Assembly: GCF_036880985.1 (NCBI RefSeq)
Contig: NZ_JBAJNO010000008.1
Coordinates: 2,171,500 to 2,235,499 of the forward strand
DNA from: Limibacter armeniacum
GTDB taxonomy: Bacteria > Bacteroidota > Bacteroidia > Cytophagales > Flammeovirgaceae
Direction of reading: 5' to 3'
Length of the DNA: 64,000 nucleotides
Shown: positions 1 to 64,000 of the stretch, one piece after another
Numbering within the stretch: the stretch's first letter is position 1
Layout of the letters: each line of letters opens with the position of its first letter
The notes under the pieces: generated by a model
What the model saw: only the letters and a program-made list of their open reading frames with translations
Database searches by the model: none
What the model was told of the DNA's origin: nothing
Program-made: the position numbers and the translations under genes

Positions 1-441
1 ATTATTAAATGAATATGTAATTTTTAATACTTATTACGTTTGAGTTGTATTGATGCTCAATTGTTAGAAGATGAGAAGTGAGTGTTTATGATTAATATTA
101 AGTATGTGATTGGTATTCTATACTCAATAGAATATATGAATAGTTTGTGTGTTGATATTTGATTGGTTTTGATGTAGTTGTAAGTAATAAGGGTTCGTTT
201 TAAATAAATTTTTATTATCATTTTTAAGTTACTGTTGTAAATTATTTCAACCATTTATCGAGTTTTTAGTGCTTAATCAGTATCAATAGTACACATGTGT
301 AATGTTTTACTGTAGTGGATTTTTTGTTATTGGATTTTACTTGCTTAGTTTTTCTGTTTTAGAATGGCCGAAATAACTAAAGGTTAGTGATACTTTTAAT
401 GGAAGATGAAGCACTGAAATTCTCAACCAGAATTAATACTT
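1..441. other. AT-rich leader region without a recognisable gene
   Basis: This stretch is extremely AT-rich. The only open frame of any length, on the minus strand at 57-254, encodes Ile/Tyr/Asn-rich low-complexity sequence with no start context or recognisable family, so I do not call it a gene. The region probably holds the promoter of the lipoprotein gene starting at 442, but I could not identify a convincing -33/-7 pair. Confidence 0.5.
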
Positions 442-1668
442 ATGGAAAAAAACAAACTTTTTTATGTTGTGCTTACCATATTGGTACTGATAACTTTTGG
501 GTGTAGTGATCAGGATGATTCAGGAGGAGTTTACCAGCCTAATTACCTTCCAAGTTTAGACGCAGCAACATTACCGGCTAGTAATAGAGCTATGATTATG
601 TTTGAGGATGATGAGAGTCCATCTAAGATGTATGATAAAAATGATCGTTGGTTTAGGGTAAATCAACCATTACAAGTCGTTCAAAATGGTAAAGATTCAG
701 TGCAGATTTCATTGTATTCGCCTGTTGGCTTATCTGATGTTAAAATCTATGCAAAACTGCCAAATTATGACAAGCGATTCGTGATTTTCAATTTTTCTCA
801 TATACCAGCTTTTCACCGTTCATTTCATAAAATACCATTGACAGAGGGAGATTTTGATTATGAATTGGAAACGGGTAATGCTGTTACAATCGATAAGATA
901 GAAGGGTTTTCTTCAGGAGCTATAGAGTTTTCAGTTGAATCAGAGGATCCTCTTTTTCTTAAATTCCAAAAAATTAAATCAACTCACTTAGTTCAATTTC
1001 ATGATGCCTATCATATTAATGAATATGGTAAATTTCTACCTATGAACCCTGTACTAGCAAAAGAAGCAATTACTATGATTATTAATTATTCATATGCTTT
1101 AAGTCATCCAATCTATTATGATACCTTTACCAATTTTGATGCTTACAAAAAAGATCAAGCTGAGCTTGCGGGTACTTCTATAAATGGCGCAACAGACTGG
1201 CATGGCAATGCCGCAGATTCAGTTGGTTACTATGATTATTTTACAAAAGATGAAATTGAAAACATATATGGGTATTATCTTGATGATCGAACTCTATATA
1301 TGGCAATGGTAGGTGGAAGTGCAGCATGGGGAGGTGGACCACTAGCTTCACAATGGGAATCTAGCTACATAAGAGGGCACTGGTTGGGTGATATGTCTAT
1401 ATGGTCGCATGAATATTCTCATCATATTGGATATAGTCACAGTAGCAATTTGGCTAATAGTGGTGAAGGAGGAGGGCAGCAAGAAATGCTGACTCAGTTT
1501 TATAAGTATTTGATTTACTTAGAAGATCTTCCATTTACAGACCCTGAAATTTTAAAAGGATGGACAAAAACGGAATACTTGAGTGGTACATACCAAAAGC
1601 CAGTTTTTGAGATCAATGACAACAATCCGTTTTTGTTAAAATATAAAGGAGAAGGCAAATGGAATTAA
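442..1668 (+). CDS. secreted metzincin-like zinc metalloprotease lipoprotein
   Basis: The 408-residue protein begins with a lipoprotein signal peptide, with a hydrophobic stretch ending in FGCS and Cys21 as the probable lipidated residue, followed by an Asp/Ser-rich tether. Residues 323-333 read HEYSHHIGYSH, an exact HExxHxxGxxH zinc-binding motif. This predicts His323, His327 and His333 as ligands and Glu324 as general base, as in metzincins. I do not recognise the N-terminal 300 residues. The next gene, another lipoprotein, starts 14 bases after the stop, so the two are probably co-transcribed and may act together at the cell surface. The zinc peptidase call rests on the motif alone, and substrate and family are unknown. 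Confidence 0.7.
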   Translation: MEKNKLFYVVLTILVLITFGCSDQDDSGGVYQPNYLPSLDAATLPASNRAMIMFEDDESPSKMYDKNDRWFRVNQPLQVVQNGKDSVQISLYSPVGLSDVKIYAKLPNYDKRFVIFNFSHIPAFHRSFHKIPLTEGDFDYELETGNAVTIDKIEGFSSGAIEFSVESEDPLFLKFQKIKSTHLVQFHDAYHINEYGKFLPMNPVLAKEAITMIINYSYALSHPIYYDTFTNFDAYKKDQAELAGTSINGATDWHGNAADSVGYYDYFTKDEIENIYGYYLDDRTLYMAMVGGSAAWGGGPLASQWESSYIRGHWLGDMSIWSHEYSHHIGYSHSSNLANSGEGGGQQEMLTQFYKYLIYLEDLPFTDPEILKGWTKTEYLSGTYQKPVFEINDNNPFLLKYKGEGKWN

Positions 1669-1682
1669 TAAATACAATCAGC

Positions 1683-2684
1683 ATGAACAGGGTACTTATA
1701 TTAGTTTTATCTCTTTGCCTATTTTCTAATTGTAGTAAAGAAGATAACATTGAACCTACCAATTATATATACTATTATCCTACAGATACAGATGAAATTA
1801 CAGCTGCATCAATTGGGGACGGAACAGGAACATTTGATCCGAAAGGAATCGCAATTTCTAATGATACATTATATGTATGTAATGGAAATGTCTTAGAAAT
1901 ATTTGATGCTATTACGCTTGATCACATTAAGACTATTACACATTATAAAAAAGGTGATATTTCTATCCAATTATCCTATTTATCTTCTATTAGTATTGAT
2001 AATGGGCGTATTTATATTGGAAGTACAGAATCCAGATTGTTTGTGCTAGATGAGGCAACTACACAAGGAATAACAACTGTTGGAAACGGTCAGTGGTGGC
2101 AGACTTTCGTGCATGTATTTGGTGTAGTGGCTGAAGATGATTTAGTATTTGTGAAAGAAAAAAATAACATCATCAAAGTGTTTGAAGCTTCACAAATCAA
2201 TGATACTAGTGATTGGAATTTAGCACCATATGCCAAATTAAATACATTGACAGGTTACACGGAAATATACTCGATGGATGTAGTTGATGGACAACTGGTT
2301 GTAGCAGGAAGGAATGCGAATAGTTATCTATACTATAATATTGATGACATTAAAGCTCAAGCAGATAGTTCTTTGACAACACCAATTGAACCTACAACTG
2401 CTCCTCTTTCTGGAGTAGTACCAACGTCCGTTATATTTAATGATGATTGGTCAATTACATCAGAAGCTTCAGGAGGTTTAAATTATTTACGCATCTATTC
2501 GACTAGTGATTTTCTTAATAAAGATTATAATCCATTTGTGAACGCTTCAGATATTATGGGTGAAAATTCATTTGGTAGTATTGTAAGTGTTGCCAAACTT
2601 AATGACTTACTTTTCTTGTCTGATAATTCTAATAAGAAAATAAGGGTCATTAAACTAAATGAAGCTACAATCTCAGAGCGATAG
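1683..2684 (+). CDS. beta-propeller-like surface lipoprotein
   Basis: Unknown function. I place the start at the ATG at 1683 rather than an in-frame ATG at 1659. The later start puts a normal signal peptide at the very N-terminus with lipobox LFSNC and a following charged tether, and avoids overlap with the upstream stop. The mature protein has repeated strand-turn units of the NHL/YVTN kind (for example 'GIAISNDTLYVCNGNVLEIFD' in shortened form near residues 50-70, and a late 'LFLSDNSNKKIRVIKL' blade). This suggests a beta-propeller used for binding. It lies 14 bases downstream of the metzincin-like lipoprotein, so it could be its partner. A strong terminator follows at 2727. Confidence 0.6.
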   Translation: MNRVLILVLSLCLFSNCSKEDNIEPTNYIYYYPTDTDEITAASIGDGTGTFDPKGIAISNDTLYVCNGNVLEIFDAITLDHIKTITHYKKGDISIQLSYLSSISIDNGRIYIGSTESRLFVLDEATTQGITTVGNGQWWQTFVHVFGVVAEDDLVFVKEKNNIIKVFEASQINDTSDWNLAPYAKLNTLTGYTEIYSMDVVDGQLVVAGRNANSYLYYNIDDIKAQADSSLTTPIEPTTAPLSGVVPTSVIFNDDWSITSEASGGLNYLRIYSTSDFLNKDYNPFVNASDIMGENSFGSIVSVAKLNDLLFLSDNSNKKIRVIKLNEATISER

Positions 2685-2726
2685 AGTAGTATAATGATGT
2701 AGATATAAGACCTTGTTATTTTAACT

Positions 2727-2760
2727 AAAAAAGTCAAACCAACTGTGGTTTGACTTTTTT
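2727..2760 (+). terminator. intrinsic terminator after the lipoprotein pair
   Basis: A perfect 14-bp inverted repeat (AAAAAAGTCAAACC / GGTTTGACTTTTTT) with a 6-nt loop ends in a T-run. It lies between a plus-strand gene and a convergent minus-strand gene, so it can serve both. Confidence 0.85.
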
Positions 2761-2848
2761 GCTTTTGAATATATTTTTTTTAATGGTCTTGCTCCTTTAT
2801 AAGAATAAGCTAAATGAATGGGTATCTAGACTTATTATTCTTTAGCTT

Positions 2849-4060
2849 TTAGGTATGAGTCTGTACATCATCCCATTCCTCATTCATATAATTGGTTAAC
2901 CAATTCAAGGAGTAGTGCCTTTCATATATTACACTTGGATTTATGTTGCCACCAACATTTTGCCCATTGATTCGTGCATCTACACAAGCCCAATGCATTC
3001 GGTAGGTTCTATCCAGTTCATCTAGAATTTCCTCTTTACTTCTTAGCTGAGTCAAACTTTCAAATTCTTCTCTGCTAGGTTTCAGTACCTTACCGACAAT
3101 GGTCGCAACATCACAGATATCACTAGGATATTTTAGTTCGGGCATCATATTTAATGCCCATAGCATGGTATAAAGACTTTCATATCTCCAGCTGGCAATA
3201 GTTCTCTCTTGGTTATCTAAATTTTCATTATCAAAAAGTTTTTTTTCAATAGGAGAGAAGCTATCTATATTTTTTTCTGTGACAATTCTAGACAAGTGTT
3301 CCTGTTCGACTCCTTCACCTTTTGCAGCGATGATCAACAGCGCTAACGTCCTGTCAACTACTTCCTCTAACGTTCTTATTTGAACCTTGTCAATTGCTTC
3401 AGTACAAGGCAGGTTTTTGTTGATCTTTATCCCATTCTCTTCAAGAAATGCTTCAGTCTGATTCTTCCTGTCTAATTGTTCATTTGAGTAGTTTTCAGCA
3501 GGGCCGTCATAATACTTGGCTTCTACATTAACTTCAAGGTCTTCAATATTGCAGTTTCCTTCAGTATCAAGAATCAGGTTCAATTCCTTATCAGCAAAAT
3601 ATTGAACGTCTGATTGGTTGAAGGTACTGCTTGGTTGAGCAAAAATAAAAGCATCAAGTTGGTAAGTGATTTGACTTAATATTTCCTGAAAATCAGGAAG
3701 CATATCAGGTTCAGCCATAAATGAGATTTCACAGTTTGCTGACAATATTTTATAGACAAACTTATTTCTAATGTCTTCATTTTTGGCAGGTAATGATTGA
3801 ACAAAGTTAGCCATTCCTGCAAGATTTTGGGTCAATTCACATTCTATATTGTTGATCGTATAAGATGGATTAGCCCTTTGGCGGGAATTGATTTTTAAGG
3901 TTTTGTTTTTGCCAAATAGCCCTCCGCTAATTGTGGCGACTAATGACTTGTGCAAGTCTCCATCGTTTACTTCAACTTTAGCATTAGGTAAGCTTGATTT
4001 TACAATCTCGATGACCTTGTCAAAATAAAGGTAGTGACTGTAAATTGTACAATGTTCCAT
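2849..4060 (-). CDS. DUF4272 domain-containing protein
   Basis: The 403-residue cytoplasmic protein has no signal peptide or membrane segment. The last ~150 residues carry the hallmarks I associate with DUF4272: an 'ERTIASWRYESLYTMLWAL' type helix, then a 'P.DICDVATIV' segment and a 'HWACVDAR' segment. The N-terminal ~200 residues are less conserved and contain a 'Y.LDAFIFAQPSS' strand. The family's biochemical function is unknown. It is monocistronic, with a terminator-like structure from its upstream neighbour at 4179-4203. Confidence 0.65.
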   Translation of the reverse strand: MEHCTIYSHYLYFDKVIEIVKSSLPNAKVEVNDGDLHKSLVATISGGLFGKNKTLKINSRQRANPSYTINNIECELTQNLAGMANFVQSLPAKNEDIRNKFVYKILSANCEISFMAEPDMLPDFQEILSQITYQLDAFIFAQPSSTFNQSDVQYFADKELNLILDTEGNCNIEDLEVNVEAKYYDGPAENYSNEQLDRKNQTEAFLEENGIKINKNLPCTEAIDKVQIRTLEEVVDRTLALLIIAAKGEGVEQEHLSRIVTEKNIDSFSPIEKKLFDNENLDNQERTIASWRYESLYTMLWALNMMPELKYPSDICDVATIVGKVLKPSREEFESLTQLRSKEEILDELDRTYRMHWACVDARINGQNVGGNINPSVIYERHYSLNWLTNYMNEEWDDVQTHT

Positions 4061-4178
4061 TTGTTTTGGTTTTATGTAAAAAAATAGTTTTTCTATCTGT
4101 TTATCAGCTATGAAATATTAATGCAATAAAAAGTGTCTTATTGGAATCAGGTTGAAAAATACATAAAAGAAAACCTCC

Positions 4179-4203
4179 AAAAAAATCAGGTTTTCACTGA
4201 TTT
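4179..4203 (-). terminator. intrinsic terminator after the SDR gene
   Basis: On the minus strand AAATCAG, a 7-nt loop and CTGATTT are followed by a run of seven T (A-run at 4179-4185 on the plus strand). An outer AAACCTC/GAGGTTT pair flanks it. It lies just past the stop of the minus-strand SDR gene. Confidence 0.75.
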
Positions 4204-4257
4204 ATTCAGAGGTTTATTGGTTAAAAACCAAAATCAAGTTATGAGATTTGAAATAGC

Positions 4258-5049
4258 TTAAACATTTCCGTACATATTGGATTGTCCACCATCGATAGCG
4301 ATAGTTTGTCCGCTTACATATGAACTATCATCGCTCAACAGAAATGCAACTACTTTTGCTACTTCCTCAGGTAAACCTAATCGTTTTGTAGGGTTAATCT
4401 GAGCGTATTCTGTCTCTGCTTTTTTAGGATTTTCAGGATTGATCTGGTTAAAAGCTTCTGCTACCATTGGAGTCAGAATCGCACCTGGAGCAATTGCATT
4501 GGTAGTAATGCCATATCTACCATACTCCAGCGCCGCATTTTTTGTCATACCAGAAACAGCGTGTTTACTAGCTACATAAGGTACTTGATTGAGTACTCCA
4601 CGGATACCTCCCACAGATGCTACATTGACAATTCGACCATAGTTTTGCTTTTGCATAACAGGCAACACATAGCGCAAACCATAATATACACCTGTCAAGT
4701 TGATGTCGATTACCTTCTTGAAAATATCGACATCATATTCCGTGATAGAAGCTTGTCTTCCTTCAATGCCAGCGTTGTTGTAAAGGCCATCTATACGACC
4801 AAATGCTTTTACGGTCTCGTCTACATAGTTTTTCACAGCATCCTCATTTGAAACATCTGCTACTATTGAGACGATCTCTGTAGATGGGTATTCGCTCAAG
4901 ATTTCATTTTTAGCAGTAGACAAGCTTTCTTCATTATAATCGACCAATGTCAATTTTGCTCCTCTTTCTGCTAGTACTTTTGCTGTAGCAAAACCAAGTC
5001 CCATGGCTGCTCCAGTGATAATGATTACTTTGTTTTTGAAGTCTGTCAT
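4258..5049 (-). CDS. SDR family NAD(P)-dependent oxidoreductase
   Basis: The 263-residue classical short-chain dehydrogenase starts with the Rossmann motif TGAAMGLG, followed by an acidic residue after beta-2 (LVDYNEE), which suggests NAD preference. It has NNAG near residue 92, and the catalytic Ser and YVASK (Tyr/Lys) in the usual spacing. The C-terminal SYVSGQTIAIDGGQ is typical of the glucose 1-dehydrogenase/3-oxoacyl reductase-like branch. The substrate cannot be read from sequence. The gene stands alone, with its own terminator downstream and a long AT-rich leader upstream. Confidence 0.85.
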   Translation of the reverse strand: MTDFKNKVIIITGAAMGLGFATAKVLAERGAKLTLVDYNEESLSTAKNEILSEYPSTEIVSIVADVSNEDAVKNYVDETVKAFGRIDGLYNNAGIEGRQASITEYDVDIFKKVIDINLTGVYYGLRYVLPVMQKQNYGRIVNVASVGGIRGVLNQVPYVASKHAVSGMTKNAALEYGRYGITTNAIAPGAILTPMVAEAFNQINPENPKKAETEYAQINPTKRLGLPEEVAKVVAFLLSDDSSYVSGQTIAIDGGQSNMYGNV

Positions 5050-5502
5050 CTGGTTGAAATCTTTATAGTTAAAAAATAAATTAAATATGTAATCAGAATA
5101 GCTAGTTATTCATGGATAGCTTCAATATTTCTTTATCAAAATGTATTGCTATACATATATTCCGATTTTTTTGTGTTAGTTGTTAGTTTATAGTACGAAA
5201 AGTGATGTGTTAACGATTCTATTCTTATGTGCTATTCAGAATTATTTTGAATAATTAAATAAGTGTTGCAACTCTATTTTATATATCTACTCTAACACTT
5301 GGTATTTCGATTTGTTTTTAATGATTTATTGGTAGTAAAGCTATTAAGGAAGGGGAGCGCATTAATTGGTATTTTAATCGAGGTTTTTATTAAGGTTAAT
5401 TAAGAATAAACCTTTTAAGGAAGTGTGATTGTGGAGACTTATGTAAGTTTATTAATTAGTGATAATTGCTATTGTATCGATATATTATAATGTGTTTTTA
5501 AT
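5050..5502. other. AT-rich intergenic region
   Basis: About 450 bases between the start of the SDR gene and the terminator of the acyl-CoA ligase gene, both on the minus strand. It presumably contains the SDR promoter. I see no convincing promoter pair, small gene or structured RNA. Confidence 0.45.
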
Positions 5503-5540
5503 AAAAAAAGCGGAGACTGACTAATCAGACTCCGCTTTTA
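5503..5540 (-). terminator. intrinsic terminator after the acyl-CoA ligase gene
   Basis: AAAAGCGGAG and CTCCGCTTTT form a strong GC stem flanked by A and T runs, 20 bases beyond the minus-strand stop codon. Confidence 0.85.
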
Positions 5541-5561
5541 AATTTAAAATATAGTTGAGGT

Positions 5562-7274
5562 TTATCTCCTCAATACTGATGAAGCTTTTGCCAGTTCCTC
5601 TTCTTTTAAGGCTCTTCTCAGGATTTTACCTACTTCTGTTTTTGGCAACTCTGTTCTGAATTCAATATGGCGAGGTATTTTGTAACCTGTCATATTTTCT
5701 TTGCAGTAACTGATAATCGATTCAGGAGTCAAGTGCTCATCTTTTTTGACGATAAACACCTTAACAGCTTCCGTTGATCTTTCATCCGGTACACCGATGG
5801 CTGCTACCTCTAATACATCTGGGTGACAAGCAATCACATCTTCGATTTCATTAGGGTATACATTAAAGCCAGATACCAGAATCATATCTTTCTTGCGGTC
5901 TACGATTTTGAAATAACCGTCACTGTCCATCACACCAATGTCACCTGTTTTGAGCCAACCACTTGGAGTAAAGGTCTTACGCGTTTCTTCAGGTATGTTC
6001 CAGTATCCGCTCATTACTTGTGGTCCCTTTACACAGATTTCCCCAACAGCACCTTCCTCGAGTTCGTTGTCGTTGTCATCTCTTACAGAGAGTACTGTAC
6101 TGGCAAGAGGTAGTCCGATTGTCGCCATTTTACCACTTCCGTCTAGCGGGTTAACAGATACAACAGGAGAAGCTTCCGTCAGTCCGTAACCTTCAGTAAG
6201 TGGGCAGCCTGTGACATCCAACCAACGTTCGGTAACCGCTCTTTGTACAGCCATACCACCACTGATACTGATTTTCAGGTTTCTGAAGTTGACATCGGCA
6301 AATTCAGGGTAGTTGAGCATACCATTAAAGAGTGTATTTACCCCTGTGATAAGTGTGAAGTCAGTCTTTTTAAGCTCCTTTATAAAGCTTTTCATATCAC
6401 GAGGGTTCGGGATCAGGATATTACTGGCCCCGATTTTCAGCATCGTCAGGAAGTTGACACTGAAAGAGAAAATATGGTAAAGAGGCAGTGCAGTCACCAT
6501 TGTTTCTTCTCCAAACTTGGCACCGTGAGCACGCAGCAAAACATCCAATTGCTCAATATTGGCGATAATGTTTCGATGTGTCAACATCGCTCCTTTAGCT
6601 ACGCCTGTCGTACCTCCTGTGTACTGAAGCAGTGCTAGGTCTTGTGTTGTGACTGGAATACGTTGGTAGTCACAGCTTTTGCCAGCCTTCAGGATTTCTG
6701 TAAAACTGAGTTCAGAAGGGAGGTCATATGTAGGAACCATCTTCTTGATGTGCTTCACCGCAGCATTCACAATGAATTTTTTAGGGAATCCGAGCATGTC
6801 CCCAATTTCAGTCGTGAAGATGTGTCTAATGTTGGTCTTGGATAAAATTGCTTCTACTTTATGAGCAAAATTAGCCAGTACCACAATGGCTTTAACGCCA
6901 GCATCTTTGAACTGGTGTTCCATTTCTCGCTCTGTATAAAGCGGGTTTGTGTTTACTACAATTAGTCCGGCTTTCAGTGCTCCGGCGATAGCTATGGGAC
7001 TTTGTAAGATGTTGGGTAGTTGAATAGCAATGCGGTCACCTGGAAGGAGGTCAGTTTTCTTTTGCAGGTAAGCAGCGAAGTGTGTTGACAGTTCATCAAA
7101 CTGTTTGAATGTCAACTTAGCGCCCATGCATTCAAAAGCCGTTTGTTGGCTGAAATTCTGAGCGACTTCAGTGAAGATATCCAATAGCGACTCATACTTG
7201 TCAGGGTTAATCGTATGAGGCATGTTTGGATGGTAGCTTTTAAGCCACGGATAGTCGGTCGTGCTTTTTACCAT
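5562..7274 (-). CDS. fadD: long-chain fatty acid--CoA ligase
   Basis: The 570-residue member of the AMP-forming acyl/aryl-CoA synthetase family activates fatty acids with ATP and CoA for beta-oxidation or lipid synthesis. Visible motifs in order are the P-loop-like YTGGTTGVAKGA near residue 218, GYGLTEASP near 365, the hinge DGYFKIVDRKKDMILVSG near 470, and PKTEVGKILRR with the catalytic Lys near the C-terminus. Length matches bacterial FadD (~560 residues). It is monocistronic, with a terminator at 5503 and a possible promoter at 7428. Chain-length preference is inferred from overall FadD similarity. Confidence 0.88.
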   Translation of the reverse strand: MVKSTTDYPWLKSYHPNMPHTINPDKYESLLDIFTEVAQNFSQQTAFECMGAKLTFKQFDELSTHFAAYLQKKTDLLPGDRIAIQLPNILQSPIAIAGALKAGLIVVNTNPLYTEREMEHQFKDAGVKAIVVLANFAHKVEAILSKTNIRHIFTTEIGDMLGFPKKFIVNAAVKHIKKMVPTYDLPSELSFTEILKAGKSCDYQRIPVTTQDLALLQYTGGTTGVAKGAMLTHRNIIANIEQLDVLLRAHGAKFGEETMVTALPLYHIFSFSVNFLTMLKIGASNILIPNPRDMKSFIKELKKTDFTLITGVNTLFNGMLNYPEFADVNFRNLKISISGGMAVQRAVTERWLDVTGCPLTEGYGLTEASPVVSVNPLDGSGKMATIGLPLASTVLSVRDDNDNELEEGAVGEICVKGPQVMSGYWNIPEETRKTFTPSGWLKTGDIGVMDSDGYFKIVDRKKDMILVSGFNVYPNEIEDVIACHPDVLEVAAIGVPDERSTEAVKVFIVKKDEHLTPESIISYCKENMTGYKIPRHIEFRTELPKTEVGKILRRALKEEELAKASSVLRR

Positions 7275-7427
7275 GGTTGATTTTGGTGTATAGTTAAAAA
7301 TCGAGTTTGTATAGTCAATTAAATAGCTTATAAACAGCAGTTTATGCTTTTAACGGTAGAGTAGTGCTGGTAAATAGACTATTATAAAAGTGATCGTAAA
7401 ACAAGTGTGACTATACATTATAGTTTG

Positions 7428-7435
7428 CAAATTTA
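7428..7435 (-). promoter_or_regulatory. possible -7 element for the acyl-CoA ligase gene
   Basis: On the minus strand the site reads TAAATTTG, matching the Bacteroidota -7 consensus TAnnTTTG. I could not see a clear -33 TTG at the expected distance, and it would imply a leader of about 145 bases. The rest of the 7275-7615 gap contains nothing else I recognise. Confidence 0.3.
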
Positions 7436-7615
7436 ATCTTTTTTAGATGAAGTATGATGTTTTTGAGTCATATCTGATAGAATATTTGTAAAAAGTACCT
7501 TTTATTTTATGTAAACTCTTCACATTCAGAGGAATGACGAATGTTATCACTTTTTAGTGATTTTATACATATATTTTGGGGTTCACCAATAAACTATGAT
7601 TAATACTAACAAATT

Positions 7616-7984
7616 ATGAAGAAGCTGATTGTTAAGTTTTTAGTGTCCGGTATCGCGGTTTTTACGGGAGCCTATATGATGGAAAGTGTCGGAAGTGGTG
7701 TCACAATTGACAATTACTGGACCGCCATTGTGGTAGCAGTGGTGATTTCCTTGATCAACTTATTTATAAAACCGATTCTTTTTATCCTGACCCTGCCGAT
7801 TACAATTATCACGTTGGGGCTTTTTCTGATAATCCTTAATTCATTTACTTTTTACTTGGCAGGAAAACTGGTGGATGGCTTTGAAGTGCCGGGGATTTTT
7901 ACAGCAATTGTTTTCTCATTACTGTATTCAATTGCAATGACAATTCTAGAGAATGTGCTAGGACTAAAAGAAGGAGAGGATTAA
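7616..7984 (+). CDS. phage holin family-like small membrane protein
   Basis: The 122-residue protein has four predicted transmembrane segments and the pattern of the 'phage holin family / mycobacterial 4TMS holin' group: an amphipathic N-terminus, 'AVVVAVVISLINLFIKPIL', 'LTLPITIITLGLFLIILNSFTFYLAG', and a final helix. In free-living bacteria these are widespread inner-membrane proteins of unknown role with no phage nearby, and none is seen here. It ends at a bidirectional terminator shared with the convergent TonB receptor gene. Confidence 0.7.
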   Translation: MKKLIVKFLVSGIAVFTGAYMMESVGSGVTIDNYWTAIVVAVVISLINLFIKPILFILTLPITIITLGLFLIILNSFTFYLAGKLVDGFEVPGIFTAIVFSLLYSIAMTILENVLGLKEGED

Positions 7985-8013
7985 TGAATCAATAGGGGAG
8001 GACACTCTTTAAT

Positions 8014-8051
8014 AAAAAAGACTTTCAGATGTATTTCTGAAAGTCTTTTTT
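8014..8051. terminator. bidirectional intrinsic terminator
   Basis: AAAAAAGACTTTCAG and CTGAAAGTCTTTTTT form a perfect 15-bp stem with an 8-nt loop between two convergent genes. Confidence 0.9.
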
Positions 8052-8066
8052 ACTTACCTGAATGGT

Positions 8067-10184
8067 TTAGTTCAAGTCAAGGTCAATTTTCAACCCTGCT
8101 CTTACCCATCTTCCAGGCTGTTCTACAGAGACAAAATCTATGTATTTTTCATCAAATAAGTTGGATGCTTCAACATAGAAATTGAACTGATTGTAGACAT
8201 AGTACAGACGTAAATCTACCAAAGCATATGCTTCGAATGGATTGTCAGTTGCTTGTATTTCAGCTGTTTCATCAAATGTGTACAGTGCATAATTTCTTTG
8301 TTGGTAATGCATCTTCCAGTCTGCATACAAGTTTTTGAATATACGGTGATTAATGCCCAAAACTGCTTTATGTTTCAGGTTACTCAAGCCGTATTTGGAG
8401 ATGGCATTATCCGCATTGATGTCCATATCTAGGTAGGTATAGCTCAATGAAATGCGTTGAATAAAGAAATTGTCAATTAACCTGCCTGGTTTGAATTGTG
8501 CATTTACATCAACACCAAAAGTATTTAGCTCAGGAATGTTGGTTGCGTTAAATGTACCGGCCGCATCGTCTTTTACCCAATCAATGATGTCTTTTCCTTC
8601 ACGGTAAAAAGCAGAGATACTACCACTTAATGGACCATCGAAATACTTAATACCACCTTCATATGTGGTAGCCTTTTCAGGGTTCAGGTTTTCATTACCA
8701 ACATCTGTAGTAGATAGGTAATAAAGGTCCGTAAAAGTTGGAATACGCATGGATGTATTGACCGAACCGAATACACGCAGAGGGTCTACTATTTGATAAG
8801 AAAGGTCAATGCCTGGGAATACATCAAATGCATCTGCCTCACTTCTGTCCAAGTGTGAGTTCCAGTTAGCCATTAATCCTGCTGAAGCTGAAAGTTTGCC
8901 TATATCAAAATTGTGCTCCAAGAAAAAGCTGATGTTTTCTCTTCCGTCTTTTTTCGTGAATTGAGGTTTTTTGCCCTCAGGGTATCCTGCCGGATAGTCA
9001 ATGTTTTCTCCAGGTACATCCTGAGGATTATCCATGTCTTTACCTAATACACTACTTCTAATATTTTCAGACCTTATATCTAACCCTACAGCGGTTGTAC
9101 CTAGCTTTGAGTTGTACTGTGCACTGAGGTTAGTTCCATATGCATCTACAAGGTGATAGTTGTGGTCTGAGTACCAGCTGGCTGCATTCTCAAAATCACG
9201 GAATAGCTCAAAGCGATCTTGTGCTCTGTTCCAGTAGATTAATGGCGTGAATTTTACTTTTCCTTTAGTTGTGAATTTCAAGCTTCCGAAATAAGCTTTG
9301 TTTTGCTCAAACTGGTCAGGAAAGTTGGCTGAATAGAAAGTGCTGGCACCAAATGCTTTGTTGCCATAACCTAGTTGCATTTCAAGGTCACCAGCTTTAG
9401 TGCCTAATTTTCCCTGATAGAACGCATTGTACGCATTAAAGTCTGTATTGCGGGTATAGCCATCGCTTCCTTGCTTGCTAGCAGAAAGGTAGTGTTTTAT
9501 CTTTCCTTTCTTAAGCGTACCAGATGCAGCTACTTTGTGCAACCCATGTTCACCAGCCATTACATGGGCAGAGATATTGTTGTTGTCTTTTGAGCCAGTA
9601 ATAATATTGATGGCACCACTGAAAGCATTCGGTCCAAATACACGGGAGCCAGGACCTTGCAGGATTTCGACTGCTTCTACACTTTCAAGATCTACGGGGA
9701 GATTGAGGTTGAGGTGTCCTGTCTGAGGGTTGTTGATATTGACACCATTAAGGAGGACGAGGGCTTGGTCAAATGAACCGCCTCTAATGCTTATATCTGC
9801 TTGAATACCCATCGGTCCACGTTGGCGAACATCTACGCCTGAAACATATTCCAGCAGGTCTTGCAGGTTTTGGACGGGAGCTTGTTTGAGTTCTTCTCTG
9901 CTAATAACGGTAACGACTCTACCTTGCTCGGAATATACTTTTGGAACTCGCTGTGTGTTGACTACCACTTCACTGAGTAGTTGATCCTCCAGTCCATCTT
10001 CAGTCAGTGCAGATTCTAATAATGTAGAGTCACTAATTGTTGTGACCTGTTGTGCATCCTGTGCTAAAAGATTCAGGGGCGTTGCTGCCAACATGCCTGT
10101 TGCCAATGTGCAGATTTTGATCTCTTTGCCCAATGTCTTGAAAAGGGCATAAGGTTTTCTGCTCCAGTGTTTGAAGTAAATCAT
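8067..10184 (-). CDS. TonB-dependent outer-membrane receptor (BtuB-like)
   Basis: The 705-residue protein has an N-terminal signal region, then a short extension and a TonB-box-like stretch around 'SEVVVNTQRVPKVYSEQGRV'. The plug domain holds 'LQDLLEYVSGVDVRQRG', 'ISIRGGSFDQALVLLNG' and 'VEAVEILQGPGSRVFGPNAFSGAINI', and the rest is a 22-strand type beta-barrel ending in a barrel-closing strand. The plug and length resemble the BtuB/CirA branch. I saw no cobalamin riboswitch upstream, so the ligand is open. It follows the acyl-CoA reductase gene by 72 bases on the same strand and is probably co-transcribed with it. Energy comes from TonB-ExbBD encoded elsewhere. Confidence 0.85.
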   Translation of the reverse strand: MIYFKHWSRKPYALFKTLGKEIKICTLATGMLAATPLNLLAQDAQQVTTISDSTLLESALTEDGLEDQLLSEVVVNTQRVPKVYSEQGRVVTVISREELKQAPVQNLQDLLEYVSGVDVRQRGPMGIQADISIRGGSFDQALVLLNGVNINNPQTGHLNLNLPVDLESVEAVEILQGPGSRVFGPNAFSGAINIITGSKDNNNISAHVMAGEHGLHKVAASGTLKKGKIKHYLSASKQGSDGYTRNTDFNAYNAFYQGKLGTKAGDLEMQLGYGNKAFGASTFYSANFPDQFEQNKAYFGSLKFTTKGKVKFTPLIYWNRAQDRFELFRDFENAASWYSDHNYHLVDAYGTNLSAQYNSKLGTTAVGLDIRSENIRSSVLGKDMDNPQDVPGENIDYPAGYPEGKKPQFTKKDGRENISFFLEHNFDIGKLSASAGLMANWNSHLDRSEADAFDVFPGIDLSYQIVDPLRVFGSVNTSMRIPTFTDLYYLSTTDVGNENLNPEKATTYEGGIKYFDGPLSGSISAFYREGKDIIDWVKDDAAGTFNATNIPELNTFGVDVNAQFKPGRLIDNFFIQRISLSYTYLDMDINADNAISKYGLSNLKHKAVLGINHRIFKNLYADWKMHYQQRNYALYTFDETAEIQATDNPFEAYALVDLRLYYVYNQFNFYVEASNLFDEKYIDFVSVEQPGRWVRAGLKIDLDLN

Positions 10185-10256
10185 TGTTACAAATTATGAA
10201 TTTGGTAAAAGTAAGGAGGCAGCTTCCAATTGGTAGCTGCCCGATTTATTGAAAGT

Positions 10257-11279
10257 TTAGTTCAATTCAATAAGAAACTTCAGCGTGTCCACACCATCTG
10301 CATAATCATGAAGTGCAGGGAACTGTGCCTGACCAAAGTTATAGCTTTCTGCTAACCACTGGTCGGAAGAAACCACACATTGTGTCTTCTCCTTGATCTC
10401 ATCCAACTTTTGTTTCAGTTCAGCACCATTTTCATATTTCTCGTAGTACACCACAGAAATAGGGGATACCATCTCTTCACTTTCACGGAAAATGATACCA
10501 CCGTTGTCAAGATGAGGAACCTTGTTTACCAGATATATAGACTTATTGTAGTCATAATTATTCTGGTACTTGTGGTTCATTCTTACCTGAATGGCAAAAG
10601 GCTCCAATGCCTCCAACAATAAGTTGATGTTAAAAGACGAAGGAATAAAGACTTTTGAGATGTTACGGCAGCCAAGTCCATAGTACATCAGGATATCATC
10701 CTTCAGTTTTGCAAGTACGTCTTTGTCTTCATCACCTCTGATCACTGCTACAGAAGACCTGTTTTTACGGATGATGTTAGGGTATTTACCAAAGTACTGC
10801 TCAAAGTAACGGGCACTGTTGTCTGACCCTGTTGCAATGACAGCTTCGATTTGTTCTGCTCTGCCTTCAGTAATGGTAATCATATCCTTAAATGCAGGCT
10901 CGATTTCAATCAGTGTTTCCAGTAACCAAGGCATCAGGTAAGTGTCCTGAGAACTAATCTTGGCAACCAGCTTATGTCCACTGATAAGGGTCGAAAGAGC
11001 ATCATGGAAGCCTACCATTGGAATATTTCCAGCCATAATCACTAGCACAGACTTAGGGGTTACTGTGTCAGGAATGTCATACGCTGCAACCCAAGTATCC
11101 AAAGCATCCTGATTTAGGTAGACACCAATTCCTTTCAAGGCAGAAAGTACACTTTGTTCGTCAAACCAACCATTGCTTGAATTGGCACGAATCAACACCA
11201 TCTCTTGTTCATCCTCAGTCAGGTTGCTGATCTTCTGACCGAGTTTAGCAAATGCTTCTACTCTTTCTTTTAATGTCAT
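10257..11279 (-). CDS. acyl-CoA reductase, LuxC family
   Basis: The 340-residue protein matches the LuxC/acyl-CoA reductase family (aldehyde dehydrogenase superfamily), which reduces acyl-CoA or acyl-thioesters to aldehydes with NAD(P)H. The likely catalytic Cys is Cys204 in YYGLGCRNISKVF. Other recognisable segments are 'VLVIMAGNIPMVGFHDALS' near residues 78-96 and 'IRKNRSSVAVIRGDE' near 170. Bioluminescence is not implied, because no luxA/luxB is present. In Bacteroidota this gene is often found divergent from the dicluster ferredoxin seen here at 11662. That suggests a redox link, though the substrate is unknown. A consensus-like promoter lies at 11381-11410. Confidence 0.82.
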   Translation of the reverse strand: MTLKERVEAFAKLGQKISNLTEDEQEMVLIRANSSNGWFDEQSVLSALKGIGVYLNQDALDTWVAAYDIPDTVTPKSVLVIMAGNIPMVGFHDALSTLISGHKLVAKISSQDTYLMPWLLETLIEIEPAFKDMITITEGRAEQIEAVIATGSDNSARYFEQYFGKYPNIIRKNRSSVAVIRGDEDKDVLAKLKDDILMYYGLGCRNISKVFIPSSFNINLLLEALEPFAIQVRMNHKYQNNYDYNKSIYLVNKVPHLDNGGIIFRESEEMVSPISVVYYEKYENGAELKQKLDEIKEKTQCVVSSDQWLAESYNFGQAQFPALHDYADGVDTLKFLIELN

Positions 11280-11380
11280 TACTAAAATTTTCTTAGCGAT
11301 CTTCCGCTATTTATATTTATTTTTAATAACGTTTGTCTGATATTTGCCATCCGTTTTTAGAAGGATGCCCGATTGGAGGG

Positions 11381-11410
11381 CAAAATTACAGAAAACGATT
11401 TAAGAACAAA
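11381..11410 (-). promoter_or_regulatory. Bacteroidota-type promoter for the acyl-CoA reductase gene
   Basis: Read on the minus strand, TTTG (11407-11410) is followed after 18 bases by TAATTTTG (11381-11388). This matches the Bacteroidota -33 TTTG and -7 TAnnTTTG elements with near-ideal spacing, and gives a leader of about 95 bases. Confidence 0.6.
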
Positions 11411-11594
11411 GATCAGAGAAAAAGAAAGCAGGCGGAAGAAAAGATCTGTAAGAGAAAAATAAACTTTGAAACCCTTAAAACAATTTCTTGTAATTTTCTC
11501 TTATATGTTTGTCACAAATTAATCTGAAAGGGTTCTATTATTGCGAATCTATTTAAAATTTGGACAATTACTTTAAAACTTCTTAAACGAGAAG

Positions 11595-11602
11595 TATCTT
11601 TG
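11595..11602 (+). promoter_or_regulatory. -7 element for the ferredoxin gene
   Basis: TATCTTTG matches TAnnTTTG about 60 bases before the ferredoxin start. The -33 region holds only a weak TTTA at 11572, so the call rests mainly on the -7 box. Confidence 0.45.
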
Positions 11603-11661
11603 TTATTGACTGAAGCCTTAAAAGCATTTTTAAAACTTAAAAATAAAACAGTACGAGCGTT

Positions 11662-12012
11662 ATGGCGATTATGATTACTGACGAGTGCATCAACTGCGGT
11701 GCATGCGAACCAGAATGCCCTAATACAGCAATCTATGAAGGTGGCGTAGAATGGACTTGGGGCGGCGGTACTGAGCTGGATAAAATTGAAATGGAAGATG
11801 GTACGGTGATAGATGGTAACGCTGAGCAAGAACCAATCTCAGATGAATTCTATTACATCGTTTCTGATAAATGTACTGAGTGTATCGGTTTCCACGAGGA
11901 GCCTCAATGTGCGGCTGTATGTCCTGTTGACTGCTGTGTGGATGACCCTGATTACAGAGAAAGCGAAGATGAGCTAGTTGCTAAGAAGCAGTGGCTACAT
12001 GCAGAAGCTTAA
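11662..12012 (+). CDS. 4Fe-4S dicluster ferredoxin
   Basis: The 116-residue electron carrier has two cluster-binding motifs. The first is Cys9-x2-Cys12-x2-Cys15-x3-Cys19-Pro. The second is Cys71-x2-Cys74-x8-Cys83-x3-Cys87-Pro, with the longer spacing typical of the YfhL/Alvin ferredoxin type. Additional Cys91 and Cys92 follow. The acidic insert between the motifs (residues 26-66) is longer than in minimal 2[4Fe-4S] ferredoxins. The gene is divergent from the LuxC-type reductase and has its own promoter and terminator. Its redox partner cannot be read from sequence. Confidence 0.92.
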
Positions 12013-12036
12013 GCTGTCATCAGTTTTAGGCATATG

Positions 12037-12069
12037 AAAAGGCGAGACTCTGAGGAGTACTCGCCTTTT
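12037..12069. terminator. bidirectional intrinsic terminator
   Basis: AAAAGGCGAG and CTCGCCTTTT pair, and the interior ACTC/GAGT extends the stem around a TGAG loop. It separates the ferredoxin gene from the convergent hydroxylase gene. Confidence 0.88.
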
Positions 12070-12091
12070 GTTTTTATGATATGTGGCTATT

Positions 12092-13390
12092 TTATCTGCT
12101 TTGAATTGCTACATTGTTGTCACCAGAAGCATTCATCACCTTTTCCTCATCAGGAAGTTCAAGCTTATCCTCTCTAAAGTATTTGGATACCCAAAGTATA
12201 GAACCAGCTGTGATACTAAATACAACCAGAGTCGGGATACCAGTCGGACTGCTTACATGGTACAGTTGATCCATGGCATAAGCTGTCAGGACAGCCATAA
12301 GCAGCAACCTGAATATTTCAATGATAGGAGCCCATTTCTTTCCTTCCAAAATTCCTCCCCATGCTGTAATCATGACAAAGATAGCACCACTGAATATCCA
12401 ACGGTCGGTTTCACTAAGTGGTGATTTTGTATGGACTGTGATGTACATGAACATCATGGCAAGGACAATATGAAAGATCAGGTACGGTTTACTTTTACGG
12501 AACTGCTTAGTCTGGAATTTGACCTGTTCTGACAGTGTATAACCTATACCGGCTACCGTTTCACCTTCATTTTCCATTCCCTTAGGTCTCCAGCCTAGTG
12601 GCATAAACCAAATCTTGATTTTGTCTATGAACCTAGGTGCCTTGGCTGCATCAATGGCTAACTCTTTCCAATATTGGAAATAGATGTTGGTAGGGTCCCA
12701 TGTTTTCGGAGGGTGTGTTACACCGTAGCAAACTTCTTCCACTTCAGGCTCAAACGTTCCGAACATTTTGTCCCAAATAATCAAAAACTCTCCAAAATTC
12801 TTGTCGATGTACTGTGGATTGACACCGTGGTGAACCCTGTGGTGAGAAGGGGAGTTGAACCATTTTTCAAACCAACCCAACTTCTTGATCACCCTTGTGT
12901 GGTGCCAGTAGGAACCAAGCAAGTGCAGGGCAACCATAGAGTAAATGGCATCAGGAGTAAAGCCAAGTAACGGTAAAGGCCAGAATACTGAAAATGCAAA
13001 TAGCCTTTGGGTTACACTGGCTCTCAGACCAACTCCGAGGTTCATCTCCTCAGAAGAGTGATGTGGCATGTGGGCTGCCCAAAAAATATTGATGGTATGC
13101 CCAACCCTGTGGAACCAATAAAACAAAAAGTCAATCAGGATCAGCAGAATGGCGAGTGACCACCAGGTAGTAGGGATTTCCCACATGGCAAAGTTGTCAA
13201 ACAGGTAGCCAAATGATTGGTAAATGACAGCTGCCACGACAAGGTTGACGCATTGGTTACCAATGGCAGTACCGACGTTAGCAACGGTATCCTGAAACTT
13301 GTAATACCCATTGCCCTTGATAAAGCAGTAAATAATCTCAATTACGAGTAGCCCCAAGATGATAGGGGCACTGATAATGTAAACATTCAT
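12092..13390 (-). CDS. sterol desaturase/fatty acid hydroxylase family membrane protein
   Basis: The 432-residue integral membrane di-iron enzyme carries the eight-histidine signature: HRVGH (His94, His98), HMPHH (His107, His110, His111) and HHRVHH (His183, His184, His187, His188), embedded between hydrophobic segments. The pattern is close to alkylglycerol monooxygenase-like members. About 200 residues follow the catalytic core, with four further hydrophobic segments, which is longer than plain sterol desaturases. The substrate is probably a lipid alkyl or acyl chain (inference). It is monocistronic. Confidence 0.85.
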   Translation of the reverse strand: MNVYIISAPIILGLLVIEIIYCFIKGNGYYKFQDTVANVGTAIGNQCVNLVVAAVIYQSFGYLFDNFAMWEIPTTWWSLAILLILIDFLFYWFHRVGHTINIFWAAHMPHHSSEEMNLGVGLRASVTQRLFAFSVFWPLPLLGFTPDAIYSMVALHLLGSYWHHTRVIKKLGWFEKWFNSPSHHRVHHGVNPQYIDKNFGEFLIIWDKMFGTFEPEVEEVCYGVTHPPKTWDPTNIYFQYWKELAIDAAKAPRFIDKIKIWFMPLGWRPKGMENEGETVAGIGYTLSEQVKFQTKQFRKSKPYLIFHIVLAMMFMYITVHTKSPLSETDRWIFSGAIFVMITAWGGILEGKKWAPIIEIFRLLLMAVLTAYAMDQLYHVSSPTGIPTLVVFSITAGSILWVSKYFREDKLELPDEEKVMNASGDNNVAIQSR

Positions 13391-13849
13391 AATAGTAGTG
13401 AGAAATGTTAGTTAAATAAGGTTTCTGTAAATTTCACTTTCCTTAATCAATCATTTTGATTAATCGTTAATCTTCAATTGATTATTCTGTAATTTAAATA
13501 ATATTAAGTGTTAATGTTACATAGTGATCGGTAAAAATCTTTAGAGAATGAGTTATCATTCAATAAATCAATTGATTAATTTCAATTGTGTTATTTCACT
13601 TTCAAAAGTGGTAGAGATGAAAAGAGGATGGGAAATTTTATGAAAATTTTAATTTTGACCTTCTGAAGTACAAATCCCCTAGCATTGAACCACTTGGCTC
13701 ACAATTCAAATTTAAAGGCAACATTACATAAGGTTTCAACTCTATGGAAAGTGCTAAACAGATACTGTTTTCTTGGGGTTTTTATGTAAATTCGGTTGTC
13801 CTGAATACAATTTTTTAAGCCAACAGCATCTATTCAGGTACAATTACCC
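13391..13849. other. AT-rich divergent intergenic region
   Basis: This region separates the hydroxylase gene (minus) from the M3 peptidase gene (plus). Several AATCAATTGATT-like short palindromes occur (a perfect 12-bp one at 13566-13577, and TCAATTGA at 13474-13481). A minus-strand TAAATTTG at 13707-13714 could be a -7 element for the hydroxylase gene, but it lies ~315 bases from the start and lacks a clear -33. No gene or RNA is recognisable. Confidence 0.4.
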
Positions 13850-13868
13850 ATTTTTGGTTACCAAAAAT
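13850..13868. promoter_or_regulatory. perfect 19-bp palindrome upstream of the M3 peptidase gene
   Basis: ATTTTTGGT, a single central T and ACCAAAAAT form a perfect interrupted palindrome ending 23 bases before the start codon. The position and symmetry suggest an operator or a leader hairpin, but no regulator is known for it. Confidence 0.45.
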
Positions 13869-13891
13869 TTAAAACTGATTAATACTGAATA

Positions 13892-15922
13892 ATGAATCCG
13901 CTATTAGAGAAATTCAACACGCCTTTTGATACAGCGCCATTTCCCGAGATCAAAGAGGAACATTACTTGCCGGCTGTGAAAGAAGCAATTAAGCTTGCCA
14001 AGGAGGAAATTGAACAGATCAAAAAGGAAGAAGTACCAACATTTAAAAATACTGTAGAAGCTTTGGACGGTTCAGGCAGGTTGTTGCAGAGGGTTACTTC
14101 GATCTTCTTTAACCTCAACTCAGCGGAGACCAATGACGAAATCCAGCGAATAGCCAAGGAAATGTCTCCACTGCTATCTGAGCATGGTAATGATATCCTG
14201 TTTGATGCGAAACTTTTTGAGCATATCAGGAAAGTGTACCAGCAGAAAGACAGTCTTACGCTGACTGCAGAGCAGGAGATGTTACTTGACAAGTCTTACA
14301 AGTATTTTGCTCGTAATGGAGCAGAACTTGGTGATAGTGATAAACAAAGGCTGAGAGAAATTTCGAAAAGACTTTCAGAGCTATCCCTAACATTTGGCGA
14401 AAGGGTTTTGGCAGAAGCCAACAGCTTTGAAATGGTGCTTGATAATGAAGAGGACCTTTCTGGGTTGCCTGAATATGCCAAGGAAGCTGCAGCACAGGCA
14501 GCCAAGGAAAAAGGCCATAATGGTAAATGGGTTATTACGCTTCAATATCCTAGTTACATTCCTTTTATGACTTATGCGGACAACCGTGAGTTGCGTAAGA
14601 AGCTGTTTATGGCTTTTGGTAGCAAGGCATTCAAAGGTGATGAGATGGATAATACGTCCATTGTCAAGGAAATAGTAAAGCTTCGTAATGAGAAAGCTAA
14701 ACTGTTGGGATACAAGAGCCATGCGGACTATGTCTTGGAAGAAAGAATGGCAGGGGCACCTGATACTGTTTATGGTTTTCTGGAAGACTTGCTTGAAAAA
14801 GGAAAGCCTGCTGGAGAGCGTGAAGTGAATGAGGTGACTGAATTTATGCACAGCCTTGGGGAGACCGGTGATGTGAAGCGTTGGGACTGGGCGTATTATG
14901 CTGAAAAGCTGAAGAAAGAACGTTATGAGATTGATGATGAGAAACTGAAACCATACTTCAAGCTTGAGAACGTAGTGGAAGGCGTCTTTACTGTAGCCAA
15001 TAAGCTGTTTGGAATCACTTTCCACGAAAACAAAGACATTCCAGTTTATCATGCTGATGTAAAAGCTTATGAAGTGAGAAATGCAGATGGAAGTCATTTG
15101 GCTGTCTATTATGCAGACTACTTCCCAAGAGCAGGTAAGCGTGACGGAGCTTGGATGACCTCTTACAAAGGACAGTACAAGGAAGGAGATAAGGAGAATA
15201 GACCACATGTTTCCATTGTCTGTAACTTTTCAAAACCAACTGCTACCAAACCTTCATTACTTACTTTTAATGAGGTAACGACGCTGTTCCATGAGTTTGG
15301 ACATGCTTTGCATGGCATGTTGGCAGATGGAATTTATGAGAGCCTTTCAGGTACCAATGTTTATTGGGACTTTGTAGAGTTGCCTTCTCAACTGATGGAA
15401 AACTGGGCTTATGAGAAAGAATGTCTTGACCTGTTTGCAAAGCATTATGAGACTGGAGAACTGATTCCAGAGTCATTGGTGCAAAGAATCAAAGAGGCGG
15501 CGACATTCCTTGAAGGGTACCAGACCGTAAGACAAATATCTTTCGGTTTGCTGGATATGAACTATCACGCATCTGAAATGGGCGAAGTAGCTGATATTGA
15601 TGCTTTCGAAACAGAAGCATTTATGCCAACTAACCTGTTGCCATCTGTACCAGGAACAAATATGAGCTGCTCATTCTCCCATATTTTTCAGGGAGGTTAT
15701 TCTGCTGGTTATTACAGCTATAAATGGGCAGAGGTGCTGGATGCTGATGCTTTTGAACTGTTCAAGGAGAAAGGGATTTTTGACAAGGAAACAGCCGAGA
15801 GTTTCAGAAACAATATTCTTGCTAAAGGAGGAAGTGAGCACCCGATGAAACTGTATGAGCGTTTCAGAGGACACAAACCTTCTGTAGATGCCTTGTTGCG
15901 TAGAGCAGGACTGATCCAATAA
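13892..15922 (+). CDS. M3 family metallopeptidase (Dcp/oligopeptidase A type)
   Basis: The 676-residue zinc peptidase has the HEFGH motif at His467-Glu468-His471 and the third ligand Glu496 in FVELPSQ, as in thimet oligopeptidase relatives. Length matches E. coli Dcp and OpdA (~680). The 'GGYSAGYYSYKWAEVLDADAF' type segment near residue 605 favours the Dcp (peptidyl-dipeptidase) branch. No signal peptide is visible, so it is probably a cytoplasmic enzyme that clears oligopeptides. A perfect palindrome sits directly upstream and a terminator follows. Confidence 0.88.
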   Translation: MNPLLEKFNTPFDTAPFPEIKEEHYLPAVKEAIKLAKEEIEQIKKEEVPTFKNTVEALDGSGRLLQRVTSIFFNLNSAETNDEIQRIAKEMSPLLSEHGNDILFDAKLFEHIRKVYQQKDSLTLTAEQEMLLDKSYKYFARNGAELGDSDKQRLREISKRLSELSLTFGERVLAEANSFEMVLDNEEDLSGLPEYAKEAAAQAAKEKGHNGKWVITLQYPSYIPFMTYADNRELRKKLFMAFGSKAFKGDEMDNTSIVKEIVKLRNEKAKLLGYKSHADYVLEERMAGAPDTVYGFLEDLLEKGKPAGEREVNEVTEFMHSLGETGDVKRWDWAYYAEKLKKERYEIDDEKLKPYFKLENVVEGVFTVANKLFGITFHENKDIPVYHADVKAYEVRNADGSHLAVYYADYFPRAGKRDGAWMTSYKGQYKEGDKENRPHVSIVCNFSKPTATKPSLLTFNEVTTLFHEFGHALHGMLADGIYESLSGTNVYWDFVELPSQLMENWAYEKECLDLFAKHYETGELIPESLVQRIKEAATFLEGYQTVRQISFGLLDMNYHASEMGEVADIDAFETEAFMPTNLLPSVPGTNMSCSFSHIFQGGYSAGYYSYKWAEVLDADAFELFKEKGIFDKETAESFRNNILAKGGSEHPMKLYERFRGHKPSVDALLRRAGLIQ

Positions 15923-15941
15923 TATTAACTATATATACCGT

Positions 15942-15978
15942 CCTTCCTGAGCCTTAGCTAAAGTTCAGGAAGGTTTTT
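15942..15978 (+). terminator. intrinsic terminator
   Basis: CCTTCCTGA and TCAGGAAGG form a stem followed by five T, 20 bases after the peptidase stop. Confidence 0.85.
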
Positions 15979-16003
15979 AATTGAAGACACAAATAATATC
16001 ACA

Positions 16004-17653
16004 ATGGTAGATTTGAAAAAATTATCCCTGATGGGATTGCTAGCTGTAAATATCTCGTTGGGTGCAGCTGCTTATAATACGGTTTCAGCACAGGATAGTG
16101 ATCCGCTGAGAGGAGCTCCTGAAAACTGGTTCAACCTTGATAAAGAGAAAGGTGGCGTTTATGGCATCGGTACAGAGGCTGCTTACAATGAAATCCTGAA
16201 AGGCAAAAAGTCTACTAAAGTAGTGGTAGCAGTGATTGACAGTGGTATTGACATTGACCACGAAGACTTGAAAGATATCATTTGGACCAATGAGAAAGAA
16301 ATAGCAGGCAATGGAAAGGATGATGATAACAACGGTTATATAGATGATGTTCATGGCTGGAACTTTATTGGTGGTGCCAATGGAGAGAATGTCAGTGAGG
16401 ATAACCTTGAGGTAACAAGAGAGTTCGCCCGTCTGAATGCCAAGTATGGTGATAAGACAGAAGAAGAAATCAGTAAGGCAGATAAAAAAGAATTCGAATA
16501 CTACCAGCAGGTTAAAGAGTCATATGACAAGGGTTACCAGAAGTCATTGCAGAGCCTGATGCAATACTCGGCTATTCAGCAGGAGTTCTTGCGTTCCAAG
16601 AAGCTGATGGAAGCATATTTTGGGGTAGAGGAAGTGCCATTGGATAGCTTAAGCGATTTCAGTTCTCCAGACGAAAACGTAATGCTGATGGCAGAGTTGT
16701 TCAAGGAACTGAAGGCACAAGGTGTTGGTGAAGAAGATTTGCAGGAAGCTGTGGATTACTTCACGAGCCAAGTGAAATACAGCTACAATACAGACTTTAA
16801 TTCAAGGGAAGTAATCGGTGATGATTATGCCAACTTGAAAGAAAAAGGCTACGGAAACAACGATGTAATCGGCCCAGGTGCTGAGCATGGTACGCACGTA
16901 GCGGGTATTATTGGCGCTGTTAGAAACAACAACTTGGGTATCAAAGGTGTTGCCGATAATGTAGAGATCATGGTGCTGAGAGCAGTTCCTGATGGAGATG
17001 AGAGAGATAAGGATATTGCCAATGCCATCCGTTATGCTGCTGATAACGGTGCAAGAGTTATCAATATGAGTTTTGGTAAAGCATTCTCTCCAGATAAGGA
17101 AGCAGTGGATGAAGCGGTGAAGTATGCAATTGGAAAAGGAGTGCTTTTTGTACACGCAGCAGGTAATGACAACAAAAACACAGACAAGGAGTCAAACTTC
17201 CCATCAGCAAATTACCTGAAAGGCGGTTATGCTAAAAACTGGATTGAGGTTGGTGCCTTGAACTGGAAAGATGATGAGACTATGCCTGCCACTTTCTCTA
17301 ACTATGCTAAGAAGAGAGTTGACATTTTTGCTCCGGGTGTAGATATCTATTCTACTGTTCCTGGTTCTAAATATGAGGCATACAACGGTACAAGTATGGC
17401 ATCACCAGTAGTAGCAGGTGCTGCAGCAGTACTGATGTCATATTATCCAAGCATGTCAGCTGCAGATGTGAAGAAAGTGCTGATCAAGTCAGCGATTGAC
17501 ATGAAGAAAAAAGAAGTGTACCTGCCTGGTTACAAGAGAGACCTTGCACAAGGTAAAGAACCTGAAAAAGTAAAATTCGGTGAGCTTTCAAACTCAGGAG
17601 GTATTGTAAACCTTTACAATGCAGTGAAATACGCAGACAAGCGATATAAGTAA
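16004..17653 (+). CDS. secreted S8 family serine peptidase (subtilase)
   Basis: The 549-residue protein has an N-terminal signal peptide ending near residue 30 (VSAQ). The catalytic triad is visible as Asp79 (VIDSGID), His295 (HGTHVAG) and Ser464 (NGTSMASP). About 215 residues separate Asp79 and His295, far more than in minimal subtilisins, and much of that is a charged helical insert. A calcium-loop-like 'DDDNNGYIDD' stretch lies near residues 106-115. It is probably a periplasmic or exported protease. No C-terminal sorting domain is obvious. It is monocistronic with a strong terminator. Confidence 0.9.
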   Translation: MVDLKKLSLMGLLAVNISLGAAAYNTVSAQDSDPLRGAPENWFNLDKEKGGVYGIGTEAAYNEILKGKKSTKVVVAVIDSGIDIDHEDLKDIIWTNEKEIAGNGKDDDNNGYIDDVHGWNFIGGANGENVSEDNLEVTREFARLNAKYGDKTEEEISKADKKEFEYYQQVKESYDKGYQKSLQSLMQYSAIQQEFLRSKKLMEAYFGVEEVPLDSLSDFSSPDENVMLMAELFKELKAQGVGEEDLQEAVDYFTSQVKYSYNTDFNSREVIGDDYANLKEKGYGNNDVIGPGAEHGTHVAGIIGAVRNNNLGIKGVADNVEIMVLRAVPDGDERDKDIANAIRYAADNGARVINMSFGKAFSPDKEAVDEAVKYAIGKGVLFVHAAGNDNKNTDKESNFPSANYLKGGYAKNWIEVGALNWKDDETMPATFSNYAKKRVDIFAPGVDIYSTVPGSKYEAYNGTSMASPVVAGAAAVLMSYYPSMSAADVKKVLIKSAIDMKKKEVYLPGYKRDLAQGKEPEKVKFGELSNSGGIVNLYNAVKYADKRYK

Positions 17654-17674
17654 GCGACAGCTTTTTATACATAT

Positions 17675-17714
17675 AAAAACGGTAGTATTCCTTGATTGGA
17701 GTACTACCGTTTTT
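17675..17714 (+). terminator. intrinsic terminator
   Basis: AAAAACGGTAGTA with TACTACCGTTTTTT forms a long stem ending in T, after the subtilase stop. Confidence 0.88.
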
Positions 17715-17949
17715 TGTTAGAAATGAGGATATAAAGGGCGTGAGAAAATCATAATCTGCTGATAAGACCTTAATAAAAAGTGCCTTTTTTCATTTATAAT
17801 TTTTTTTATCTCCTTATTGTAATATTTTTATTTCTATATAACAGATATTTTTTTGAATCTATTGATAATTCAACAACCCAATTTATTGATTGAACACTAG
17901 AGGTATTGGGTATAACAACATACTTCTGGTTGAATTAGCTGAAACTGAC

Positions 17950-20172
17950 ATGCACTTGAGAAACATAATAATACACTTTTTCCTGTTAGGACTAATCATA
18001 ACGGCATTTTCCTCGAATGCGCAAGCTGAAGGGAGAACTGTAGGTCCTTTAAAGCTGACAAAAGAGATCTCGGAGATTGACCTTTTGCCCTATGCACGTG
18101 TGTACAAGGATATGGATGGGGTATTGGACTTTGAGACAGTCAATGCTAAAAGTCCTGAGCTGTTCTTACCCCATAAAGGAAATGAAATCAACTTCGGCTT
18201 TGATCAGTCGGCACTCTGGGTAAAGTTTGAGTTGGAAAAAGCCGATGATTATAAAGGAGAGTGGTATATGGATATTGCTTGGCCTAGTCTTGACAATGTC
18301 GAGTGCTATTTGTTGGAAGATAATGGAACCTTGCATTATCACAAGATGGGGGACTTATTACCCTTTGATGAAAGACCACTTGATTTTAGAAATTTTGTGG
18401 TGCCTTTCCAGATGCTGAATACCCAAAAAATGACAGTGATGCTGAGGGTTCAGACAGAAGGCTCTTTGATGGTTCCTATCAAGCTGTTCCGATCAGATGC
18501 GTTTATCGGAAAGCAGTTAAGGTTGGACTTGTCTTGGGGGCTTTTTACAGGAATTATCCTGATAATGGTGTGTTACAGTATGCTGATGTATTTTCTATAT
18601 CGGGACCTCAATTACTTGTTGTATATCGTACCTGTTGTAACCAATAGTACATTCCTTTTGTCAATCAGTGGTCATTTATTCCAATACATTTATCCTTGGA
18701 GTCCACTATTGGCTAATAAGGTGACTGTCCTCTCTATTGGGGCATGGATCTTTAGTTCATCCCTGTTTGCTGTCAGGTTCCTGAATGTAAAGCAGAAGTC
18801 TCCACGATCTTATCAGATGCTAGTCGGTATGGTTGTTATTGGAGGTCTTTCAATTATTTTGGGACTTGTTGCCAATTACTCCATTGCGATTAAGGTTGTC
18901 GGTTGGGGAACGAGTCTTAATTCTATCGTTATCTTGTTGTCAGCTATGATCTCCTGGAATAAGGGGCATAAGCCTGCTCGTTACTTTGTATTGGCATGGG
19001 GACTCTACCTGATAGGCGCAGTAGTGTATGTGCTTTTCAATGCAGGATTCTTACCAGATAATGTATTTACAAATACGGCTTTGCCTATCGGTACTGTGAT
19101 CGAAGTACTCATGCTTTCATTTGCCCTTTCAGACAAGAATAAACTTTTCGAGAGTGGTAAGGGAAAAAACCTTGAGGACATGATCAAGACACAAAGCAAG
19201 GTCACGCTTGTATTGGAAGAAAAACTGAAAGAAAATACAAGACAGCTTTCAGAAAAGCAGCAATTGATCCATCAAAAGGAGCAGTTTATTGAAGAACAGG
19301 AAAAACAGTTGCATGAGCTGAAAGAATCGCTGTTTGAAAAGGAGTCAGAGGTGTTGAATGAGAAAGAAAGTAAGCTGAAGGTAGAAACGAAAGCAACTAA
19401 GCTGAAAAGAGAGCTGGATAAAGGGAAAGAAGTTGCTGCTTTAGTACAGTCAAGTATTGCGGCCGGATTTCAGAACCTCAATGCATTCGAATCTTCTTTT
19501 GTATTAAATATTCCTAAAAACGAGATTGGTGGTGATTTCTGTTGGAACCACACAATGCCTGACAATAAACGCATTGTTGTAGTGGCTGATATCAGTGGTG
19601 ATGGACTTGAGGGAGCGCTTACCACACTATTTGTGGAAAGGATTTTGAAAGAAATAGTGTTGGTTGATGGATGCAGTTTATCTGGTGAAATCCTAACCAG
19701 ATTGAATCAGTCAATCATCAAGCATGCAGCAGTAGAACCTGCTTGGCAAAACCTGATAATGACGGCTTGTGTTGTCGTATATGATATAGAAGGCAATATG
19801 TTGGAGTATGCAGGTGCCAAACAGCCATTGATTTATATCAAGGATGGGAAATTATATTTGCTTAAAGGGGAAAGGACTTATATTGGTTACCATGCCGAAA
19901 AAGAAGAGTTCAAAACCAAAAAAATCAAGATAGACAATACAATGGCATGTTACCTGTTTACCAATGGTTATGCAAACCAGCTTTCAGGTGAAACAGGGCG
20001 AAGAATCACAAGTAAAAGGCTGAGAGAACTTTTCTTCCTTATGAAGGACAAGCCTATGAAAGTACAACAGCATACTTTAGAGAATGTCTTGCATAAATGG
20101 CGAACTGGAAAACTCAAAAAAGAGCCAATCACGGATGATATCATGGTTGTAGGATTTCAGCTGAAACCATAA
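17950..20172 (+). CDS. 7TM-DISM sensor with C-terminal SpoIIE/PP2C phosphatase domain
   Basis: I choose the ATG at 17950 because it places a signal peptide (ending near SSNAQA) at the N-terminus. The longer frame begins with TTG at 17890 and adds 20 unlikely residues. The 740-residue protein has an extracellular 7TMR-DISMED2-like domain (residues ~40-180), seven membrane segments (~190-400), a long charged coiled coil (~405-510), and a SpoIIE-type Ser/Thr phosphatase (~520-740). Motifs are EIGGDFCW and ADISGDG, and the distal ITDDIMVVG is intact. The usual T/S-D-G metal site reads TNG, an Asp-to-Asn change. It probably senses an external ligand and dephosphorylates an anti-sigma-type partner (inference). 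Confidence 0.85.
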   Translation: MHLRNIIIHFFLLGLIITAFSSNAQAEGRTVGPLKLTKEISEIDLLPYARVYKDMDGVLDFETVNAKSPELFLPHKGNEINFGFDQSALWVKFELEKADDYKGEWYMDIAWPSLDNVECYLLEDNGTLHYHKMGDLLPFDERPLDFRNFVVPFQMLNTQKMTVMLRVQTEGSLMVPIKLFRSDAFIGKQLRLDLSWGLFTGIILIMVCYSMLMYFLYRDLNYLLYIVPVVTNSTFLLSISGHLFQYIYPWSPLLANKVTVLSIGAWIFSSSLFAVRFLNVKQKSPRSYQMLVGMVVIGGLSIILGLVANYSIAIKVVGWGTSLNSIVILLSAMISWNKGHKPARYFVLAWGLYLIGAVVYVLFNAGFLPDNVFTNTALPIGTVIEVLMLSFALSDKNKLFESGKGKNLEDMIKTQSKVTLVLEEKLKENTRQLSEKQQLIHQKEQFIEEQEKQLHELKESLFEKESEVLNEKESKLKVETKATKLKRELDKGKEVAALVQSSIAAGFQNLNAFESSFVLNIPKNEIGGDFCWNHTMPDNKRIVVVADISGDGLEGALTTLFVERILKEIVLVDGCSLSGEILTRLNQSIIKHAAVEPAWQNLIMTACVVVYDIEGNMLEYAGAKQPLIYIKDGKLYLLKGERTYIGYHAEKEEFKTKKIKIDNTMACYLFTNGYANQLSGETGRRITSKRLRELFFLMKDKPMKVQQHTLENVLHKWRTGKLKKEPITDDIMVVGFQLKP

Positions 20173-20180
20173 GTCTAATA

Positions 20181-20213
20181 CCTCCAGAGTTTTTGAATGA
20201 CTGGAGGTTTTTT
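20181..20213 (+). terminator. intrinsic terminator
   Basis: CCTCCAG and CTGGAGG with a 13-nt loop are followed by six T. An in-frame ATG at 20197 lies inside this hairpin and is therefore not the start of the next gene. Confidence 0.82.
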
Positions 20214-20256
20214 ATTTTTGACAGATCAAATTTCAGAGAGGAAAAGATTGAGACCA

Positions 20257-21903
20257 ATGAGAAAATACAATCAGGTAATTTATATCCTATTTATAGGGTG
20301 TTTGACCCTTATTTTTAATACAAAAGCTATTGCCCAGCAGGATAGGTTTGAAGGGCGTTGGGTAGGAACAGCAGAGCTATTGCCATATCCTGAGTTTGTA
20401 AGTTTTTCGGTAGATACGTTGCCTGTGGTAAGGTTTTTTTACAATGAGATTCCTTCACACGTTCCTAAGTCTTATGAGTTTTCAAAAGATACCATCTACT
20501 TTGAGGTGGATACAGATCAGCTATATGCCGAGTATAAAGGAGTTTTGACCAGTGACAGCACGATGGAAGGGAAAATGACTGTAGGAGGAGAAGCATACGA
20601 CTGTAACCTTCAACGAGTAACCCCTGCCAGCCTTGAAGATATCGGTTACCTATTGGGCTATTTCCAGTTTGAAAATGGTAAAGTAATCCAAATGGAACCG
20701 TTTTTTTTGGATGGTACCATCAATCCACTTCAACTACTGGATTATGAAACAGGTAAAAAGCGTGTCATTTTTCCTGTTTACCGAGATGAGCAGACTTTAA
20801 AGTTTACGGCGGGCAAAAAACTCCTGACTCCCGTGCCACTTGATTTTGCAGTAACCCTGCATATGAATAAAGTGGGAGAAGCTGAGCGTTTGTCTTTTAC
20901 CGATCTGAGTGGAGAAACAATACCACTGAATGAAGGGAAGATGCTTCAAAATTTAGATAAGCAACAAGACATCTCTGCCACGAATGGAGATGTGACTTTA
21001 TACGGTACAATCACCTATCCTAATAGTCAGGTAGATAAGCATCCATTGGTCGTTTATATTCCAGCGGCAGGACAACAGTTCAGAGGCAATATGCTAGACG
21101 AATACATTCGCTTATTGCCTTACTATGGAGTTGCTACTTTGGTGTATGACAAAAGAGGCTGTGGCGAATCTACAGGAAACCTTCGTGAAAGTACTTTTGA
21201 AGATCAGGCAGCGGATGTTGAAGCCCTACTTAAAGAGGCGTTGAAGCAAGAAAAAATTGACGTAGCAAATGTTGGCCTTGTAGGTTTCGATCAGGCAGGG
21301 TTTATAATGCCAATAGTAGCTAGTCAGTCAGATGAGGTCAAGTTTATTGTCAACCTGTCAGGAGCAGTTGTAAGTCTTGAAGAGCAGGAATATGGGGCAT
21401 TGTCTAACAGGATGAAAGCGGATGGATTTCCTGAGCAAGATGTGAAAGATGCACTGGCTTATCATCAGCAGATGTTTGCTTACTTGAAAGGAGACCTTGA
21501 TTCAGTAGCTTTCCAGCAAGCCTCAGATGCCATCAGTATCAAACCTTGGAATAACTACGTGACCTCATTTGATAACAAGGATTATATCTCATGGTGGAGC
21601 AGGTATTATAACTTCTCACCAGATAAGTACTGGAGACAGGTCAATGTACCGGTCTTGACGCTTTATGGTGAAAATGACCTGATTGTGGACACTGACAAAA
21701 ACGTCCAAAGGATGGAGAAGTATATCAAGAAATCAAAAAGGAGTGGAAGTGACGTTCAAGTACTCAAAAATGCGAACCACCTGCTGATGCTAGGAGAGAA
21801 GCGTGGTGATTTCCAACTCTCGGAGATTGTTGGTTATGAGCCTACACTTTTTGATATCATCATCAATTGGGTAGGTAGCCAAACGGGGTTACAGGAAAAG
21901 TAA
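20257..21903 (+). CDS. secreted alpha/beta hydrolase-fold protein with Asp at the nucleophile position
   Basis: The ATG at 20257 gives a normal signal peptide (ending KAIAQ), while the longer reading frame starts inside a terminator. The 548-residue protein has an N-terminal ~240-residue beta-rich region and a C-terminal alpha/beta hydrolase domain (~250-548). Visible hydrolase elements are the oxyanion-strand region 'HPLVVYIPAAGQQFRG', 'LVYDKRGCGES', the nucleophile elbow, 'LYGENDLIVD' (acid) and NANHLL (His). The elbow reads GFDQAG instead of the usual GHSEGG, so residue 345 is Asp. This means either an Asp-nucleophile enzyme or a catalytically altered paralog. It is monocistronic, between two terminators. 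Confidence 0.75.
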   Translation: MRKYNQVIYILFIGCLTLIFNTKAIAQQDRFEGRWVGTAELLPYPEFVSFSVDTLPVVRFFYNEIPSHVPKSYEFSKDTIYFEVDTDQLYAEYKGVLTSDSTMEGKMTVGGEAYDCNLQRVTPASLEDIGYLLGYFQFENGKVIQMEPFFLDGTINPLQLLDYETGKKRVIFPVYRDEQTLKFTAGKKLLTPVPLDFAVTLHMNKVGEAERLSFTDLSGETIPLNEGKMLQNLDKQQDISATNGDVTLYGTITYPNSQVDKHPLVVYIPAAGQQFRGNMLDEYIRLLPYYGVATLVYDKRGCGESTGNLRESTFEDQAADVEALLKEALKQEKIDVANVGLVGFDQAGFIMPIVASQSDEVKFIVNLSGAVVSLEEQEYGALSNRMKADGFPEQDVKDALAYHQQMFAYLKGDLDSVAFQQASDAISIKPWNNYVTSFDNKDYISWWSRYYNFSPDKYWRQVNVPVLTLYGENDLIVDTDKNVQRMEKYIKKSKRSGSDVQVLKNANHLLMLGEKRGDFQLSEIVGYEPTLFDIIINWVGSQTGLQEK

Positions 21904-21923
21904 AAGAAGACATTTGTAATGTG

Positions 21924-21961
21924 AAAGGGTGTAGGCAATTGCAATTGCTTACGCCCTTTTT
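21924..21961 (+). terminator. intrinsic terminator
   Basis: AAAGGGTGTAGGCAATTG pairs with CAATTGCTTACGCCCTTT apart from two wobble or mismatch positions, followed by T-rich sequence. Confidence 0.82.
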
Positions 21962-22060
21962 ATTTGAAGTTGGGCTTTTAAAATGATTTGTTGGAGAGGG
22001 TAATAGATCAGTTGAATTGCTCTTTGTAAGAAGGTATCAGTTTAGCTGAAGGGTTTTGAC

Positions 22061-22068
22061 TATATTTG
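22061..22068 (+). promoter_or_regulatory. -7 element for the DUF1456 gene
   Basis: TATATTTG matches TAnnTTTG about 36 bases before the start codon. The only upstream candidate for -33 is a weak TTTA at 22041. Confidence 0.45.
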
Positions 22069-22103
22069 CGCTATTCTATAGAACAGTCTAACAGAAAATT
22101 AAA

Positions 22104-22571
22104 ATGACTAACAACGATATTTTACGCAAAATTCGATATGCATTTGACTTTAGTGATTCGAAAATGATAGAGATTTTTGCTTTGGCAGATTACAAGGTTA
22201 CTAAAGCAGATGTAAGTGGCTGGCTGAAAAGGGAAGATGACGAAGGCTATAAAAGTTTGCATGACCTTAAATTTGCGATATTTCTAAATGGTTTGATTAC
22301 TGACAGACGAGGTAAGAAAGATGGCCCACAACCAAAACCAGAAAAAACACTGACCAACAATATTATTTTTAGAAAGCTCAAGATCGCACTTAACCTCACT
22401 GATACGGATATTATTGAGATTTATAATCTAGTCGATATGAACGTGTCAAAACATGAATTGAGTGCACTTTTCCGTAAACCGACTCAAAGTCAATACAGAC
22501 TTTGCAAGGATCAGTTCTTACGTAACTTTTTGTACGGGATGCAATTGAAATACCGAAAAAAGGGAAAATGA
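22104..22571 (+). CDS. DUF1456 family protein (YehS-like)
   Basis: The 155-residue protein is two copies of the DUF1456 repeat. Residues 3-66 and ~84-150 both run 'NN(D/I)I(L/F)RKxxxAxxxxDxxxIEIxxLxDxxVxKxxxSxxxR' and end in 'FLRNFLYGMQ' or a relative. This is the same internal duplication as E. coli YehS. It is a small basic cytoplasmic protein, and the family function is not established. A bidirectional terminator follows. Confidence 0.88.
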   Translation: MTNNDILRKIRYAFDFSDSKMIEIFALADYKVTKADVSGWLKREDDEGYKSLHDLKFAIFLNGLITDRRGKKDGPQPKPEKTLTNNIIFRKLKIALNLTDTDIIEIYNLVDMNVSKHELSALFRKPTQSQYRLCKDQFLRNFLYGMQLKYRKKGK

Positions 22572-22616
22572 TTTTGAGAGGTAGGGTATCACTCAACTGA
22601 AATAATGATAGATAAA

Positions 22617-22658
22617 AAAATGCATCATCCTGATAAATAATTTAGGATGATGCATTTT
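22617..22658. terminator. bidirectional intrinsic terminator
   Basis: AAAATGCATCATCCT and AGGATGATGCATTTT form a perfect 15-bp stem between convergent genes. Confidence 0.9.
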
Positions 22659-22680
22659 CATTTCAAGGCTATATATCTGA

Positions 22681-23799
22681 TTAGTTCTTAGCAAAAGTAA
22701 GCCTCAGTGTCTTGATAACTGTAAGGAGAAAAATCAGTGCTAATAAGGCTCCAAAGATGGCAACCAGCTCAGGGAAGCGAAGTGCTTGCATAAAGAATTC
22801 CACATTACGCTTCTCTGTGATGACACCCTTATAGCTTTGCTTGGAACTGAAAACTTGTTTTGGTTGTCCAAGTAAATCTATTTTAGGTAAAATACTTTCC
22901 TGAATAGCCCCCTCTAAACCGTAAGCCCAAACCTCAGTATCTTTTGCTCTGGCAATATGAAAATGCTGATACAGGTGCTCCAAAGTAAAAGGTTGTTTAT
23001 TCAACTCTTTAGACAAAGGCTTCTTTTCATTAAAAGAGCCTACAATAACTGCAGGGAAGCTATAATTGCTGTTTTGTCCGTAGACAATATGCTGTGCAAG
23101 TGCATGTTCCGCATTGTCACTGAAGTGATTAAAGAAAATGGGAACCTCCCTGTCAGAAGCGACTTTCATGGTTCCGTTTAGGTTATGCCAAGCTTCAGAT
23201 TGCGCTGTCCTGCTATCCAATTCATAAGGAGTGAGGTATACTTCACGTTTGTGGCCATCTCTCCTGATACTATGCATTAGGTTCAGGTAATTATTATCTC
23301 CATCATATTGGCTTTCCGCTGTAAGAATCCTCTTGAAAAAGACTTTGGTGACGGTCATAAAACTTTTGTTTATAACACGCTGGTCGCTAGCATATGATTC
23401 AAAACTCAACCCAATATTATCCCATTCCAGTTTATGCTTAGCACTCCAAGTTGCAAAGTCTCTGTAACGTTGTTTAGATAGTTCATGGTTATAGGCATTC
23501 ATCCAGTAGCCATCCTTTTTTGGAAGCAGTAGCCAAGCAGTAACGGGAATCCCTGCCTTATTTAGTTTTTGGACCACTTCCGCTCTGGAGTCAGATAGGT
23601 CTGTAAGTCCCATTTTAATACCTGCTTTCAGCCTTACAAGCTGCTTGATGCTCTCATCATCGAGTAGGACTTTTAGTTGGTAACCTTGAGATTCTGTAAA
23701 AAATGAAAGCTTGACAGGTTTGATTTCATCTTGGGCAAAGGAGTTAACTCCATATGCCATCATCATGATTGCTAATAAAAATGCATACAGTTTTCTCAT
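22681..23799 (-). CDS. uncharacterised secreted protein with C-terminal membrane anchor
   Basis: I do not recognise this 372-residue protein. It has a signal peptide (cleavage near NSFAQ), a soluble domain of about 310 residues, and one hydrophobic segment at ~345-367 followed by a short basic tail. It is therefore probably anchored in the inner membrane, facing the periplasm. Segments such as 'AGIPVTAWLLLPKKDGYWMNAYN' and 'WDNIGLSFE' have the alternating strand/Gly pattern of TIM-barrel glycoside hydrolase-like domains, but no catalytic pair can be assigned. The next gene downstream on this strand is absent because a terminator intervenes. The upstream minus-strand genes at 23949 and 24629 may form a loose cluster. 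Confidence 0.55.
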   Translation of the reverse strand: MRKLYAFLLAIMMMAYGVNSFAQDEIKPVKLSFFTESQGYQLKVLLDDESIKQLVRLKAGIKMGLTDLSDSRAEVVQKLNKAGIPVTAWLLLPKKDGYWMNAYNHELSKQRYRDFATWSAKHKLEWDNIGLSFESYASDQRVINKSFMTVTKVFFKRILTAESQYDGDNNYLNLMHSIRRDGHKREVYLTPYELDSRTAQSEAWHNLNGTMKVASDREVPIFFNHFSDNAEHALAQHIVYGQNSNYSFPAVIVGSFNEKKPLSKELNKQPFTLEHLYQHFHIARAKDTEVWAYGLEGAIQESILPKIDLLGQPKQVFSSKQSYKGVITEKRNVEFFMQALRFPELVAIFGALLALIFLLTVIKTLRLTFAKN

Positions 23800-23948
23800 C
23801 TTCCGTGATAATTTTTAGCTATAATGATCAACCCTCAAATAAGGTTATTAGGTAGATATTCTCAATCGATTTACAGGCAATTTATGTAATTGCAGGGTGA
23901 CTTACCTGTTTTCTGTACTATAACTTTTCTTTGAACCTGAATAGTAAG

Positions 23949-24446
23949 TTATTCTTTCTTGATCGTGGTGTCCAAAATTTGGACTCTAGCCCTTTCTGTT
24001 CCCACTTTGTATTTACGCCATTTCAAGAACCTAAGTCCCTGATTGACGACGACAAAAGATGCCCCAATAATTACCGCCTCTTTGGCATCATACCTTGAGT
24101 TACTGACAGCTGGTTCTATAGCGGCTGCCAATAGGAAACCTCCACCCATAAATAATGTACCTGTTCGGAGTACCTGAACCCAACCTCTTTTAAACCTGAA
24201 TTCCTCAAATTGACTAATTGGAATTGGAGTGTTGGACTTCTCCATGACTAGCGAGGTGTCTCCCAAAAACTTAATATGGTCATAAAAAAGAGTCTTGTCT
24301 CCTTTAAGTTTGAAATAGACTCCTTCTCCTTCCATTAGTCTTTCTCTTTTGGTTCCGTATTTATCAATGGCTAGAAATTTCTGAGCTTGAGCTGTACCTA
24401 AAAGAAGGAGGGAAAAAGTGAAAAAAAATAGGACTCTCTTAAACAT
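23949..24446 (-). CDS. uncharacterised envelope protein
   Basis: Unknown 165-residue protein. It has an N-terminal signal peptide (ending AQAQ). A beta-rich region follows, containing 'GVYFKLKGDKTLFYDHIKFLGDTSLVM', a pattern often seen in small Bacteroidota envelope proteins. Two weakly hydrophobic segments at ~105-145 are rich in Gly/Ala and may be membrane-inserted. The C-terminus is basic. No catalytic motif is visible. Confidence 0.55.
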   Translation of the reverse strand: MFKRVLFFFTFSLLLLGTAQAQKFLAIDKYGTKRERLMEGEGVYFKLKGDKTLFYDHIKFLGDTSLVMEKSNTPIPISQFEEFRFKRGWVQVLRTGTLFMGGGFLLAAAIEPAVSNSRYDAKEAVIIGASFVVVNQGLRFLKWRKYKVGTERARVQILDTTIKKE

Positions 24447-24579
24447 AGATATATTGTTTAGTTGCTACGTGGGACTGGTCTAAATACTAGACAAGCACCT
24501 TTTTGCTTATTAAATTCAAATTAGCAGGCGATGGCCTTATAACAAAATACGGATTTCAAAATTGTAATTAAATAACAAA

Positions 24580-24600
24580 TGCCACCCTTTTGGAGTGGCA
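24580..24600 (-). terminator. probable terminator after the porin gene
   Basis: TGCCAC and GTGGCA form a short GC stem 28 bases past the minus-strand stop. The following T-run is interrupted. Confidence 0.5.
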
Positions 24601-24628
24601 AAATGAAAATGAGTTGTGTAGGATACAA

Positions 24629-26689
24629 TTAGTCAAATAACATCCATCTAAGTCCATACTCGAAACCAAGCCTTTGTCCCATATATTCAGGTGTATCGTA
24701 GTACCCTTCCTTATAGGATCCTTCCAATACGTTGGTCATCTTCAGGAATACATTGGTTCTTCTGATCCTGAAGTTTATAAAGACATCTAAAAGCGGATAG
24801 TCCCAGATTTCCTGAAAATCCTGTAGATAAAACTCTTGTATAATTGGGTTCCAAGCATCAGCGTAATATGCAGATCGCCAGTGAGCATCAAAGCCAATCA
24901 TAAACGTGAGTTGCTTGAGCTTTTTTTCAAAAGCTAGCTGGTATGAGGCAAACATCTCAGGAGTTCTGAAAACATCAGTATTTGGGTTGTCAGTATAGAT
25001 ATACTCACCAATTTGTCTGAAATACCAGAATTTCAAATCAAACTTGCCACCATAACGGTAATACTCCAGTGTTCCGTCAAGTTGTTGAGGTCTGGATTTC
25101 TGGTCATAATATAGGAAGTTGTCAATTGAAGTAAACTCACCAAAGACACTGATAAACCCATGTTTACCAAGAGGCAAAGATGGACCAATATAATATCGGG
25201 TCATGGTAGTGTTACTGAAATTGTTATTCCAGCTAAAGAATGGACTGATAAAATACTGGCTTAGTTCATCCTGTATGTAATCATTGAAGTAAAAGGCAAC
25301 CTTTCCGTACCTCGAGTCCAATGCAGCTGTCAATGTAGTGGAACTGGTATTCAATAGCTCAGTTTCCCCTTTAATAGATAACTCGGAAGTGCTATCAGGT
25401 AATAAGAATGCAACTTCAGCTCCAGCAAACAACTGGTTATCCGGATGAAGTGGTATTTCATATAAAGCTGATTGACTTTCTCTAGCAGTATAGTTGATGT
25501 ACCTGCCGTAAGCAGAAAGGAAAAGAGGACCAACCCTGCTTTTAGCACCTAATTGGTTTTCAATGGACTCAAACTTGATTTCATGAGTAATTAACTCAGG
25601 GTAATTGATGGTTGAGTCTTGATCTTCAGTCAGAAACCGCACGTAGAAATCGTTGTTGGAGCCATCATCCAAATAGCGGAATAACTCTTTGGATGTCTTG
25701 AATTTATGGAAAACTTGAAGTTTAGCGGTATCCAAAAGAGCATACTGATGATAGAGTTGCCAATTGTACTCTTTTTTAATGGTAGTTACATCATCTAGAT
25801 TATTGCTTAGAGCACCACGGCTGAGTCTGAAAAGATCATCATAAGTAAGATCATCAGTCAATAGCTTATCTGTAGCCAACCCTCCAGTTTCTGTACCATC
25901 ATGGAACTGTTGCAAGTAATGTGCCGCCAGTTTGTAACGGTTATTAGGAGTTTCATATCGTGTGGTAAGCATAAAGCCAGTATGTAGCTGACCAAAAATT
26001 CTTCTGGAAATTTGCTGCTGACCCAGTAATTCAGTTTCAGTCAAGCGGCTAAAACGTATACTGGCATTCCACCAAGGAGTAATATTTTGAGAAATGGTAG
26101 CGTCAATCACTGATCGACCATCCCCACCAATGATACCTACCCAGTCTGTTACAGGTGTTAGCGTGTTAAAATAGCGTATTGTATTGTCATTCCACCAATA
26201 GTTTTTGTAGGCAGTAATTCCAACTCTATTGCCAATATTTTCAGGTAAATCAATCCAAACAGGGCGCATACCACTATTCAAGTTACCTAAGTACTGGTAC
26301 TTGAAATCATTCTTATCACGGTAATTGTATCTTTGGAAGTTTACTAATGATGTATCCATTGGATGTTCTCCCCATCTGATCTTGTACCAATCATCCAATA
26401 ATATATATCGTGAAGTTTCAGGTCCATATTTCCATGAGGTATCCTGCTCCAAAACGACACCTTCCTTGTTTGGTTCATCTTCTGATACATTCTCAGTTTC
26501 ATTTGATTCGGAGCCTAATTCGACTTGGGCATGTAGTGCGGTTCCGGCAAATGCCAGAATAAAAAACAGCAGGAAAGTTACCTTTCTCCACCATGCAGCA
26601 TTCCTATCTCGGTTCAACGTAATCAATCCCTTGTTATTTAGCTTACTATCGATCAATGGTTTTGTTTTTAGGGGATATTCACCCTTCAA
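24629..26689 (-). CDS. putative outer-membrane porin (Porin_10-like)
   Basis: The 686-residue beta-barrel protein resembles the Bacteroidota 'putative porin' family. After the signal sequence and an acidic linker come the characteristic segments 'LVNFQRYNYRDKNDF', 'YLGNLNSGMRPVWIDLP' and 'IRYFNTLTPVTDWVGIIGG', then many amphipathic strands to a C-terminal aromatic end (LRWMLFD). The signal peptide hydrophobic core starts only near residue 35, after a charged N-terminus, so the annotated ATG may be upstream of the true start. No internal Met is available as an alternative. Transport specificity is unknown. Confidence 0.75.
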   Translation of the reverse strand: MKGEYPLKTKPLIDSKLNNKGLITLNRDRNAAWWRKVTFLLFFILAFAGTALHAQVELGSESNETENVSEDEPNKEGVVLEQDTSWKYGPETSRYILLDDWYKIRWGEHPMDTSLVNFQRYNYRDKNDFKYQYLGNLNSGMRPVWIDLPENIGNRVGITAYKNYWWNDNTIRYFNTLTPVTDWVGIIGGDGRSVIDATISQNITPWWNASIRFSRLTETELLGQQQISRRIFGQLHTGFMLTTRYETPNNRYKLAAHYLQQFHDGTETGGLATDKLLTDDLTYDDLFRLSRGALSNNLDDVTTIKKEYNWQLYHQYALLDTAKLQVFHKFKTSKELFRYLDDGSNNDFYVRFLTEDQDSTINYPELITHEIKFESIENQLGAKSRVGPLFLSAYGRYINYTARESQSALYEIPLHPDNQLFAGAEVAFLLPDSTSELSIKGETELLNTSSTTLTAALDSRYGKVAFYFNDYIQDELSQYFISPFFSWNNNFSNTTMTRYYIGPSLPLGKHGFISVFGEFTSIDNFLYYDQKSRPQQLDGTLEYYRYGGKFDLKFWYFRQIGEYIYTDNPNTDVFRTPEMFASYQLAFEKKLKQLTFMIGFDAHWRSAYYADAWNPIIQEFYLQDFQEIWDYPLLDVFINFRIRRTNVFLKMTNVLEGSYKEGYYDTPEYMGQRLGFEYGLRWMLFD

Positions 26690-26868
26690 ATTGAAAAAAT
26701 TTGGCTCAAAAATACATTCTCAATATGAATATTTGAAGTCTATAAAGGCTTTTCTCACATTCAAAATGATCAGAAATGTAGGAAACACTGTCTTCATGTT
26801 TTTCATTTCACTACTGTTTTTATGAAACTTTAAGGGTCACTCGAAACTGAAAATCCTGAAATCAGCGA

Positions 26869-27495
26869 CTAAATCTCAAATACCAACGGTTCATTGACAA
26901 TTTTCATAAAGAGGTTAACAGAGCTGGCGTTGAGAAACAGCGTTTCTTGATGGCTGACACTGCCATAGTTTTCATGTATATGACCAGATACATGGACTTT
27001 AGGTTTAACCTGTTCGACACGGGTCCTCAACTCTTCACAACCTACCCTTAAACCCAAAAAAGTTTTGTCTAGTATCCCTTTTGGAGGACCATGAGTAATT
27101 AACAGGTCAGTGTCTTCAGGAATCAGTTTCCAATGTTTTGCAATATCTTCACCACGGTCACGGTTAAATGCCCAGTTGTTGAAGCGAGGTTGAATGGGGC
27201 TTCCCCAAATGTTGATGCCGTCAATTTGGCAACCACTGTCATTAAGGTAAATGATATTGTCTGGAATGATTGAGGCAATGGTCTTATTGTCTTCTTGCTC
27301 AAAAAAGAAGTCATGGTTTCCTGCTATAAAAATTTTGTAGCTATGTGGCTGGGCAGTAAACCATCTCAAAAACTTCTCTACTTCTTTCTGTTTGCCTCTG
27401 TAACTGATATCCCCTGCGTGGATCAGTACGTCTCCTGCCGGAAGCTGGAGCTGATTATGTTTGCCATGTGTATCTGAAATTGCCACAAAACGCAT
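26869..27495 (-). CDS. metallophosphoesterase
   Basis: The 208-residue calcineurin-like phosphoesterase has all metal-binding blocks: DTH (residues 8-10), GDIS (~28), GNHD (~60), THGPP (~134) and the final SGHIHE (~175). Length and motif spacing match the single-domain MPPED/YfcE-like group, which hydrolyses phosphodiesters or phosphomonoesters with a binuclear metal centre. It has no signal peptide. It is divergent from the NadR-like gene. The substrate is unknown. Confidence 0.88.
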   Translation of the reverse strand: MRFVAISDTHGKHNQLQLPAGDVLIHAGDISYRGKQKEVEKFLRWFTAQPHSYKIFIAGNHDFFFEQEDNKTIASIIPDNIIYLNDSGCQIDGINIWGSPIQPRFNNWAFNRDRGEDIAKHWKLIPEDTDLLITHGPPKGILDKTFLGLRVGCEELRTRVEQVKPKVHVSGHIHENYGSVSHQETLFLNASSVNLFMKIVNEPLVFEI

Positions 27496-27610
27496 AACAA
27501 TGACTTTTTAAAAAAGAAAAATAATTGAATTAGGTATTCAATTGTGAATTTGAATATAAAGGTAGTGCAATATTCTATGATTAGAAACCTGCTTGGATAG
27601 CATTATTTTT

Positions 27611-27618
27611 TACCTTCG
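27611..27618 (+). promoter_or_regulatory. possible -7 element for the NadR-like gene
   Basis: TACCTTCG differs from TAnnTTTG at one position. A start of transcription near 27625 would favour the ATG at 27661 as the translation start over the GTG at 27631. Confidence 0.35.
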
Positions 27619-27660
27619 CAGATTGAAAACGTGGCATTCTCAATTATAAAGCAAAATTGG

Positions 27661-28620
27661 ATGAACAAGATAGGATGGGTGGTTGATACTTTTGAGCCTC
27701 TCTTGAAAGTGCATGTAGACTTGATAGACCAGGCATTTTCTCAATTTGATGAGGTACGTATCATCATCATTGAGAAAACAACTGACAAGATTAGTGGACA
27801 AACCCGTTATAATTGGCTTCGGGAAACTTATCCAACTTCAGAAATATTGCTTTTAACTGATTCAGAGCTTATTGACCTGAGCAGTAAATTCAAGAAAGGG
27901 GAGACTGTTTTTTCAACCGATAAAAAAATATTGAATGAAATTGTCAATCCTGATTTGGAGGCTGTCCTATGTAAGGAATTTAAAGTGTTAGATAATTGCA
28001 ATAAAGTCACTGAAAAGCCTATTAAATATTGGAAGGAGTTTGCTCTAGAAGCAAGATCACATTTTGTAAAGAAAGTGGTTTTGTATGGTGCAGAATCTAG
28101 TGGCAAGACAACCCTGAGTAAGCAGTTGGCGAGGCATTACAATACTGTATGGAACCCTGAGTTCTCAAGAGGATACCTGGAAGCCAAGTACAGGAATTCA
28201 TTTTTGTATAAGCAGGGTGACCCAGTAGTTGGACAAGAAGACAAAGTGCCAATTGCTTTAGGGCAAATGGCAACCGAAGATGAGATGTTGGAGAAGGCTA
28301 ACAAGGTTGTGTTCTACGATACCAATATTGTGATGACCAAGGTCTATTATGACTACTATTTGAAGGATAAGTGTGAGTGGCTTGAGCAGGAGCTTCAGCA
28401 GCGGAAGTACGATCTTTACCTATTACTTACACCTGATATTCCTTGGGAAGCAGATGAAATGAGGGACAGCCCTGAAGTAAGGCAAGAAATTTTCGGTTGG
28501 TTTGTCAAGGAGCTGGAACAGAGAGGGATTTCTTATGTAGAAATATCTGGTGAAAATGCAGCAGAGCGTTTCAGATTAGCCCAAGAGGCTGTGGAACAGC
28601 ATATATTTAAAGTGTTTTAA
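27661..28620 (+). CDS. NadR-like protein: ribosylnicotinamide kinase-type ATPase with degenerate nucleotidyltransferase domain
   Basis: The 319-residue protein resembles bifunctional NadR. The C-terminal half has a Walker A motif GAESSGKTT (residues 143-151), 'PEFSRGYLE' and a 'VFYDTNIVMTKVY' Walker B-like segment typical of the ribosylnicotinamide kinase domain, plus 'LLLTPDIPWEADEMRD'. The N-terminal ~110 residues are the NMN adenylyltransferase-like Rossmann domain. The signature GxFxPxHxGH is degraded to 'DTFEPLLKVH', so the first catalytic His is Leu and the Gly is Val. The kinase activity looks plausible, but the adenylyltransferase activity looks lost. An in-frame GTG at 27631 would add 10 residues. 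Confidence 0.78.
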   Translation: MNKIGWVVDTFEPLLKVHVDLIDQAFSQFDEVRIIIIEKTTDKISGQTRYNWLRETYPTSEILLLTDSELIDLSSKFKKGETVFSTDKKILNEIVNPDLEAVLCKEFKVLDNCNKVTEKPIKYWKEFALEARSHFVKKVVLYGAESSGKTTLSKQLARHYNTVWNPEFSRGYLEAKYRNSFLYKQGDPVVGQEDKVPIALGQMATEDEMLEKANKVVFYDTNIVMTKVYYDYYLKDKCEWLEQELQQRKYDLYLLLTPDIPWEADEMRDSPEVRQEIFGWFVKELEQRGISYVEISGENAAERFRLAQEAVEQHIFKVF

Positions 28621-28686
28621 TTTTTTCAGTTTAAATAAAGGATTGGCTTTCGATTGGAAATCGACTCCTAAATCAAATTTATCATT

Positions 28687-29202
28687 ATGAGAAAACTTTT
28701 ATTCTTTCTTACAGCCTTGATGGTGGCTAGTTTCATGACTTCTTGTGATAAAGCAGAAGACGTATTTGAGCAATTCAATATGACAAATGAGGCGACTGTA
28801 GATGGTGGGCAGGTAACGTTCAGTAACTTGACAAGTTCTTATACAATCGCTCAAGGTTATGTGGTTATTACCTTGAACTCATCTGTAGACTTAGCTGCTC
28901 AGGAAATTAAATATCCAATCCTTACAATTACCTATCCTGAAAGCCTGCATAAAAGCGGTCAGACAATTAGTCTACCAAAACTTAATGGAAGCGAAAGTGC
29001 TTCAGCATTATTTACAACTGGTAAAGAGCTGAAAGATAGCTATACAGTAGGAGTGGATGCAGAAGGATCTACAGGTAAACTAGTCCTGAAGACAGTGGAT
29101 GAAACTACGTTGTCTGCTACATTTGAAATGACAGCTTATAACTCAAGTCTGGAAAAAGTGGAGATTACAGACGGTAAAATCGGTTTGAAGCGAGTTTACT
29201 AA
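28687..29202 (+). CDS. uncharacterised small lipoprotein
   Basis: The 171-residue protein has a lipoprotein signal (hydrophobic core, then MTSC with lipidated Cys near residue 20). The rest is beta-rich, with Ser/Thr-rich strands ending in a basic residue cluster. I do not recognise the family. It starts 66 bases after the NadR-like gene on the same strand and may share its transcript. A strong bidirectional terminator follows. Confidence 0.6.
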   Translation: MRKLLFFLTALMVASFMTSCDKAEDVFEQFNMTNEATVDGGQVTFSNLTSSYTIAQGYVVITLNSSVDLAAQEIKYPILTITYPESLHKSGQTISLPKLNGSESASALFTTGKELKDSYTVGVDAEGSTGKLVLKTVDETTLSATFEMTAYNSSLEKVEITDGKIGLKRVY

Positions 29203-29219
29203 TTTCACTTAAAGGTATA

Positions 29220-29261
29220 AAAAAGGAAAGCCCGCTATAAACTTAGCGGGCTTTCCTTTTT
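29220..29261. terminator. bidirectional intrinsic terminator
   Basis: AAAAAGGAAAGCCCGCTA and TAGCGGGCTTTCCTTTTT form a perfect 18-bp stem with a 6-nt loop between convergent genes. Confidence 0.93.
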
Positions 29262-29278
29262 ATAAAGCTTTGTCAAAA

Positions 29279-29731
29279 TTACTTCAGCCACTCATATAGT
29301 TCATAGTGCTCTTTCGTCATGCCAATCGCTTCATAAACCTGTTGAGCATTCAGGTTTGTTTTTTCGACGTATAACCTGATGCCTCTGAATTCGTCGCTTT
29401 TTTCAACCATTTCCTTCAGGTAAGTATACATAGATTTGAATACTCCTTTTTTGCGGTAAGATTCCTTTACATATAAGGAGTGTATCCAAAGTACATTGCC
29501 ATTTCGCCAGTCACTCCATTCGTATACTGTGAGCAAACAAGCGATGACCTCATTGTCAGCTTCAGCTACCCAATAGTTGCCGATTTGTGGGTGATCAAAT
29601 ACGTGTTTAACTCCTTTGTTGACGGTTTCAGTATCAAGCTTCAGGTTTTCAGTTTCCCATGCCATATCTATCTGAAATTGCGCAATTGTTTGCAGTTCGC
29701 TTGCTTCAGGCTTCCTGATCGTGTAGTTCAT
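29279..29731 (-). CDS. GNAT family N-acetyltransferase
   Basis: I start this gene at the ATG at 29731 (MNYTIRKPEAS), giving a 150-residue protein. The longer open frame runs through the coding region of the upstream gene and is not plausible. The GNAT core is visible as beta strands 'NYWVAEADNEVIACLLT' and 'VLWIHSLYVKESYRKKGVFKSMY', the acetyl-CoA-binding R-x-x-G-V-F variant of the Q/RxxGxG/A motif. 'IRLYVEKTNLNAQQVYEAIGM' is motif B. It overlaps the 3' end of the YihY gene by 26 bases, so the two are translationally linked. The acceptor is unknown. Confidence 0.85.
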   Translation of the reverse strand: MNYTIRKPEASELQTIAQFQIDMAWETENLKLDTETVNKGVKHVFDHPQIGNYWVAEADNEVIACLLTVYEWSDWRNGNVLWIHSLYVKESYRKKGVFKSMYTYLKEMVEKSDEFRGIRLYVEKTNLNAQQVYEAIGMTKEHYELYEWLK

Positions 29732-30749
29732 GTTTTTTTTTGAATGGTATTTTAATTTTGAATCTATTTCCTGTGGCAGGCTTAACTCCTTTACCGATTT
29801 TAGTAGCATAGACATAGATAAACTCTGCACCGAAATAGAGAATCTGTGCAGAATAAAAGACCCATGCCAGTATGATGATGATTGAATTGGCAGCCCCATA
29901 TACATTGGAGAAGTTTGTCCGGCTGATATGCCAGCTAATGGCTAGTTGTCCTAACAAAAACAAGAATGCAGTAATGGCAGCGCCAATGGTAACGTCTTTC
30001 CAGCGAATGATTGCATTCGGTAGGTATTTGAAAATGGCGGCAAATAGGAACGTCACCATAATAAATGGAAGAATCAGGTTTAGCGCAGAATAGAATGCCG
30101 AAATATTGATGGCAAAATATTCCTCAATAATGTTGCTAAGAGCAAGAAACAGGGTTTCCAGTATCAGTACAAAGACCACTACAATACCCAAACATATCAC
30201 CATTATAAAGGAAATCAGTCTGTCTAGTGCCAATTGAACCAAGCCTGATTTTTTGTCATCATCCACTTTCCAGAACTCATTGATAGAGGTTTGTAATGTG
30301 TAGAATGCGACAGTTGAACTGAATGCCAGTGTTGCAATCCCTACAATGGTTTTGATGGTTGATCGGTTATCGGGGTTTGCCAGATTGTTGATAAAGAATT
30401 CGAGCTGTTTGGCTATATCACTTCCCGCAACCATTGTCACTTCCCGAATGATTTCTTCCTTGATCATATCTTCCCCAACAAAAGACCCTACAACGGAGAT
30501 AATAATGTAAAGCATCGGAGGAAGAGAGAAGACAGTATAGTAAGCCAATGCAGCTCCTTGGATATAGGCTTTATCGTCGTTGAACGCCTTGAAGGTATCT
30601 TTCAGCAAAGAAAAAACAAGCGTCATAAAACGGACAAAGCGATACAGCCAATCCAGTAACAGGTTATTGGGTTTTGAGTTGATTTCCTTATGGAAATTGA
30701 GTCTCAGTAGCCTTATATGTGCTTTTATTTTATTTAATTTTCCGAACAT
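29706..30749 (-). CDS. YihY/virulence factor BrkB family inner-membrane protein
   Basis: The 347-residue protein has about six transmembrane segments and the YihY signature. A cytoplasmic N-terminus leads into 'DKAYIQGAALAYYTVFSLPPMLYIIISVVGSFVG'. A 'STVAFYTLQTSINEFWKVDD' loop and a 'NVYGAANSIIIILAWVFYSAQILYFGAEF' segment follow. The C-terminus is basic. Family members were once mis-called ribonuclease BN and their role is unsettled. The downstream acetyltransferase overlaps its end. Confidence 0.88.
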   Translation of the reverse strand: MFGKLNKIKAHIRLLRLNFHKEINSKPNNLLLDWLYRFVRFMTLVFSLLKDTFKAFNDDKAYIQGAALAYYTVFSLPPMLYIIISVVGSFVGEDMIKEEIIREVTMVAGSDIAKQLEFFINNLANPDNRSTIKTIVGIATLAFSSTVAFYTLQTSINEFWKVDDDKKSGLVQLALDRLISFIMVICLGIVVVFVLILETLFLALSNIIEEYFAINISAFYSALNLILPFIMVTFLFAAIFKYLPNAIIRWKDVTIGAAITAFLFLLGQLAISWHISRTNFSNVYGAANSIIIILAWVFYSAQILYFGAEFIYVYATKIGKGVKPATGNRFKIKIPFKKKHELHDQEA

Positions 30750-31018
30750 GTGATATAAAGAAGAAAGCCTATTAAAGCATCTCTAAACAGGTCAATGTAT
30801 TAGAGTAACAACTTTTGACTTATTTCTAGGCATTAAATTGAAAAAATGAAACCCATTTCTGCCATACGTCCTCCTTTTGTTGTCATAAGAATATGAAATT
30901 GCCTGATTCTATAATCTTTTACTTATGTAACTTTTTAAGGCAATTCTGGTTCAGAATGGGAAAAATCAATCCCAATTTTTGGATTTATTTTTTGATTCTC
31001 AAAATCAATATAAAAATC

Positions 31019-33928
31019 ATGTTTAAAAATACCATTATTCTGATATCCCTCCTGCTATTCACCACGTCAGTTGCATTGGCTCAGTCAACACCTGAACTGG
31101 TATTGGAGCCGTATGGACATTCTGAAATCGTCAGGGATATTTCATTTACAGCAGACCGTGAAAAAGTGGTGAGTGTCAGCGAAGATAAGACTATCAGGAT
31201 ATGGGATGTCAAAAGTGGAGAACTCCAAAAAACGTGGTGGGGATATGCAGAAGAGGGGAAGGATGGTAGACTGAATGCCATGTCATTCTCAGCTGGAGAT
31301 AAAATCTTGGCAGTAGGAGGTTACTTAAAAGGCAACGCTGTCAGGTTGATAGATTTTGCAAAAGGAAAGCAGGTTGCAACACTGAAAGGGCATACAAACG
31401 TGGTAACTTCTTTAGCATTTTCTCCTGACACAAAGTACTTGGCTACAGCTAGTGCAGACCAGACTATCAATATTTGGTATTTGCCAGTTTTACAGGAAGG
31501 GAAGTTTGAGGGAGATGAAAAGCCCAAGCTTGTCAAAACTTTAAAAGGTCATTCAGCAGAGGTGTATAGCCTTGCATTTTCTCCAAATGGAAAATACTTG
31601 CTTTCAGGAGGTATGGATGGCTCTGTAAAACTTTGGGAAATACAAAAGCTAGAAGAAGGTAAAAGCTTTGATCTTGAAGTGCCCAAACAACAAAAAATCA
31701 CCTCAGTTGGGTTTTCGCCTGATGGACAGTGGATGGTAGCCGCTGCTTTGGGTGGGAAAATCATGGTTTGGAATACGGCAGGAAAACTGGATGCTTTCCT
31801 GACAGATTTAAAGGCGAGTGTGTTTGACCTGACGTTTTCTCCTGATAGTAAAAAGCTGGTGTCGCTGGATGCTACAGGGCGTATTACGGTATTCGAAGCA
31901 CCTGTATGGAGACTAGCCAAATCTTGGGTTGCTCACGAGGGGATTGGGGTAGCCTTAGCTTTTGCTCCTGAAAATAATCGTGTATTAGCATCTGCGGGAG
32001 GAAAGGAAAATAGAATTCATTTGTGGGATATTGAACGGGGACGAAAACTGAGGACTTTTGAAGGTGAAGGAAAAGTTTTGAGAACAGTTGCAGCAGGGGA
32101 AAACATGAATGTTGGATTGGGAACAAAGCTGTCGGTAGTTAAAACGAAACATGCGGTGGAAATGGCTTTTGATTTCCTAAACCTCCAGATGGATTTACAA
32201 GAGCAGGATATATATGCTTTCACTGCCGAGGTTCACCGTAAAGGTCAGAATGTGTTGTTTTTGGAAGATCCATTGACATTGAAAACAAAATATGGACAAA
32301 TAAAGGTAAGTGCAGATCAGGATAAAGCCATTGCTGCTTATACATGGCTTGAGAATGGTAATGTAGCCGTTGGTACTGGTTCTTCTTTGAAAATATACAC
32401 ACCTTCAGGAGAGGAAGTGATGGAGCTAAAAGGTCATTCAGGGAAAGTTTGGCGGACAGTGCCATTCAAGGAAAAGTACCTTTTGTCAGCAGGAGCAGAC
32501 CAGACTTGCAGACTTTGGAATGTTGAAACAGGGGAATTATTGGCAACATTATTTGTGACAAAGGGTGGTGAATGGGTTTGCTGGTCCCCACTTGGGTATT
32601 ATGAGGCATCGGCTGGTGGAGAACAATATATCGGGTGGCTAATAAATAAGGGAGAAGATGAGATGAGTGAGTTTTACCCTCTCAAGACTTATAGAGAAAG
32701 GTATCATCAGCCAGAAGTTCTGAAAGCAATTATAAAAAATGGAGAGGCGGATGCAACAGTTCAAAACTTGGGGTTGAATATAAAAGAACATGTCTCAACA
32801 CCCGCTGAGATAGATTGGATAACACCAAGCAAGACAAACCTTAGAGTGAAGGGAAATAAAGTGAAGGTGACTTTTGAAGTGGTATCTGAAGAACCTATCA
32901 ATGAGGTAAAGCTATTGATCAATGGAAGGGAAGTAAACGTTGAGAAACAGGAAGAGCCGACAGAACGAAATGGAAAAGCAGGCAAGAAGCTATCCTTTCA
33001 AGTGCCTTTGACTGAAAGCAGAAGTGACTTGCAGGTATTGGTACGCTCTAGTGGAGGAATGATTCTATCCGAAAAACGATTGATTGAGTTGGATAGGAAT
33101 GAATCTGAATCAGGTGGAAATAATACCTCACTGGAGTTGGATGTAAATATGCCTGACTTGGCAGGAAAGCCTTTGGTGAAACCAGACATCTATCTTTTGA
33201 GTATTGGGGTTTCCAAATACGCGCAGTCACAGTACAATTTGCAACTGGCGAGTGTAGATGCACAAGCCATCACCGATATGTACACAGCCCAGTCAGAAAA
33301 TGGTGTATTTAGTAAAGTGAATGTAAGGCAACTGACTGATGAGTTGGCAACCAAAGATGAAATACTGAAGGGAATTGGCTGGCTTGCTGAAAATGTGGAA
33401 CAGAAAGATCTGGTGGTCATATTTATTGCCTCTCATGGAATAAATATAGGCAGTGATTTTTATGTATTACCCCACGATGCTGATATGAGAAACCCTACCA
33501 AAACAGCCTTAAAGTGGCAGGATTTTGCTCATACAATTTCAAAATTACCGGCAAGGGTGCTGATGTTGGTAGATGCCTGTAATAGTGGAATGCTAGGAGT
33601 AAATCAGTTAAGTGACTTATACCATGATCCTACAGAGTTTTTGAGAGGGATGTCATCTGAGGAAACAGGAGTGGTGATTATGTCTGCTTCGACAGGAAAA
33701 GAAAGTTCTTATGAACACCAAGATTGGGGGCATGGAGCCTTTACGTTTGCCTTGTTGGAAGGTATCAGGGATGGAAAAGCAGATGTGTCAAACGATCAAT
33801 TGGTTTCATTGAGGGAATTAGATTTGTACGTAGCAGAAAAAGTGAGTGAATTGACTGAAGGCAAACAGCATCCAACCACCCAAAAGCCAAGTACAATCAG
33901 CAGCTTAATGTTGGGGAAAGTAAATTGA
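31019..33928 (+). CDS. secreted WD40-repeat protein with C-terminal caspase-like protease domain
   Basis: The ATG at 31019 starts a clean signal peptide (ending SVALAQ). An upstream in-frame ATG at 30893 would bury it. The 969-residue protein has WD40 repeats from ~30 to ~420 and one more near 495-530 (blades ending in IRIWD, INIWY, VKLWE, IMVWN, IHLWD, CRLWN). A beta-sandwich-like linker lies at ~620-720. A C14 caspase/metacaspase-type domain lies at ~735-969, with the dyad His806 (FIASHG) and Cys854 (VDACNSG). Such domains cleave after basic or acidic residues, but the target is unknown. It is monocistronic, with a terminator at 33955. The MORN/Kazal gene lies just downstream. Confidence 0.87.
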   Translation: MFKNTIILISLLLFTTSVALAQSTPELVLEPYGHSEIVRDISFTADREKVVSVSEDKTIRIWDVKSGELQKTWWGYAEEGKDGRLNAMSFSAGDKILAVGGYLKGNAVRLIDFAKGKQVATLKGHTNVVTSLAFSPDTKYLATASADQTINIWYLPVLQEGKFEGDEKPKLVKTLKGHSAEVYSLAFSPNGKYLLSGGMDGSVKLWEIQKLEEGKSFDLEVPKQQKITSVGFSPDGQWMVAAALGGKIMVWNTAGKLDAFLTDLKASVFDLTFSPDSKKLVSLDATGRITVFEAPVWRLAKSWVAHEGIGVALAFAPENNRVLASAGGKENRIHLWDIERGRKLRTFEGEGKVLRTVAAGENMNVGLGTKLSVVKTKHAVEMAFDFLNLQMDLQEQDIYAFTAEVHRKGQNVLFLEDPLTLKTKYGQIKVSADQDKAIAAYTWLENGNVAVGTGSSLKIYTPSGEEVMELKGHSGKVWRTVPFKEKYLLSAGADQTCRLWNVETGELLATLFVTKGGEWVCWSPLGYYEASAGGEQYIGWLINKGEDEMSEFYPLKTYRERYHQPEVLKAIIKNGEADATVQNLGLNIKEHVSTPAEIDWITPSKTNLRVKGNKVKVTFEVVSEEPINEVKLLINGREVNVEKQEEPTERNGKAGKKLSFQVPLTESRSDLQVLVRSSGGMILSEKRLIELDRNESESGGNNTSLELDVNMPDLAGKPLVKPDIYLLSIGVSKYAQSQYNLQLASVDAQAITDMYTAQSENGVFSKVNVRQLTDELATKDEILKGIGWLAENVEQKDLVVIFIASHGINIGSDFYVLPHDADMRNPTKTALKWQDFAHTISKLPARVLMLVDACNSGMLGVNQLSDLYHDPTEFLRGMSSEETGVVIMSASTGKESSYEHQDWGHGAFTFALLEGIRDGKADVSNDQLVSLRELDLYVAEKVSELTEGKQHPTTQKPSTISSLMLGKVN

Positions 33929-33954
33929 AACCTAATCAGAATTTATATTGCTTC

Positions 33955-33979
33955 AGGTGGACAGTTGTCCACCTTTTTT
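33955..33979 (+). terminator. intrinsic terminator
   Basis: AGGTGGACA and TGTCCACCT form a tight hairpin followed by a T-run, 27 bases after the caspase gene. Confidence 0.88.
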
Positions 33980-34166
33980 ATTGTGAAAGATTTTAGCCAA
34001 GAAGATTTTTTAACAGTGGATTTCAATTTTTTAAGAAGGAAAAGTGCAACTGTTATCCTTCATAATGGCTTAATTGAAGATTGGATGTTACCTTTATTCA
34101 AATTAAGCTAAAAAAAATCATAGACCTCCACTGCAAGGTGGAGTGTGCAAACATATCTACTTTTTT

Positions 34167-35231
34167 ATGAAAAAAATTTATTTGCTTTTCGCATTAGCTT
34201 GCTTCACACTAGCATCAGCTTCAGCACAGGATACAGCTGTTCAGGAAGAGCGTTATGAAGGCAACTTTAACGGTCAGGGGCAGAAGGATGGTTCAGGAAC
34301 CTATTATTGGGCTGATGGCACAATCTATCAAGGCAGGTGGAACAATGACAAGATGCAAGGCAGAGGTAAGATTACTTATCCTGACGGAAGTTCGTATGAA
34401 GGGAACTTTTTGGATGGTATCAGAAGTGGCTTTGGCATCTTTACTTGGGCAAATGGAGATGAATACCAAGGAGGTTTCAAGGATGGCAAGATGCATGGTC
34501 GAGGCATTTTAACCCAAAAGGATGGTACCCAACATGAAGGCTCTTGGCTTTATGGTAAAAGCTTTGGAGAGGGGACACATACTTACCCTGATGGTTCCCA
34601 ATATATTGGTGAATGGGTGGATAACAAACGTCATGGAAAAGGGATCATGTTGTATTCCGATGGCAGGGTAGAGCAAGGTGAATGGGAAAAAGGAGAGTAT
34701 GTGCCATGTAAGTGTACAAAGGAAACGGTTTCTGTCGAAGAGGCTTTTTCTATGTCACAAGCAGTGTTTGTAGGGGAAGTGTTTTCCATTGTGACAAATG
34801 ATGAAGAGGGATATGACCAGATTGGCATTGTCGTAACTGAATATTGGAAAGGAGAGCTTTACCCAGGAAGAAAAGTATATATGTATGCCCAGTATAGCTC
34901 TTGTGATTTTGTTTACTTCTTGGGAGAAAAATACCTGATATATGCGAATAAGCATCCATATCAGCGTACAATGTATTATCCTGATAAATGTACCCGAACA
35001 AGAAAGCTTGTAACTGCTTCAGATATGGCAGAGGTAAACCAACTGAGAGCAATGGTACCTTGTGACTTGCCTGATATAGAGAAAAGATCAGTTGCCTATG
35101 ATTTTTCAGAAGATGAAGTATGTGGTTGTGATGGGGAAACCTATAAAAATCCATATCAGGCAAACAAGGCAGGGATAGCTCATTGGAAAGCAGGAGCCTG
35201 TGAAAATGATCAGGAGAAAAAAGAAGACTAA
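34167..35231 (+). CDS. secreted MORN-repeat protein with NTR-like and Kazal-like domains
   Basis: I take the ATG at 34167, which begins a signal peptide (ending SASAQ); a GTG at 34143 would extend it. The 354-residue protein has about seven MORN repeats at residues ~28-180 (units such as YEGNFNGQGQKDGSGTYYW and YQGRWNNDKMQGRGKITYP). A ~105-residue segment follows, starting with CKC and containing 'FVGEVFSIV' and 'CDFVYFLGEKYLIYA', a pattern like tissue-inhibitor/netrin (NTR) domains. The last ~30 residues start VCGCDGETYKN and end KAGAC, like a Kazal inhibitor, but one expected Cys (NxC) is replaced by Tyr. MORN repeats often bind lipids or act as scaffolds; the combination is unusual. A small CTCCAC/GTGGAG hairpin (34126-34143) lies in the leader. 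Confidence 0.75.
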   Translation: MKKIYLLFALACFTLASASAQDTAVQEERYEGNFNGQGQKDGSGTYYWADGTIYQGRWNNDKMQGRGKITYPDGSSYEGNFLDGIRSGFGIFTWANGDEYQGGFKDGKMHGRGILTQKDGTQHEGSWLYGKSFGEGTHTYPDGSQYIGEWVDNKRHGKGIMLYSDGRVEQGEWEKGEYVPCKCTKETVSVEEAFSMSQAVFVGEVFSIVTNDEEGYDQIGIVVTEYWKGELYPGRKVYMYAQYSSCDFVYFLGEKYLIYANKHPYQRTMYYPDKCTRTRKLVTASDMAEVNQLRAMVPCDLPDIEKRSVAYDFSEDEVCGCDGETYKNPYQANKAGIAHWKAGACENDQEKKED

Positions 35232-35267
35232 GTAGAATTTTTACAATAACATAAAATAAGGTAGACC

Positions 35268-36110
35268 ATGTCACCTATTATCCAACCTGAAGAACTATTG
35301 AAAATCTACCAGCATGAAAATGTAGTATTGGTAGATGCTGGCAGTGGCGGACCTGCTATTGAGAATTATAACCATAAGCATCTGAAAGGAGCGCTTTATG
35401 TTGATTTGAACGATCAGTTATCTGATATCAAAGAGGATGCTGCAATTGGAGGAAGACACCCGTTGCCTTCCATTAGTCAATTCAATAAGGTACTGACAGA
35501 CTTGGGAGTAGCGGCAGATTCACATGTCATCATTTATGATGATAAAAAAGGGGCTAATGCTTCTGCGAGATTTTGGTGGATGCTTAAGTCAGTTGGACAC
35601 GAGAAAGTACAGGTATTGAGTGGCGGTTTGCAGGCAGCAGCGCAAGCTGGTATTCCAACTAGTTCTGAAAAAGAAACTCCAAAAGAAAATACCGCTTACA
35701 AGGCTACTGAATGGCAACTGCCTTTGGTAGGTATCAGTGAAGTAGAGAAAGTATCCAAATCACCAGACTATTTGGTGGTAGACGTTCGAGAGGAAGACCG
35801 ATATAATGGATTGACAGAGCCAATTGATTTGATTGCTGGTCATATTCCGGGAGCGGTGAACATTCCGCTTAGCCAAAACCTGAATAGTGATGGAAGTTTT
35901 AAATCTCCTGAGGCACTGAAAAAGCAATACACAGAAGTAATTGGTAACAGGAATTCTGAAAATATTATTATACACTGTGGCTCAGGTGTCACGGCGTGTC
36001 ATACGATTTTGGCTATGGCTTATGCAGGAATGGAAATTCCAAACCTATATGTAGGGTCATGGAGTGAGTGGTCTAGAAATAATAAAGAAATGATCACCGC
36101 AGCAAAGTAA
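35268..36110 (+). CDS. sseA: sulfurtransferase with two rhodanese domains
   Basis: The 280-residue protein is a tandem rhodanese. The N-terminal domain (~1-140) is structural. The C-terminal domain (~155-280) carries the active-site Cys237 in HCGSGVTAC. The CGSGVTA loop is typical of 3-mercaptopyruvate sulfurtransferases rather than thiosulfate-specific rhodaneses. Arg/Glu residues in 'VDVREEDRYNG' also fit. It transfers sulfane sulfur from 3-mercaptopyruvate to acceptors such as thioredoxin or cyanide. It starts 37 bases after the MORN gene and may be co-transcribed with it, and it has its own terminator. Confidence 0.85.
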   Translation: MSPIIQPEELLKIYQHENVVLVDAGSGGPAIENYNHKHLKGALYVDLNDQLSDIKEDAAIGGRHPLPSISQFNKVLTDLGVAADSHVIIYDDKKGANASARFWWMLKSVGHEKVQVLSGGLQAAAQAGIPTSSEKETPKENTAYKATEWQLPLVGISEVEKVSKSPDYLVVDVREEDRYNGLTEPIDLIAGHIPGAVNIPLSQNLNSDGSFKSPEALKKQYTEVIGNRNSENIIIHCGSGVTACHTILAMAYAGMEIPNLYVGSWSEWSRNNKEMITAAK

Positions 36111-36119
36111 GAATAAGTC

Positions 36120-36163
36120 AGGACAGAAATTTTAAAATTGATTTTCTGTCCTGTCTTTTTTTA
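36120..36163 (+). terminator. intrinsic terminator
   Basis: AGGACAGAAA and TTTCTGTCCT form a stem followed by T-rich sequence, just after the sulfurtransferase gene. Confidence 0.85.
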
Positions 36164-36175
36164 ACCTGATTTTTT

Positions 36176-36604
36176 ATGAAACTAAAAACACAACAGGTAG
36201 CCCAACCTCAATCCAAACGCAACAGAGTTCAGTACTTTTTAATGGTAATAGCTGTAATTGGTTTAGGGCTATTATCAAGGACATCTGTAATACCTTCCAT
36301 CATTTACCCATACTTGGGAGATGCTTTGTATGCACTTATGATCTATTTTATCATTGGATTTTGCTTCCCCAATAAAAAATCAATTTCTATAATGCTGATT
36401 TGTATAGGTATATGCTTTCTAATCGAAATAAGCCAACTATACAAAGCAGATTGGATAATGCTAGTTCGAAGCTACAAGATTGGCAGTCTTATCCTAGGTC
36501 ATGGTTTTCTATGGAGCGATTTGATTTGCTATTCATTTGGTGGTCTAGTAGGTTATGTGATAGAAAAGACAACACTGAATAAAATAACGGTGCAATTGCG
36601 TTAA
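36176..36604 (+). CDS. DUF2809 family membrane protein
   Basis: The 142-residue inner-membrane protein has four hydrophobic segments. The DUF2809 pattern is visible as 'GLLSRTS..P...YLGDALYALMIYF', 'FLIEISQLYKADW', and 'LILGHGFLWSDLICYSFG' near the C-terminus. The family is thought to be small membrane proteins of unknown function. It begins directly after the preceding terminator, so it probably has its own promoter. Confidence 0.85.
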   Translation: MKLKTQQVAQPQSKRNRVQYFLMVIAVIGLGLLSRTSVIPSIIYPYLGDALYALMIYFIIGFCFPNKKSISIMLICIGICFLIEISQLYKADWIMLVRSYKIGSLILGHGFLWSDLICYSFGGLVGYVIEKTTLNKITVQLR

Positions 36605-36721
36605 ACTTAGTTTGTTTAATTTTTTTTCATCAAACCTTATTAGGATTGTTTATTCCGTATTGGATAGGTAAAATAGTTGGTTGGTATACGTTACTAAAAA
36701 ATTAAAATTCTAATAGAAGCA

Positions 36722-37093
36722 ATGGATAATAGTTTTGTGGATTTTTTTACAAGTGAAGAGTATCAGAGTGTTACTGTTTGTTTTCATTCGGAAAAAGATA
36801 TTCCCTTCAAGTTTGGCGAAAAGTTAAACGAGATAAATGAGTATGCCTATATGAATGGGTATAATTGGGCTGCGGTTCTTGAAGCTTATTTACATCAAGA
36901 AGCCCCCGAATTATTAGTGGATTTGGAAATGATGCCTGAAGCTGGCTCTTGTTTTATGAGTTACAACCAATTGCATGAGTCAAATATTGACAAAGCCAAA
37001 AGACTTGTCGATTTGATAAATGACTTGGTTGTCAATGAGCGTGAACTAGTGGACTTTGTGAAAAATAATGGTGAAGAAATAGCGTGGGATTGA
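36722..37093 (+). CDS. Imm51-like immunity family protein
   Basis: The 123-residue acidic cytoplasmic protein resembles the Imm51 family of predicted immunity proteins. A short N-terminal strand region is followed by 'MNGYNWAAVLEAYLHQEAPELLVDLEMMPEAGSC', in which the GY(D/N)W motif and the E-x-E-x-x-PEAGxx segment are conserved. A C-terminal helical region follows (LVDLINDLVVNERELVDFV). No polymorphic toxin gene is visible nearby, so its cognate toxin, if any, is absent here. The next small gene begins 34 bases downstream on the same strand. Confidence 0.65.
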   Translation: MDNSFVDFFTSEEYQSVTVCFHSEKDIPFKFGEKLNEINEYAYMNGYNWAAVLEAYLHQEAPELLVDLEMMPEAGSCFMSYNQLHESNIDKAKRLVDLINDLVVNERELVDFVKNNGEEIAWD

Positions 37094-37127
37094 CCTTAAG
37101 AAGGTAGGAAAAGACTGTAAGTACATA

Positions 37128-37649
37128 ATGAAGCTTAAACAAAAAGTGGTTATTGACTTTAAGGAGTTCTTGACTACTGCAAAGTTCGATTATCTGAAAA
37201 TTGGAGATACAAAAGAGTGGGTTTTAAATAACTTTCCTGATCCAGATTCTTTTGACGAGTACCCAGACATGATCAAAGATGACATTTGGCGGTATGGAAA
37301 TATCGAACTTCATTTTCATAATGAAGCGTTATTTTTGATATACTCTGACTATATACAAGAATTGAATGGAGGTGATTCATTGGATTTGAAGAAATGGTTT
37401 TTAGAAGATATTCAAAAACTGACGTTACTTGATGTGATTTCGATTTTTAACAAGAACCATGTTGACTATTGTAAGAAGACATATACCACAGGACAAACCA
37501 CAGTAACGCTTGATCTGTCTTCCGGTGTTAAGCTAGGTTTTTCACTAGAAGAAGCCGATGGAGAGGATACTGAAGGTTTTTATGAAAGGTCTAAAAGTTC
37601 AAACCAAGATATATTTATGCTCACTTCATTCAGTTTAATGGGGAGTTAA
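37128..37649 (+). CDS. uncharacterised immunity-like cytoplasmic protein
   Basis: I do not recognise a named family with certainty, but the pattern occurs in small predicted immunity-type proteins: 'FDYLKIGDTKEWVLNNFPDPDSF', 'IWRYGNIELHFHNEALFLIYSDYI' and 'LDLSSGVKLGFSLEEAD'. The 173-residue protein is acidic, with an alternating strand/helix pattern and no export signal. It follows the Imm51-like gene by 34 bases, suggesting one transcript, and ends at a terminator shared with the convergent 1292-residue gene. The immunity role is inferred from neighbours and size only. Confidence 0.5.
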   Translation: MKLKQKVVIDFKEFLTTAKFDYLKIGDTKEWVLNNFPDPDSFDEYPDMIKDDIWRYGNIELHFHNEALFLIYSDYIQELNGGDSLDLKKWFLEDIQKLTLLDVISIFNKNHVDYCKKTYTTGQTTVTLDLSSGVKLGFSLEEADGEDTEGFYERSKSSNQDIFMLTSFSLMGS

Positions 37650-37683
37650 GGTTGGTCACTGGTCTTCCATCAAAAAATGATTT

Positions 37684-37724
37684 AAAAAGAAGGGAGCTAT
37701 CTTAAAAGATGCTCCCTTCTTTTT
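37684..37724. terminator. bidirectional intrinsic terminator
   Basis: AAAAAGAAGGGAGC and GCTCCCTTCTTTTT form the main stem, extended by an inner ATCT/AGAT pair around a TAAA loop. It overlaps the last two bases of the convergent large gene and serves both strands. Confidence 0.88.
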
Positions 37725-40700
37725 AAATCACCTCAAAAGTTTTCTCAGCTAAAAGATTTCCATCTGTATCATGGGCTGTCATATGGTATTGCCCAGTAAG
37801 CAGTTCTTCTTTTGGATCAAAATACCATCCCAAGAATATATTGGAATTACTGTAACCGTTTTGTGTCCATTGGGAAGTGTATTGTATCACTTCATTAGTC
37901 TCTGGATTCCTATATGGGTGGGAGACCGTTACCTGATGTACCAATACTTTTGGTGCTGTTTCAGGATGTGTAGCTGTAAAGCGCAACCCGAAGTAAGTAT
38001 CTGGCTCACCTTTGATCTGTGTGGTTTGTAAAGTACACAGTGGTTCACGTGCAGTTTTTCGGGTTGAGCCAGATTGAGGATCCGTGTTTCCCTCCATAAC
38101 ATACACGCCATAGTCCACAATATGACATTGAACTGCCTCTTTAGTCTTTATATGGTATCGTATATACAGCTGCTCAATATGATTACGAAGTTTGGAAGAC
38201 TTGCTACGTTCAAGACTGATCACCAATGGATGATATTGTGGGAATGGTGCCAATATAGAAAGTAACTGGATCTGTACAGCTATCTTTTCTTTCACCACAA
38301 AAGGAGATACATCTACCTTGAGTGCAATCTTTGGAATCAGACGGAATTGTTCCTGCTCTACCAGCATCTTAAAGATGGCTTTTCGGTCAACTTGATTTTC
38401 CATCAGCATATCTAGGTACGCTTCCTTACTTAAGCCAGTCGTTATATCCAGACATTCATGGGAGACCATGCCCAGAAAACGGAGGGTGTTGCCTCTTACA
38501 TGTTCACTTGCTTTTAGGAGCAAATCATTGAGACTTGCCTCATAAAAGCTTTCTCTGGAACTGAATTGATCGGGATTAATGCCATACCTGATAATATGCT
38601 CAACAGCTCTCAAAGGAGAACCACCCAATAAGTAACTGCTTACTTTGAGCCATTCCTTTTTGTAATCTACTTGTGACCATGATAGCAGTTCATCTATATG
38701 TTCTTGTGGGCAAGTATCATCAATAATGATTGCCTTGATTTGTGCTTGGTATATATTGTCCGAATCAAATCCGTTTCGCAACAGCCACAGCTCTTCTTTG
38801 CCCAAGACAGGCATTAGTTGGTCACCATCTCGCTTCAGTACCAAGTATTGCCACTCTTTTTTATTGCTCAGTTGTTCTTGACAGGCTTCCTTGGTTAAAG
38901 GAGGTCGCTGATCTACAGGTGTGTCTTGCAGTATTTGCTGAAGCAACTCATTGTGATTATGCCACTCATCCCACTCTACAAATTGACAATTGATCCCTTC
39001 AGCCTCCAAACGGTTTTTAAAGTAGATGGGTAAGTCATTCAGGCTGAATTTTGCCTTCAGTTTACGGATAAACAGTTCAAATAACTGTCTGTCATAAATT
39101 TTGGAATAGTCATTTTGAGGAAATGCTGAAGCGGCATCATCCACAATTGTTGATTGCGTGCTATATGAGAGGTACTGCAAGCCAATCTTCAAAGCGTTAC
39201 GTTGCCTTTGGTGTATCCGCTGTAGAAAACTGACAGGAACAGGCTTATGCATTTCACTCCATTCCGCTAATAGTTGTTTGTAATATGGTTGCTTATAACT
39301 CTCATAGCGTCCTGCAAATTGCTGAAACTGGAATGCCCAGTAGCCTTCATCTGACAAACCTTGTGATTTGAAGCCATCCAACATATCCAGCATAGGCGCT
39401 ACATTGTCATGCCAATCGTCACGGCGGTCATCCTTGTATGCCTTAGCCAACATATGGGTCATGCGGACTGGTGCCAGTGTAAAAATTAGTTTCAATAATC
39501 GATTCAGTGCATGGGAACAGGAAAGTTCTGGCTGTGTGCCAGCTAGGTGTGCCACATAAAGCAGTTTCTGAGTTTGGTCACTGAAGTTTCTGAGCCAATT
39601 TACCTCTCGCAGTTTGTCAGAGATTACATCATCGTACTCCAAGTTTTTCTCCAAAATAGCAAGAGCCTTCTCTTCGCTGGCTTTATAAGACAAGCGCTTT
39701 TCTCCATCCATCACATGCCCTTGGCGGATAAATTGCTCAAAGGCAAGGAAGTCCGGATAGTGTACCATAATTCCCTCAATGTAATCTTTATGGGCAGGAT
39801 AGGCATAGCTGCCCGATTTTGAGGTCTGGATGGTGTCATCAGAAGGGAAAAGAGTATCCTTTCTCAAGTCAAGTAGCAGCTTATCCAAAGCATATTGCTC
39901 TACATAAACCTTGGAGGCTTGTGTCAGTGCATCGTCACGCCCAACCTTGCTATCCTGAGAGATAATATAGGATGCAGTAATAAGCAGTTCAATTATAAGG
40001 TCGTTGTCTTCATCTGTAATAGAGAATAGCGTGTTAGGTAATTTTTCAACAGCCTCAGACCTGTTTTCATCAATGATTTTCCAGCACTTTTCAACTTGGT
40101 TGCCATATATATCATCTGCAAATTCCTTGATTTCTGATAGCCTGTTTTCCAGTTTTTGATACCAGTTAATCGAAAAGACCTTTTCAAATGTCTCCTGATC
40201 ACATAACTCAAAGTCTTCTATAATTAATGTAACCGTATCACTGTTAAATGACTCTTTTCCATTTAAGCGAAAAATTACTTCGAGGAATCGAATTAGCCAT
40301 GCATCCTGTTTCTCGACCTCCATGATGACATCTTCATAAAATGCATCAAACAAAGGGTTAATTATATCATCAAGGTATCTCCAAACATACTTCATATTGA
40401 AGGCATGTTCGTCCAGTTCCTTATACAGATCAAATTTCCCTTTCTTTGAAGAACTGTAGATGTCCATTTTCTCCAAAGTCTCCAGTACTGATTTATCAGT
40501 GCCTTCTTCTATATATGCCCATACTTTATCACCATTTTTGACTGCTTGCGTGATAAATGTTTTCCAGTTGTCAAAAGGATGATTCTTTGTTGGTGTCTTC
40601 TCAATCTCTTGAGAGATTTTAGCTTTGTACTCCTGTATTGAAGGAACTATTGTTCTACCCAGTTTATCCTCCACATAGGACTTTATTTCGGCTATTTCCT

Positions 40701-41601
40701 CTTCAGCAGGTCCATTGATAAATGTTTGGGTTAGGTACTCATCAATATCAAAATCATCATCCCAAGTATCAGAAGGGTAATGAAGCATCATGATATCCAT
40801 GACCATAGTCCGGAGAGGGTTATTGTTGTAATACCTTACATCATCGGTGTACTGAAGGAAGAGCTGCTCTTGAAAACGAGTCACCAGCAAATCCTTGAAA
40901 AGCTGAAAAGCTTCAGGGTTGTTTCTGAAATGTTCAATTAGGTCAAACTGACTTTCGATCCTCTCAGTTTCATCCATTCCATCCATAGTGCTATAACCCA
41001 ACATATATTCTCGGGCACTGGAGTGATCACAATAACAGAATGCTTTGATAGTGTCAGGGGTGATACCAAACTTATCAGACCATGCGCCCAAATATGAAAG
41101 TGCCTCAGGCATATGCTCATCATCCCAGTAAGGCACAAAGAAACCTGCCAAAAGGTAGCCGTATTTCGGTTTTAGTGTTGCCAGTAAATCCAGTGGTTCA
41201 AGCCCAAATGGGCTTTCAGAAGTGATCCACATTTTTGAGGAGTCATTGATGCTTCGGGCAAAAAAGACAATGCTTTCACAGGCGGCCACGATATCCCCTT
41301 CCAGTTCGGGGTATTTTGCTGCACACAAGAAGCAAAGTGTTTCAGTCAAGAGCTGTTCTTTCAGATCATCGTCCTTATACCGTAATTCAGTCTTAATGTA
41401 TTTAAGTAAGGCAGGATGTCGCTCAAAATCACTCAATGAAATATCCGTGGTTGGCTCAAAATGCGCAACACAGTAGTTGTCCTCAAACCCTTTACCTGAC
41501 CTGATCAGCTCACTGTATTGTTTTAATGCTTCACGGATAGAAGCTATATCATCAGGGGTATAGCTGATGACATATAATGGATCATACTCTTCTTGTCTCA
41601 T
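37723..41601 (-). CDS. very large cytoplasmic protein of unknown function with C-terminal DUF3859-like domain
   Basis: I do not recognise the main body of this 1292-residue protein. It has no signal peptide or membrane segments and is strongly acidic and mostly helical by composition. Numerous short Trp/Tyr-containing helical repeats, such as those near residues 130-250 and 700-800, recall TPR/HEAT-like scaffolds. The last ~131 residues (from 'VDYGVYVMEG') form a beta-rich unit with 'TYFGLRFTATHPE', 'VSHPYRNPETNEV' and a closing 'KEELLTGQYHMTAHDTDGNLLAEKTFEV', which resembles DUF3859. It is transcribed convergently to the Imm51-like pair. No enzyme motif is visible. It could be a scaffold, a toxin-related or defence-related protein, or a housekeeping protein. 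Confidence 0.6.
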   Translation of the reverse strand: MRQEEYDPLYVISYTPDDIASIREALKQYSELIRSGKGFEDNYCVAHFEPTTDISLSDFERHPALLKYIKTELRYKDDDLKEQLLTETLCFLCAAKYPELEGDIVAACESIVFFARSINDSSKMWITSESPFGLEPLDLLATLKPKYGYLLAGFFVPYWDDEHMPEALSYLGAWSDKFGITPDTIKAFCYCDHSSAREYMLGYSTMDGMDETERIESQFDLIEHFRNNPEAFQLFKDLLVTRFQEQLFLQYTDDVRYYNNNPLRTMVMDIMMLHYPSDTWDDDFDIDEYLTQTFINGPAEEEIAEIKSYVEDKLGRTIVPSIQEYKAKISQEIEKTPTKNHPFDNWKTFITQAVKNGDKVWAYIEEGTDKSVLETLEKMDIYSSSKKGKFDLYKELDEHAFNMKYVWRYLDDIINPLFDAFYEDVIMEVEKQDAWLIRFLEVIFRLNGKESFNSDTVTLIIEDFELCDQETFEKVFSINWYQKLENRLSEIKEFADDIYGNQVEKCWKIIDENRSEAVEKLPNTLFSITDEDNDLIIELLITASYIISQDSKVGRDDALTQASKVYVEQYALDKLLLDLRKDTLFPSDDTIQTSKSGSYAYPAHKDYIEGIMVHYPDFLAFEQFIRQGHVMDGEKRLSYKASEEKALAILEKNLEYDDVISDKLREVNWLRNFSDQTQKLLYVAHLAGTQPELSCSHALNRLLKLIFTLAPVRMTHMLAKAYKDDRRDDWHDNVAPMLDMLDGFKSQGLSDEGYWAFQFQQFAGRYESYKQPYYKQLLAEWSEMHKPVPVSFLQRIHQRQRNALKIGLQYLSYSTQSTIVDDAASAFPQNDYSKIYDRQLFELFIRKLKAKFSLNDLPIYFKNRLEAEGINCQFVEWDEWHNHNELLQQILQDTPVDQRPPLTKEACQEQLSNKKEWQYLVLKRDGDQLMPVLGKEELWLLRNGFDSDNIYQAQIKAIIIDDTCPQEHIDELLSWSQVDYKKEWLKVSSYLLGGSPLRAVEHIIRYGINPDQFSSRESFYEASLNDLLLKASEHVRGNTLRFLGMVSHECLDITTGLSKEAYLDMLMENQVDRKAIFKMLVEQEQFRLIPKIALKVDVSPFVVKEKIAVQIQLLSILAPFPQYHPLVISLERSKSSKLRNHIEQLYIRYHIKTKEAVQCHIVDYGVYVMEGNTDPQSGSTRKTAREPLCTLQTTQIKGEPDTYFGLRFTATHPETAPKVLVHQVTVSHPYRNPETNEVIQYTSQWTQNGYSNSNIFLGWYFDPKEELLTGQYHMTAHDTDGNLLAEKTFEVI

Positions 41602-42016
41602 TTTAAAAAATTTTAAAGTCAGTTTTTGGTATTAAACTGTTAGGTGTTAAAAAAATGATTTTGCTACCTGACCAATATTGGATCAAGGTCAGGAGACTCG
41701 TTTAAATTTGGTTGAAATATTTCGATTTCTGGAATTTAAAATGGGAGAGACTAATAAATATAGACTCAATACCAATTTCATTACCATTTTTGAAATATGT
41801 GTAAAAATATAACAAACTATGATTGTTTAAAAGTGATTGATAGGGGTGGAATTCTAGAGTTCGTTAAGCCAGTTGAAGTTTGTGAAATTTGAAATAGATG
41901 TGTAATTAATTGTTTGTCAAAGTAGAAGGTTGTGTCTTAGGACTTTTGTTTGCTTTCTAATGGTCTAACTTTAATTTTTCATTTGGTAAAAAAATAAGCA
42001 TATATTCACTTTCATT
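41602..42016. other. divergent AT-rich intergenic region with an inverted repeat
   Basis: This region separates the start of the large minus-strand gene from the start of the plus-strand S41 peptidase gene. At 41667-41693, CCTGACC and GGTCAGG form a 7-bp inverted repeat with a 13-base spacer and no T-run. It could be an operator for the large gene. I found no clear consensus promoter. Confidence 0.45.
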
Positions 42017-43429
42017 ATGAAAAAAACATTATCAATCACCTTAATCTCATTACTCATTTTTTCTTGTAGTTATTCAGAAAAGCAGAAATCATCTCTTGAT
42101 GGGGTTTGGGAATCAATAGGCTCATCCAGAATCATTGAGATAAAGAAAGATAGTTTTCAACTCTATGATTTTTCAGTAATATCCTGTTTACCAGTAAGAA
42201 AAGGATTAACATCCGAATTTGATGATGCAATCAAAGTCAAAGGTGATACACTTTTAATGAAAGTAGGGGTTATGCCTTACTATTATAAAAGAGTTGATAG
42301 CCTTCCTGAATTGTGTTTGGAAACAATCTCTCCCAAGAAAAAAAGTGACCCTGTTTATAATTTTGAAGTTTTTGCTAAAACCATAGAAGAGAACTACGTT
42401 TTTATGAAACTGAACCATCTCAATTGGGATAGTTTGTATACTTCGTTTAAGAGTAAGGTTACTGCAAATACGACAGATGTAGAACTTTATCAGTTGATGC
42501 ATCAATTGCTGAAGGGTATCCATGATAATCACGGCTATTTGGAAGCATCAGATGCAGTAGATCAAGAGTTGGAAAAGCAGGAGCAATCCATTGTTGATGT
42601 ACATATGAAAGAATATGGTGATTTTGAAATTGCAGATATGGTCGCAGCACATTACCTGAAGGAAGATTTAACAAAGGATTCATGGCTTATCCGATGGGGG
42701 GAAATGGACAATGGCTATGGTTATATTTTGATCAAAGCCATGTGGCTTTTTGCGGATTTACAGCTCACAGAAGCAGATGTAAATGAAAAAGGATATGTTG
42801 ACGCATATGTATCGAAGTTTCACCAAATGGATGAAGGGCAATACATAGAACAAGAGCGGAAAGCAGTTGCTAAACTGATGGACGGTGTAATACAAGACCT
42901 GAAGAATGCTGAGACCATTCTGATTGATATTAGGTTTAATGGAGGTGGACAAGACGCTGTAAGCCTTGAAATCCTGAGCAGGTTGAATAACACAAGGAGA
43001 AAAGTAATAACTCAAAAGCTAAAATATAAAGCAGGTTACTCACCTATAAATGCCATTTATTTAGAAGCGAAGGATTCAGCTTATCAAAAACCTGTGTTTT
43101 TACTAACTTCACAACAGACTGCTAGTGCTGCTGAAACGATGGCTTTGGCTGCTATGTCATTACCAAATGTCAAGAGAATTGGCGCACATACATCTGGTGC
43201 GCTCTCAACAGCTTTGGAAAAAACACTGCCAAATGGTTGGCATTTTACCATTTCCAATGAACTGTTTATGGATACAACAGGCACTTTTTATGAAAACAAA
43301 GGAGTTCCTGTAAATGCTCAATTAGATTACCCAGAAGATAGGCAAACATTTTTCAGAAGTGTCGCCAATGATTTGGAAGGAGATAAAAAGAAAGTACTGG
43401 AAGTGGTTGAAAATCATTTAAGCAAGTAA
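42017..43429 (+). CDS. S41 family peptidase lipoprotein
   Basis: The 470-residue protein has a lipoprotein signal (LIFSCSYS, Cys16). The C-terminal half matches the S41 (tail-specific/retinol-binding-like) fold: 'ILIDIRFNGGGQDAVSLEILSRL', the catalytic-Ser region 'LTSQQTASAAETMALAAM', and 'RIGAHTSGALSTALEKTLPNGWHFTISN'. A ~220-residue N-terminal domain replaces the PDZ domain found in CtpA. It is probably a periplasmic peptidase tethered to a membrane. The nucleophile is the Ser in TASAAE, but the Lys partner is not assigned. It is monocistronic. Confidence 0.8.
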   Translation: MKKTLSITLISLLIFSCSYSEKQKSSLDGVWESIGSSRIIEIKKDSFQLYDFSVISCLPVRKGLTSEFDDAIKVKGDTLLMKVGVMPYYYKRVDSLPELCLETISPKKKSDPVYNFEVFAKTIEENYVFMKLNHLNWDSLYTSFKSKVTANTTDVELYQLMHQLLKGIHDNHGYLEASDAVDQELEKQEQSIVDVHMKEYGDFEIADMVAAHYLKEDLTKDSWLIRWGEMDNGYGYILIKAMWLFADLQLTEADVNEKGYVDAYVSKFHQMDEGQYIEQERKAVAKLMDGVIQDLKNAETILIDIRFNGGGQDAVSLEILSRLNNTRRKVITQKLKYKAGYSPINAIYLEAKDSAYQKPVFLLTSQQTASAAETMALAAMSLPNVKRIGAHTSGALSTALEKTLPNGWHFTISNELFMDTTGTFYENKGVPVNAQLDYPEDRQTFFRSVANDLEGDKKKVLEVVENHLSK

Positions 43430-43539
43430 TCAAATGCTAATTATATGGCATGTTTTAAACCTATACGAATGTCTTATTTTGATATCCATAACGGTATGAA
43501 TTAATTGGATATCAATTTTTTAAAAAACTATTTCATACT

Positions 43540-44169
43540 ATGAGCCATTACAATAAAGAGTATTTCGACTGGCAAAAAAATATCGGTGCATTTGGCGGAA
43601 GCGCAAACCTTTTCAAGTTTGACGATTTTGTGAGAGAAGACACCAAGGTGATTGACTTTGGCTCTGGAGGTGGGTTTTTGCTTTCCAATATGAAGTCAAC
43701 AGAAAAGGTTGGAGTGGAGATTAATCCAGTCGCAAGGGAGAATGCTAATAAAATGGGCATCAAAACGGTTGAAGATGCAAATGAGCTAGAGAATGAATGG
43801 GCAGATGTGATTATCTCTAATCATGCTTTGGAACATGTAGAAAGTCCACTAGACGAATTAAAGAAATTGAATACTAAGCTTAAGAAAGGTGGTAAAATCG
43901 TATTTGTAGTTCCGTATGAAAGGAATAATAAATACAAAGAAGGGGATATCAACTTTCATTTGTATACATGGTCTGAAATGAATTTGGGTAACCTATTTAG
44001 CTTGGCAGGGTTTAAAGTTATTTCTGTTGGGGAGTTGAAACATAAATGGCCTCCGAAGTTCGCCAAGATTAGGCAGGTATTTGGAGATAGTATTTTTCAT
44101 CTCTCTTGTAAAATATATGGAAGGATAAGTACTGGTGTTAGCCAAATCAGAATTGTAGCTGAAAAATAG
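43540..44169 (+). CDS. class I SAM-dependent methyltransferase
   Basis: The 209-residue protein has the SAM-binding motif I 'VIDFGSGGGFLLSNM' (residues ~37-52), the acidic end of beta-2 (VGVEIN), motif 'NHALEHVESPLDELKKL' and 'LKKGGKIVFVVPYER'. It belongs to the Methyltransf_11/23 group, often used on small molecules, polyketide-like or glycan substrates. The C-terminus 'HKWPPKFAKIRQVFGD' is similar to glycan-biosynthesis methyltransferases. The substrate is unknown. A terminator follows. Confidence 0.82.
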   Translation: MSHYNKEYFDWQKNIGAFGGSANLFKFDDFVREDTKVIDFGSGGGFLLSNMKSTEKVGVEINPVARENANKMGIKTVEDANELENEWADVIISNHALEHVESPLDELKKLNTKLKKGGKIVFVVPYERNNKYKEGDINFHLYTWSEMNLGNLFSLAGFKVISVGELKHKWPPKFAKIRQVFGDSIFHLSCKIYGRISTGVSQIRIVAEK

Positions 44170-44224
44170 GCTAACTATCTATTCGATAGATAAAAAGGAG
44201 CTCAGTCCAAATTGAGTTCATGAT

Positions 44225-44258
44225 AGTAGGATAAGCGAAGGTTTGTCCTACTTTTTTT
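44225..44258 (+). terminator. intrinsic terminator
   Basis: AGTAGGATAA and TTGTCCTACT form a stem followed by seven T, after the methyltransferase gene. Confidence 0.8.
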
Positions 44259-44298
44259 ATACTCTAATGTGAATGATGGATTAGAGAATGTCTTTATA

Positions 44299-44307
44299 CT
44301 CCTGCAT
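44299..44307. repeat. 9-bp target-site duplication, left copy
   Basis: CTCCTGCAT, repeated exactly at 45587-45595, immediately flanks the inverted repeats of the IS4-type element. Confidence 0.85.
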
Positions 44308-45586
44308 CACTCTACGGTACACTTTTTTATAACCAACTAAAAACCAGTTTTTCAGATGGTGTTTTGGGACTAATTCCCCTCCAAAACTTCTTCCAAAGTC
44401 CTTTGATCTCATTACCTACTTGGCGGGATCTCGTACAGAAATGTTCCTGCAACAGATCTTTTCCCTTTCTGAAATAGCTGTTCTCCCTGTAACCGTGGTT
44501 CTTTACTTTTATGTTTTGTACTTTTTCATGGAAAGCCACGCCAAATAAGTGACAAACAGCAAAGGCCATACACACCACAGCAAAAAGTCTTTCAAGCCGA
44601 TCCAATTTGGTCAGGTGAGTGGCTTCCAGGTTGAATCCCCGCCCTTTGAGCGACTGGAAGAACACCTCGATGCTCCACCGTTTTCTATAGCTTGACAGCA
44701 AGCCGCTTTTCATCAGGTTTGAGACTACGATCAGGTAGTCCTTTCGCCCGTTTTTATCCTTGGTCATCTGCATGGAAAGAGTCAGGTCCATTCCATAGAT
44801 CGTCGCTCTTCGGTCAGTGCAACGAAAACCTTCTTTGCTCCATACCTCTCCTGTTTTCTCCACACCATCGATGTTGATTTTGTGGTGTGATGGAATCCGA
44901 ACGCAGAAGACAATCCCTTGCATGGTCATAAACCGAAGCCACTTTTTGCCGATAAACTCTCGGTCTGCAATCACTTTCCCGATCCGCTCGGGAGGTACAA
45001 TCTGAAGCACTTCCTTCAGCAAATCAATACGCTCCTGCTGGTGGCTGTTTCCTTTTTTGTCCAGTAGCCGAAAAGCCAGTGGGAAACCCACGCCATGACT
45101 GTAGGCCGTCACGGCCAGAATATTCACTGCCTGCTTTCTGGACTGCCAGTTGGTTCGGTCAATGCAGAGGGTGATCTTTCCGGATGGCAGGCAGGAAAAC
45201 AACCATGCCATCAGGGCCTGATAATTGAACACAGCTCCTGACATAAAGCGTTTGACTTGCTTGGTCCGAGAAGCTTTTTGTGCCTTGGATGGCAAGTTTT
45301 TGGCTATCTGATGAAATTGCACATTTTCATCTTCCACCAAGGCCGTAATTAGCTTGGCTAGTACCTGTTTGCTTGGTTTGCCTTTGACGATTTGGAAACC
45401 GCAGAGGATTTCAAGTATATTTGCAGTCAACATAAAGGTAAAGGTCTGGCTTGTGGTTTTGGCGAACGGCAAAGTTAGACCTTTGCTTTTTCTTGCCCCA
45501 ATCAGCCCTTAAATAACCTGCAAATATCCTGTAATCCAGTATTACACCCTTAACTCACTTTGTTATTAAAACTGTACCGTAGAGTG
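44308..45586 (-). mobile_element. complete IS4-family insertion sequence
   Basis: The element is 1279 bp. Its ends are perfect 14-bp terminal inverted repeats (CACTCTACGGTACA at 44308-44321, its complement at 45573-45586), with partial similarity continuing into the next TTTT/ATAAC bases. It is bounded by identical 9-bp copies of CTCCTGCAT. A single transposase gene occupies most of it, on the minus strand. Intact ends, intact transposase and an exact target duplication suggest a fairly recent insertion into intergenic DNA between the methyltransferase and azoR genes. Confidence 0.9.
44327..45472 (-). CDS. IS4 family transposase
   Basis: The 381-residue DDE transposase has catalytic residues in the expected contexts: the first Asp in 'LCIDRTNWQ' (~residue 109), the second Asp in 'VIADREFIG' (~residue 169), and the Glu in 'YRKRWSIEVFFQSLKG', which matches the IS4 signature Y-x2-R-x3-E-x6-K exactly. 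The frame is uninterrupted, so the enzyme may be active. It excises and inserts its own element through cut-and-paste chemistry. The start is the ATG at 45472, 101 bases inside the right inverted repeat. Confidence 0.92.
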   Translation of the reverse strand: MPFAKTTSQTFTFMLTANILEILCGFQIVKGKPSKQVLAKLITALVEDENVQFHQIAKNLPSKAQKASRTKQVKRFMSGAVFNYQALMAWLFSCLPSGKITLCIDRTNWQSRKQAVNILAVTAYSHGVGFPLAFRLLDKKGNSHQQERIDLLKEVLQIVPPERIGKVIADREFIGKKWLRFMTMQGIVFCVRIPSHHKINIDGVEKTGEVWSKEGFRCTDRRATIYGMDLTLSMQMTKDKNGRKDYLIVVSNLMKSGLLSSYRKRWSIEVFFQSLKGRGFNLEATHLTKLDRLERLFAVVCMAFAVCHLFGVAFHEKVQNIKVKNHGYRENSYFRKGKDLLQEHFCTRSRQVGNEIKGLWKKFWRGISPKTPSEKLVFSWL

Positions 45587-45595
45587 CTCCTGCAT
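45587..45595. repeat. 9-bp target-site duplication, right copy
   Basis: This is an exact copy of the left CTCCTGCAT and confirms the element boundary. Confidence 0.85.
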
Positions 45596-45965
45596 AGTAG
45601 GTGGTTTTTAATGCCGAACTAACTCCAGATTGTTATCCAGAGCTATATTTCTTGTATCTCTTAGGGAATGATTCTGAATAACTAGATAATACTCAGGTCT
45701 CAAAGTATTTATATGTTTTGGGGTGATCCTTAGCTCACGTTAATCTGCTTTGTAAAATTCTTACCTCTTTATTCTATTCCATTTTTTGCTGCTTCTCAAC
45801 CTTAAAAAGCCCTTTATAGATATATATGGGGTGTTTTTGGTAATTACGCACCTTAATTGTTTATGAGTTAATAATTGTCAATTAAATAATTTATATGGAA
45901 ATATTTTACATGTAAACTAAAAAATTGTTATGTTTGTGCATCATCTAACATAATCCTTAAAAATC
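45596..45965. other. intergenic region upstream of azoR
   Basis: This is the remainder of the pre-insertion intergenic region. The only supported element is a TATGTTTG box at 45929-45936. I see no small gene or RNA. Confidence 0.45.
45929..45936 (+). promoter_or_regulatory. -7 element for azoR
   Basis: TATGTTTG matches TAnnTTTG 30 bases before the start codon. The -33 position has only a weak TTTTAC. Confidence 0.5.
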
Positions 45966-46556
45966 ATGGCAATACTGAAAATTAACTCGAGTGTACAAAC
46001 AGATGCATCTGTAAGCAGAAAATTGGTAGAAGAGGTAGTGAAAACAATCAACACTTCTGATGCAAAAGTGATTGATAGAGACCTTACAGAAGGACTTCCA
46101 TTGCTGACTCAAGAAATGGTAGGTGCATTTTATACTCCAGAAAATGATCGTTCAGCAGAACAGAATAAATCAATTGAAGTATCTGAAAAGCTGGTAACAG
46201 AACTGCAAGAGGCGGATACTATCGTGATTGGTGCTCCAATTTATAACTTTGGAATTCCTGCATCACTTAAAGCATATTTTGATCTGGTAGCTAGAGTAGG
46301 CGTTACTTTTAAATATACAGACGAAGGACCTGTAGGTCTTTTGGAAGGTAAAAAAGCTTACGTTGTTATTGCAAGTGGTGGTGTGCCAATGGGTGCTGAT
46401 TGGGATTTTGCATCTAGTTACCTGAAAACTGTTTTGGGTTTTATCGGTATTTCAGATGTAACATTGATTGATGCTTCACAGCTGTTGTCAGGTGCAGAAG
46501 CAATTGTTGAAAAGGCTAAAGAGCAAATCTCTACATTGGCTACTGAAGTAGCGTAA
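45966..46556 (+). CDS. azoR: FMN-dependent NADH:quinone oxidoreductase/azoreductase
   Basis: The 196-residue flavodoxin-fold protein matches AzoR/AcpD. It has an N-terminal 'ILKINSSVQTDASVSRKL' phosphate-binding loop for FMN and 'ADTIVIGAPIYNFGIPASLKAYFDLVARVGVTFKYT' with the flavin-binding P-x-Y-N-F motif. 'VVIASGGVPMG' follows. It reduces azo dyes and quinones with NADH by a ping-pong mechanism and probably protects against thiol or quinone stress. It has its own promoter and terminator. The upstream region carries the IS4 insertion, about 380 bases away, so its regulation could have been altered. Confidence 0.9.
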   Translation: MAILKINSSVQTDASVSRKLVEEVVKTINTSDAKVIDRDLTEGLPLLTQEMVGAFYTPENDRSAEQNKSIEVSEKLVTELQEADTIVIGAPIYNFGIPASLKAYFDLVARVGVTFKYTDEGPVGLLEGKKAYVVIASGGVPMGADWDFASSYLKTVLGFIGISDVTLIDASQLLSGAEAIVEKAKEQISTLATEVA

Positions 46557-46584
46557 TGGTATTTTCATTTATATTGTACTTTCT

Positions 46585-46617
46585 AAAACCGTAAGTCAAA
46601 GGCTTACGGTTTTTTTG
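46585..46617 (+). terminator. intrinsic terminator
   Basis: AAACCGTAAG and CTTACGGTTT with a 7-nt loop are followed by seven T. Confidence 0.9.
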
Positions 46618-46775
46618 CTTTTGTAAATTCAGTCAGGGACATATGTATTTATGATTCAATATTTAAAATGTTGCCTTTCAGGTGTTTTCATCGAAAATAT
46701 TCTGTGAAGCAAGCGATTGTGCCTAAATAGATGTTATCAAAAGAAAGAAAGTTTTCAGAATCGGGTTATTTGGGT

Positions 46776-46783
46776 TAATTTTG
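46776..46783 (+). promoter_or_regulatory. -7 element for the mtaB-like gene
   Basis: TAATTTTG matches TAnnTTTG. It overlaps a TTG codon at 46781 that opens the reading frame, which argues for translation starting at the ATG at 46811 instead. Confidence 0.5.
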
Positions 46784-46810
46784 CAGGAATTTTCAATTCA
46801 CAGGCGAAAG

Positions 46811-48129
46811 ATGAAGAAAGTAGCATTTTATACATTAGGGTGTAAGCTTAACTTTTCGGAGACCTCTACCATCGGGCGTATGTTCGAGGATAAGGGGTAC
46901 CAAAAAGCGGAGTTTTCTGACACCCCAGATATATTTATCATCAACACTTGTTCTGTTACGGATAATGCAGACAAGAAATGTAAGAAGATTGTAAAGGAGG
47001 CTAAAAAGATTTCCCCAGATTCTTATGTAGCCATCATTGGTTGTTATGCTCAGCTAAAACCAAAAGAGATTTCTGAAATTAAAGGGGTAGATGCAGTATT
47101 GGGTGCTGCCGAAAAATTCAGGCTGATCGAACTGTTGGATGGTTTTGTAAAGACTGAAGAGCCAAAGGTGTTGGCTCAGGAAATTACAGAAACCAAGGAA
47201 TTTGTATCAGGTTACTCAATCAATGACCGTACACGTACTTTCCTAAAGGTACAGGATGGTTGTAACTATAATTGTACTTTCTGTACTATTCCATTGGCTC
47301 GTGGTAAAAGCCGAAGTGATACTGTTGAGCGTGTTGTACAAAATGCGGAAGAAATAGCAGCAACTGAAACCAAGGAAATTGTATTGACAGGGGTCAATAT
47401 TGGTGACTTTGGAATTATTGATGGTAAACGTGAAGTACGATTCTATGATCTTGTAAAAGAGTTGGACAAAGTAGAAGGAATTGACCGATTCCGAATTTCA
47501 TCTATTGAGCCAAACTTGCTATCCAATGAGATCATTGATTTCTGTGCTGATTCAGAGCGATTTGTTCCTCATTACCATATTCCTTTGCAGTCAGGGTCTG
47601 ATAAACTTCTGAAACTGATGCGTCGCCGTTACAAGCGTGACTTGTATGTTGATAGAGTAAATCAGATTAAGTCAGCTAATCCTGATACTTGTATTGGGGT
47701 TGATGTAATTGTCGGATTCCCAGGGAAACGGAAGAGGATTTTCTGGATACATACCATTTCCTGAATGAGCTGGATATCTCGTACCTGCACGTGTTTACGT
47801 ATTCTGAGAGAGCCAATACAGAAGCACCTCTAATGGAAGGAGTTGTTCCAATGAAGGAACGTCACAGAAGGTCAAAGATGCTTCGTACACTTTCTGAGAA
47901 AAAGAAGAGAGCATTTTATGAGAGTCAGTTGGGTAAGAAGTTTACTGTACTGTTCGAGCACGATGTTGAAGACGGCTATATGTTCGGGTTTACAGAGAAC
48001 TATGTTCGTGTAAGAGCGAAGTATGACCCAATGTTGGTGAATGAATTGAAAGAGTGTGAGTTGGTGTCCATCAATGAGGATGGAACGGTTGAGGTAAAAG
48101 AGCCTGAAGTGGTTTATGAAACTCACTGA
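46811..48129 (+). pseudogene. mtaB: tRNA t6A37 methylthiotransferase MtaB-like gene with a single-base frameshift
   Basis: The gene encodes a radical-SAM methylthiotransferase that would convert t6A37 to ms2t6A37 in tRNA. The first part (46811-47764, 317 residues) has the UPF0004 domain 'YTLGCKLNFSE' with Cys residues in 'NTCSVT' and 'GCYAQ', and the radical-SAM Cys-x3-Cys-x2-Cys in 'DGCNYNCTFC'. At 47723-47726 the frame breaks in the 'VGFPG' region. Adding one G to the GGG at 47723-47725 restores 'GETEEDFLDTYHFLNELDISYLH' (here in full only as two parts), which runs into the second part (47791-48129) and the TRAM domain. The intact product would be 439 residues, the usual length. So this is either a real inactivation, a sequencing error in a G-run, or a recoding site. 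Confidence 0.88.
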
Positions 48130-48154
48130 TCAAAATATTTTGATACAAACTAAG

Positions 48155-48186
48155 CGGTATGGAAGCAATTCTGTACCGTTTTTTTT
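48155..48186 (+). terminator. intrinsic terminator with GCAA loop
   Basis: CGGTATGGAA, loop GCAA and TTCTGTACCG (with two wobble pairs) are followed by eight T. A near-identical hairpin recurs at 54735. Confidence 0.9.
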
Positions 48187-48202
48187 GTCTTTAAATAAGC
48201 AA

Positions 48203-48895
48203 CTATTGAAATGAAATGGAGAATTTCTCTCCTATGTTTTCAAGGATATAGATTATCTGTTTTTCTAGGTCTTGTTTAGAGGTATAAGCATACTTAGGCA
48301 ACCATGTATATTTTATTTCTTTCCAGAGTCTTTCAATCAAATTAAGCTCAGGAGAATAAGGAGGGATAAAGAAGAGTATAAGTCCTTTATCCCTCCATTT
48401 TTCGATTTGTTCCTTGAATCTATGACTTCGATGTGTAGGTGCATTGTCTAACACGACAATGGTTGGACGAATTATGTCACTGGCAAAGCGATCAAAGCAC
48501 TCAATAACTATTTCAGAGTTGGCAGCCCCTTGAAAGAGAAAAGACTTGAATGATTGTGTTCTACTCATAAACCCGAGTACGGTCAGATTTGCACTTGGCA
48601 CGGAAGGAAGCAATATCCTTTTACCTTTTAGTTGCCATGCATAAGGCACACTTGGGATAAGGTTGACGCCCATTTCATCAAAGAAATAAAGATCGATTCT
48701 TCCCTGCTCCTCCTTTTTCTTAAGTGTATTCAGCCATTGGTGGGCTTTTTCAAAGTCTTCCTGATTCCGTTTATGCAGCAAGCTTTTGCGGCTTCTTTTC
48801 CATCGGTAACCCCATTTCTTCATCCAACGTCGTAGCGTTGAGACTTTCACCCACTTTTGACAATGCTCCTTGATGTAGGTTTGAACTCTTGACAA
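48203..48895 (-). CDS. IS630 transposase, catalytic part (DDE)
   Basis: The frame encodes 230 residues with the IS630/Tc1-mariner DDE domain. The first Asp is in 'LYFFDEMGVNL' (~residue 74) and the second in 'TIVVLDNAPTHRS' (~residue 148). 'FIPPYSPELNLIERLWKEIK' carries the third acidic residue (Glu). The ATG at 48895 is probably not the natural start. The frame extends upstream without a stop to the A8 run, so the product is made by -1 frameshifting from the preceding frame. The combined protein would be about 334 residues, normal for IS630. Confidence 0.85.
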   Translation of the reverse strand: MSRVQTYIKEHCQKWVKVSTLRRWMKKWGYRWKRSRKSLLHKRNQEDFEKAHQWLNTLKKKEEQGRIDLYFFDEMGVNLIPSVPYAWQLKGKRILLPSVPSANLTVLGFMSRTQSFKSFLFQGAANSEIVIECFDRFASDIIRPTIVVLDNAPTHRSHRFKEQIEKWRDKGLILFFIPPYSPELNLIERLWKEIKYTWLPKYAYTSKQDLEKQIIYILENIGEKFSISFQ

Positions 48896-48912
48896 GCGCT
48901 GTACGCCATCCT

Positions 48913-49206
48913 TTAGGAAATCAATGATTTTTTTTCCTCTGACGCCTTGAAACTTTTGCGGGGATGCTGCTGTGGCTTGCTATCATACAGACCTGAAAAG
49001 CCGTGCTGTTGCCAATGCTGAATCCAACGGCTAACCGTTTCGATTTTATTCACTTGCAAGATCTCAGTTAACTGTGTAAAGTTAAAGCCTTGGGCGTAAA
49101 GCAGGACTGCATGAGAACGGAGGCGTACCCGTGAGGAGGTATCGTACTTATACAGCTTTTCGAGCTTGCTGCGATCTTCTGGTGTCAGAGTCAGTTGTGG
49201 TTTCAT
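48913..49206 (-). CDS. IS630 transposase, N-terminal helix-turn-helix part
   Basis: The 97-residue frame has the IS630-type DNA-binding region: 'LTPEDRSKLEKLYKYDTSSRVRLRSHAVLLYAQGF', then the helix-turn-helix 'FTQLTEILQVNKIETVSRWIQHW' and 'GLYDSKPQQHPR'. It ends soon after an A8 run (48928-48935) where a -1 shift would fuse it to the catalytic frame. On its own it may act as a DNA-binding inhibitor. Confidence 0.8.
   Translation of the reverse strand: MKPQLTLTPEDRSKLEKLYKYDTSSRVRLRSHAVLLYAQGFNFTQLTEILQVNKIETVSRWIQHWQQHGFSGLYDSKPQQHPRKSFKASEEKKSLIS
48928..48935 (-). other. probable -1 frameshift site (A8 slippery run)
   Basis: On the minus strand the zero-frame codons GAA AAA AAA contain the canonical slippery heptamer A-AAA-AAA. 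Slipping back one base reads into 'IIDFLKDGVQRLSRVQTYI' and then the catalytic frame without a stop. Confidence 0.75.
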
Positions 49207-49249
49207 GATATCACAACAAAACTTCCGTTTTCAATTGTTCCTCTGCTTA

Positions 49250-49566
49250 AATGGTAACTACCTGTAGAAAGGAAGAGCGAGTTTAGTGTGAAAATAATAT
49301 TGATTATAAAGTTGATATAAAAGTTTTTAGATAGCCGATATTGTTGTTGTTCAAGTTTGATTCGTATAAAGTGCTATCAAAAATACCAAGCTTACAATGT
49401 TATCATATTAGGAATATTATGGAAGATGACATTTTATTTATATTTTGCATCATAATTGCACATAACCCAAATTGTACATTTCAAAGTTAACATTCACGAT
49501 TGAGTGAGCTGCCTGTGACCAATCACAGAGGAGAAGTGAGCGAAGTCAGTGATTCAATTTTTTAAT
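49250..49566. other. AT-rich intergenic region upstream of the P460 operon
   Basis: Between the IS630 element and the operon starting at 49567. It presumably carries the operon promoter, but no full consensus is visible. A short GTGACC/GGTCAC-like feature near 49515 is not a clear palindrome. Nothing else is recognised. Confidence 0.4.
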
Positions 49567-50064
49567 ATGAAGCTAAAAACTATTGTACTGACACTTACCT
49601 CAGCGGTGGTGTTACTATCCCTTCATGCATGTGTTTACAATGATGCAGTAACAGTTTTCGAAGAGGAGTATATTTTTACATCAGCCGATATCGAAGGGTA
49701 TGAGGACTGGACAGTATTGGGACATTCGGATAGGCCTGACATCAATCAATACCGGACCATCTATATTAACAAGGCAGAAGAAGCTGACCGAACAGATGGT
49801 TTATACCCTGTAGGAACTATTATCGTGAAGGAAGGTAGAAACCATGGAGACCGTTCACAGATTGTTGCTTTGCAGGTGATGGCAAAACGAGGAGGGGAGT
49901 TTAATCCATTAGGCAATCACTGGGAGTGGGCTTATACGGCAAGTGGTGATGTAGAGGCACTGGATAATAACCGTGGTGACAATGAAATAACATTAAATGG
50001 TACAACTTGTATCAGTTGTCATCAGGGAGCCAATGACCTGGTTATAAAATCGTACAAGGAGTAG
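49567..50064 (+). CDS. cytochrome P460-like c-type heme lipoprotein
   Basis: I use the ATG at 49567; a GTG at 49549 is the other option. The 165-residue protein has a lipoprotein signal with lipobox LHAC. The body has the cytochrome P460 pattern: 'YEDWTVLGHSDRPDINQYRTIYIN', 'YPVGTIIVKEGR' and 'EFNPLGNHWEWAYT'. The c-type heme site is Cys148-x2-Cys151-His152 (CISCH) near the C-terminus. P460 cytochromes oxidise hydroxylamine, or in other branches serve as redox or NO-binding proteins. The crosslinking Lys cannot be assigned. It is the first gene of a four-gene operon with YceI, a sensor phosphatase and a DUF5777 barrel. Confidence 0.78.
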   Translation: MKLKTIVLTLTSAVVLLSLHACVYNDAVTVFEEEYIFTSADIEGYEDWTVLGHSDRPDINQYRTIYINKAEEADRTDGLYPVGTIIVKEGRNHGDRSQIVALQVMAKRGGEFNPLGNHWEWAYTASGDVEALDNNRGDNEITLNGTTCISCHQGANDLVIKSYKE

Positions 50065-50120
50065 AAGTTATACTTTCTCATCGAACTTGATTGAACCAAC
50101 TTTCACAAGGACTTTACCTT

Positions 50121-50672
50121 ATGATACGAATACTTATTATCTCTCTCTTACTGTTGTCAGGAAGTTATAGCTTTGCGCAACAGCGTATGTTGTCTAAGAC
50201 AGGAAAGATCCATTTCACTTCTGATGCTCCTTTGGAACTGATAGAGGCTTCATCCAATTCTTTGAAAGGAATATTGGAGATGCCTACCCGTAAGTTCGCT
50301 TTTTCTGTTCCTATCAAATCCTTTCAGGGGTTCAATAGTGCATTGCAGCAGCAGCACTTTAATGAGAACTACATGGAAAGTGATGAGTTTCCTAAGGCTA
50401 CTTTTACCGGTAAGATTATCGAAAAAGTGGACTTCAGTCAGCCAGGAACCTACCAGGTTAGGGCTAAAGGTAAACTGAATATCCATGGAGTAGAGCAAAG
50501 CCGTATTTTCAAGGTCAAGCTGAAAGTAGATGATACAGGTATTCACTTTTCATCAAAACTGACCATCCCATTGTCAGATCACAATATCTCTATTCCACAG
50601 ATTGTACATCAGAAGATTGCAACAGAAATAGATGTAGACCTAAAAGGAACCCTGCTAAAGCCTCAACAATAA
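50121..50672 (+). CDS. YceI family periplasmic lipid-binding protein
   Basis: The start is the ATG at 50121 (MIRILIISL), which begins a signal peptide ending FAQQ; an in-frame TTG at 50091 is less likely. The 183-residue protein has the YceI lipocalin-like pattern: 'KIHFTSDAPLELIEASSNSLKGILE', 'FAFSVPIKSFQGFNSALQQQHFNENYMESDEFPKATF', and 'LNIHGVEQSRIFKV'. Family members bind polyisoprenoids such as ubiquinone or menaquinone in the periplasm. The pairing with a P460-type cytochrome suggests a quinone-linked redox role (inference). It ends five bases before the next gene. Confidence 0.85.
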   Translation: MIRILIISLLLLSGSYSFAQQRMLSKTGKIHFTSDAPLELIEASSNSLKGILEMPTRKFAFSVPIKSFQGFNSALQQQHFNENYMESDEFPKATFTGKIIEKVDFSQPGTYQVRAKGKLNIHGVEQSRIFKVKLKVDDTGIHFSSKLTIPLSDHNISIPQIVHQKIATEIDVDLKGTLLKPQQ

Positions 50673-50676
50673 TAAT

Positions 50677-53600
50677 ATGCAAACAATCCGATATCACTTG
50701 AGTGTTCTGCTGTTACTCTTGACAGTGCTGACAGGATACTCTCAACAACTATATTTTAAGCAATATCCATTTGGTCGAAAACTGAAAGAAGGATACCCAA
50801 CAGCTTTGTTGCAATCAACTACTGGAATGCTTTGGGTGGGAACGAACAAAGGGTTACTCCAGTTTGACGGCAAAGATTTCCAATTGATCGGAGAACAGAA
50901 AGAAGAGGTGACCGCTTTGGGAGAAAGCCATGACGGGACGATTTGGGTAGGCTTCAAGGATGGCGCTCTATACTTTCTGAAGGAAGAAAAATTGCAACCT
51001 TTTGAGACTGATGAAGGAATGGCTGTGGAGGCTGTTTCTGATATAGTCTTCGATAAGGATGGAACGCTATGGTTCGCTACATTGGGTGATGGACTTTACT
51101 ATTACAAGAATGAGCGTATGTACCGCTTGGACGAGGAAGACGGATTGCCTGATACCTATATTTATGATTTGGAACTGGACAAGCAAGGAAATATTTGGGC
51201 TGGTACTGATGGAGGGATTGCAGTTTGCCACCTGAACGAGCAAAATGCTGACATCAAAGTGATTGATTCAAGTTTGGGGCTTCCTGATGATATTGTCAAG
51301 AAAATTATCTTTTCACCTGAAAATGAAAGTTTCTGGATAGGAACGGAAGATGAAGGACTCTTTAGTTATGATCCTTCTACACAGGTATTTAAGCCAGTAG
51401 TCAAAGATGAGTGGCCGTACGGTTCAGTGCTGGACATGACTTTGAGTGGGAATGAATTGTGGGTGAGTACAAGTAGGCAAGGCATATTGGTTATGGATTG
51501 TAAAGATCAGTCCATCTTGAATTACACCAAAGAGCATGGATTGTCTTCAGGTCGTCTTCATGCTTTAATGGGAGACAGAGAGGGCAATATATGGTTAGCC
51601 GGAAGGCAAAGAGGTTTGGAAAGACTTCCTGCCAATCGCCTCTGGTTTTTCAGAAATATGAGTGAGCAAGTTCAGATTGTAGCTGTCGGGGCAGATCAAC
51701 ACCATGCGCTTTGGTACCTTAACCATGGTAAATTGTATCACTACCAACAAGGAAAAGCTACTCTGATGGAGGAATTACCAGCGCAGGTTACAGCCATTTC
51801 GCTTTATGTGGATCCTTATAATAACAAATGGATTGGTACCTATGGTGATGGTATTTATTGTTTGAAGGAAAATGGCACTTTGCTTCATTATAAAGAGGAG
51901 TTGCCTGACCCAAACATCATCAATATTACTGGAGATGGGGACGCCGTTTGGTTGGCTACTTTAAGAGGAGGTTGTCGCCTCACATTAGGGGAGGGGCATA
52001 AACCTAGTCAGATTGATGTTTTCGGAACAAAAGAAGGGTTAGGGACAGATTACCTCTATCAGGTATTTGTTGACTCCCAAAAGCGAGTGTGGTTTGGAAC
52101 TGACGGACATGGTATTTCTCTGATGGAACAGGAGCACTTTCAACAACTGGACAGTGCAGCAGCTTTGGATGAAAAAGTGATCTATGGTTTTGCAGAAGAC
52201 GGCAAGCAACGTATCTGGATCAATGTAAAAGGAGAAGGACTATACTGCTTTACAGAAAATGGAAAATTGAAGCATTATGGAATTGCGGAAGGTTTGAGAG
52301 ATCTGGATGTGAAAATACTTTCTTCCGATATCAACGGAAACCTGTTGGTTTTTCATGAGGCAGGGTTAGATGTATTTGATATACAAGAAGAGCATTTTGT
52401 CTATTTGGGAGCAGAGGATGGGATTTCAGAAGAGAAGCCTTTTCAAAATGCTGTTGGCAAGAATGCTTTTGGGGAAGTTTATTTCGGTACAGACAAAGGC
52501 ATTGTTGGATACCGTCAACTGAATCATGTTGGGCAACGTGCTCCGGAGTTGATCATTGAAGAAATCAAGCTGTTTGGTAAAGAATTGCTTACAGGTGATG
52601 CGTTTAAGCTAAAACATAACCAAAACCACCTGACCATCAATTTTGAAGGACTTTGGTATGGGAATCCTGAAGGCTTGCGTTTCCGCTATCAGCTGGAAGG
52701 TTATGATATGGACTGGATATATACATCTTCCAATTCACTGACATATTCTTATTTACCACCGGGGCATTACCTGTTTAAGGTACAAACTTCTTATGACCCG
52801 TTTTTCAAAAACTTTTCTGAAGCTCAATTTACACTTGAGATAGCACCACCTTTTTGGAAAGAACCTTGGTTTATTCTTTTGGCTGTAGGAGCAATGCTAG
52901 GGTTGATTTATTGGGCTGTAAAAAGAAGGGAAAGGCAATTGAAACTTGAAAAGCAACTGCTGGAGGAAAAAGTAAAGGAGCGAACAGAAGAGATCACCTT
53001 GAAGAATGAAGAACTGCAAGCTGCCTTTGAAGATATTGAAAACAAAAACGATAAAATTACCAAAAGCATCAACTACGCAAAGCGTATACAGCAAGCTATT
53101 TTGCCGCTGAGACATGATCTGGAAGAGGCATTCCCCAATCATTTTGTCTTGTATCAACCTCGTGACATTGTAAGTGGAGACTTCTATTGGGTTACGAAGC
53201 AAGGTGATAAGACTTTCTTTGCTGCCGTAGATTGTACAGGGCATGGTGTGCCGGGTGCTTTTATGTCAATGATCGGTGCTTCTGTACTGAATGAGGCCGT
53301 AAAAGAACCTGACATTACGCCAAAGGGAATCCTGAATAAAATGGATCAGGCTGTAGTGGCATACCTGAAACAAGATGGTGTTCACAATGAAAAGGTCAAC
53401 GCCATGGATGGAATGGATATTTCGCTTATCTGTTGGGAACCGAAGGAGAAGCGATTGACCTACGCTGGAGCAAAGCGACCACTTTATATGATTCAGGAAG
53501 GAGAATTGAAGGAGTTGAAAGGTGATCGTTGGGCAATTGGTGGACATGGGAAGTTTCTCAAGGATGACTGCAAGCTGTTTACGGATCATACCATTATTAT

Positions 53601-53844
53601 AGACAAACCGACTTCTTTGTATTTGTCTTCTGACGGATATGCGGATCAGTTTGGAGGTCCAAACAATAAGAAATTTACGACCAAGAAACTCAAACAATTA
53701 CTGTTAGAACTAAGCCAACAAACTCCTGAAAAGCAGGAATTACTTTTTGCTGAAGAAATTGAACGTTGGAAGGGAGGGTGTAAACAAACAGATGATATTT
53801 TATTTGCCGGAATTTTTTTAAACCATGAGAAAGCTAAAAACTAA
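50677..53844 (+). CDS. beta-propeller/Y_Y_Y sensor with SpoIIE/PP2C phosphatase output
   Basis: The 1055-residue protein has a signal peptide. Two seven-bladed reg_prop propellers follow (~20-650), with blades such as 'GMLWVGTNKGLLQFDG', 'GTLWFATLGDGLYYYKNE' and 'KRVWFGTDGHGISLME'. A Y_Y_Y domain ('LRFRYQLEGYDMDW', ~665-745), one membrane segment (~735-757), a coiled coil (~760-815) and a SpoIIE domain (~830-1055) follow. The phosphatase motifs are canonical: 'IVSGDFYWV', 'AAVDCTGHGVPGAFMSM' and 'LSSDGYADQFGG'. It resembles hybrid two-component sensors of Bacteroidota but with a phosphatase replacing the kinase. Its stop overlaps the start of the DUF5777 gene by 20 bases. It probably controls a partner-switch response to envelope signals. 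Confidence 0.87.
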   Translation: MQTIRYHLSVLLLLLTVLTGYSQQLYFKQYPFGRKLKEGYPTALLQSTTGMLWVGTNKGLLQFDGKDFQLIGEQKEEVTALGESHDGTIWVGFKDGALYFLKEEKLQPFETDEGMAVEAVSDIVFDKDGTLWFATLGDGLYYYKNERMYRLDEEDGLPDTYIYDLELDKQGNIWAGTDGGIAVCHLNEQNADIKVIDSSLGLPDDIVKKIIFSPENESFWIGTEDEGLFSYDPSTQVFKPVVKDEWPYGSVLDMTLSGNELWVSTSRQGILVMDCKDQSILNYTKEHGLSSGRLHALMGDREGNIWLAGRQRGLERLPANRLWFFRNMSEQVQIVAVGADQHHALWYLNHGKLYHYQQGKATLMEELPAQVTAISLYVDPYNNKWIGTYGDGIYCLKENGTLLHYKEELPDPNIINITGDGDAVWLATLRGGCRLTLGEGHKPSQIDVFGTKEGLGTDYLYQVFVDSQKRVWFGTDGHGISLMEQEHFQQLDSAAALDEKVIYGFAEDGKQRIWINVKGEGLYCFTENGKLKHYGIAEGLRDLDVKILSSDINGNLLVFHEAGLDVFDIQEEHFVYLGAEDGISEEKPFQNAVGKNAFGEVYFGTDKGIVGYRQLNHVGQRAPELIIEEIKLFGKELLTGDAFKLKHNQNHLTINFEGLWYGNPEGLRFRYQLEGYDMDWIYTSSNSLTYSYLPPGHYLFKVQTSYDPFFKNFSEAQFTLEIAPPFWKEPWFILLAVGAMLGLIYWAVKRRERQLKLEKQLLEEKVKERTEEITLKNEELQAAFEDIENKNDKITKSINYAKRIQQAILPLRHDLEEAFPNHFVLYQPRDIVSGDFYWVTKQGDKTFFAAVDCTGHGVPGAFMSMIGASVLNEAVKEPDITPKGILNKMDQAVVAYLKQDGVHNEKVNAMDGMDISLICWEPKEKRLTYAGAKRPLYMIQEGELKELKGDRWAIGGHGKFLKDDCKLFTDHTIIIDKPTSLYLSSDGYADQFGGPNNKKFTTKKLKQLLLELSQQTPEKQELLFAEEIERWKGGCKQTDDILFAGIFLNHEKAKN

Positions 53845-54709
53845 CCTAGGACTATTTTTGCTATTGTTGCTGCCCATATCACTTTTTGCCCAGGATAATG
53901 ATCTGCTAAGTGCATTGGAAGAAGCTACCCCAAAAGAAACTTTTCCCGTTCATGCTTTTAAGGGGACGAGAATTGTTAATACACAGTCTGTAGATATTCA
54001 GCCAGCTGGAGAGTTGCTGTTTTTGATTTCTCACCGATTTGGTGCTTTAAACTCAGGCGTAAGTAAGTTTTGGGGATTGGATGAAGCTGTTATCCGTATA
54101 GGCTTGGAGTATGGTATCAATGATAAGTGGGCAATAGGAGCAGGCAGAAGCAAGTATCAAGCAACCTATGATCTGTATACAAAATACAAGTTGCTGCAAC
54201 AGACGGAAGGTGGGGATGCATTTCCTTTTTCAATGGTTTGGAACAGTAATATGGCCATCAGGACTGAGAGTTTTGATTTACCGGAAGTTGAAGCTGAGTT
54301 TGTCAATAAGTTGTTTTATACCCATCAGTTACTTGTTGCCAGAAACTTCGGATGGGGCTCTTTTCAGCTGTCCCCAACTTATACCCACAACAATATCAGA
54401 GAGCTTGAAGCAGAAACGAATGATATGTTTGCACTTGGAATGGCAGGGCGTATTAAGTTGACAAACCGATGGTCTGTTTTGTTTGATTACTACTACTTGT
54501 TTGATGATGAATTGAAAACCTTATTTGAAGAACCTTTGGCGCTTTCACTGGAACTGGAAACGGCCGGACACGTTTTTCAGTTTATTTTCAGCAATACCAA
54601 TCATATGACAGAAAAACTGTACCTAACTCGTAGTCAGGGGAAATGGTCAAAAGGAGATATTCATTTTGGATTTAATATTAGCAGAACGATTCCAATCAGA
54701 AAAAGATAA
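53825..54709 (+). CDS. DUF5777 family outer-membrane beta-barrel protein
   Basis: The 294-residue protein has a signal peptide (ending SLFAQ). Its start overlaps the sensor gene by 20 bases. DUF5777-type landmarks are 'FKGTRIVNTQSVDIQPAGELLFLISHRFGALNSG', 'FWGLDEAVIRIGLEYGI', 'WAIGAGRSKYQATYDLYTKYKLL' and a C-terminal 'GDIHFGFNISRTI'. Family members are found with P460 or other c-type cytochromes and YceI in Bacteroidota, as here. Function is unknown, but an outer-membrane partner of the redox proteins is likely. Confidence 0.85.
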   Translation: MRKLKTNLGLFLLLLLPISLFAQDNDLLSALEEATPKETFPVHAFKGTRIVNTQSVDIQPAGELLFLISHRFGALNSGVSKFWGLDEAVIRIGLEYGINDKWAIGAGRSKYQATYDLYTKYKLLQQTEGGDAFPFSMVWNSNMAIRTESFDLPEVEAEFVNKLFYTHQLLVARNFGWGSFQLSPTYTHNNIRELEAETNDMFALGMAGRIKLTNRWSVLFDYYYLFDDELKTLFEEPLALSLELETAGHVFQFIFSNTNHMTEKLYLTRSQGKWSKGDIHFGFNISRTIPIRKR

Positions 54710-54734
54710 TTTATTAAATAGTAATATGATTATG

Positions 54735-54765
54735 CGGTATAGAAGCAATTCTATACCGTTTTTTT
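54735..54765 (+). terminator. intrinsic terminator with GCAA loop
   Basis: CGGTATAGAA, loop GCAA and TTCTATACCG form a perfect stem followed by seven T. It differs from the hairpin at 48155 in only two paired positions. Confidence 0.92.
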
Positions 54766-54815
54766 GTATTAATTAGATGGGAATTAATCTTTTGAGAAAA
54801 TGATAAACCAAAGCT

Positions 54816-55277
54816 ATGGAGGATATTTTTAAGTACTTTTGGGTACTACTGTTTCTTACTGTACTCTTGAATGGGATCATTCTAAATGCTAAATCGAAAA
54901 AGTATATTGAGCAAAATCCGACATTGGAAGCAGGCTATAAAGGTTATATCAAGAAATTCATGCTTTTTGGAAGTATACCATGTTTGCTCATTGGTTTTGG
55001 AAATGAATCAGGATTGACAAATAGTGTTTTTGATTACCTTATTCCCAATATTTCGAATCCTATAGTAATCTTATTTCATTTGATGATTGTCGTGTATTGG
55101 GTTATGCGAATGAGATGGATTTATTTTAAGGAAGGAGCAGAGTTTCTGGAAGCACATTCCGGTTTATTGAGAGACCCAAATGTTACTGCTAAAAAGATAA
55201 AGTTGTTGACACCTCTTCCGATTATTGGATGGTTTGTGATGATAATATTAATGTGGGGGAATATATTTCCAGTTTAA
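54816..55277 (+). CDS. uncharacterised small membrane protein
   Basis: The 153-residue protein has about four hydrophobic segments (residues ~7-23, 45-65, 78-100, 130-150), with charged loops. I do not recognise a family. It begins 50 bases after a terminator, so it probably opens the next operon with the SDR gene 12 bases downstream. Confidence 0.6.
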   Translation: MEDIFKYFWVLLFLTVLLNGIILNAKSKKYIEQNPTLEAGYKGYIKKFMLFGSIPCLLIGFGNESGLTNSVFDYLIPNISNPIVILFHLMIVVYWVMRMRWIYFKEGAEFLEAHSGLLRDPNVTAKKIKLLTPLPIIGWFVMIILMWGNIFPV

Positions 55278-55289
55278 AACTTTAAAAAA

Positions 55290-55997
55290 ATGACATTAGA
55301 AAATAAAAGAATTATCCTAACAGGAGCAACTTCAGGAATTGGTAAAAGCTTGGCAATCAGACTTGCAAAACATGGTGCTAAATTGGCTGTTTGTGGTCGA
55401 TCTTCTGAAAAAATGGAAGTATTAACAGCAGAGCTTCAATCAGCTGGTCAAGCACATTATTCAAAAACTTTTTCCATAACTGATGAAAATGAAATTGTTC
55501 AATTTGTAAAGGAGTCAGCAGAGCAACTTGGAGGAGTAGATGTGTTGATCAATTGTGCAGGAGCCAATACAGCAAGAGGTCAGATAGGGGAGATCAAGAC
55601 AGCTGATTTGGATGAAATGTATGCAGTGAACTTCCGTGCGCCATTTATTTTTATGCGAGAAGCCTATAACCTGATGAAACCCCACCAAAATGGAACTGTA
55701 GTAAATGTACTTTCCACCGTTTGCCTGTTTTCCAATGAAAATATAGCGGCTTATACCGCAACCAAAGCGGGAATTGAAGCCATGACAAAAGTGTTCCGTA
55801 AGGAAGCAAGGAGAGAAGGGATCAAAGTGTGTAGCGTTTATCCTGGCGGTGTAGATACCCCTTTCAGAGCAGCAGACAGACCAGATTATATGTCTGCTGA
55901 TAGTGTAGCAGATGCCATTATTGCTATGTTGAATATGCCTGAAGATGTGGCAGTACATGACCTGATACTTAGACCAATGGTAGAAGATAATTTCTAA
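55290..55997 (+). CDS. SDR family oxidoreductase
   Basis: The 235-residue short-chain dehydrogenase has 'TGATSGIG' (residues ~10-17), the basic residue after beta-2 (CGRSSEK) pointing to NADP, 'INCAGANTARG', and 'AYTATKAG' with catalytic Tyr and Lys. 'VYPGGVDTPF' is the usual C-terminal landmark. The reaction is not identifiable. It is placed 12 bases after a membrane protein and 11 bases before the first of three small TonB_C-like genes, so it may be co-transcribed with them. Confidence 0.85.
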   Translation: MTLENKRIILTGATSGIGKSLAIRLAKHGAKLAVCGRSSEKMEVLTAELQSAGQAHYSKTFSITDENEIVQFVKESAEQLGGVDVLINCAGANTARGQIGEIKTADLDEMYAVNFRAPFIFMREAYNLMKPHQNGTVVNVLSTVCLFSNENIAAYTATKAGIEAMTKVFRKEARREGIKVCSVYPGGVDTPFRAADRPDYMSADSVADAIIAMLNMPEDVAVHDLILRPMVEDNF

Positions 55998-56008
55998 ATA
56001 AGCTTAGT

Positions 56009-56449
56009 ATGAAGCACTTTCTCAAATACTTATTTCTTATTGCTACTTTCACTATTGTGCAAAGCAGTTTTGCACAGCAACCCAAAGAAAAGCTTAACTG
56101 TCCGATAGAATATGATAGTCTTCATGGGATGGATGTCTATTGGATAGTTGATAGGATGCCTATACCTGAAGATGGAAACATGAACGATGTATTAAAAGGG
56201 ATTGGAAAATGCTTGAGTGTTCCTTCAGAAAGTGAATTAAGGACTCATGGTAAACCTTTAATTTCATTCGTTGTAGATGAGAATGGTGTTGTTATTTCTG
56301 TTAGAATAAAGCAGGGAAATGTATCTAAAGACTCAGAAGAGAGAGTCTATGAATTCTTAAAAACAATTTATTGGAAGCCAGGGAAGTGTAAGAGTAAATA
56401 TGTGCCAGTAAGAATGGATTTAGTATTTAGTTGCATAAAACTTGGTTGA
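56009..56449 (+). CDS. secreted TonB_C-like protein, copy 1 of a tandem triplet
   Basis: The 146-residue protein has a signal peptide (ending SSFAQ), then 'EYDSLHGMDVYWIVDRMPIPEDG'. The C-terminal region resembles the TonB C-terminal/energy-transducer fold ('LISFVVDENGVVISVRIKQG', 'YWKPGKC', 'YVPVRMDL'). It lacks the usual N-terminal anchor and Pro-rich linker. Two Cys, one near residue 30 and one in GKC, are conserved in all three copies and may form a disulfide. It could bind an outer-membrane protein or another TonB_C unit. The start follows the SDR gene by 11 bases. Confidence 0.7.
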   Translation: MKHFLKYLFLIATFTIVQSSFAQQPKEKLNCPIEYDSLHGMDVYWIVDRMPIPEDGNMNDVLKGIGKCLSVPSESELRTHGKPLISFVVDENGVVISVRIKQGNVSKDSEERVYEFLKTIYWKPGKCKSKYVPVRMDLVFSCIKLG

Positions 56450-56467
56450 TTAAATAATTGATATCAT

Positions 56468-56908
56468 ATGATAAGCTTTCTAAAATATATTGTACTTATA
56501 CTATGCATAACTTTTTCCCATTATTGTTTCTCACAAAATGATGTGCAAGATCTTACTTGTAAAATCAAATATGATAGTCTTCATGGGATGGATTGTTATC
56601 TAAAAGTAGATAGAGAGCCAATTTTAGAAGATGGTATGGGGAATCTACTAAAGTTGATTGGTAAGAATTTAAGAGTTAGAGAGATCGATAAACGTACATC
56701 AACTGGCCATATTAAATATGTCTTTTCATTTATAATTTCAGAAGATGGAGAAGTGATTTCTATAAGGTTAGAAAGAGGGAAGCTTGATAAAGAAGTATAT
56801 GATAAGCTTTATAATTTGTTTAAATCAACAAATTGGCAGCCAGCTAGGTGTAATGATGATTATGTTCCAATAAAGATAGAGTTACCTATTTATGCTACTC
56901 TTGGGTGA
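56468..56908 (+). CDS. secreted TonB_C-like protein, copy 2
   Basis: Also 146 residues with a signal peptide (ending CFSQ). It shares 'KYDSLHGMDCYLKVDREPILEDG', a 'FSFIISEDGEVISIRLERG' strand pair, 'NWQPARC' and 'YVPIKIELP' with copy 1. Position, length and motifs show a tandem duplication. It is 18 bases after copy 1. The function is unknown. Base composition is more AT-rich than the preceding SDR gene. Confidence 0.7.
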   Translation: MISFLKYIVLILCITFSHYCFSQNDVQDLTCKIKYDSLHGMDCYLKVDREPILEDGMGNLLKLIGKNLRVREIDKRTSTGHIKYVFSFIISEDGEVISIRLERGKLDKEVYDKLYNLFKSTNWQPARCNDDYVPIKIELPIYATLG

Positions 56909-56983
56909 TTATCCGAAAAAGGTAGCATTTATTCCTTCAAAATTGAGTGCTTTGGGTTTATAGAAAAATAAAAGAGTTGAAAT

Positions 56984-57424
56984 ATGAAAGTGACACTTAA
57001 GGTTACCTTGTTTTTATTAATCACTTCTATGTCATTTTCTCTTTGTGCGCAGCACGATAGTGTTGAAGTTGAAAAGTGTAAAGTAGAGTATGATAGTATT
57101 CATGGAATGGATTGTTATGTGTCAGCGGACCGAAATGCAACACCTGTTGATGGGATAGGTGAGCTATTTAAAACTTTTAGGAAGACGCTGAAATTAAGTA
57201 AGGAAGATAGGGAACTCAATGAATTTGGTAAGTATTTTTTTTCTTTTATTGTTGATGAAAATGGAACTGTAATTTCGGTTAAATCAATTAGAGGGAAAAT
57301 AACAAGACCTTCTTTAGATTTAGTATATGATATTTTAAATTCTACAGAATGGATTCCTGGGAAATGTGGAGATAAGTATGTACCTATGAAAATGATACTA
57401 CCTTGTCAGATTTGTTTTAAATAG
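56984..57424 (+). CDS. secreted TonB_C-like protein, copy 3
   Basis: The third copy, again 146 residues. It has a signal peptide (ending LCAQ), 'EYDSIHGMDCYVSADRNATPVDG', 'FSFIVDENGTVISVKSIRG', 'EWIPGKC' and 'YVPMKMILP'. The 75-base gap before it could hold a promoter. It ends at a bidirectional terminator shared with the convergent bcp gene. Confidence 0.7.
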   Translation: MKVTLKVTLFLLITSMSFSLCAQHDSVEVEKCKVEYDSIHGMDCYVSADRNATPVDGIGELFKTFRKTLKLSKEDRELNEFGKYFFSFIVDENGTVISVKSIRGKITRPSLDLVYDILNSTEWIPGKCGDKYVPMKMILPCQICFK

Positions 57425-57468
57425 AAAATGAGTTATTCCAAATTAATATTTGTGATAACTCATTTTCT
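57423..57468. terminator. bidirectional terminator-like inverted repeat
   Basis: AGAAAATGAGTTAT and ATAACTCATTTTCT form a perfect 14-bp inverted repeat with an 18-nt loop between convergent genes. It is AT-rich, so it is weaker than the others. Confidence 0.7.
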
Positions 57469-57488
57469 GGTGTAGCATCTAATGCAAA

Positions 57489-57938
57489 TTATTTCAAAAT
57501 CTGAGCTGTATGCTCTTTTGTTTTAACTTTCCCGATAATATCCTCAATATTACCTTCCTCATCTATTATAAAAGTTGTACGTACCGTTCCCATATATTCC
57601 CTGCCGTACATTTTCTTGAGTTGCCATGTTCCGTACAGTTCGTGAACTGCTTTGTCCTCATCAGCAATCAAACGGAAAGGAAGCTCGTGTTTTGCGATAA
57701 ATTTCTGATGGCTTTTTTCTCCGTCTGTACTCACACCAATCACTTCATATCCTTTTGCTTGCAACGCCTCATAATTATCTCTCAGGTTACAAGATTGTGC
57801 TGTACAGCCTGGTGTATTGTCTTTCGGGTAAAAGTACAGAACCACTTTCTTTCCTTTAAAATCTGAAAGTTTGATCTCGTCTCCATTTTGGTCTTTGGCG
57901 ATAAATTCTGGTGCTTTTTGTCCGATCGTTAATTCCAT
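57489..57938 (-). CDS. bcp: thioredoxin-dependent thiol peroxidase (Bcp/PrxQ)
   Basis: The start is the ATG at 57938 (MELTIGQKAPEF). The frame continues 19 codons upstream but with non-Prx residues. The 149-residue protein has the peroxidatic Cys45 in NTPGCT and the resolving Cys50 five residues later (PGCTAQSC), as in E. coli Bcp/PrxQ. 'STDGEKSHQKF' and 'RTTFIIDEEGNI' are further landmarks. It reduces organic and hydrogen peroxides in the cytoplasm using thioredoxin. Confidence 0.92.
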   Translation of the reverse strand: MELTIGQKAPEFIAKDQNGDEIKLSDFKGKKVVLYFYPKDNTPGCTAQSCNLRDNYEALQAKGYEVIGVSTDGEKSHQKFIAKHELPFRLIADEDKAVHELYGTWQLKKMYGREYMGTVRTTFIIDEEGNIEDIIGKVKTKEHTAQILK

Positions 57939-58081
57939 TTTTGAATAATATGGTTTTGGATGAAAAAAATATTCTTTTCTGGTATGTCTAACCAATCAAG
58001 CCACTAATTTAGCAATGTTTTTTGTGGAATCACCTTTCTTGAAGGTGATCTACAGTAGTTGAAAACTGAATGTCAAGCTAA

Positions 58082-59233
58082 ATGTTAGAACCAATTGCCA
58101 TATTTTTTCTGGTGGTTTACGCCTTTTCATTACTATTCTTGAGAAAGGGGTGGAGAGAACTGCCTTCGTTGGGTTTTTCAAGGGATAAATTATCAAGTAC
58201 TACCCAAGTTACAGTTTTGATTCCTGTCCGAAATGAGGCTGCCAATATTCTTAATTTGCTAAATGACTTGACAGCTCAAAGTGTTGAAAACTTTGAGGTA
58301 GTGGTAGTTGACGATCATTCTGATGATGAAACTGTCCGATTGGTTAGACAATTTGAACCCGGAGATCATTTTAACCTTAGGTTTATTACAGCTTCTAAAG
58401 GAGTTGGGAAAAAGAGTGCGCTTACTTTGGGTATGTCATATGCCAGTGGTGAATTGATTGTGACGACAGATGGAGATTGCAGGGTGCCGGAAAAATGGTT
58501 GGAAACGATACTGAGGTATTATGATACTTTTCAGCCGCAAATGATTTGTGGCGGAGTTACATTTCATCAAGAAAAAAATCTATGGCAAAAGATGTTGACC
58601 GTAGAGTTTATGAGTGCCATCGGAACAGGAGCTGCAAGTTTAGGGTTGAGGAAACCGAATATGTGTAGTGGCGCAAATCTGGCATTTACAAAAACCGTTT
58701 TTGAGGAAGTGGGAGGTTATCAGGGTACAGAGCAGATCCCTTCAGGAGATGATGAGTTTTTGATGCATAAAGTTGCGGCAAAATACCCTGAGCAAATCCT
58801 TTACTTGAAGGAAAAGGAAAGCATAGTAAAGACACAGCCACCGCAATCAATCTCTGCTTTGTACCATCAAAGGAAACGTTGGGCAAGCAAGTGGACTTTT
58901 TATGAAAATTTATCAACCAAGGCTGTTGCGGTTTATGTATTCTCTTTTCATTTGATTTACATTCTCTTAGCAATTGGGGTATTTATAGGTTGGATCAAAC
59001 CATTGATTTTTATCACCCTATTTACAATAAGGGTAGCTTTAGAATGGTTTTTTTTAAAAGATATATTGTGTTTTTTTGGGCATCGAAACAAGCAATGGTT
59101 AATTCCTCTTACAGCTCTATGGTACTCTCCTTATGTGGTGCTGATTGGCTTGACGGGAACTTGGGGAAGTTATGACTGGAAGGGAAGACAGCTGAGCAAG
59201 TCTTTGAAACCCTCAGAAGAACGAATAGATTAA
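58082..59233 (+). CDS. glycosyltransferase family 2 membrane protein
   Basis: The 383-residue protein has an N-terminal membrane segment (residues ~3-22), then a GT-A domain with 'VLIPVRNEAANILNLLNDL', 'VVVVDDHSDDET', 'TTDGDCRVPEKW' (DxD-like DGD), 'SGDDEFLMHKV' and 'HQRKRWASKW' (the QxxRW-type motif of processive enzymes). Two or three membrane segments follow at the C-terminus. It probably adds sugars to an envelope glycan or lipid. The donor and acceptor are unknown. The small gene 13 bases downstream may be co-transcribed. Confidence 0.85.
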   Translation: MLEPIAIFFLVVYAFSLLFLRKGWRELPSLGFSRDKLSSTTQVTVLIPVRNEAANILNLLNDLTAQSVENFEVVVVDDHSDDETVRLVRQFEPGDHFNLRFITASKGVGKKSALTLGMSYASGELIVTTDGDCRVPEKWLETILRYYDTFQPQMICGGVTFHQEKNLWQKMLTVEFMSAIGTGAASLGLRKPNMCSGANLAFTKTVFEEVGGYQGTEQIPSGDDEFLMHKVAAKYPEQILYLKEKESIVKTQPPQSISALYHQRKRWASKWTFYENLSTKAVAVYVFSFHLIYILLAIGVFIGWIKPLIFITLFTIRVALEWFFLKDILCFFGHRNKQWLIPLTALWYSPYVVLIGLTGTWGSYDWKGRQLSKSLKPSEERID

Positions 59234-59246
59234 ACACTATTATATC

Positions 59247-59501
59247 ATGACAGATTTGGAATTTGAAGTACTGGATGAATTGTACTTTGTCACTTCCTTC
59301 AAAGCACTGAAAAATGAAATCGAAGTGGAAGAAGCAGTGCTTAAAAATTGTCTGAAAGAACTGTTGGAAAAGCAGTGGGTACGTTGCTTTAAGACAGTCG
59401 ATACAGAGGAAGATGAAGAGGGATTGGATTTTGAAAATAAATACGCTGAATATTACTACCTTGCTTCAAAGAAAGGGCTGATGGCTCACAATAGAAGCTA
59501 A
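59247..59501 (+). CDS. small acidic winged-helix-like protein
   Basis: The 84-residue protein has no export signal. Its pattern is a helix-helix-helix then a strand pair ('LEFEVLDELYFVTSFKALKNEI' ... 'VLKNCLKELLEKQWVRCFKTV' ... 'YYYLASKKGLMAHNRS'). This resembles a small winged-helix fold with an acidic wing. DNA binding is not assured because of the acidic charge. It is 13 bases after the glycosyltransferase gene. The function is unknown. Confidence 0.6.
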   Translation: MTDLEFEVLDELYFVTSFKALKNEIEVEEAVLKNCLKELLEKQWVRCFKTVDTEEDEEGLDFENKYAEYYYLASKKGLMAHNRS

Positions 59502-59604
59502 CTATTTTCAGCCTGCTAAAAACTGGAACATTTTCAGGTGCCAATTTGGATGTCTATACGCTTATCTCATAGGTTTCATTGGTGCCGAAACCCGTATTTT
59601 ACAT

Positions 59605-60870
59605 ATGTACGACATATATTCTGACAGGAATCCTGCATTTTTTATCAGACAAAAGCTTTTTGGGAGTAAGGTAACAGTCTTTGGACTGGTGATGATCGTT
59701 TTTGCATTGGTGATTGCATCATTGGGGTATCTGATTATGCCCGATGACACGCCCTATGCCAATGACGGTATGCTTGAAATTGCTCGCCAACCTCCCGGCT
59801 TCAAGGTGAAAGTGCTGAAACTCAAAAAAGACTTTGACGTGCCAAGAGCAGGGCTTTTTGAAAAGATGTTCTTTGGTCAGGAAAATCCTTACGAATTGGT
59901 TCCCCTAGCTGAAGAACCGATAGTAGAAGGGGATTCAGTTTTTTATGTGGTTTACCCTGGTATTGAGAAAGAGAATGCCCGTACAACAGAGAGGTTGACC
60001 CTTTCTTACCCTATCGTCAGATGTGTAAAGTCGATTTATGTAGGCAAATCAGAAAAGCTTGGTCGTAATATACCCGTCAATTTTGTAACCTCTGAAGACC
60101 GTTACATTTTCCTTGATCCTGATGAAAGTGTTCGTTCTGTCTTGAAAGAAGACTTATATGAAGAGTTTTGGGAGCAGAATATAGAGGAAAAAGTTTACTA
60201 TCTGGGTACTGATAAAATTGGTCGAGATGTAATGAGCAGATTGATGTATGGTGCTCGTATTTCACTGATGATAGGCTTTTTGGCAGTGTTGATTTCCTTG
60301 CTTACAGGGCTTTTCCTTGGCTCAGTGGCAGGTTTCTTTGGTGGAATTGTAGATAGTGTAATCATGTGGCTGATGACTGTTGTATGGTCATTGCCGACGA
60401 TTATGCTGGTAGTGGCCATCAGGCTTGTACTACAAAGTGATGACATCTGGGTAACCTTCCTAGCTGTAGGTCTGACTATGTGGGTGGAAATTGCCCGTAT
60501 AGTAAGGGGACAAATTACCTCTATCAAGCAGAAGCAGTATGTTGAGGCTGCCAGAGCATTGGGATTCTCCAAACGAAGAATTATTTTCAATCATATCCTT
60601 CCAAATATTGTAGGCTCACTTATTGTTGTGAGTGCTTCCAATTTTGCCACGGCGATACTGGTCGAAGCAGGCTTGAGCTTCTTGGGACTTGGCGGACCAC
60701 TCAGTATGCCATCATGGGGAGTTATGATTAAGGAAGGGCTGTCGGAGCTCACACCAAGCGGACAATGGCACTTGATTATCCTGCCTTGTGTGTGTATTAG
60801 CCTGATGGTACTTGCCTTTAACTTACTGGGGAATGGATTGCGAGATGCGTATGATCCCCATACCAAATAA
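59605..60870 (+). CDS. ABC transporter permease, peptide/nickel (DppC/OppC) type
   Basis: The 421-residue inner-membrane permease has an N-terminal membrane segment (~25-45). A ~165-residue periplasmic insert follows, longer than in DppC, and then the conserved core ending with five segments. The EAA motif reads 'EAARALGFSKRRIIFNHILPN' in shortened form near residue 315, the site that contacts the ATPase. 'YLGTDKIGRDVMSRLMYGARISL' precedes the core, typical of this family. The partner permease, ATPases and binding protein are not in this window. The substrate is probably a peptide. Confidence 0.88.
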   Translation: MYDIYSDRNPAFFIRQKLFGSKVTVFGLVMIVFALVIASLGYLIMPDDTPYANDGMLEIARQPPGFKVKVLKLKKDFDVPRAGLFEKMFFGQENPYELVPLAEEPIVEGDSVFYVVYPGIEKENARTTERLTLSYPIVRCVKSIYVGKSEKLGRNIPVNFVTSEDRYIFLDPDESVRSVLKEDLYEEFWEQNIEEKVYYLGTDKIGRDVMSRLMYGARISLMIGFLAVLISLLTGLFLGSVAGFFGGIVDSVIMWLMTVVWSLPTIMLVVAIRLVLQSDDIWVTFLAVGLTMWVEIARIVRGQITSIKQKQYVEAARALGFSKRRIIFNHILPNIVGSLIVVSASNFATAILVEAGLSFLGLGGPLSMPSWGVMIKEGLSELTPSGQWHLIILPCVCISLMVLAFNLLGNGLRDAYDPHTK

Positions 60871-60933
60871 TTGAACTAACTTATACTGTAAATAGACAGG
60901 GACAAACCCTGCAAAATAAAGTCTTAACTGCAC

Positions 60934-62151
60934 ATGGCTATTTCTGTAGAAAAACAGCTGATGATAAAGGAGCTTGAATTATCATCACTCTTTGAGACCA
61001 TTGACGCCATCAACGGTAATGCCTCTGAGGATAACCTGTTCAAGCTTTTCAAACTGACAGTAACTTCCAACCCAAACGTAAAGAGTCTGTTGCTCTTTGT
61101 AACGGATGATCAAGGGGATTGGAAATGTGTGACTTCTCATGGTAGCTCAAAGGACTTGAAAGAATGGCGTTTGCCAAAGGCGTGCCTCAAATATACTGAG
61201 CCATCAAACTTCGATTGTGAAGAGGGAGACTTCTCAGGTTTTGATATGATTATACCTGTATTGCATAAGCAGCAGTCTTTGGCGTATGTATTGATTGAAA
61301 AAGAACCGGTTCCTGCAACAGAGGAAAAGCTAACGGTCAATTTTATTGAGGCTCTTGCTAATATTATCATTGTAGCTGTTGAGAATAAAAAGTTTGCTCG
61401 TCGTGAAGCACGTCAGCGCGAGTATCGTAAGCAATTGGAAATTGCTCGAAATGTCCAGTCTTTTCTTTTCCCGAAAGAACTTCCTAATGGCGATGAGTTA
61501 AGTGTAGCGGCAAGTTACCTGCCTCACCATACAATCGGAGGTGACTATTATGATTTTATTCAGATAGATGAAGACCGTTTCCTGATGTGTATTGCAGATG
61601 TTTCAGGAAAAGGGATACCGGCGGCAATTCTGATGTCTAACTTTCAAGGAGGAGTCCGTACGCTGGTAAGACAAGAAAGCAAGCTTGATTATATCGTAAA
61701 AGAGCTGAACCGCCTGATTATGGAAAATGCACAGGGAGAGAACTTTATCACGGCATTCCTGATGATCTATGATAAATCTTCCAGAACACTTTCATATGTC
61801 AATGCAGGACACAACCCTCCATTTCTTTTCAGAGGTGGGGAGTTCGGTAGACTGGAAGCCGGTACAACAATCATCGGAAGCTTTAAAACACTTCCTTTCC
61901 TCGAAAAAGGCATTATTGAAAACATTGATGACTTTTTCGTGTTCTGTTTCACAGATGGCTTTACCGAAACTTATAATGACCAAGGAGAGGAATTGGGAGA
62001 TGAGCAACTGTTGAAGTTTTTGGAAGCGAATATTCATCTGGACCAGCAGTCGCTGCATAAAAACATGATTGCCCACCTGAATACTTTTAAAGGACACCAA
62101 GCTTATGCAGATGATATTACTTTGCTGTCATGTAGAGTAAAACTGCCTTGA
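60934..62151 (+). CDS. SpoIIE/PP2C family phosphatase with N-terminal GAF-like domain
   Basis: The 405-residue cytoplasmic protein has a GAF-like domain at ~15-150 ('LFKLFKLTVTSNPNVKSLLLFVTDD' and 'MIIPVLHKQQSLAYVLIEKE'), a linker helix (~155-180) and a SpoIIE phosphatase (~185-405). The metal motifs are intact: 'IGGDYYDFIQ', 'CIADVSGKG', 'FTDGFTE' and 'YADDITLL'. It probably dephosphorylates an anti-sigma-factor antagonist in response to a small molecule or redox signal (inference). It is the third SpoIIE protein in the window. Confidence 0.88.
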   Translation: MAISVEKQLMIKELELSSLFETIDAINGNASEDNLFKLFKLTVTSNPNVKSLLLFVTDDQGDWKCVTSHGSSKDLKEWRLPKACLKYTEPSNFDCEEGDFSGFDMIIPVLHKQQSLAYVLIEKEPVPATEEKLTVNFIEALANIIIVAVENKKFARREARQREYRKQLEIARNVQSFLFPKELPNGDELSVAASYLPHHTIGGDYYDFIQIDEDRFLMCIADVSGKGIPAAILMSNFQGGVRTLVRQESKLDYIVKELNRLIMENAQGENFITAFLMIYDKSSRTLSYVNAGHNPPFLFRGGEFGRLEAGTTIIGSFKTLPFLEKGIIENIDDFFVFCFTDGFTETYNDQGEELGDEQLLKFLEANIHLDQQSLHKNMIAHLNTFKGHQAYADDITLLSCRVKLP

Positions 62152-62220
62152 AGCTAACATTGATAACTATCTGAAAATTAATGCCAATAAACATTTTTGG
62201 CAACCTGCTTATATGAAAAA

Positions 62221-62252
62221 TGGGCTACTGAATGTAGCCCAATTGTTTTTTT
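62221..62252 (+). terminator. intrinsic terminator
   Basis: TGGGCTAC and GTAGCCCA form a tight hairpin with a 5-nt loop, then a T-run starting at 62245. Confidence 0.88.
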
Positions 62253-62281
62253 GTTATTGTAACTAATAAGGTAAATTGTAT

Positions 62282-62300
62282 AACAGTGAATGAAACTGTT
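62282..62300. promoter_or_regulatory. inverted repeat upstream of gdhA
   Basis: AACAGT and ACTGTT with a 7-nt spacer lie 63 bases before the gdhA start. It could be an operator. No known regulator is matched. Confidence 0.3.
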
Positions 62301-62363
62301 GACAGTTTAAGTAGTTGTAACTAAAGTATTTTACCAAAAACAATCCTTGCGATTATATCAACA

Positions 62364-63707
62364 ATGAAAGAGCTAGAACTGGAAAGCTTCATGCATGGGC
62401 TTGAGAGGAGAAATCCTGGTCAGCCTGAGTTCCACCAAGCTGTAAGAGAGGTGGCTGACAAATTAATTCCCTTCATTAATAAGAATCCTAAGTACTTAGC
62501 AGCGAGTATTCTTGAGAGAATGACAGAGCCTGATCGTGTGATCAGCTTCAGGGTGACTTGGCAAGATGACGAAGGAAATGTAAGGGTTAATAGAGGATTC
62601 AGGGTACAGTTTAATGGTGCCATAGGTCCATACAAAGGCGGTTTACGTTTCGATAAGTCAGTTACTTTGGGAACACTGAAGTTTTTGGGCTTTGAGCAAG
62701 TATTCAAAAACAGTTTGACTACACTTCCAATGGGTGGTGCCAAAGGTGGATCGGACTTCAACCCGAAAGGAAAATCGGATAATGAGGTGATGCGTTTCTG
62801 TCAGGCATTTATGAGTGAGCTGTTCAGACATATTGGTAAAGATACTGACGTTCCAGCTGGTGATATCGGTGTGGGTGCCCGTGAGGTAAGCTATATGTTT
62901 GGTCAGTACAGAAGACTGGAAAACCAGTTTACAGGTGTATTGACAGGTAAAGGACTTGCTTTTGGTGGTTCAAATGTGCGTAAGGAGGCTACAGGTTATG
63001 GTAGTGTTTACTTCTCACGTGAGATGTTGGCTACAAGAAATGACTCTTTGAAAGGTAAGACAGCAATTGTATCAGGTTCAGGTAATGTGGCTCAATTTAC
63101 AGCAGAGAAGTTGATCCAGTTGGGTACTAAAGTACTTACAATGTCTGATAGAAGCGGTTATATTCATGATCCAGAAGGAATTGATGAAAGCAAGCTGAAC
63201 TTTGTGATCAAGCTGAAGACAGAAAGCCGTGGTTCATTGGAAGAGTACGTGAAGGAGTATCCTAATGCAACTTTCCATAAGGATGAGACACCTTGGGGTG
63301 TAAAGGCAGATTTGGCTTACCCTTCTGCAACTCAAAACGAATTGGATGAGAATGATGCCAAAAAGTTGATTGCCAATGGTTGTATGCTGGTTTGTGAAGG
63401 CGCAAACATGCCAAGTACCATCGGAGCGATCAAAGAGTTTGAGAAGGCTAAAATCCTGTTTGGTCCTGGTAAGGCTGCCAATGCTGGTGGTGTAGCGATT
63501 TCAGGCCTTGAAATGACACAGAACTCCATGAGGTTGCAGTGGTCATTTGAAGAGGTAGATGAGAAATTGCAGATGATCATGAAGAAAATCCACGACAAGT
63601 GTGTGGAGTATGGTCAGGAAGAAGACTGGATAGACTACGTGAAAGGAGCGAATATTGGTGGCTTTGTAAAAGTGGCTGATGCGATGCTTGCTTATGGTGT
63701 AGTTTGA
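62364..63707 (+). CDS. gdhA: NADP-specific glutamate dehydrogenase
   Basis: The 447-residue enzyme forms glutamate from 2-oxoglutarate, ammonia and NADPH. 'GPYKGGLRFDKSVTLGTLKFLGFEQVFKN' and 'PMGGAKGGSDFNPKGKSD' hold the substrate-binding and catalytic Lys. 'KTAIVSGSGNVAQFTAEKL' is the nucleotide-binding Rossmann loop (GSGNVA, typical of NADP enzymes). Length and pattern match E. coli GdhA (447 residues). It is monocistronic between two terminators, with an inverted repeat in the upstream region. Confidence 0.95.
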   Translation: MKELELESFMHGLERRNPGQPEFHQAVREVADKLIPFINKNPKYLAASILERMTEPDRVISFRVTWQDDEGNVRVNRGFRVQFNGAIGPYKGGLRFDKSVTLGTLKFLGFEQVFKNSLTTLPMGGAKGGSDFNPKGKSDNEVMRFCQAFMSELFRHIGKDTDVPAGDIGVGAREVSYMFGQYRRLENQFTGVLTGKGLAFGGSNVRKEATGYGSVYFSREMLATRNDSLKGKTAIVSGSGNVAQFTAEKLIQLGTKVLTMSDRSGYIHDPEGIDESKLNFVIKLKTESRGSLEEYVKEYPNATFHKDETPWGVKADLAYPSATQNELDENDAKKLIANGCMLVCEGANMPSTIGAIKEFEKAKILFGPGKAANAGGVAISGLEMTQNSMRLQWSFEEVDEKLQMIMKKIHDKCVEYGQEEDWIDYVKGANIGGFVKVADAMLAYGVV

Positions 63708-63737
63708 TAAATAGAAAAATAATTGTATTATTTTAAG

Positions 63738-63773
63738 CCGAAAGTGAATCTATGATTCCTTTCGGTTTTTTTA
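63738..63773 (+). terminator. intrinsic terminator
   Basis: CCGAAAG and CTTTCGG with an inner GAATC/GATTC pair are followed by a run of T, after gdhA. Confidence 0.9.
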
Positions 63774-63849
63774 TTATGTTAGTATTCAGGTAGGAGATTT
63801 CCTCTGAAAAAGATAGCCCTTAAGAACTGCTCAAACTTTTTGATAAAGA

Positions 63850-64000
63850 ATGAAAATAATTGAATGCCCAAGAGATGCCATGCAAGGTTTGGATAATTTT
63901 ATTCCCACTGCAGATAAGGCCAAGTACATAAGTGCCTTGATGAAGGTAGGTTTCCATACTATTGACTTTGGTAGTTTTGTCTCACCAAAAGCCATCCCGC
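63850..64000 (+). CDS. hydroxymethylglutaryl-CoA lyase, 5' end (truncated by window)
   Basis: The frame from the ATG at 63850 encodes 50 residues before the window ends. It reads 'MKIIECPRDAMQG', then 'FIPTADKAKYISALMKVGF' and 'IDFGSFVSPKAIP'. This matches the start of the Bacteroidota form of HMG-CoA lyase (the usual PRDGLQ is PRDAMQ, the GSFVSPKAxP segment is conserved). The enzyme cleaves HMG-CoA to acetyl-CoA and acetoacetate in leucine breakdown. The rest lies outside the window. Confidence 0.82.
   Translation, partial: MKIIECPRDAMQGLDNFIPTADKAKYISALMKVGFHTIDFGSFVSPKAIP

Follow-up and report, generated by a model that had tools for sequence, protein, structure and literature searches.

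Organization of the locus

The window analysed here is a DNA stretch of 64,000 nt. All coordinates are positions within it, and residues are counted from the start codon at 31019. Its WD40-caspase gene is flanked by genes for a YihY-family protein, a GNAT protein, a MORN protein and a rhodanese. The features of the locus, with the evidence for each, are as follows:

29706..30749, minus strand: divergent YihY/BrkB-family membrane protein, a conserved positional neighbour in Flammeovirga (Pfam, NCBIfam, locus comparison)
31019..33928, plus strand: WD40-Ig-caspase (orthocaspase) gene, 969 aa, export predicted (ORF; Pfam WD40 and Peptidase_C14; family alignments)
31019..31084, plus strand: predicted signal peptide, residues 1-22, with predicted cleavage near ALAQ (crude rule with controls; same N-terminal pattern in relatives)
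31094..32653, plus strand: WD40 region, residues ~26-545 (Pfam, AlphaFold2, Foldseek, invariant alignment columns)
32807..33091, plus strand: predicted Ig-like beta-sandwich, residues 597-691 (AlphaFold2 strands; Foldseek Ig rows)
33182..33925, plus strand: caspase-fold (C14) domain, residues ~722-969 (Pfam; fold matches to MALT1, AtMC4 and GSU0716)
33434..33436, plus strand: codon of the catalytic His806 (family alignments)
33578..33580, plus strand: codon of the catalytic Cys854 (family alignments)
33955..33974, plus strand: terminator-like hairpin with a T run after it (hairpin scan, shuffle folding)
34143..35231, plus strand: next gene, an exported-type MORN protein with an incomplete Kazal-like motif (Pfam, phmmer, tblastn, cysteine count)

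The frame 31019-33928 (+) is intact. An in-frame ATG is also found upstream at 30893; the signal-peptide-like stretch of the relatives, whose start codons we picked for this comparison, aligns at the 31019 start instead. In Pfam the encoded protein matches WD40 at 193.6 bits (cut-off 27) and passes the Peptidase_C14 cut-off of 21.4 with 62.7 bits. The signal peptide, WD40 blades and C14 domain with His806 and Cys854 reported in the preliminary description are all confirmed, with exact residue numbering. A PADLOC search returned only a weak caspase match and a match of the WD40 region to HEAT-ARM_XIII (79 bits), and the reading as a defence system was rejected.

The WD40-caspase gene is probably transcribed on its own, in the direction opposite to the YihY-family gene from which it diverges. 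Upstream, 9 Flammeovirga loci retain the YihY/BrkB gene, the GNAT gene, a gene whose large product looks exported, and two more; this conservation represents positional kinship inside one lineage.

Domain order and predicted structure

The full-length AlphaFold2 model, built from 27 aligned sequences, has a mean pLDDT of 83.2 and a pTM of 0.75. Residues 26 to 554 form 48 strands, corresponding to ~12-14 WD40 blades as derived from the strand list of the model rather than from coordinates, and the region probably folds into two propellers. The top Foldseek match of this model is 2ymu, a repetitive propeller. The end of the WD40 region carries the family motif W519-x-x-W522-x-P-x-G-x-Y-x-A-S-A-G-G-E, read from invariant alignment columns.

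An Ig-like domain, overlooked in the preliminary description, is predicted between the propellers and the caspase domain, and a low-confidence linker (residues 694-718) connects it to the latter. For a separate model of the C-terminal 385 residues (pLDDT 81.6), single Ig domains occur lower in the Foldseek list at E ~6e-5, without a printed aligned range. The top rows of a second structural comparison cover the caspase part and barely extend over the Ig-like part.

Caspase fold and active site

The best Foldseek match of the C-terminal model is the MALT1 paracaspase (E 1.9e-11). In the second structural comparison, the top rows are Arabidopsis metacaspase 4 (AtMC4; Z 22.2, rmsd 3.1 over 219 residues) and GSU0716 (Z 22.2, rmsd 2.6 over 208), and MALT1 is level with them (Z 22.0). 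We are confident that the modelled C-terminal domain has a caspase fold; fold likeness alone is no proof of activity. Comparison by fold was needed because phmmer searches of the caspase part against PDB sequences gave chance-level matches only (phosphoethanolamine transferases, E 0.24 or worse), with MALT1 absent at E<=1. The EACC1-associated caspase model of NCBIfam, NF047832, shows significant likeness over the caspase domain (67.6 bits, E 1e-18), a score below the membership cut-off of 140 bits, and the protein is not assigned to that family.

The catalytic residues are well preserved. His is kept in 16/16 and Cys in 14/16 rows of a family alignment, and in 27/27 and 26/27 rows of an alignment with named relatives, the window protein being included in both. 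These sets overlap, and their union, which is also the row set of our tree, comprises 33 distinct full-length rows, 31 of which keep the His/Cys dyad. In the two exceptions, F. pacifica L105 (= L070) and L071 of G014, Gln replaces the Cys.

Asp747 (26/27 rows) and Asp852 (27/27) are likewise conserved in the larger alignment and correspond by motif, not by superposition, to Asp95 and Asp211 of TbMCA2. In that enzyme they are the acidic S1 residues that accept a basic P1 (PMC6426788, PMC4357240). This fit predicts that P1 is most likely Arg or Lys, and Asp at P1 seems unlikely. We take Cys213 to be the catalytic cysteine of TbMCA2, which places Asp220 seven residues on; as read from the sequence, the window protein has Val at the matching position. 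Since Asp220 belongs to the metacaspase calcium site (PMC4357240), this site does not look conserved in the window protein. By definition, a separate p10 domain cannot be recognised in the sequence of an orthocaspase (PMC6426788).

Export and cellular location

The N-terminus of the window protein, MFKNTIILISLLLFTTSVALAQ, passes our home-made signal-peptide rule, which is passed by 155 of 2000 shuffles (7.8%) and by 0/5 cytosolic-type window proteins. So do 21 of the 27 full-length family members. The six failures are L097, L098, L106, L112, L116 and L124, at least three of which lack a Lys/Arg before a clear hydrophobic run; some rows of the family alignment start inside the signal peptide owing to the chosen coordinates. 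The genome contains 10 C14 matches, all above cut-off, and the nine besides the window gene had gone unnoticed. An export-type N-terminus, by the signal-peptide or lipobox rule, is found in 9 of the 10. In the tenth the frame is broken between the WD40 part and the C14 part, with the upstream part in another frame, so that its true N-terminus lies outside the count. Export of a caspase-like protein, initially described as unusual, is thus common in both the genome and the family.

At E<=0.1, NCBIfam returned the caspase model alone and no type IX sorting-tail model, indicating that there is no known type IX tail; none was found among the best 25 of 60 Pfam rows either. The periplasm would be the simplest location. 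These predictions support the initial picture, in which the protein is exported, its dyad is intact and its propellers could sense or dock. N-terminal helices of C14 proteins have been described as likely signal peptides, and WD40 as the domain most often fused to C14 (73 of 671 C14 proteins; PMC3501461). In the passages of that paper on these points the two are stated separately and are not combined; both fusions of WD40 to C14 and C14 proteins with a probable signal peptide have been on record since 2012.

Family distribution and phylogeny

Full-length relatives with 31-43% identity are found in Flammeovirgaceae, Cyclobacteriaceae, Reichenbachiella, Microscilla and Spirosoma, and also in Verrucomicrobia, a Desulfobulbaceae bin and bacterium UASB270. 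At E<=1e-30, 18 of 58 genomes match (own included), 16 in the same family group and 2/40 outside it; with such a distribution, genome-wide co-occurrence is confounded by kinship. A single-protein scan of the genome contigs gave no match and an alignment-based scan 34 loci, eight of which (L109, L119, L120, L122, L123, L125, L126 and L127) were left out of the full-length counts as partial or one-part matches; L109 and L119 are possibly fragments of a single gene. Neighbourhoods were compared at 40 distinct loci (49 retrieved minus 9 repeats of the same gene, the eight partial loci included). In the tree the window protein is placed beside Flammeovirga (100/99) on a long branch. The window gene encodes a well-formed, probably exported WD40 orthocaspase whose family spans several bacterial phyla.

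Both Cys-less copies belong to Flammeovirga. In F. pacifica and in G014, of the same genus, the copy at the YihY locus is a 31-32% relative with the Cys replaced by Gln, and a copy with an intact dyad (38-40%) ends a caspase operon on another contig. G010 and G002 have the same operon with no WD40-caspase at its end. The tree joins the two Cys-less copies (100/100) and then places them with the old-site copy of G016 (100/99). A further group (97/96) is formed by the operon copies together with other copies from Flammeovirga. The tree and the operons of G010 and G002 together suggest that the WD40-caspase was added to the operon, which it seems to have joined secondarily. The old-site copy probably lost its Cys once and stayed full-length. 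Pseudo-variants make up only 10 of 1078 Bacteroidetes sequences (PMC6426788).

The downstream MORN gene

The next frame on the same strand begins 214 bases downstream of the WD40-caspase gene, and its product has six MORN matches (117.6 bits, Pfam). It contains the stretch V-C-G-C-D-G-x-T-Y-x-N, conserved across the MORN family. The likeness to a Kazal motif pointed out in the preliminary description is a resemblance only and falls short of a Kazal domain. Pfam gives no Kazal family at E<=1, phmmer gives E 0.054 against a Kazal inhibitor, and the conserved stretch between residues 307 and 353 has 4 cysteines, whereas a classical Kazal domain has six. The protein was not identified as a Kazal inhibitor.

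A hairpin of 8 pairs, 26 bases past the stop codon of the WD40-caspase gene, had previously been overlooked. The evidence for it is modest: the scan found one against 0.5 expected in shuffles, and the folding z is -1.9, with 13/200 shuffles equal. All the same, it suggests that the MORN gene is a separate unit. No promoter was found between the two genes by a scan whose model is not intended for Bacteroidota promoters. We conclude that the MORN gene is probably a separate transcription unit and that it is not conserved as a neighbour of the WD40-caspase gene.

Full-length MORN orthologues are present in 16/18 family genomes (own included). In the 13 other genomes with both genes, match coordinates put at least about 110 kb between the two or assign them to separate contigs. 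In tblastn, neither the MORN protein nor its parts or its Kazal part matched any of the 40 distinct C14 loci (nor at all 49), an absence that is weak evidence because flanks reach at most about 8 kb per side and some contigs are short; the positive control matched the window and 14/14 MORN loci. Conversely, relatives of the window's C14 (the query, as distinct from any C14) were absent from the wide flanks of 14 MORN loci, which represent 14 of the 18 orthologues outside the own genome, G007, G009, G011 and G039 being left out. The closest C14 relative, in G006 (43%), has no MORN match.

These results bear directly on the earlier idea that the two genes form a regulated pair of protease and inhibitor. 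In the window genome they are adjacent, on the same strand, and both products have export-type N-termini, which speaks for a pair. Yet homologues share none of the loci searched from either side, the genes are far apart elsewhere, the nearest C14 relative lacks the MORN match, a hairpin separates the genes and the motif has too few cysteines. Kazal domains, moreover, inhibit serine proteases. The preliminary description itself named an unconserved neighbourhood as something that would weaken the idea; this is what was found, and the pair is largely refuted.

Recurring neighbours in relatives

Neighbour clustering and a directed search revealed two recurring neighbours, a small protein with no Pfam family and an LPP20/DUF4384-type protein, one or both of which occur in 9/40 loci in three gene orders. 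In Cyclobacteriaceae (L099, L100, L102 and L117) the order is WD40-caspase, small, LPP20/DUF4384-type, with L106 having the small gene only; in Reichenbachiella (L103 and L108, not L115) it is small, LPP20/DUF4384-type, WD40-caspase. In both orders all the genes share a strand, and the gaps between them measure 1-88 bases. The third is a cluster in F. pacifica (L111, L130) and G014 (L069, L131), consisting of a divergent small gene, LPP20/DUF4384-type, OmpA/PD40, a 771-773-residue protein, a TPR-caspase and the WD40-caspase. In the directed search both neighbours were absent from the other 31/40 loci and from the window.

In Pfam, DUF4384 exceeds its cut-off solely in L103 (32.2 vs 27 bits), is below cut-off in L069, L108 and L111, and gives no match under the thresholds applied in L099, L100 and L117; the first of these three matches LPP20 weakly (E 0.007). 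Outside L103 the family link comes from weaker matches and from blastp/tblastn among the matches listed. Export of the small and LPP20/DUF4384-type proteins was judged by eye from their N-termini. The window genome has an unlinked homologue of the small protein (G000:C9:233798, 49%) and no separate LPP20/DUF4384-type homologue at E<=1e-4; an own-genome search with the Cyclobacteriaceae protein, run without a positive control, was empty. Two of its C14 frames have a weak DUF4384 match below cut-off, and C14 and DUF4384 within one protein have been noted before (PMC6426788). A literature search, mostly outside subscription journals, found no title on partner genes of the WD40-caspase family.

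The gene-order ties in relatives make the small and LPP20/DUF4384-type proteins the likelier functional partners; the recurring set is a genomic correlation only. A tentative extension, which we consider less probable than its negation, is that WD40-Ig-caspase, LPP20/DUF4384-type and small protein constitute an envelope protease module of varying gene order in Cyclobacteriaceae, Reichenbachiella and Flammeovirga, of which the window copy would be the unlinked form. On this view the WD40-caspase of two Flammeovirga genomes would have joined an operon that in related genomes contains a TPR-caspase and an OmpA/PD40 protein but no WD40-caspase, and the old-site copy would be a retained Cys-less pseudoprotease.

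Proposed function

On balance, we think it slightly more probable than not that the window gene, as its own unit, encodes a Sec-exported Arg/Lys orthocaspase with docking domains of WD40 and Ig type, which elsewhere has the small and LPP20/DUF4384-type proteins as partners. The C14 cysteine protease would be exported by Sec, have the periplasm or the outer-membrane side as its place of action, and most likely cut where Arg or Lys occupies P1. Substrates or partners may be held by the propellers together with the Ig-like domain and so be presented to the caspase domain. The computed basis is the export-type N-terminus, domain order, predicted fold, dyad, acidic S1 positions and both neighbour results, from which we infer location, P1 specificity, activity, docking role and partnership. 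Several results count against this proposal: both neighbours are absent from the window and from 31/40 loci, the window genome has its small homologue unlinked and no separate LPP20/DUF4384-type homologue at E<=1e-4, the caspase domain scores below the NF047832 cut-off, and co-occurrence across genomes is confounded by kinship.

The protein could alternatively be mainly a non-proteolytic envelope scaffold, in which propellers and caspase fold bind and the dyad is incidental. The Cys-less relatives, still open and full-length after long divergence, imply that the caspase fold can persist without catalysis. Retention of His and Cys in nearly all family members argues against a scaffold, as do the intact copies that both genomes with a Cys-less copy have elsewhere, and we regard it as unlikely. 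Equally improbable in our judgement is that, in place of a periplasmic processing enzyme, we are dealing with a digestive protease that is secreted or sits on the surface, or with a weapon directed at other cells. Flammeovirgaceae secrete many hydrolases, and the protein is predicted to be exported; surface or fratricidal roles have also been proposed for exported C14 proteins (PMC3501461). The lack of a type IX sorting-tail model in the searches above speaks against this role, and some neighbours in relatives, e.g. OmpA/PD40, resemble envelope proteins.

It is very improbable that the start has been mis-called and the protein is an effector of cell death or phage defence in the cytoplasm. C14 proteins with WD40 do occur in cell-death and anti-phage systems, and the weak PADLOC match is to its 'caspase' model (26.9 bits). 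Against this stand the export-type N-termini across the family and the flanking genes, which are the YihY-family, GNAT, MORN and rhodanese genes listed at the outset.

Comparison with known caspase homologues

Prokaryotic WD40-C14 orthocaspases share the p20-type His/Cys domain, the WD40 fusion and the S1 aspartates with the orthocaspase proposed here (PMC3501461, PMC6426788), and N-terminal export signals are reported for prokaryotic C14 proteins as well (PMC3501461). The window protein differs in its order of signal peptide, propellers, Ig-like domain and caspase, and no NACHT or other NTPase module is present among the best 25 of 60 Pfam rows. MALT1, the best Foldseek match, also combines a caspase fold and an Ig-like domain (the latter predicted in the window protein) and belongs to the Arg-directed class (PMC4357240). 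Unlike MALT1, the window protein is bacterial, predicted to be exported and equipped with WD40 propellers; its predicted Ig-like domain lies before the caspase domain, with which the protein ends. GSU0716 of Geobacter (PDB 3bij) is another bacterial caspase fold, and its solved chains of 262-265 residues are comparable in size to the caspase part of the window protein alone.

Caspase homologues of bacteria are usually considered in the context of cell death or defence. A conserved exported branch with intact sites and exported-looking partners would point to another job, proteolysis in the cell envelope. The protein is otherwise of a known kind, and the part that could surprise specialists is the recurring partner set of some lineages, whose small and LPP20/DUF4384-type genes offer concrete partner candidates.

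Full-length copies of the WD40-caspase in which glutamine replaces the catalytic cysteine are found in Flammeovirga pacifica (locus L070, also numbered L105) and in a second Flammeovirga genome, G014 (L071). Both occupy the old chromosomal site, the Flammeovirga YihY locus, and the same genomes hold intact copies elsewhere. A Flammeovirga operon (L111/L130, L069/L131, L187 and L188) encodes an LPP20/DUF4384-type protein, an OmpA/PD40 protein, an unknown protein of ~771-777 residues and a TPR-caspase; the WD40-caspase stands at its end in some cases and is absent in others.

The genome of Limibacter armeniacum contains another WD40-C14 gene (L087, G000:C8:679585-680220), whose WD40 and C14 parts lie in different frames; the gene is either disrupted or misassembled.

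Downstream of the WD40-caspase gene in the window, the MORN protein (34143-35231, + strand) carries conserved cysteines (C189, C191, C254 and C283) in its C-terminal part, preceding the Kazal-like stretch, a pattern that we take to be reminiscent of TIMP/netrin-like domains. The product of 28687-29202 matches the Riean_0653 family below the cut-off (39.7 bits against 57). Its N-terminus is hydrophobic.
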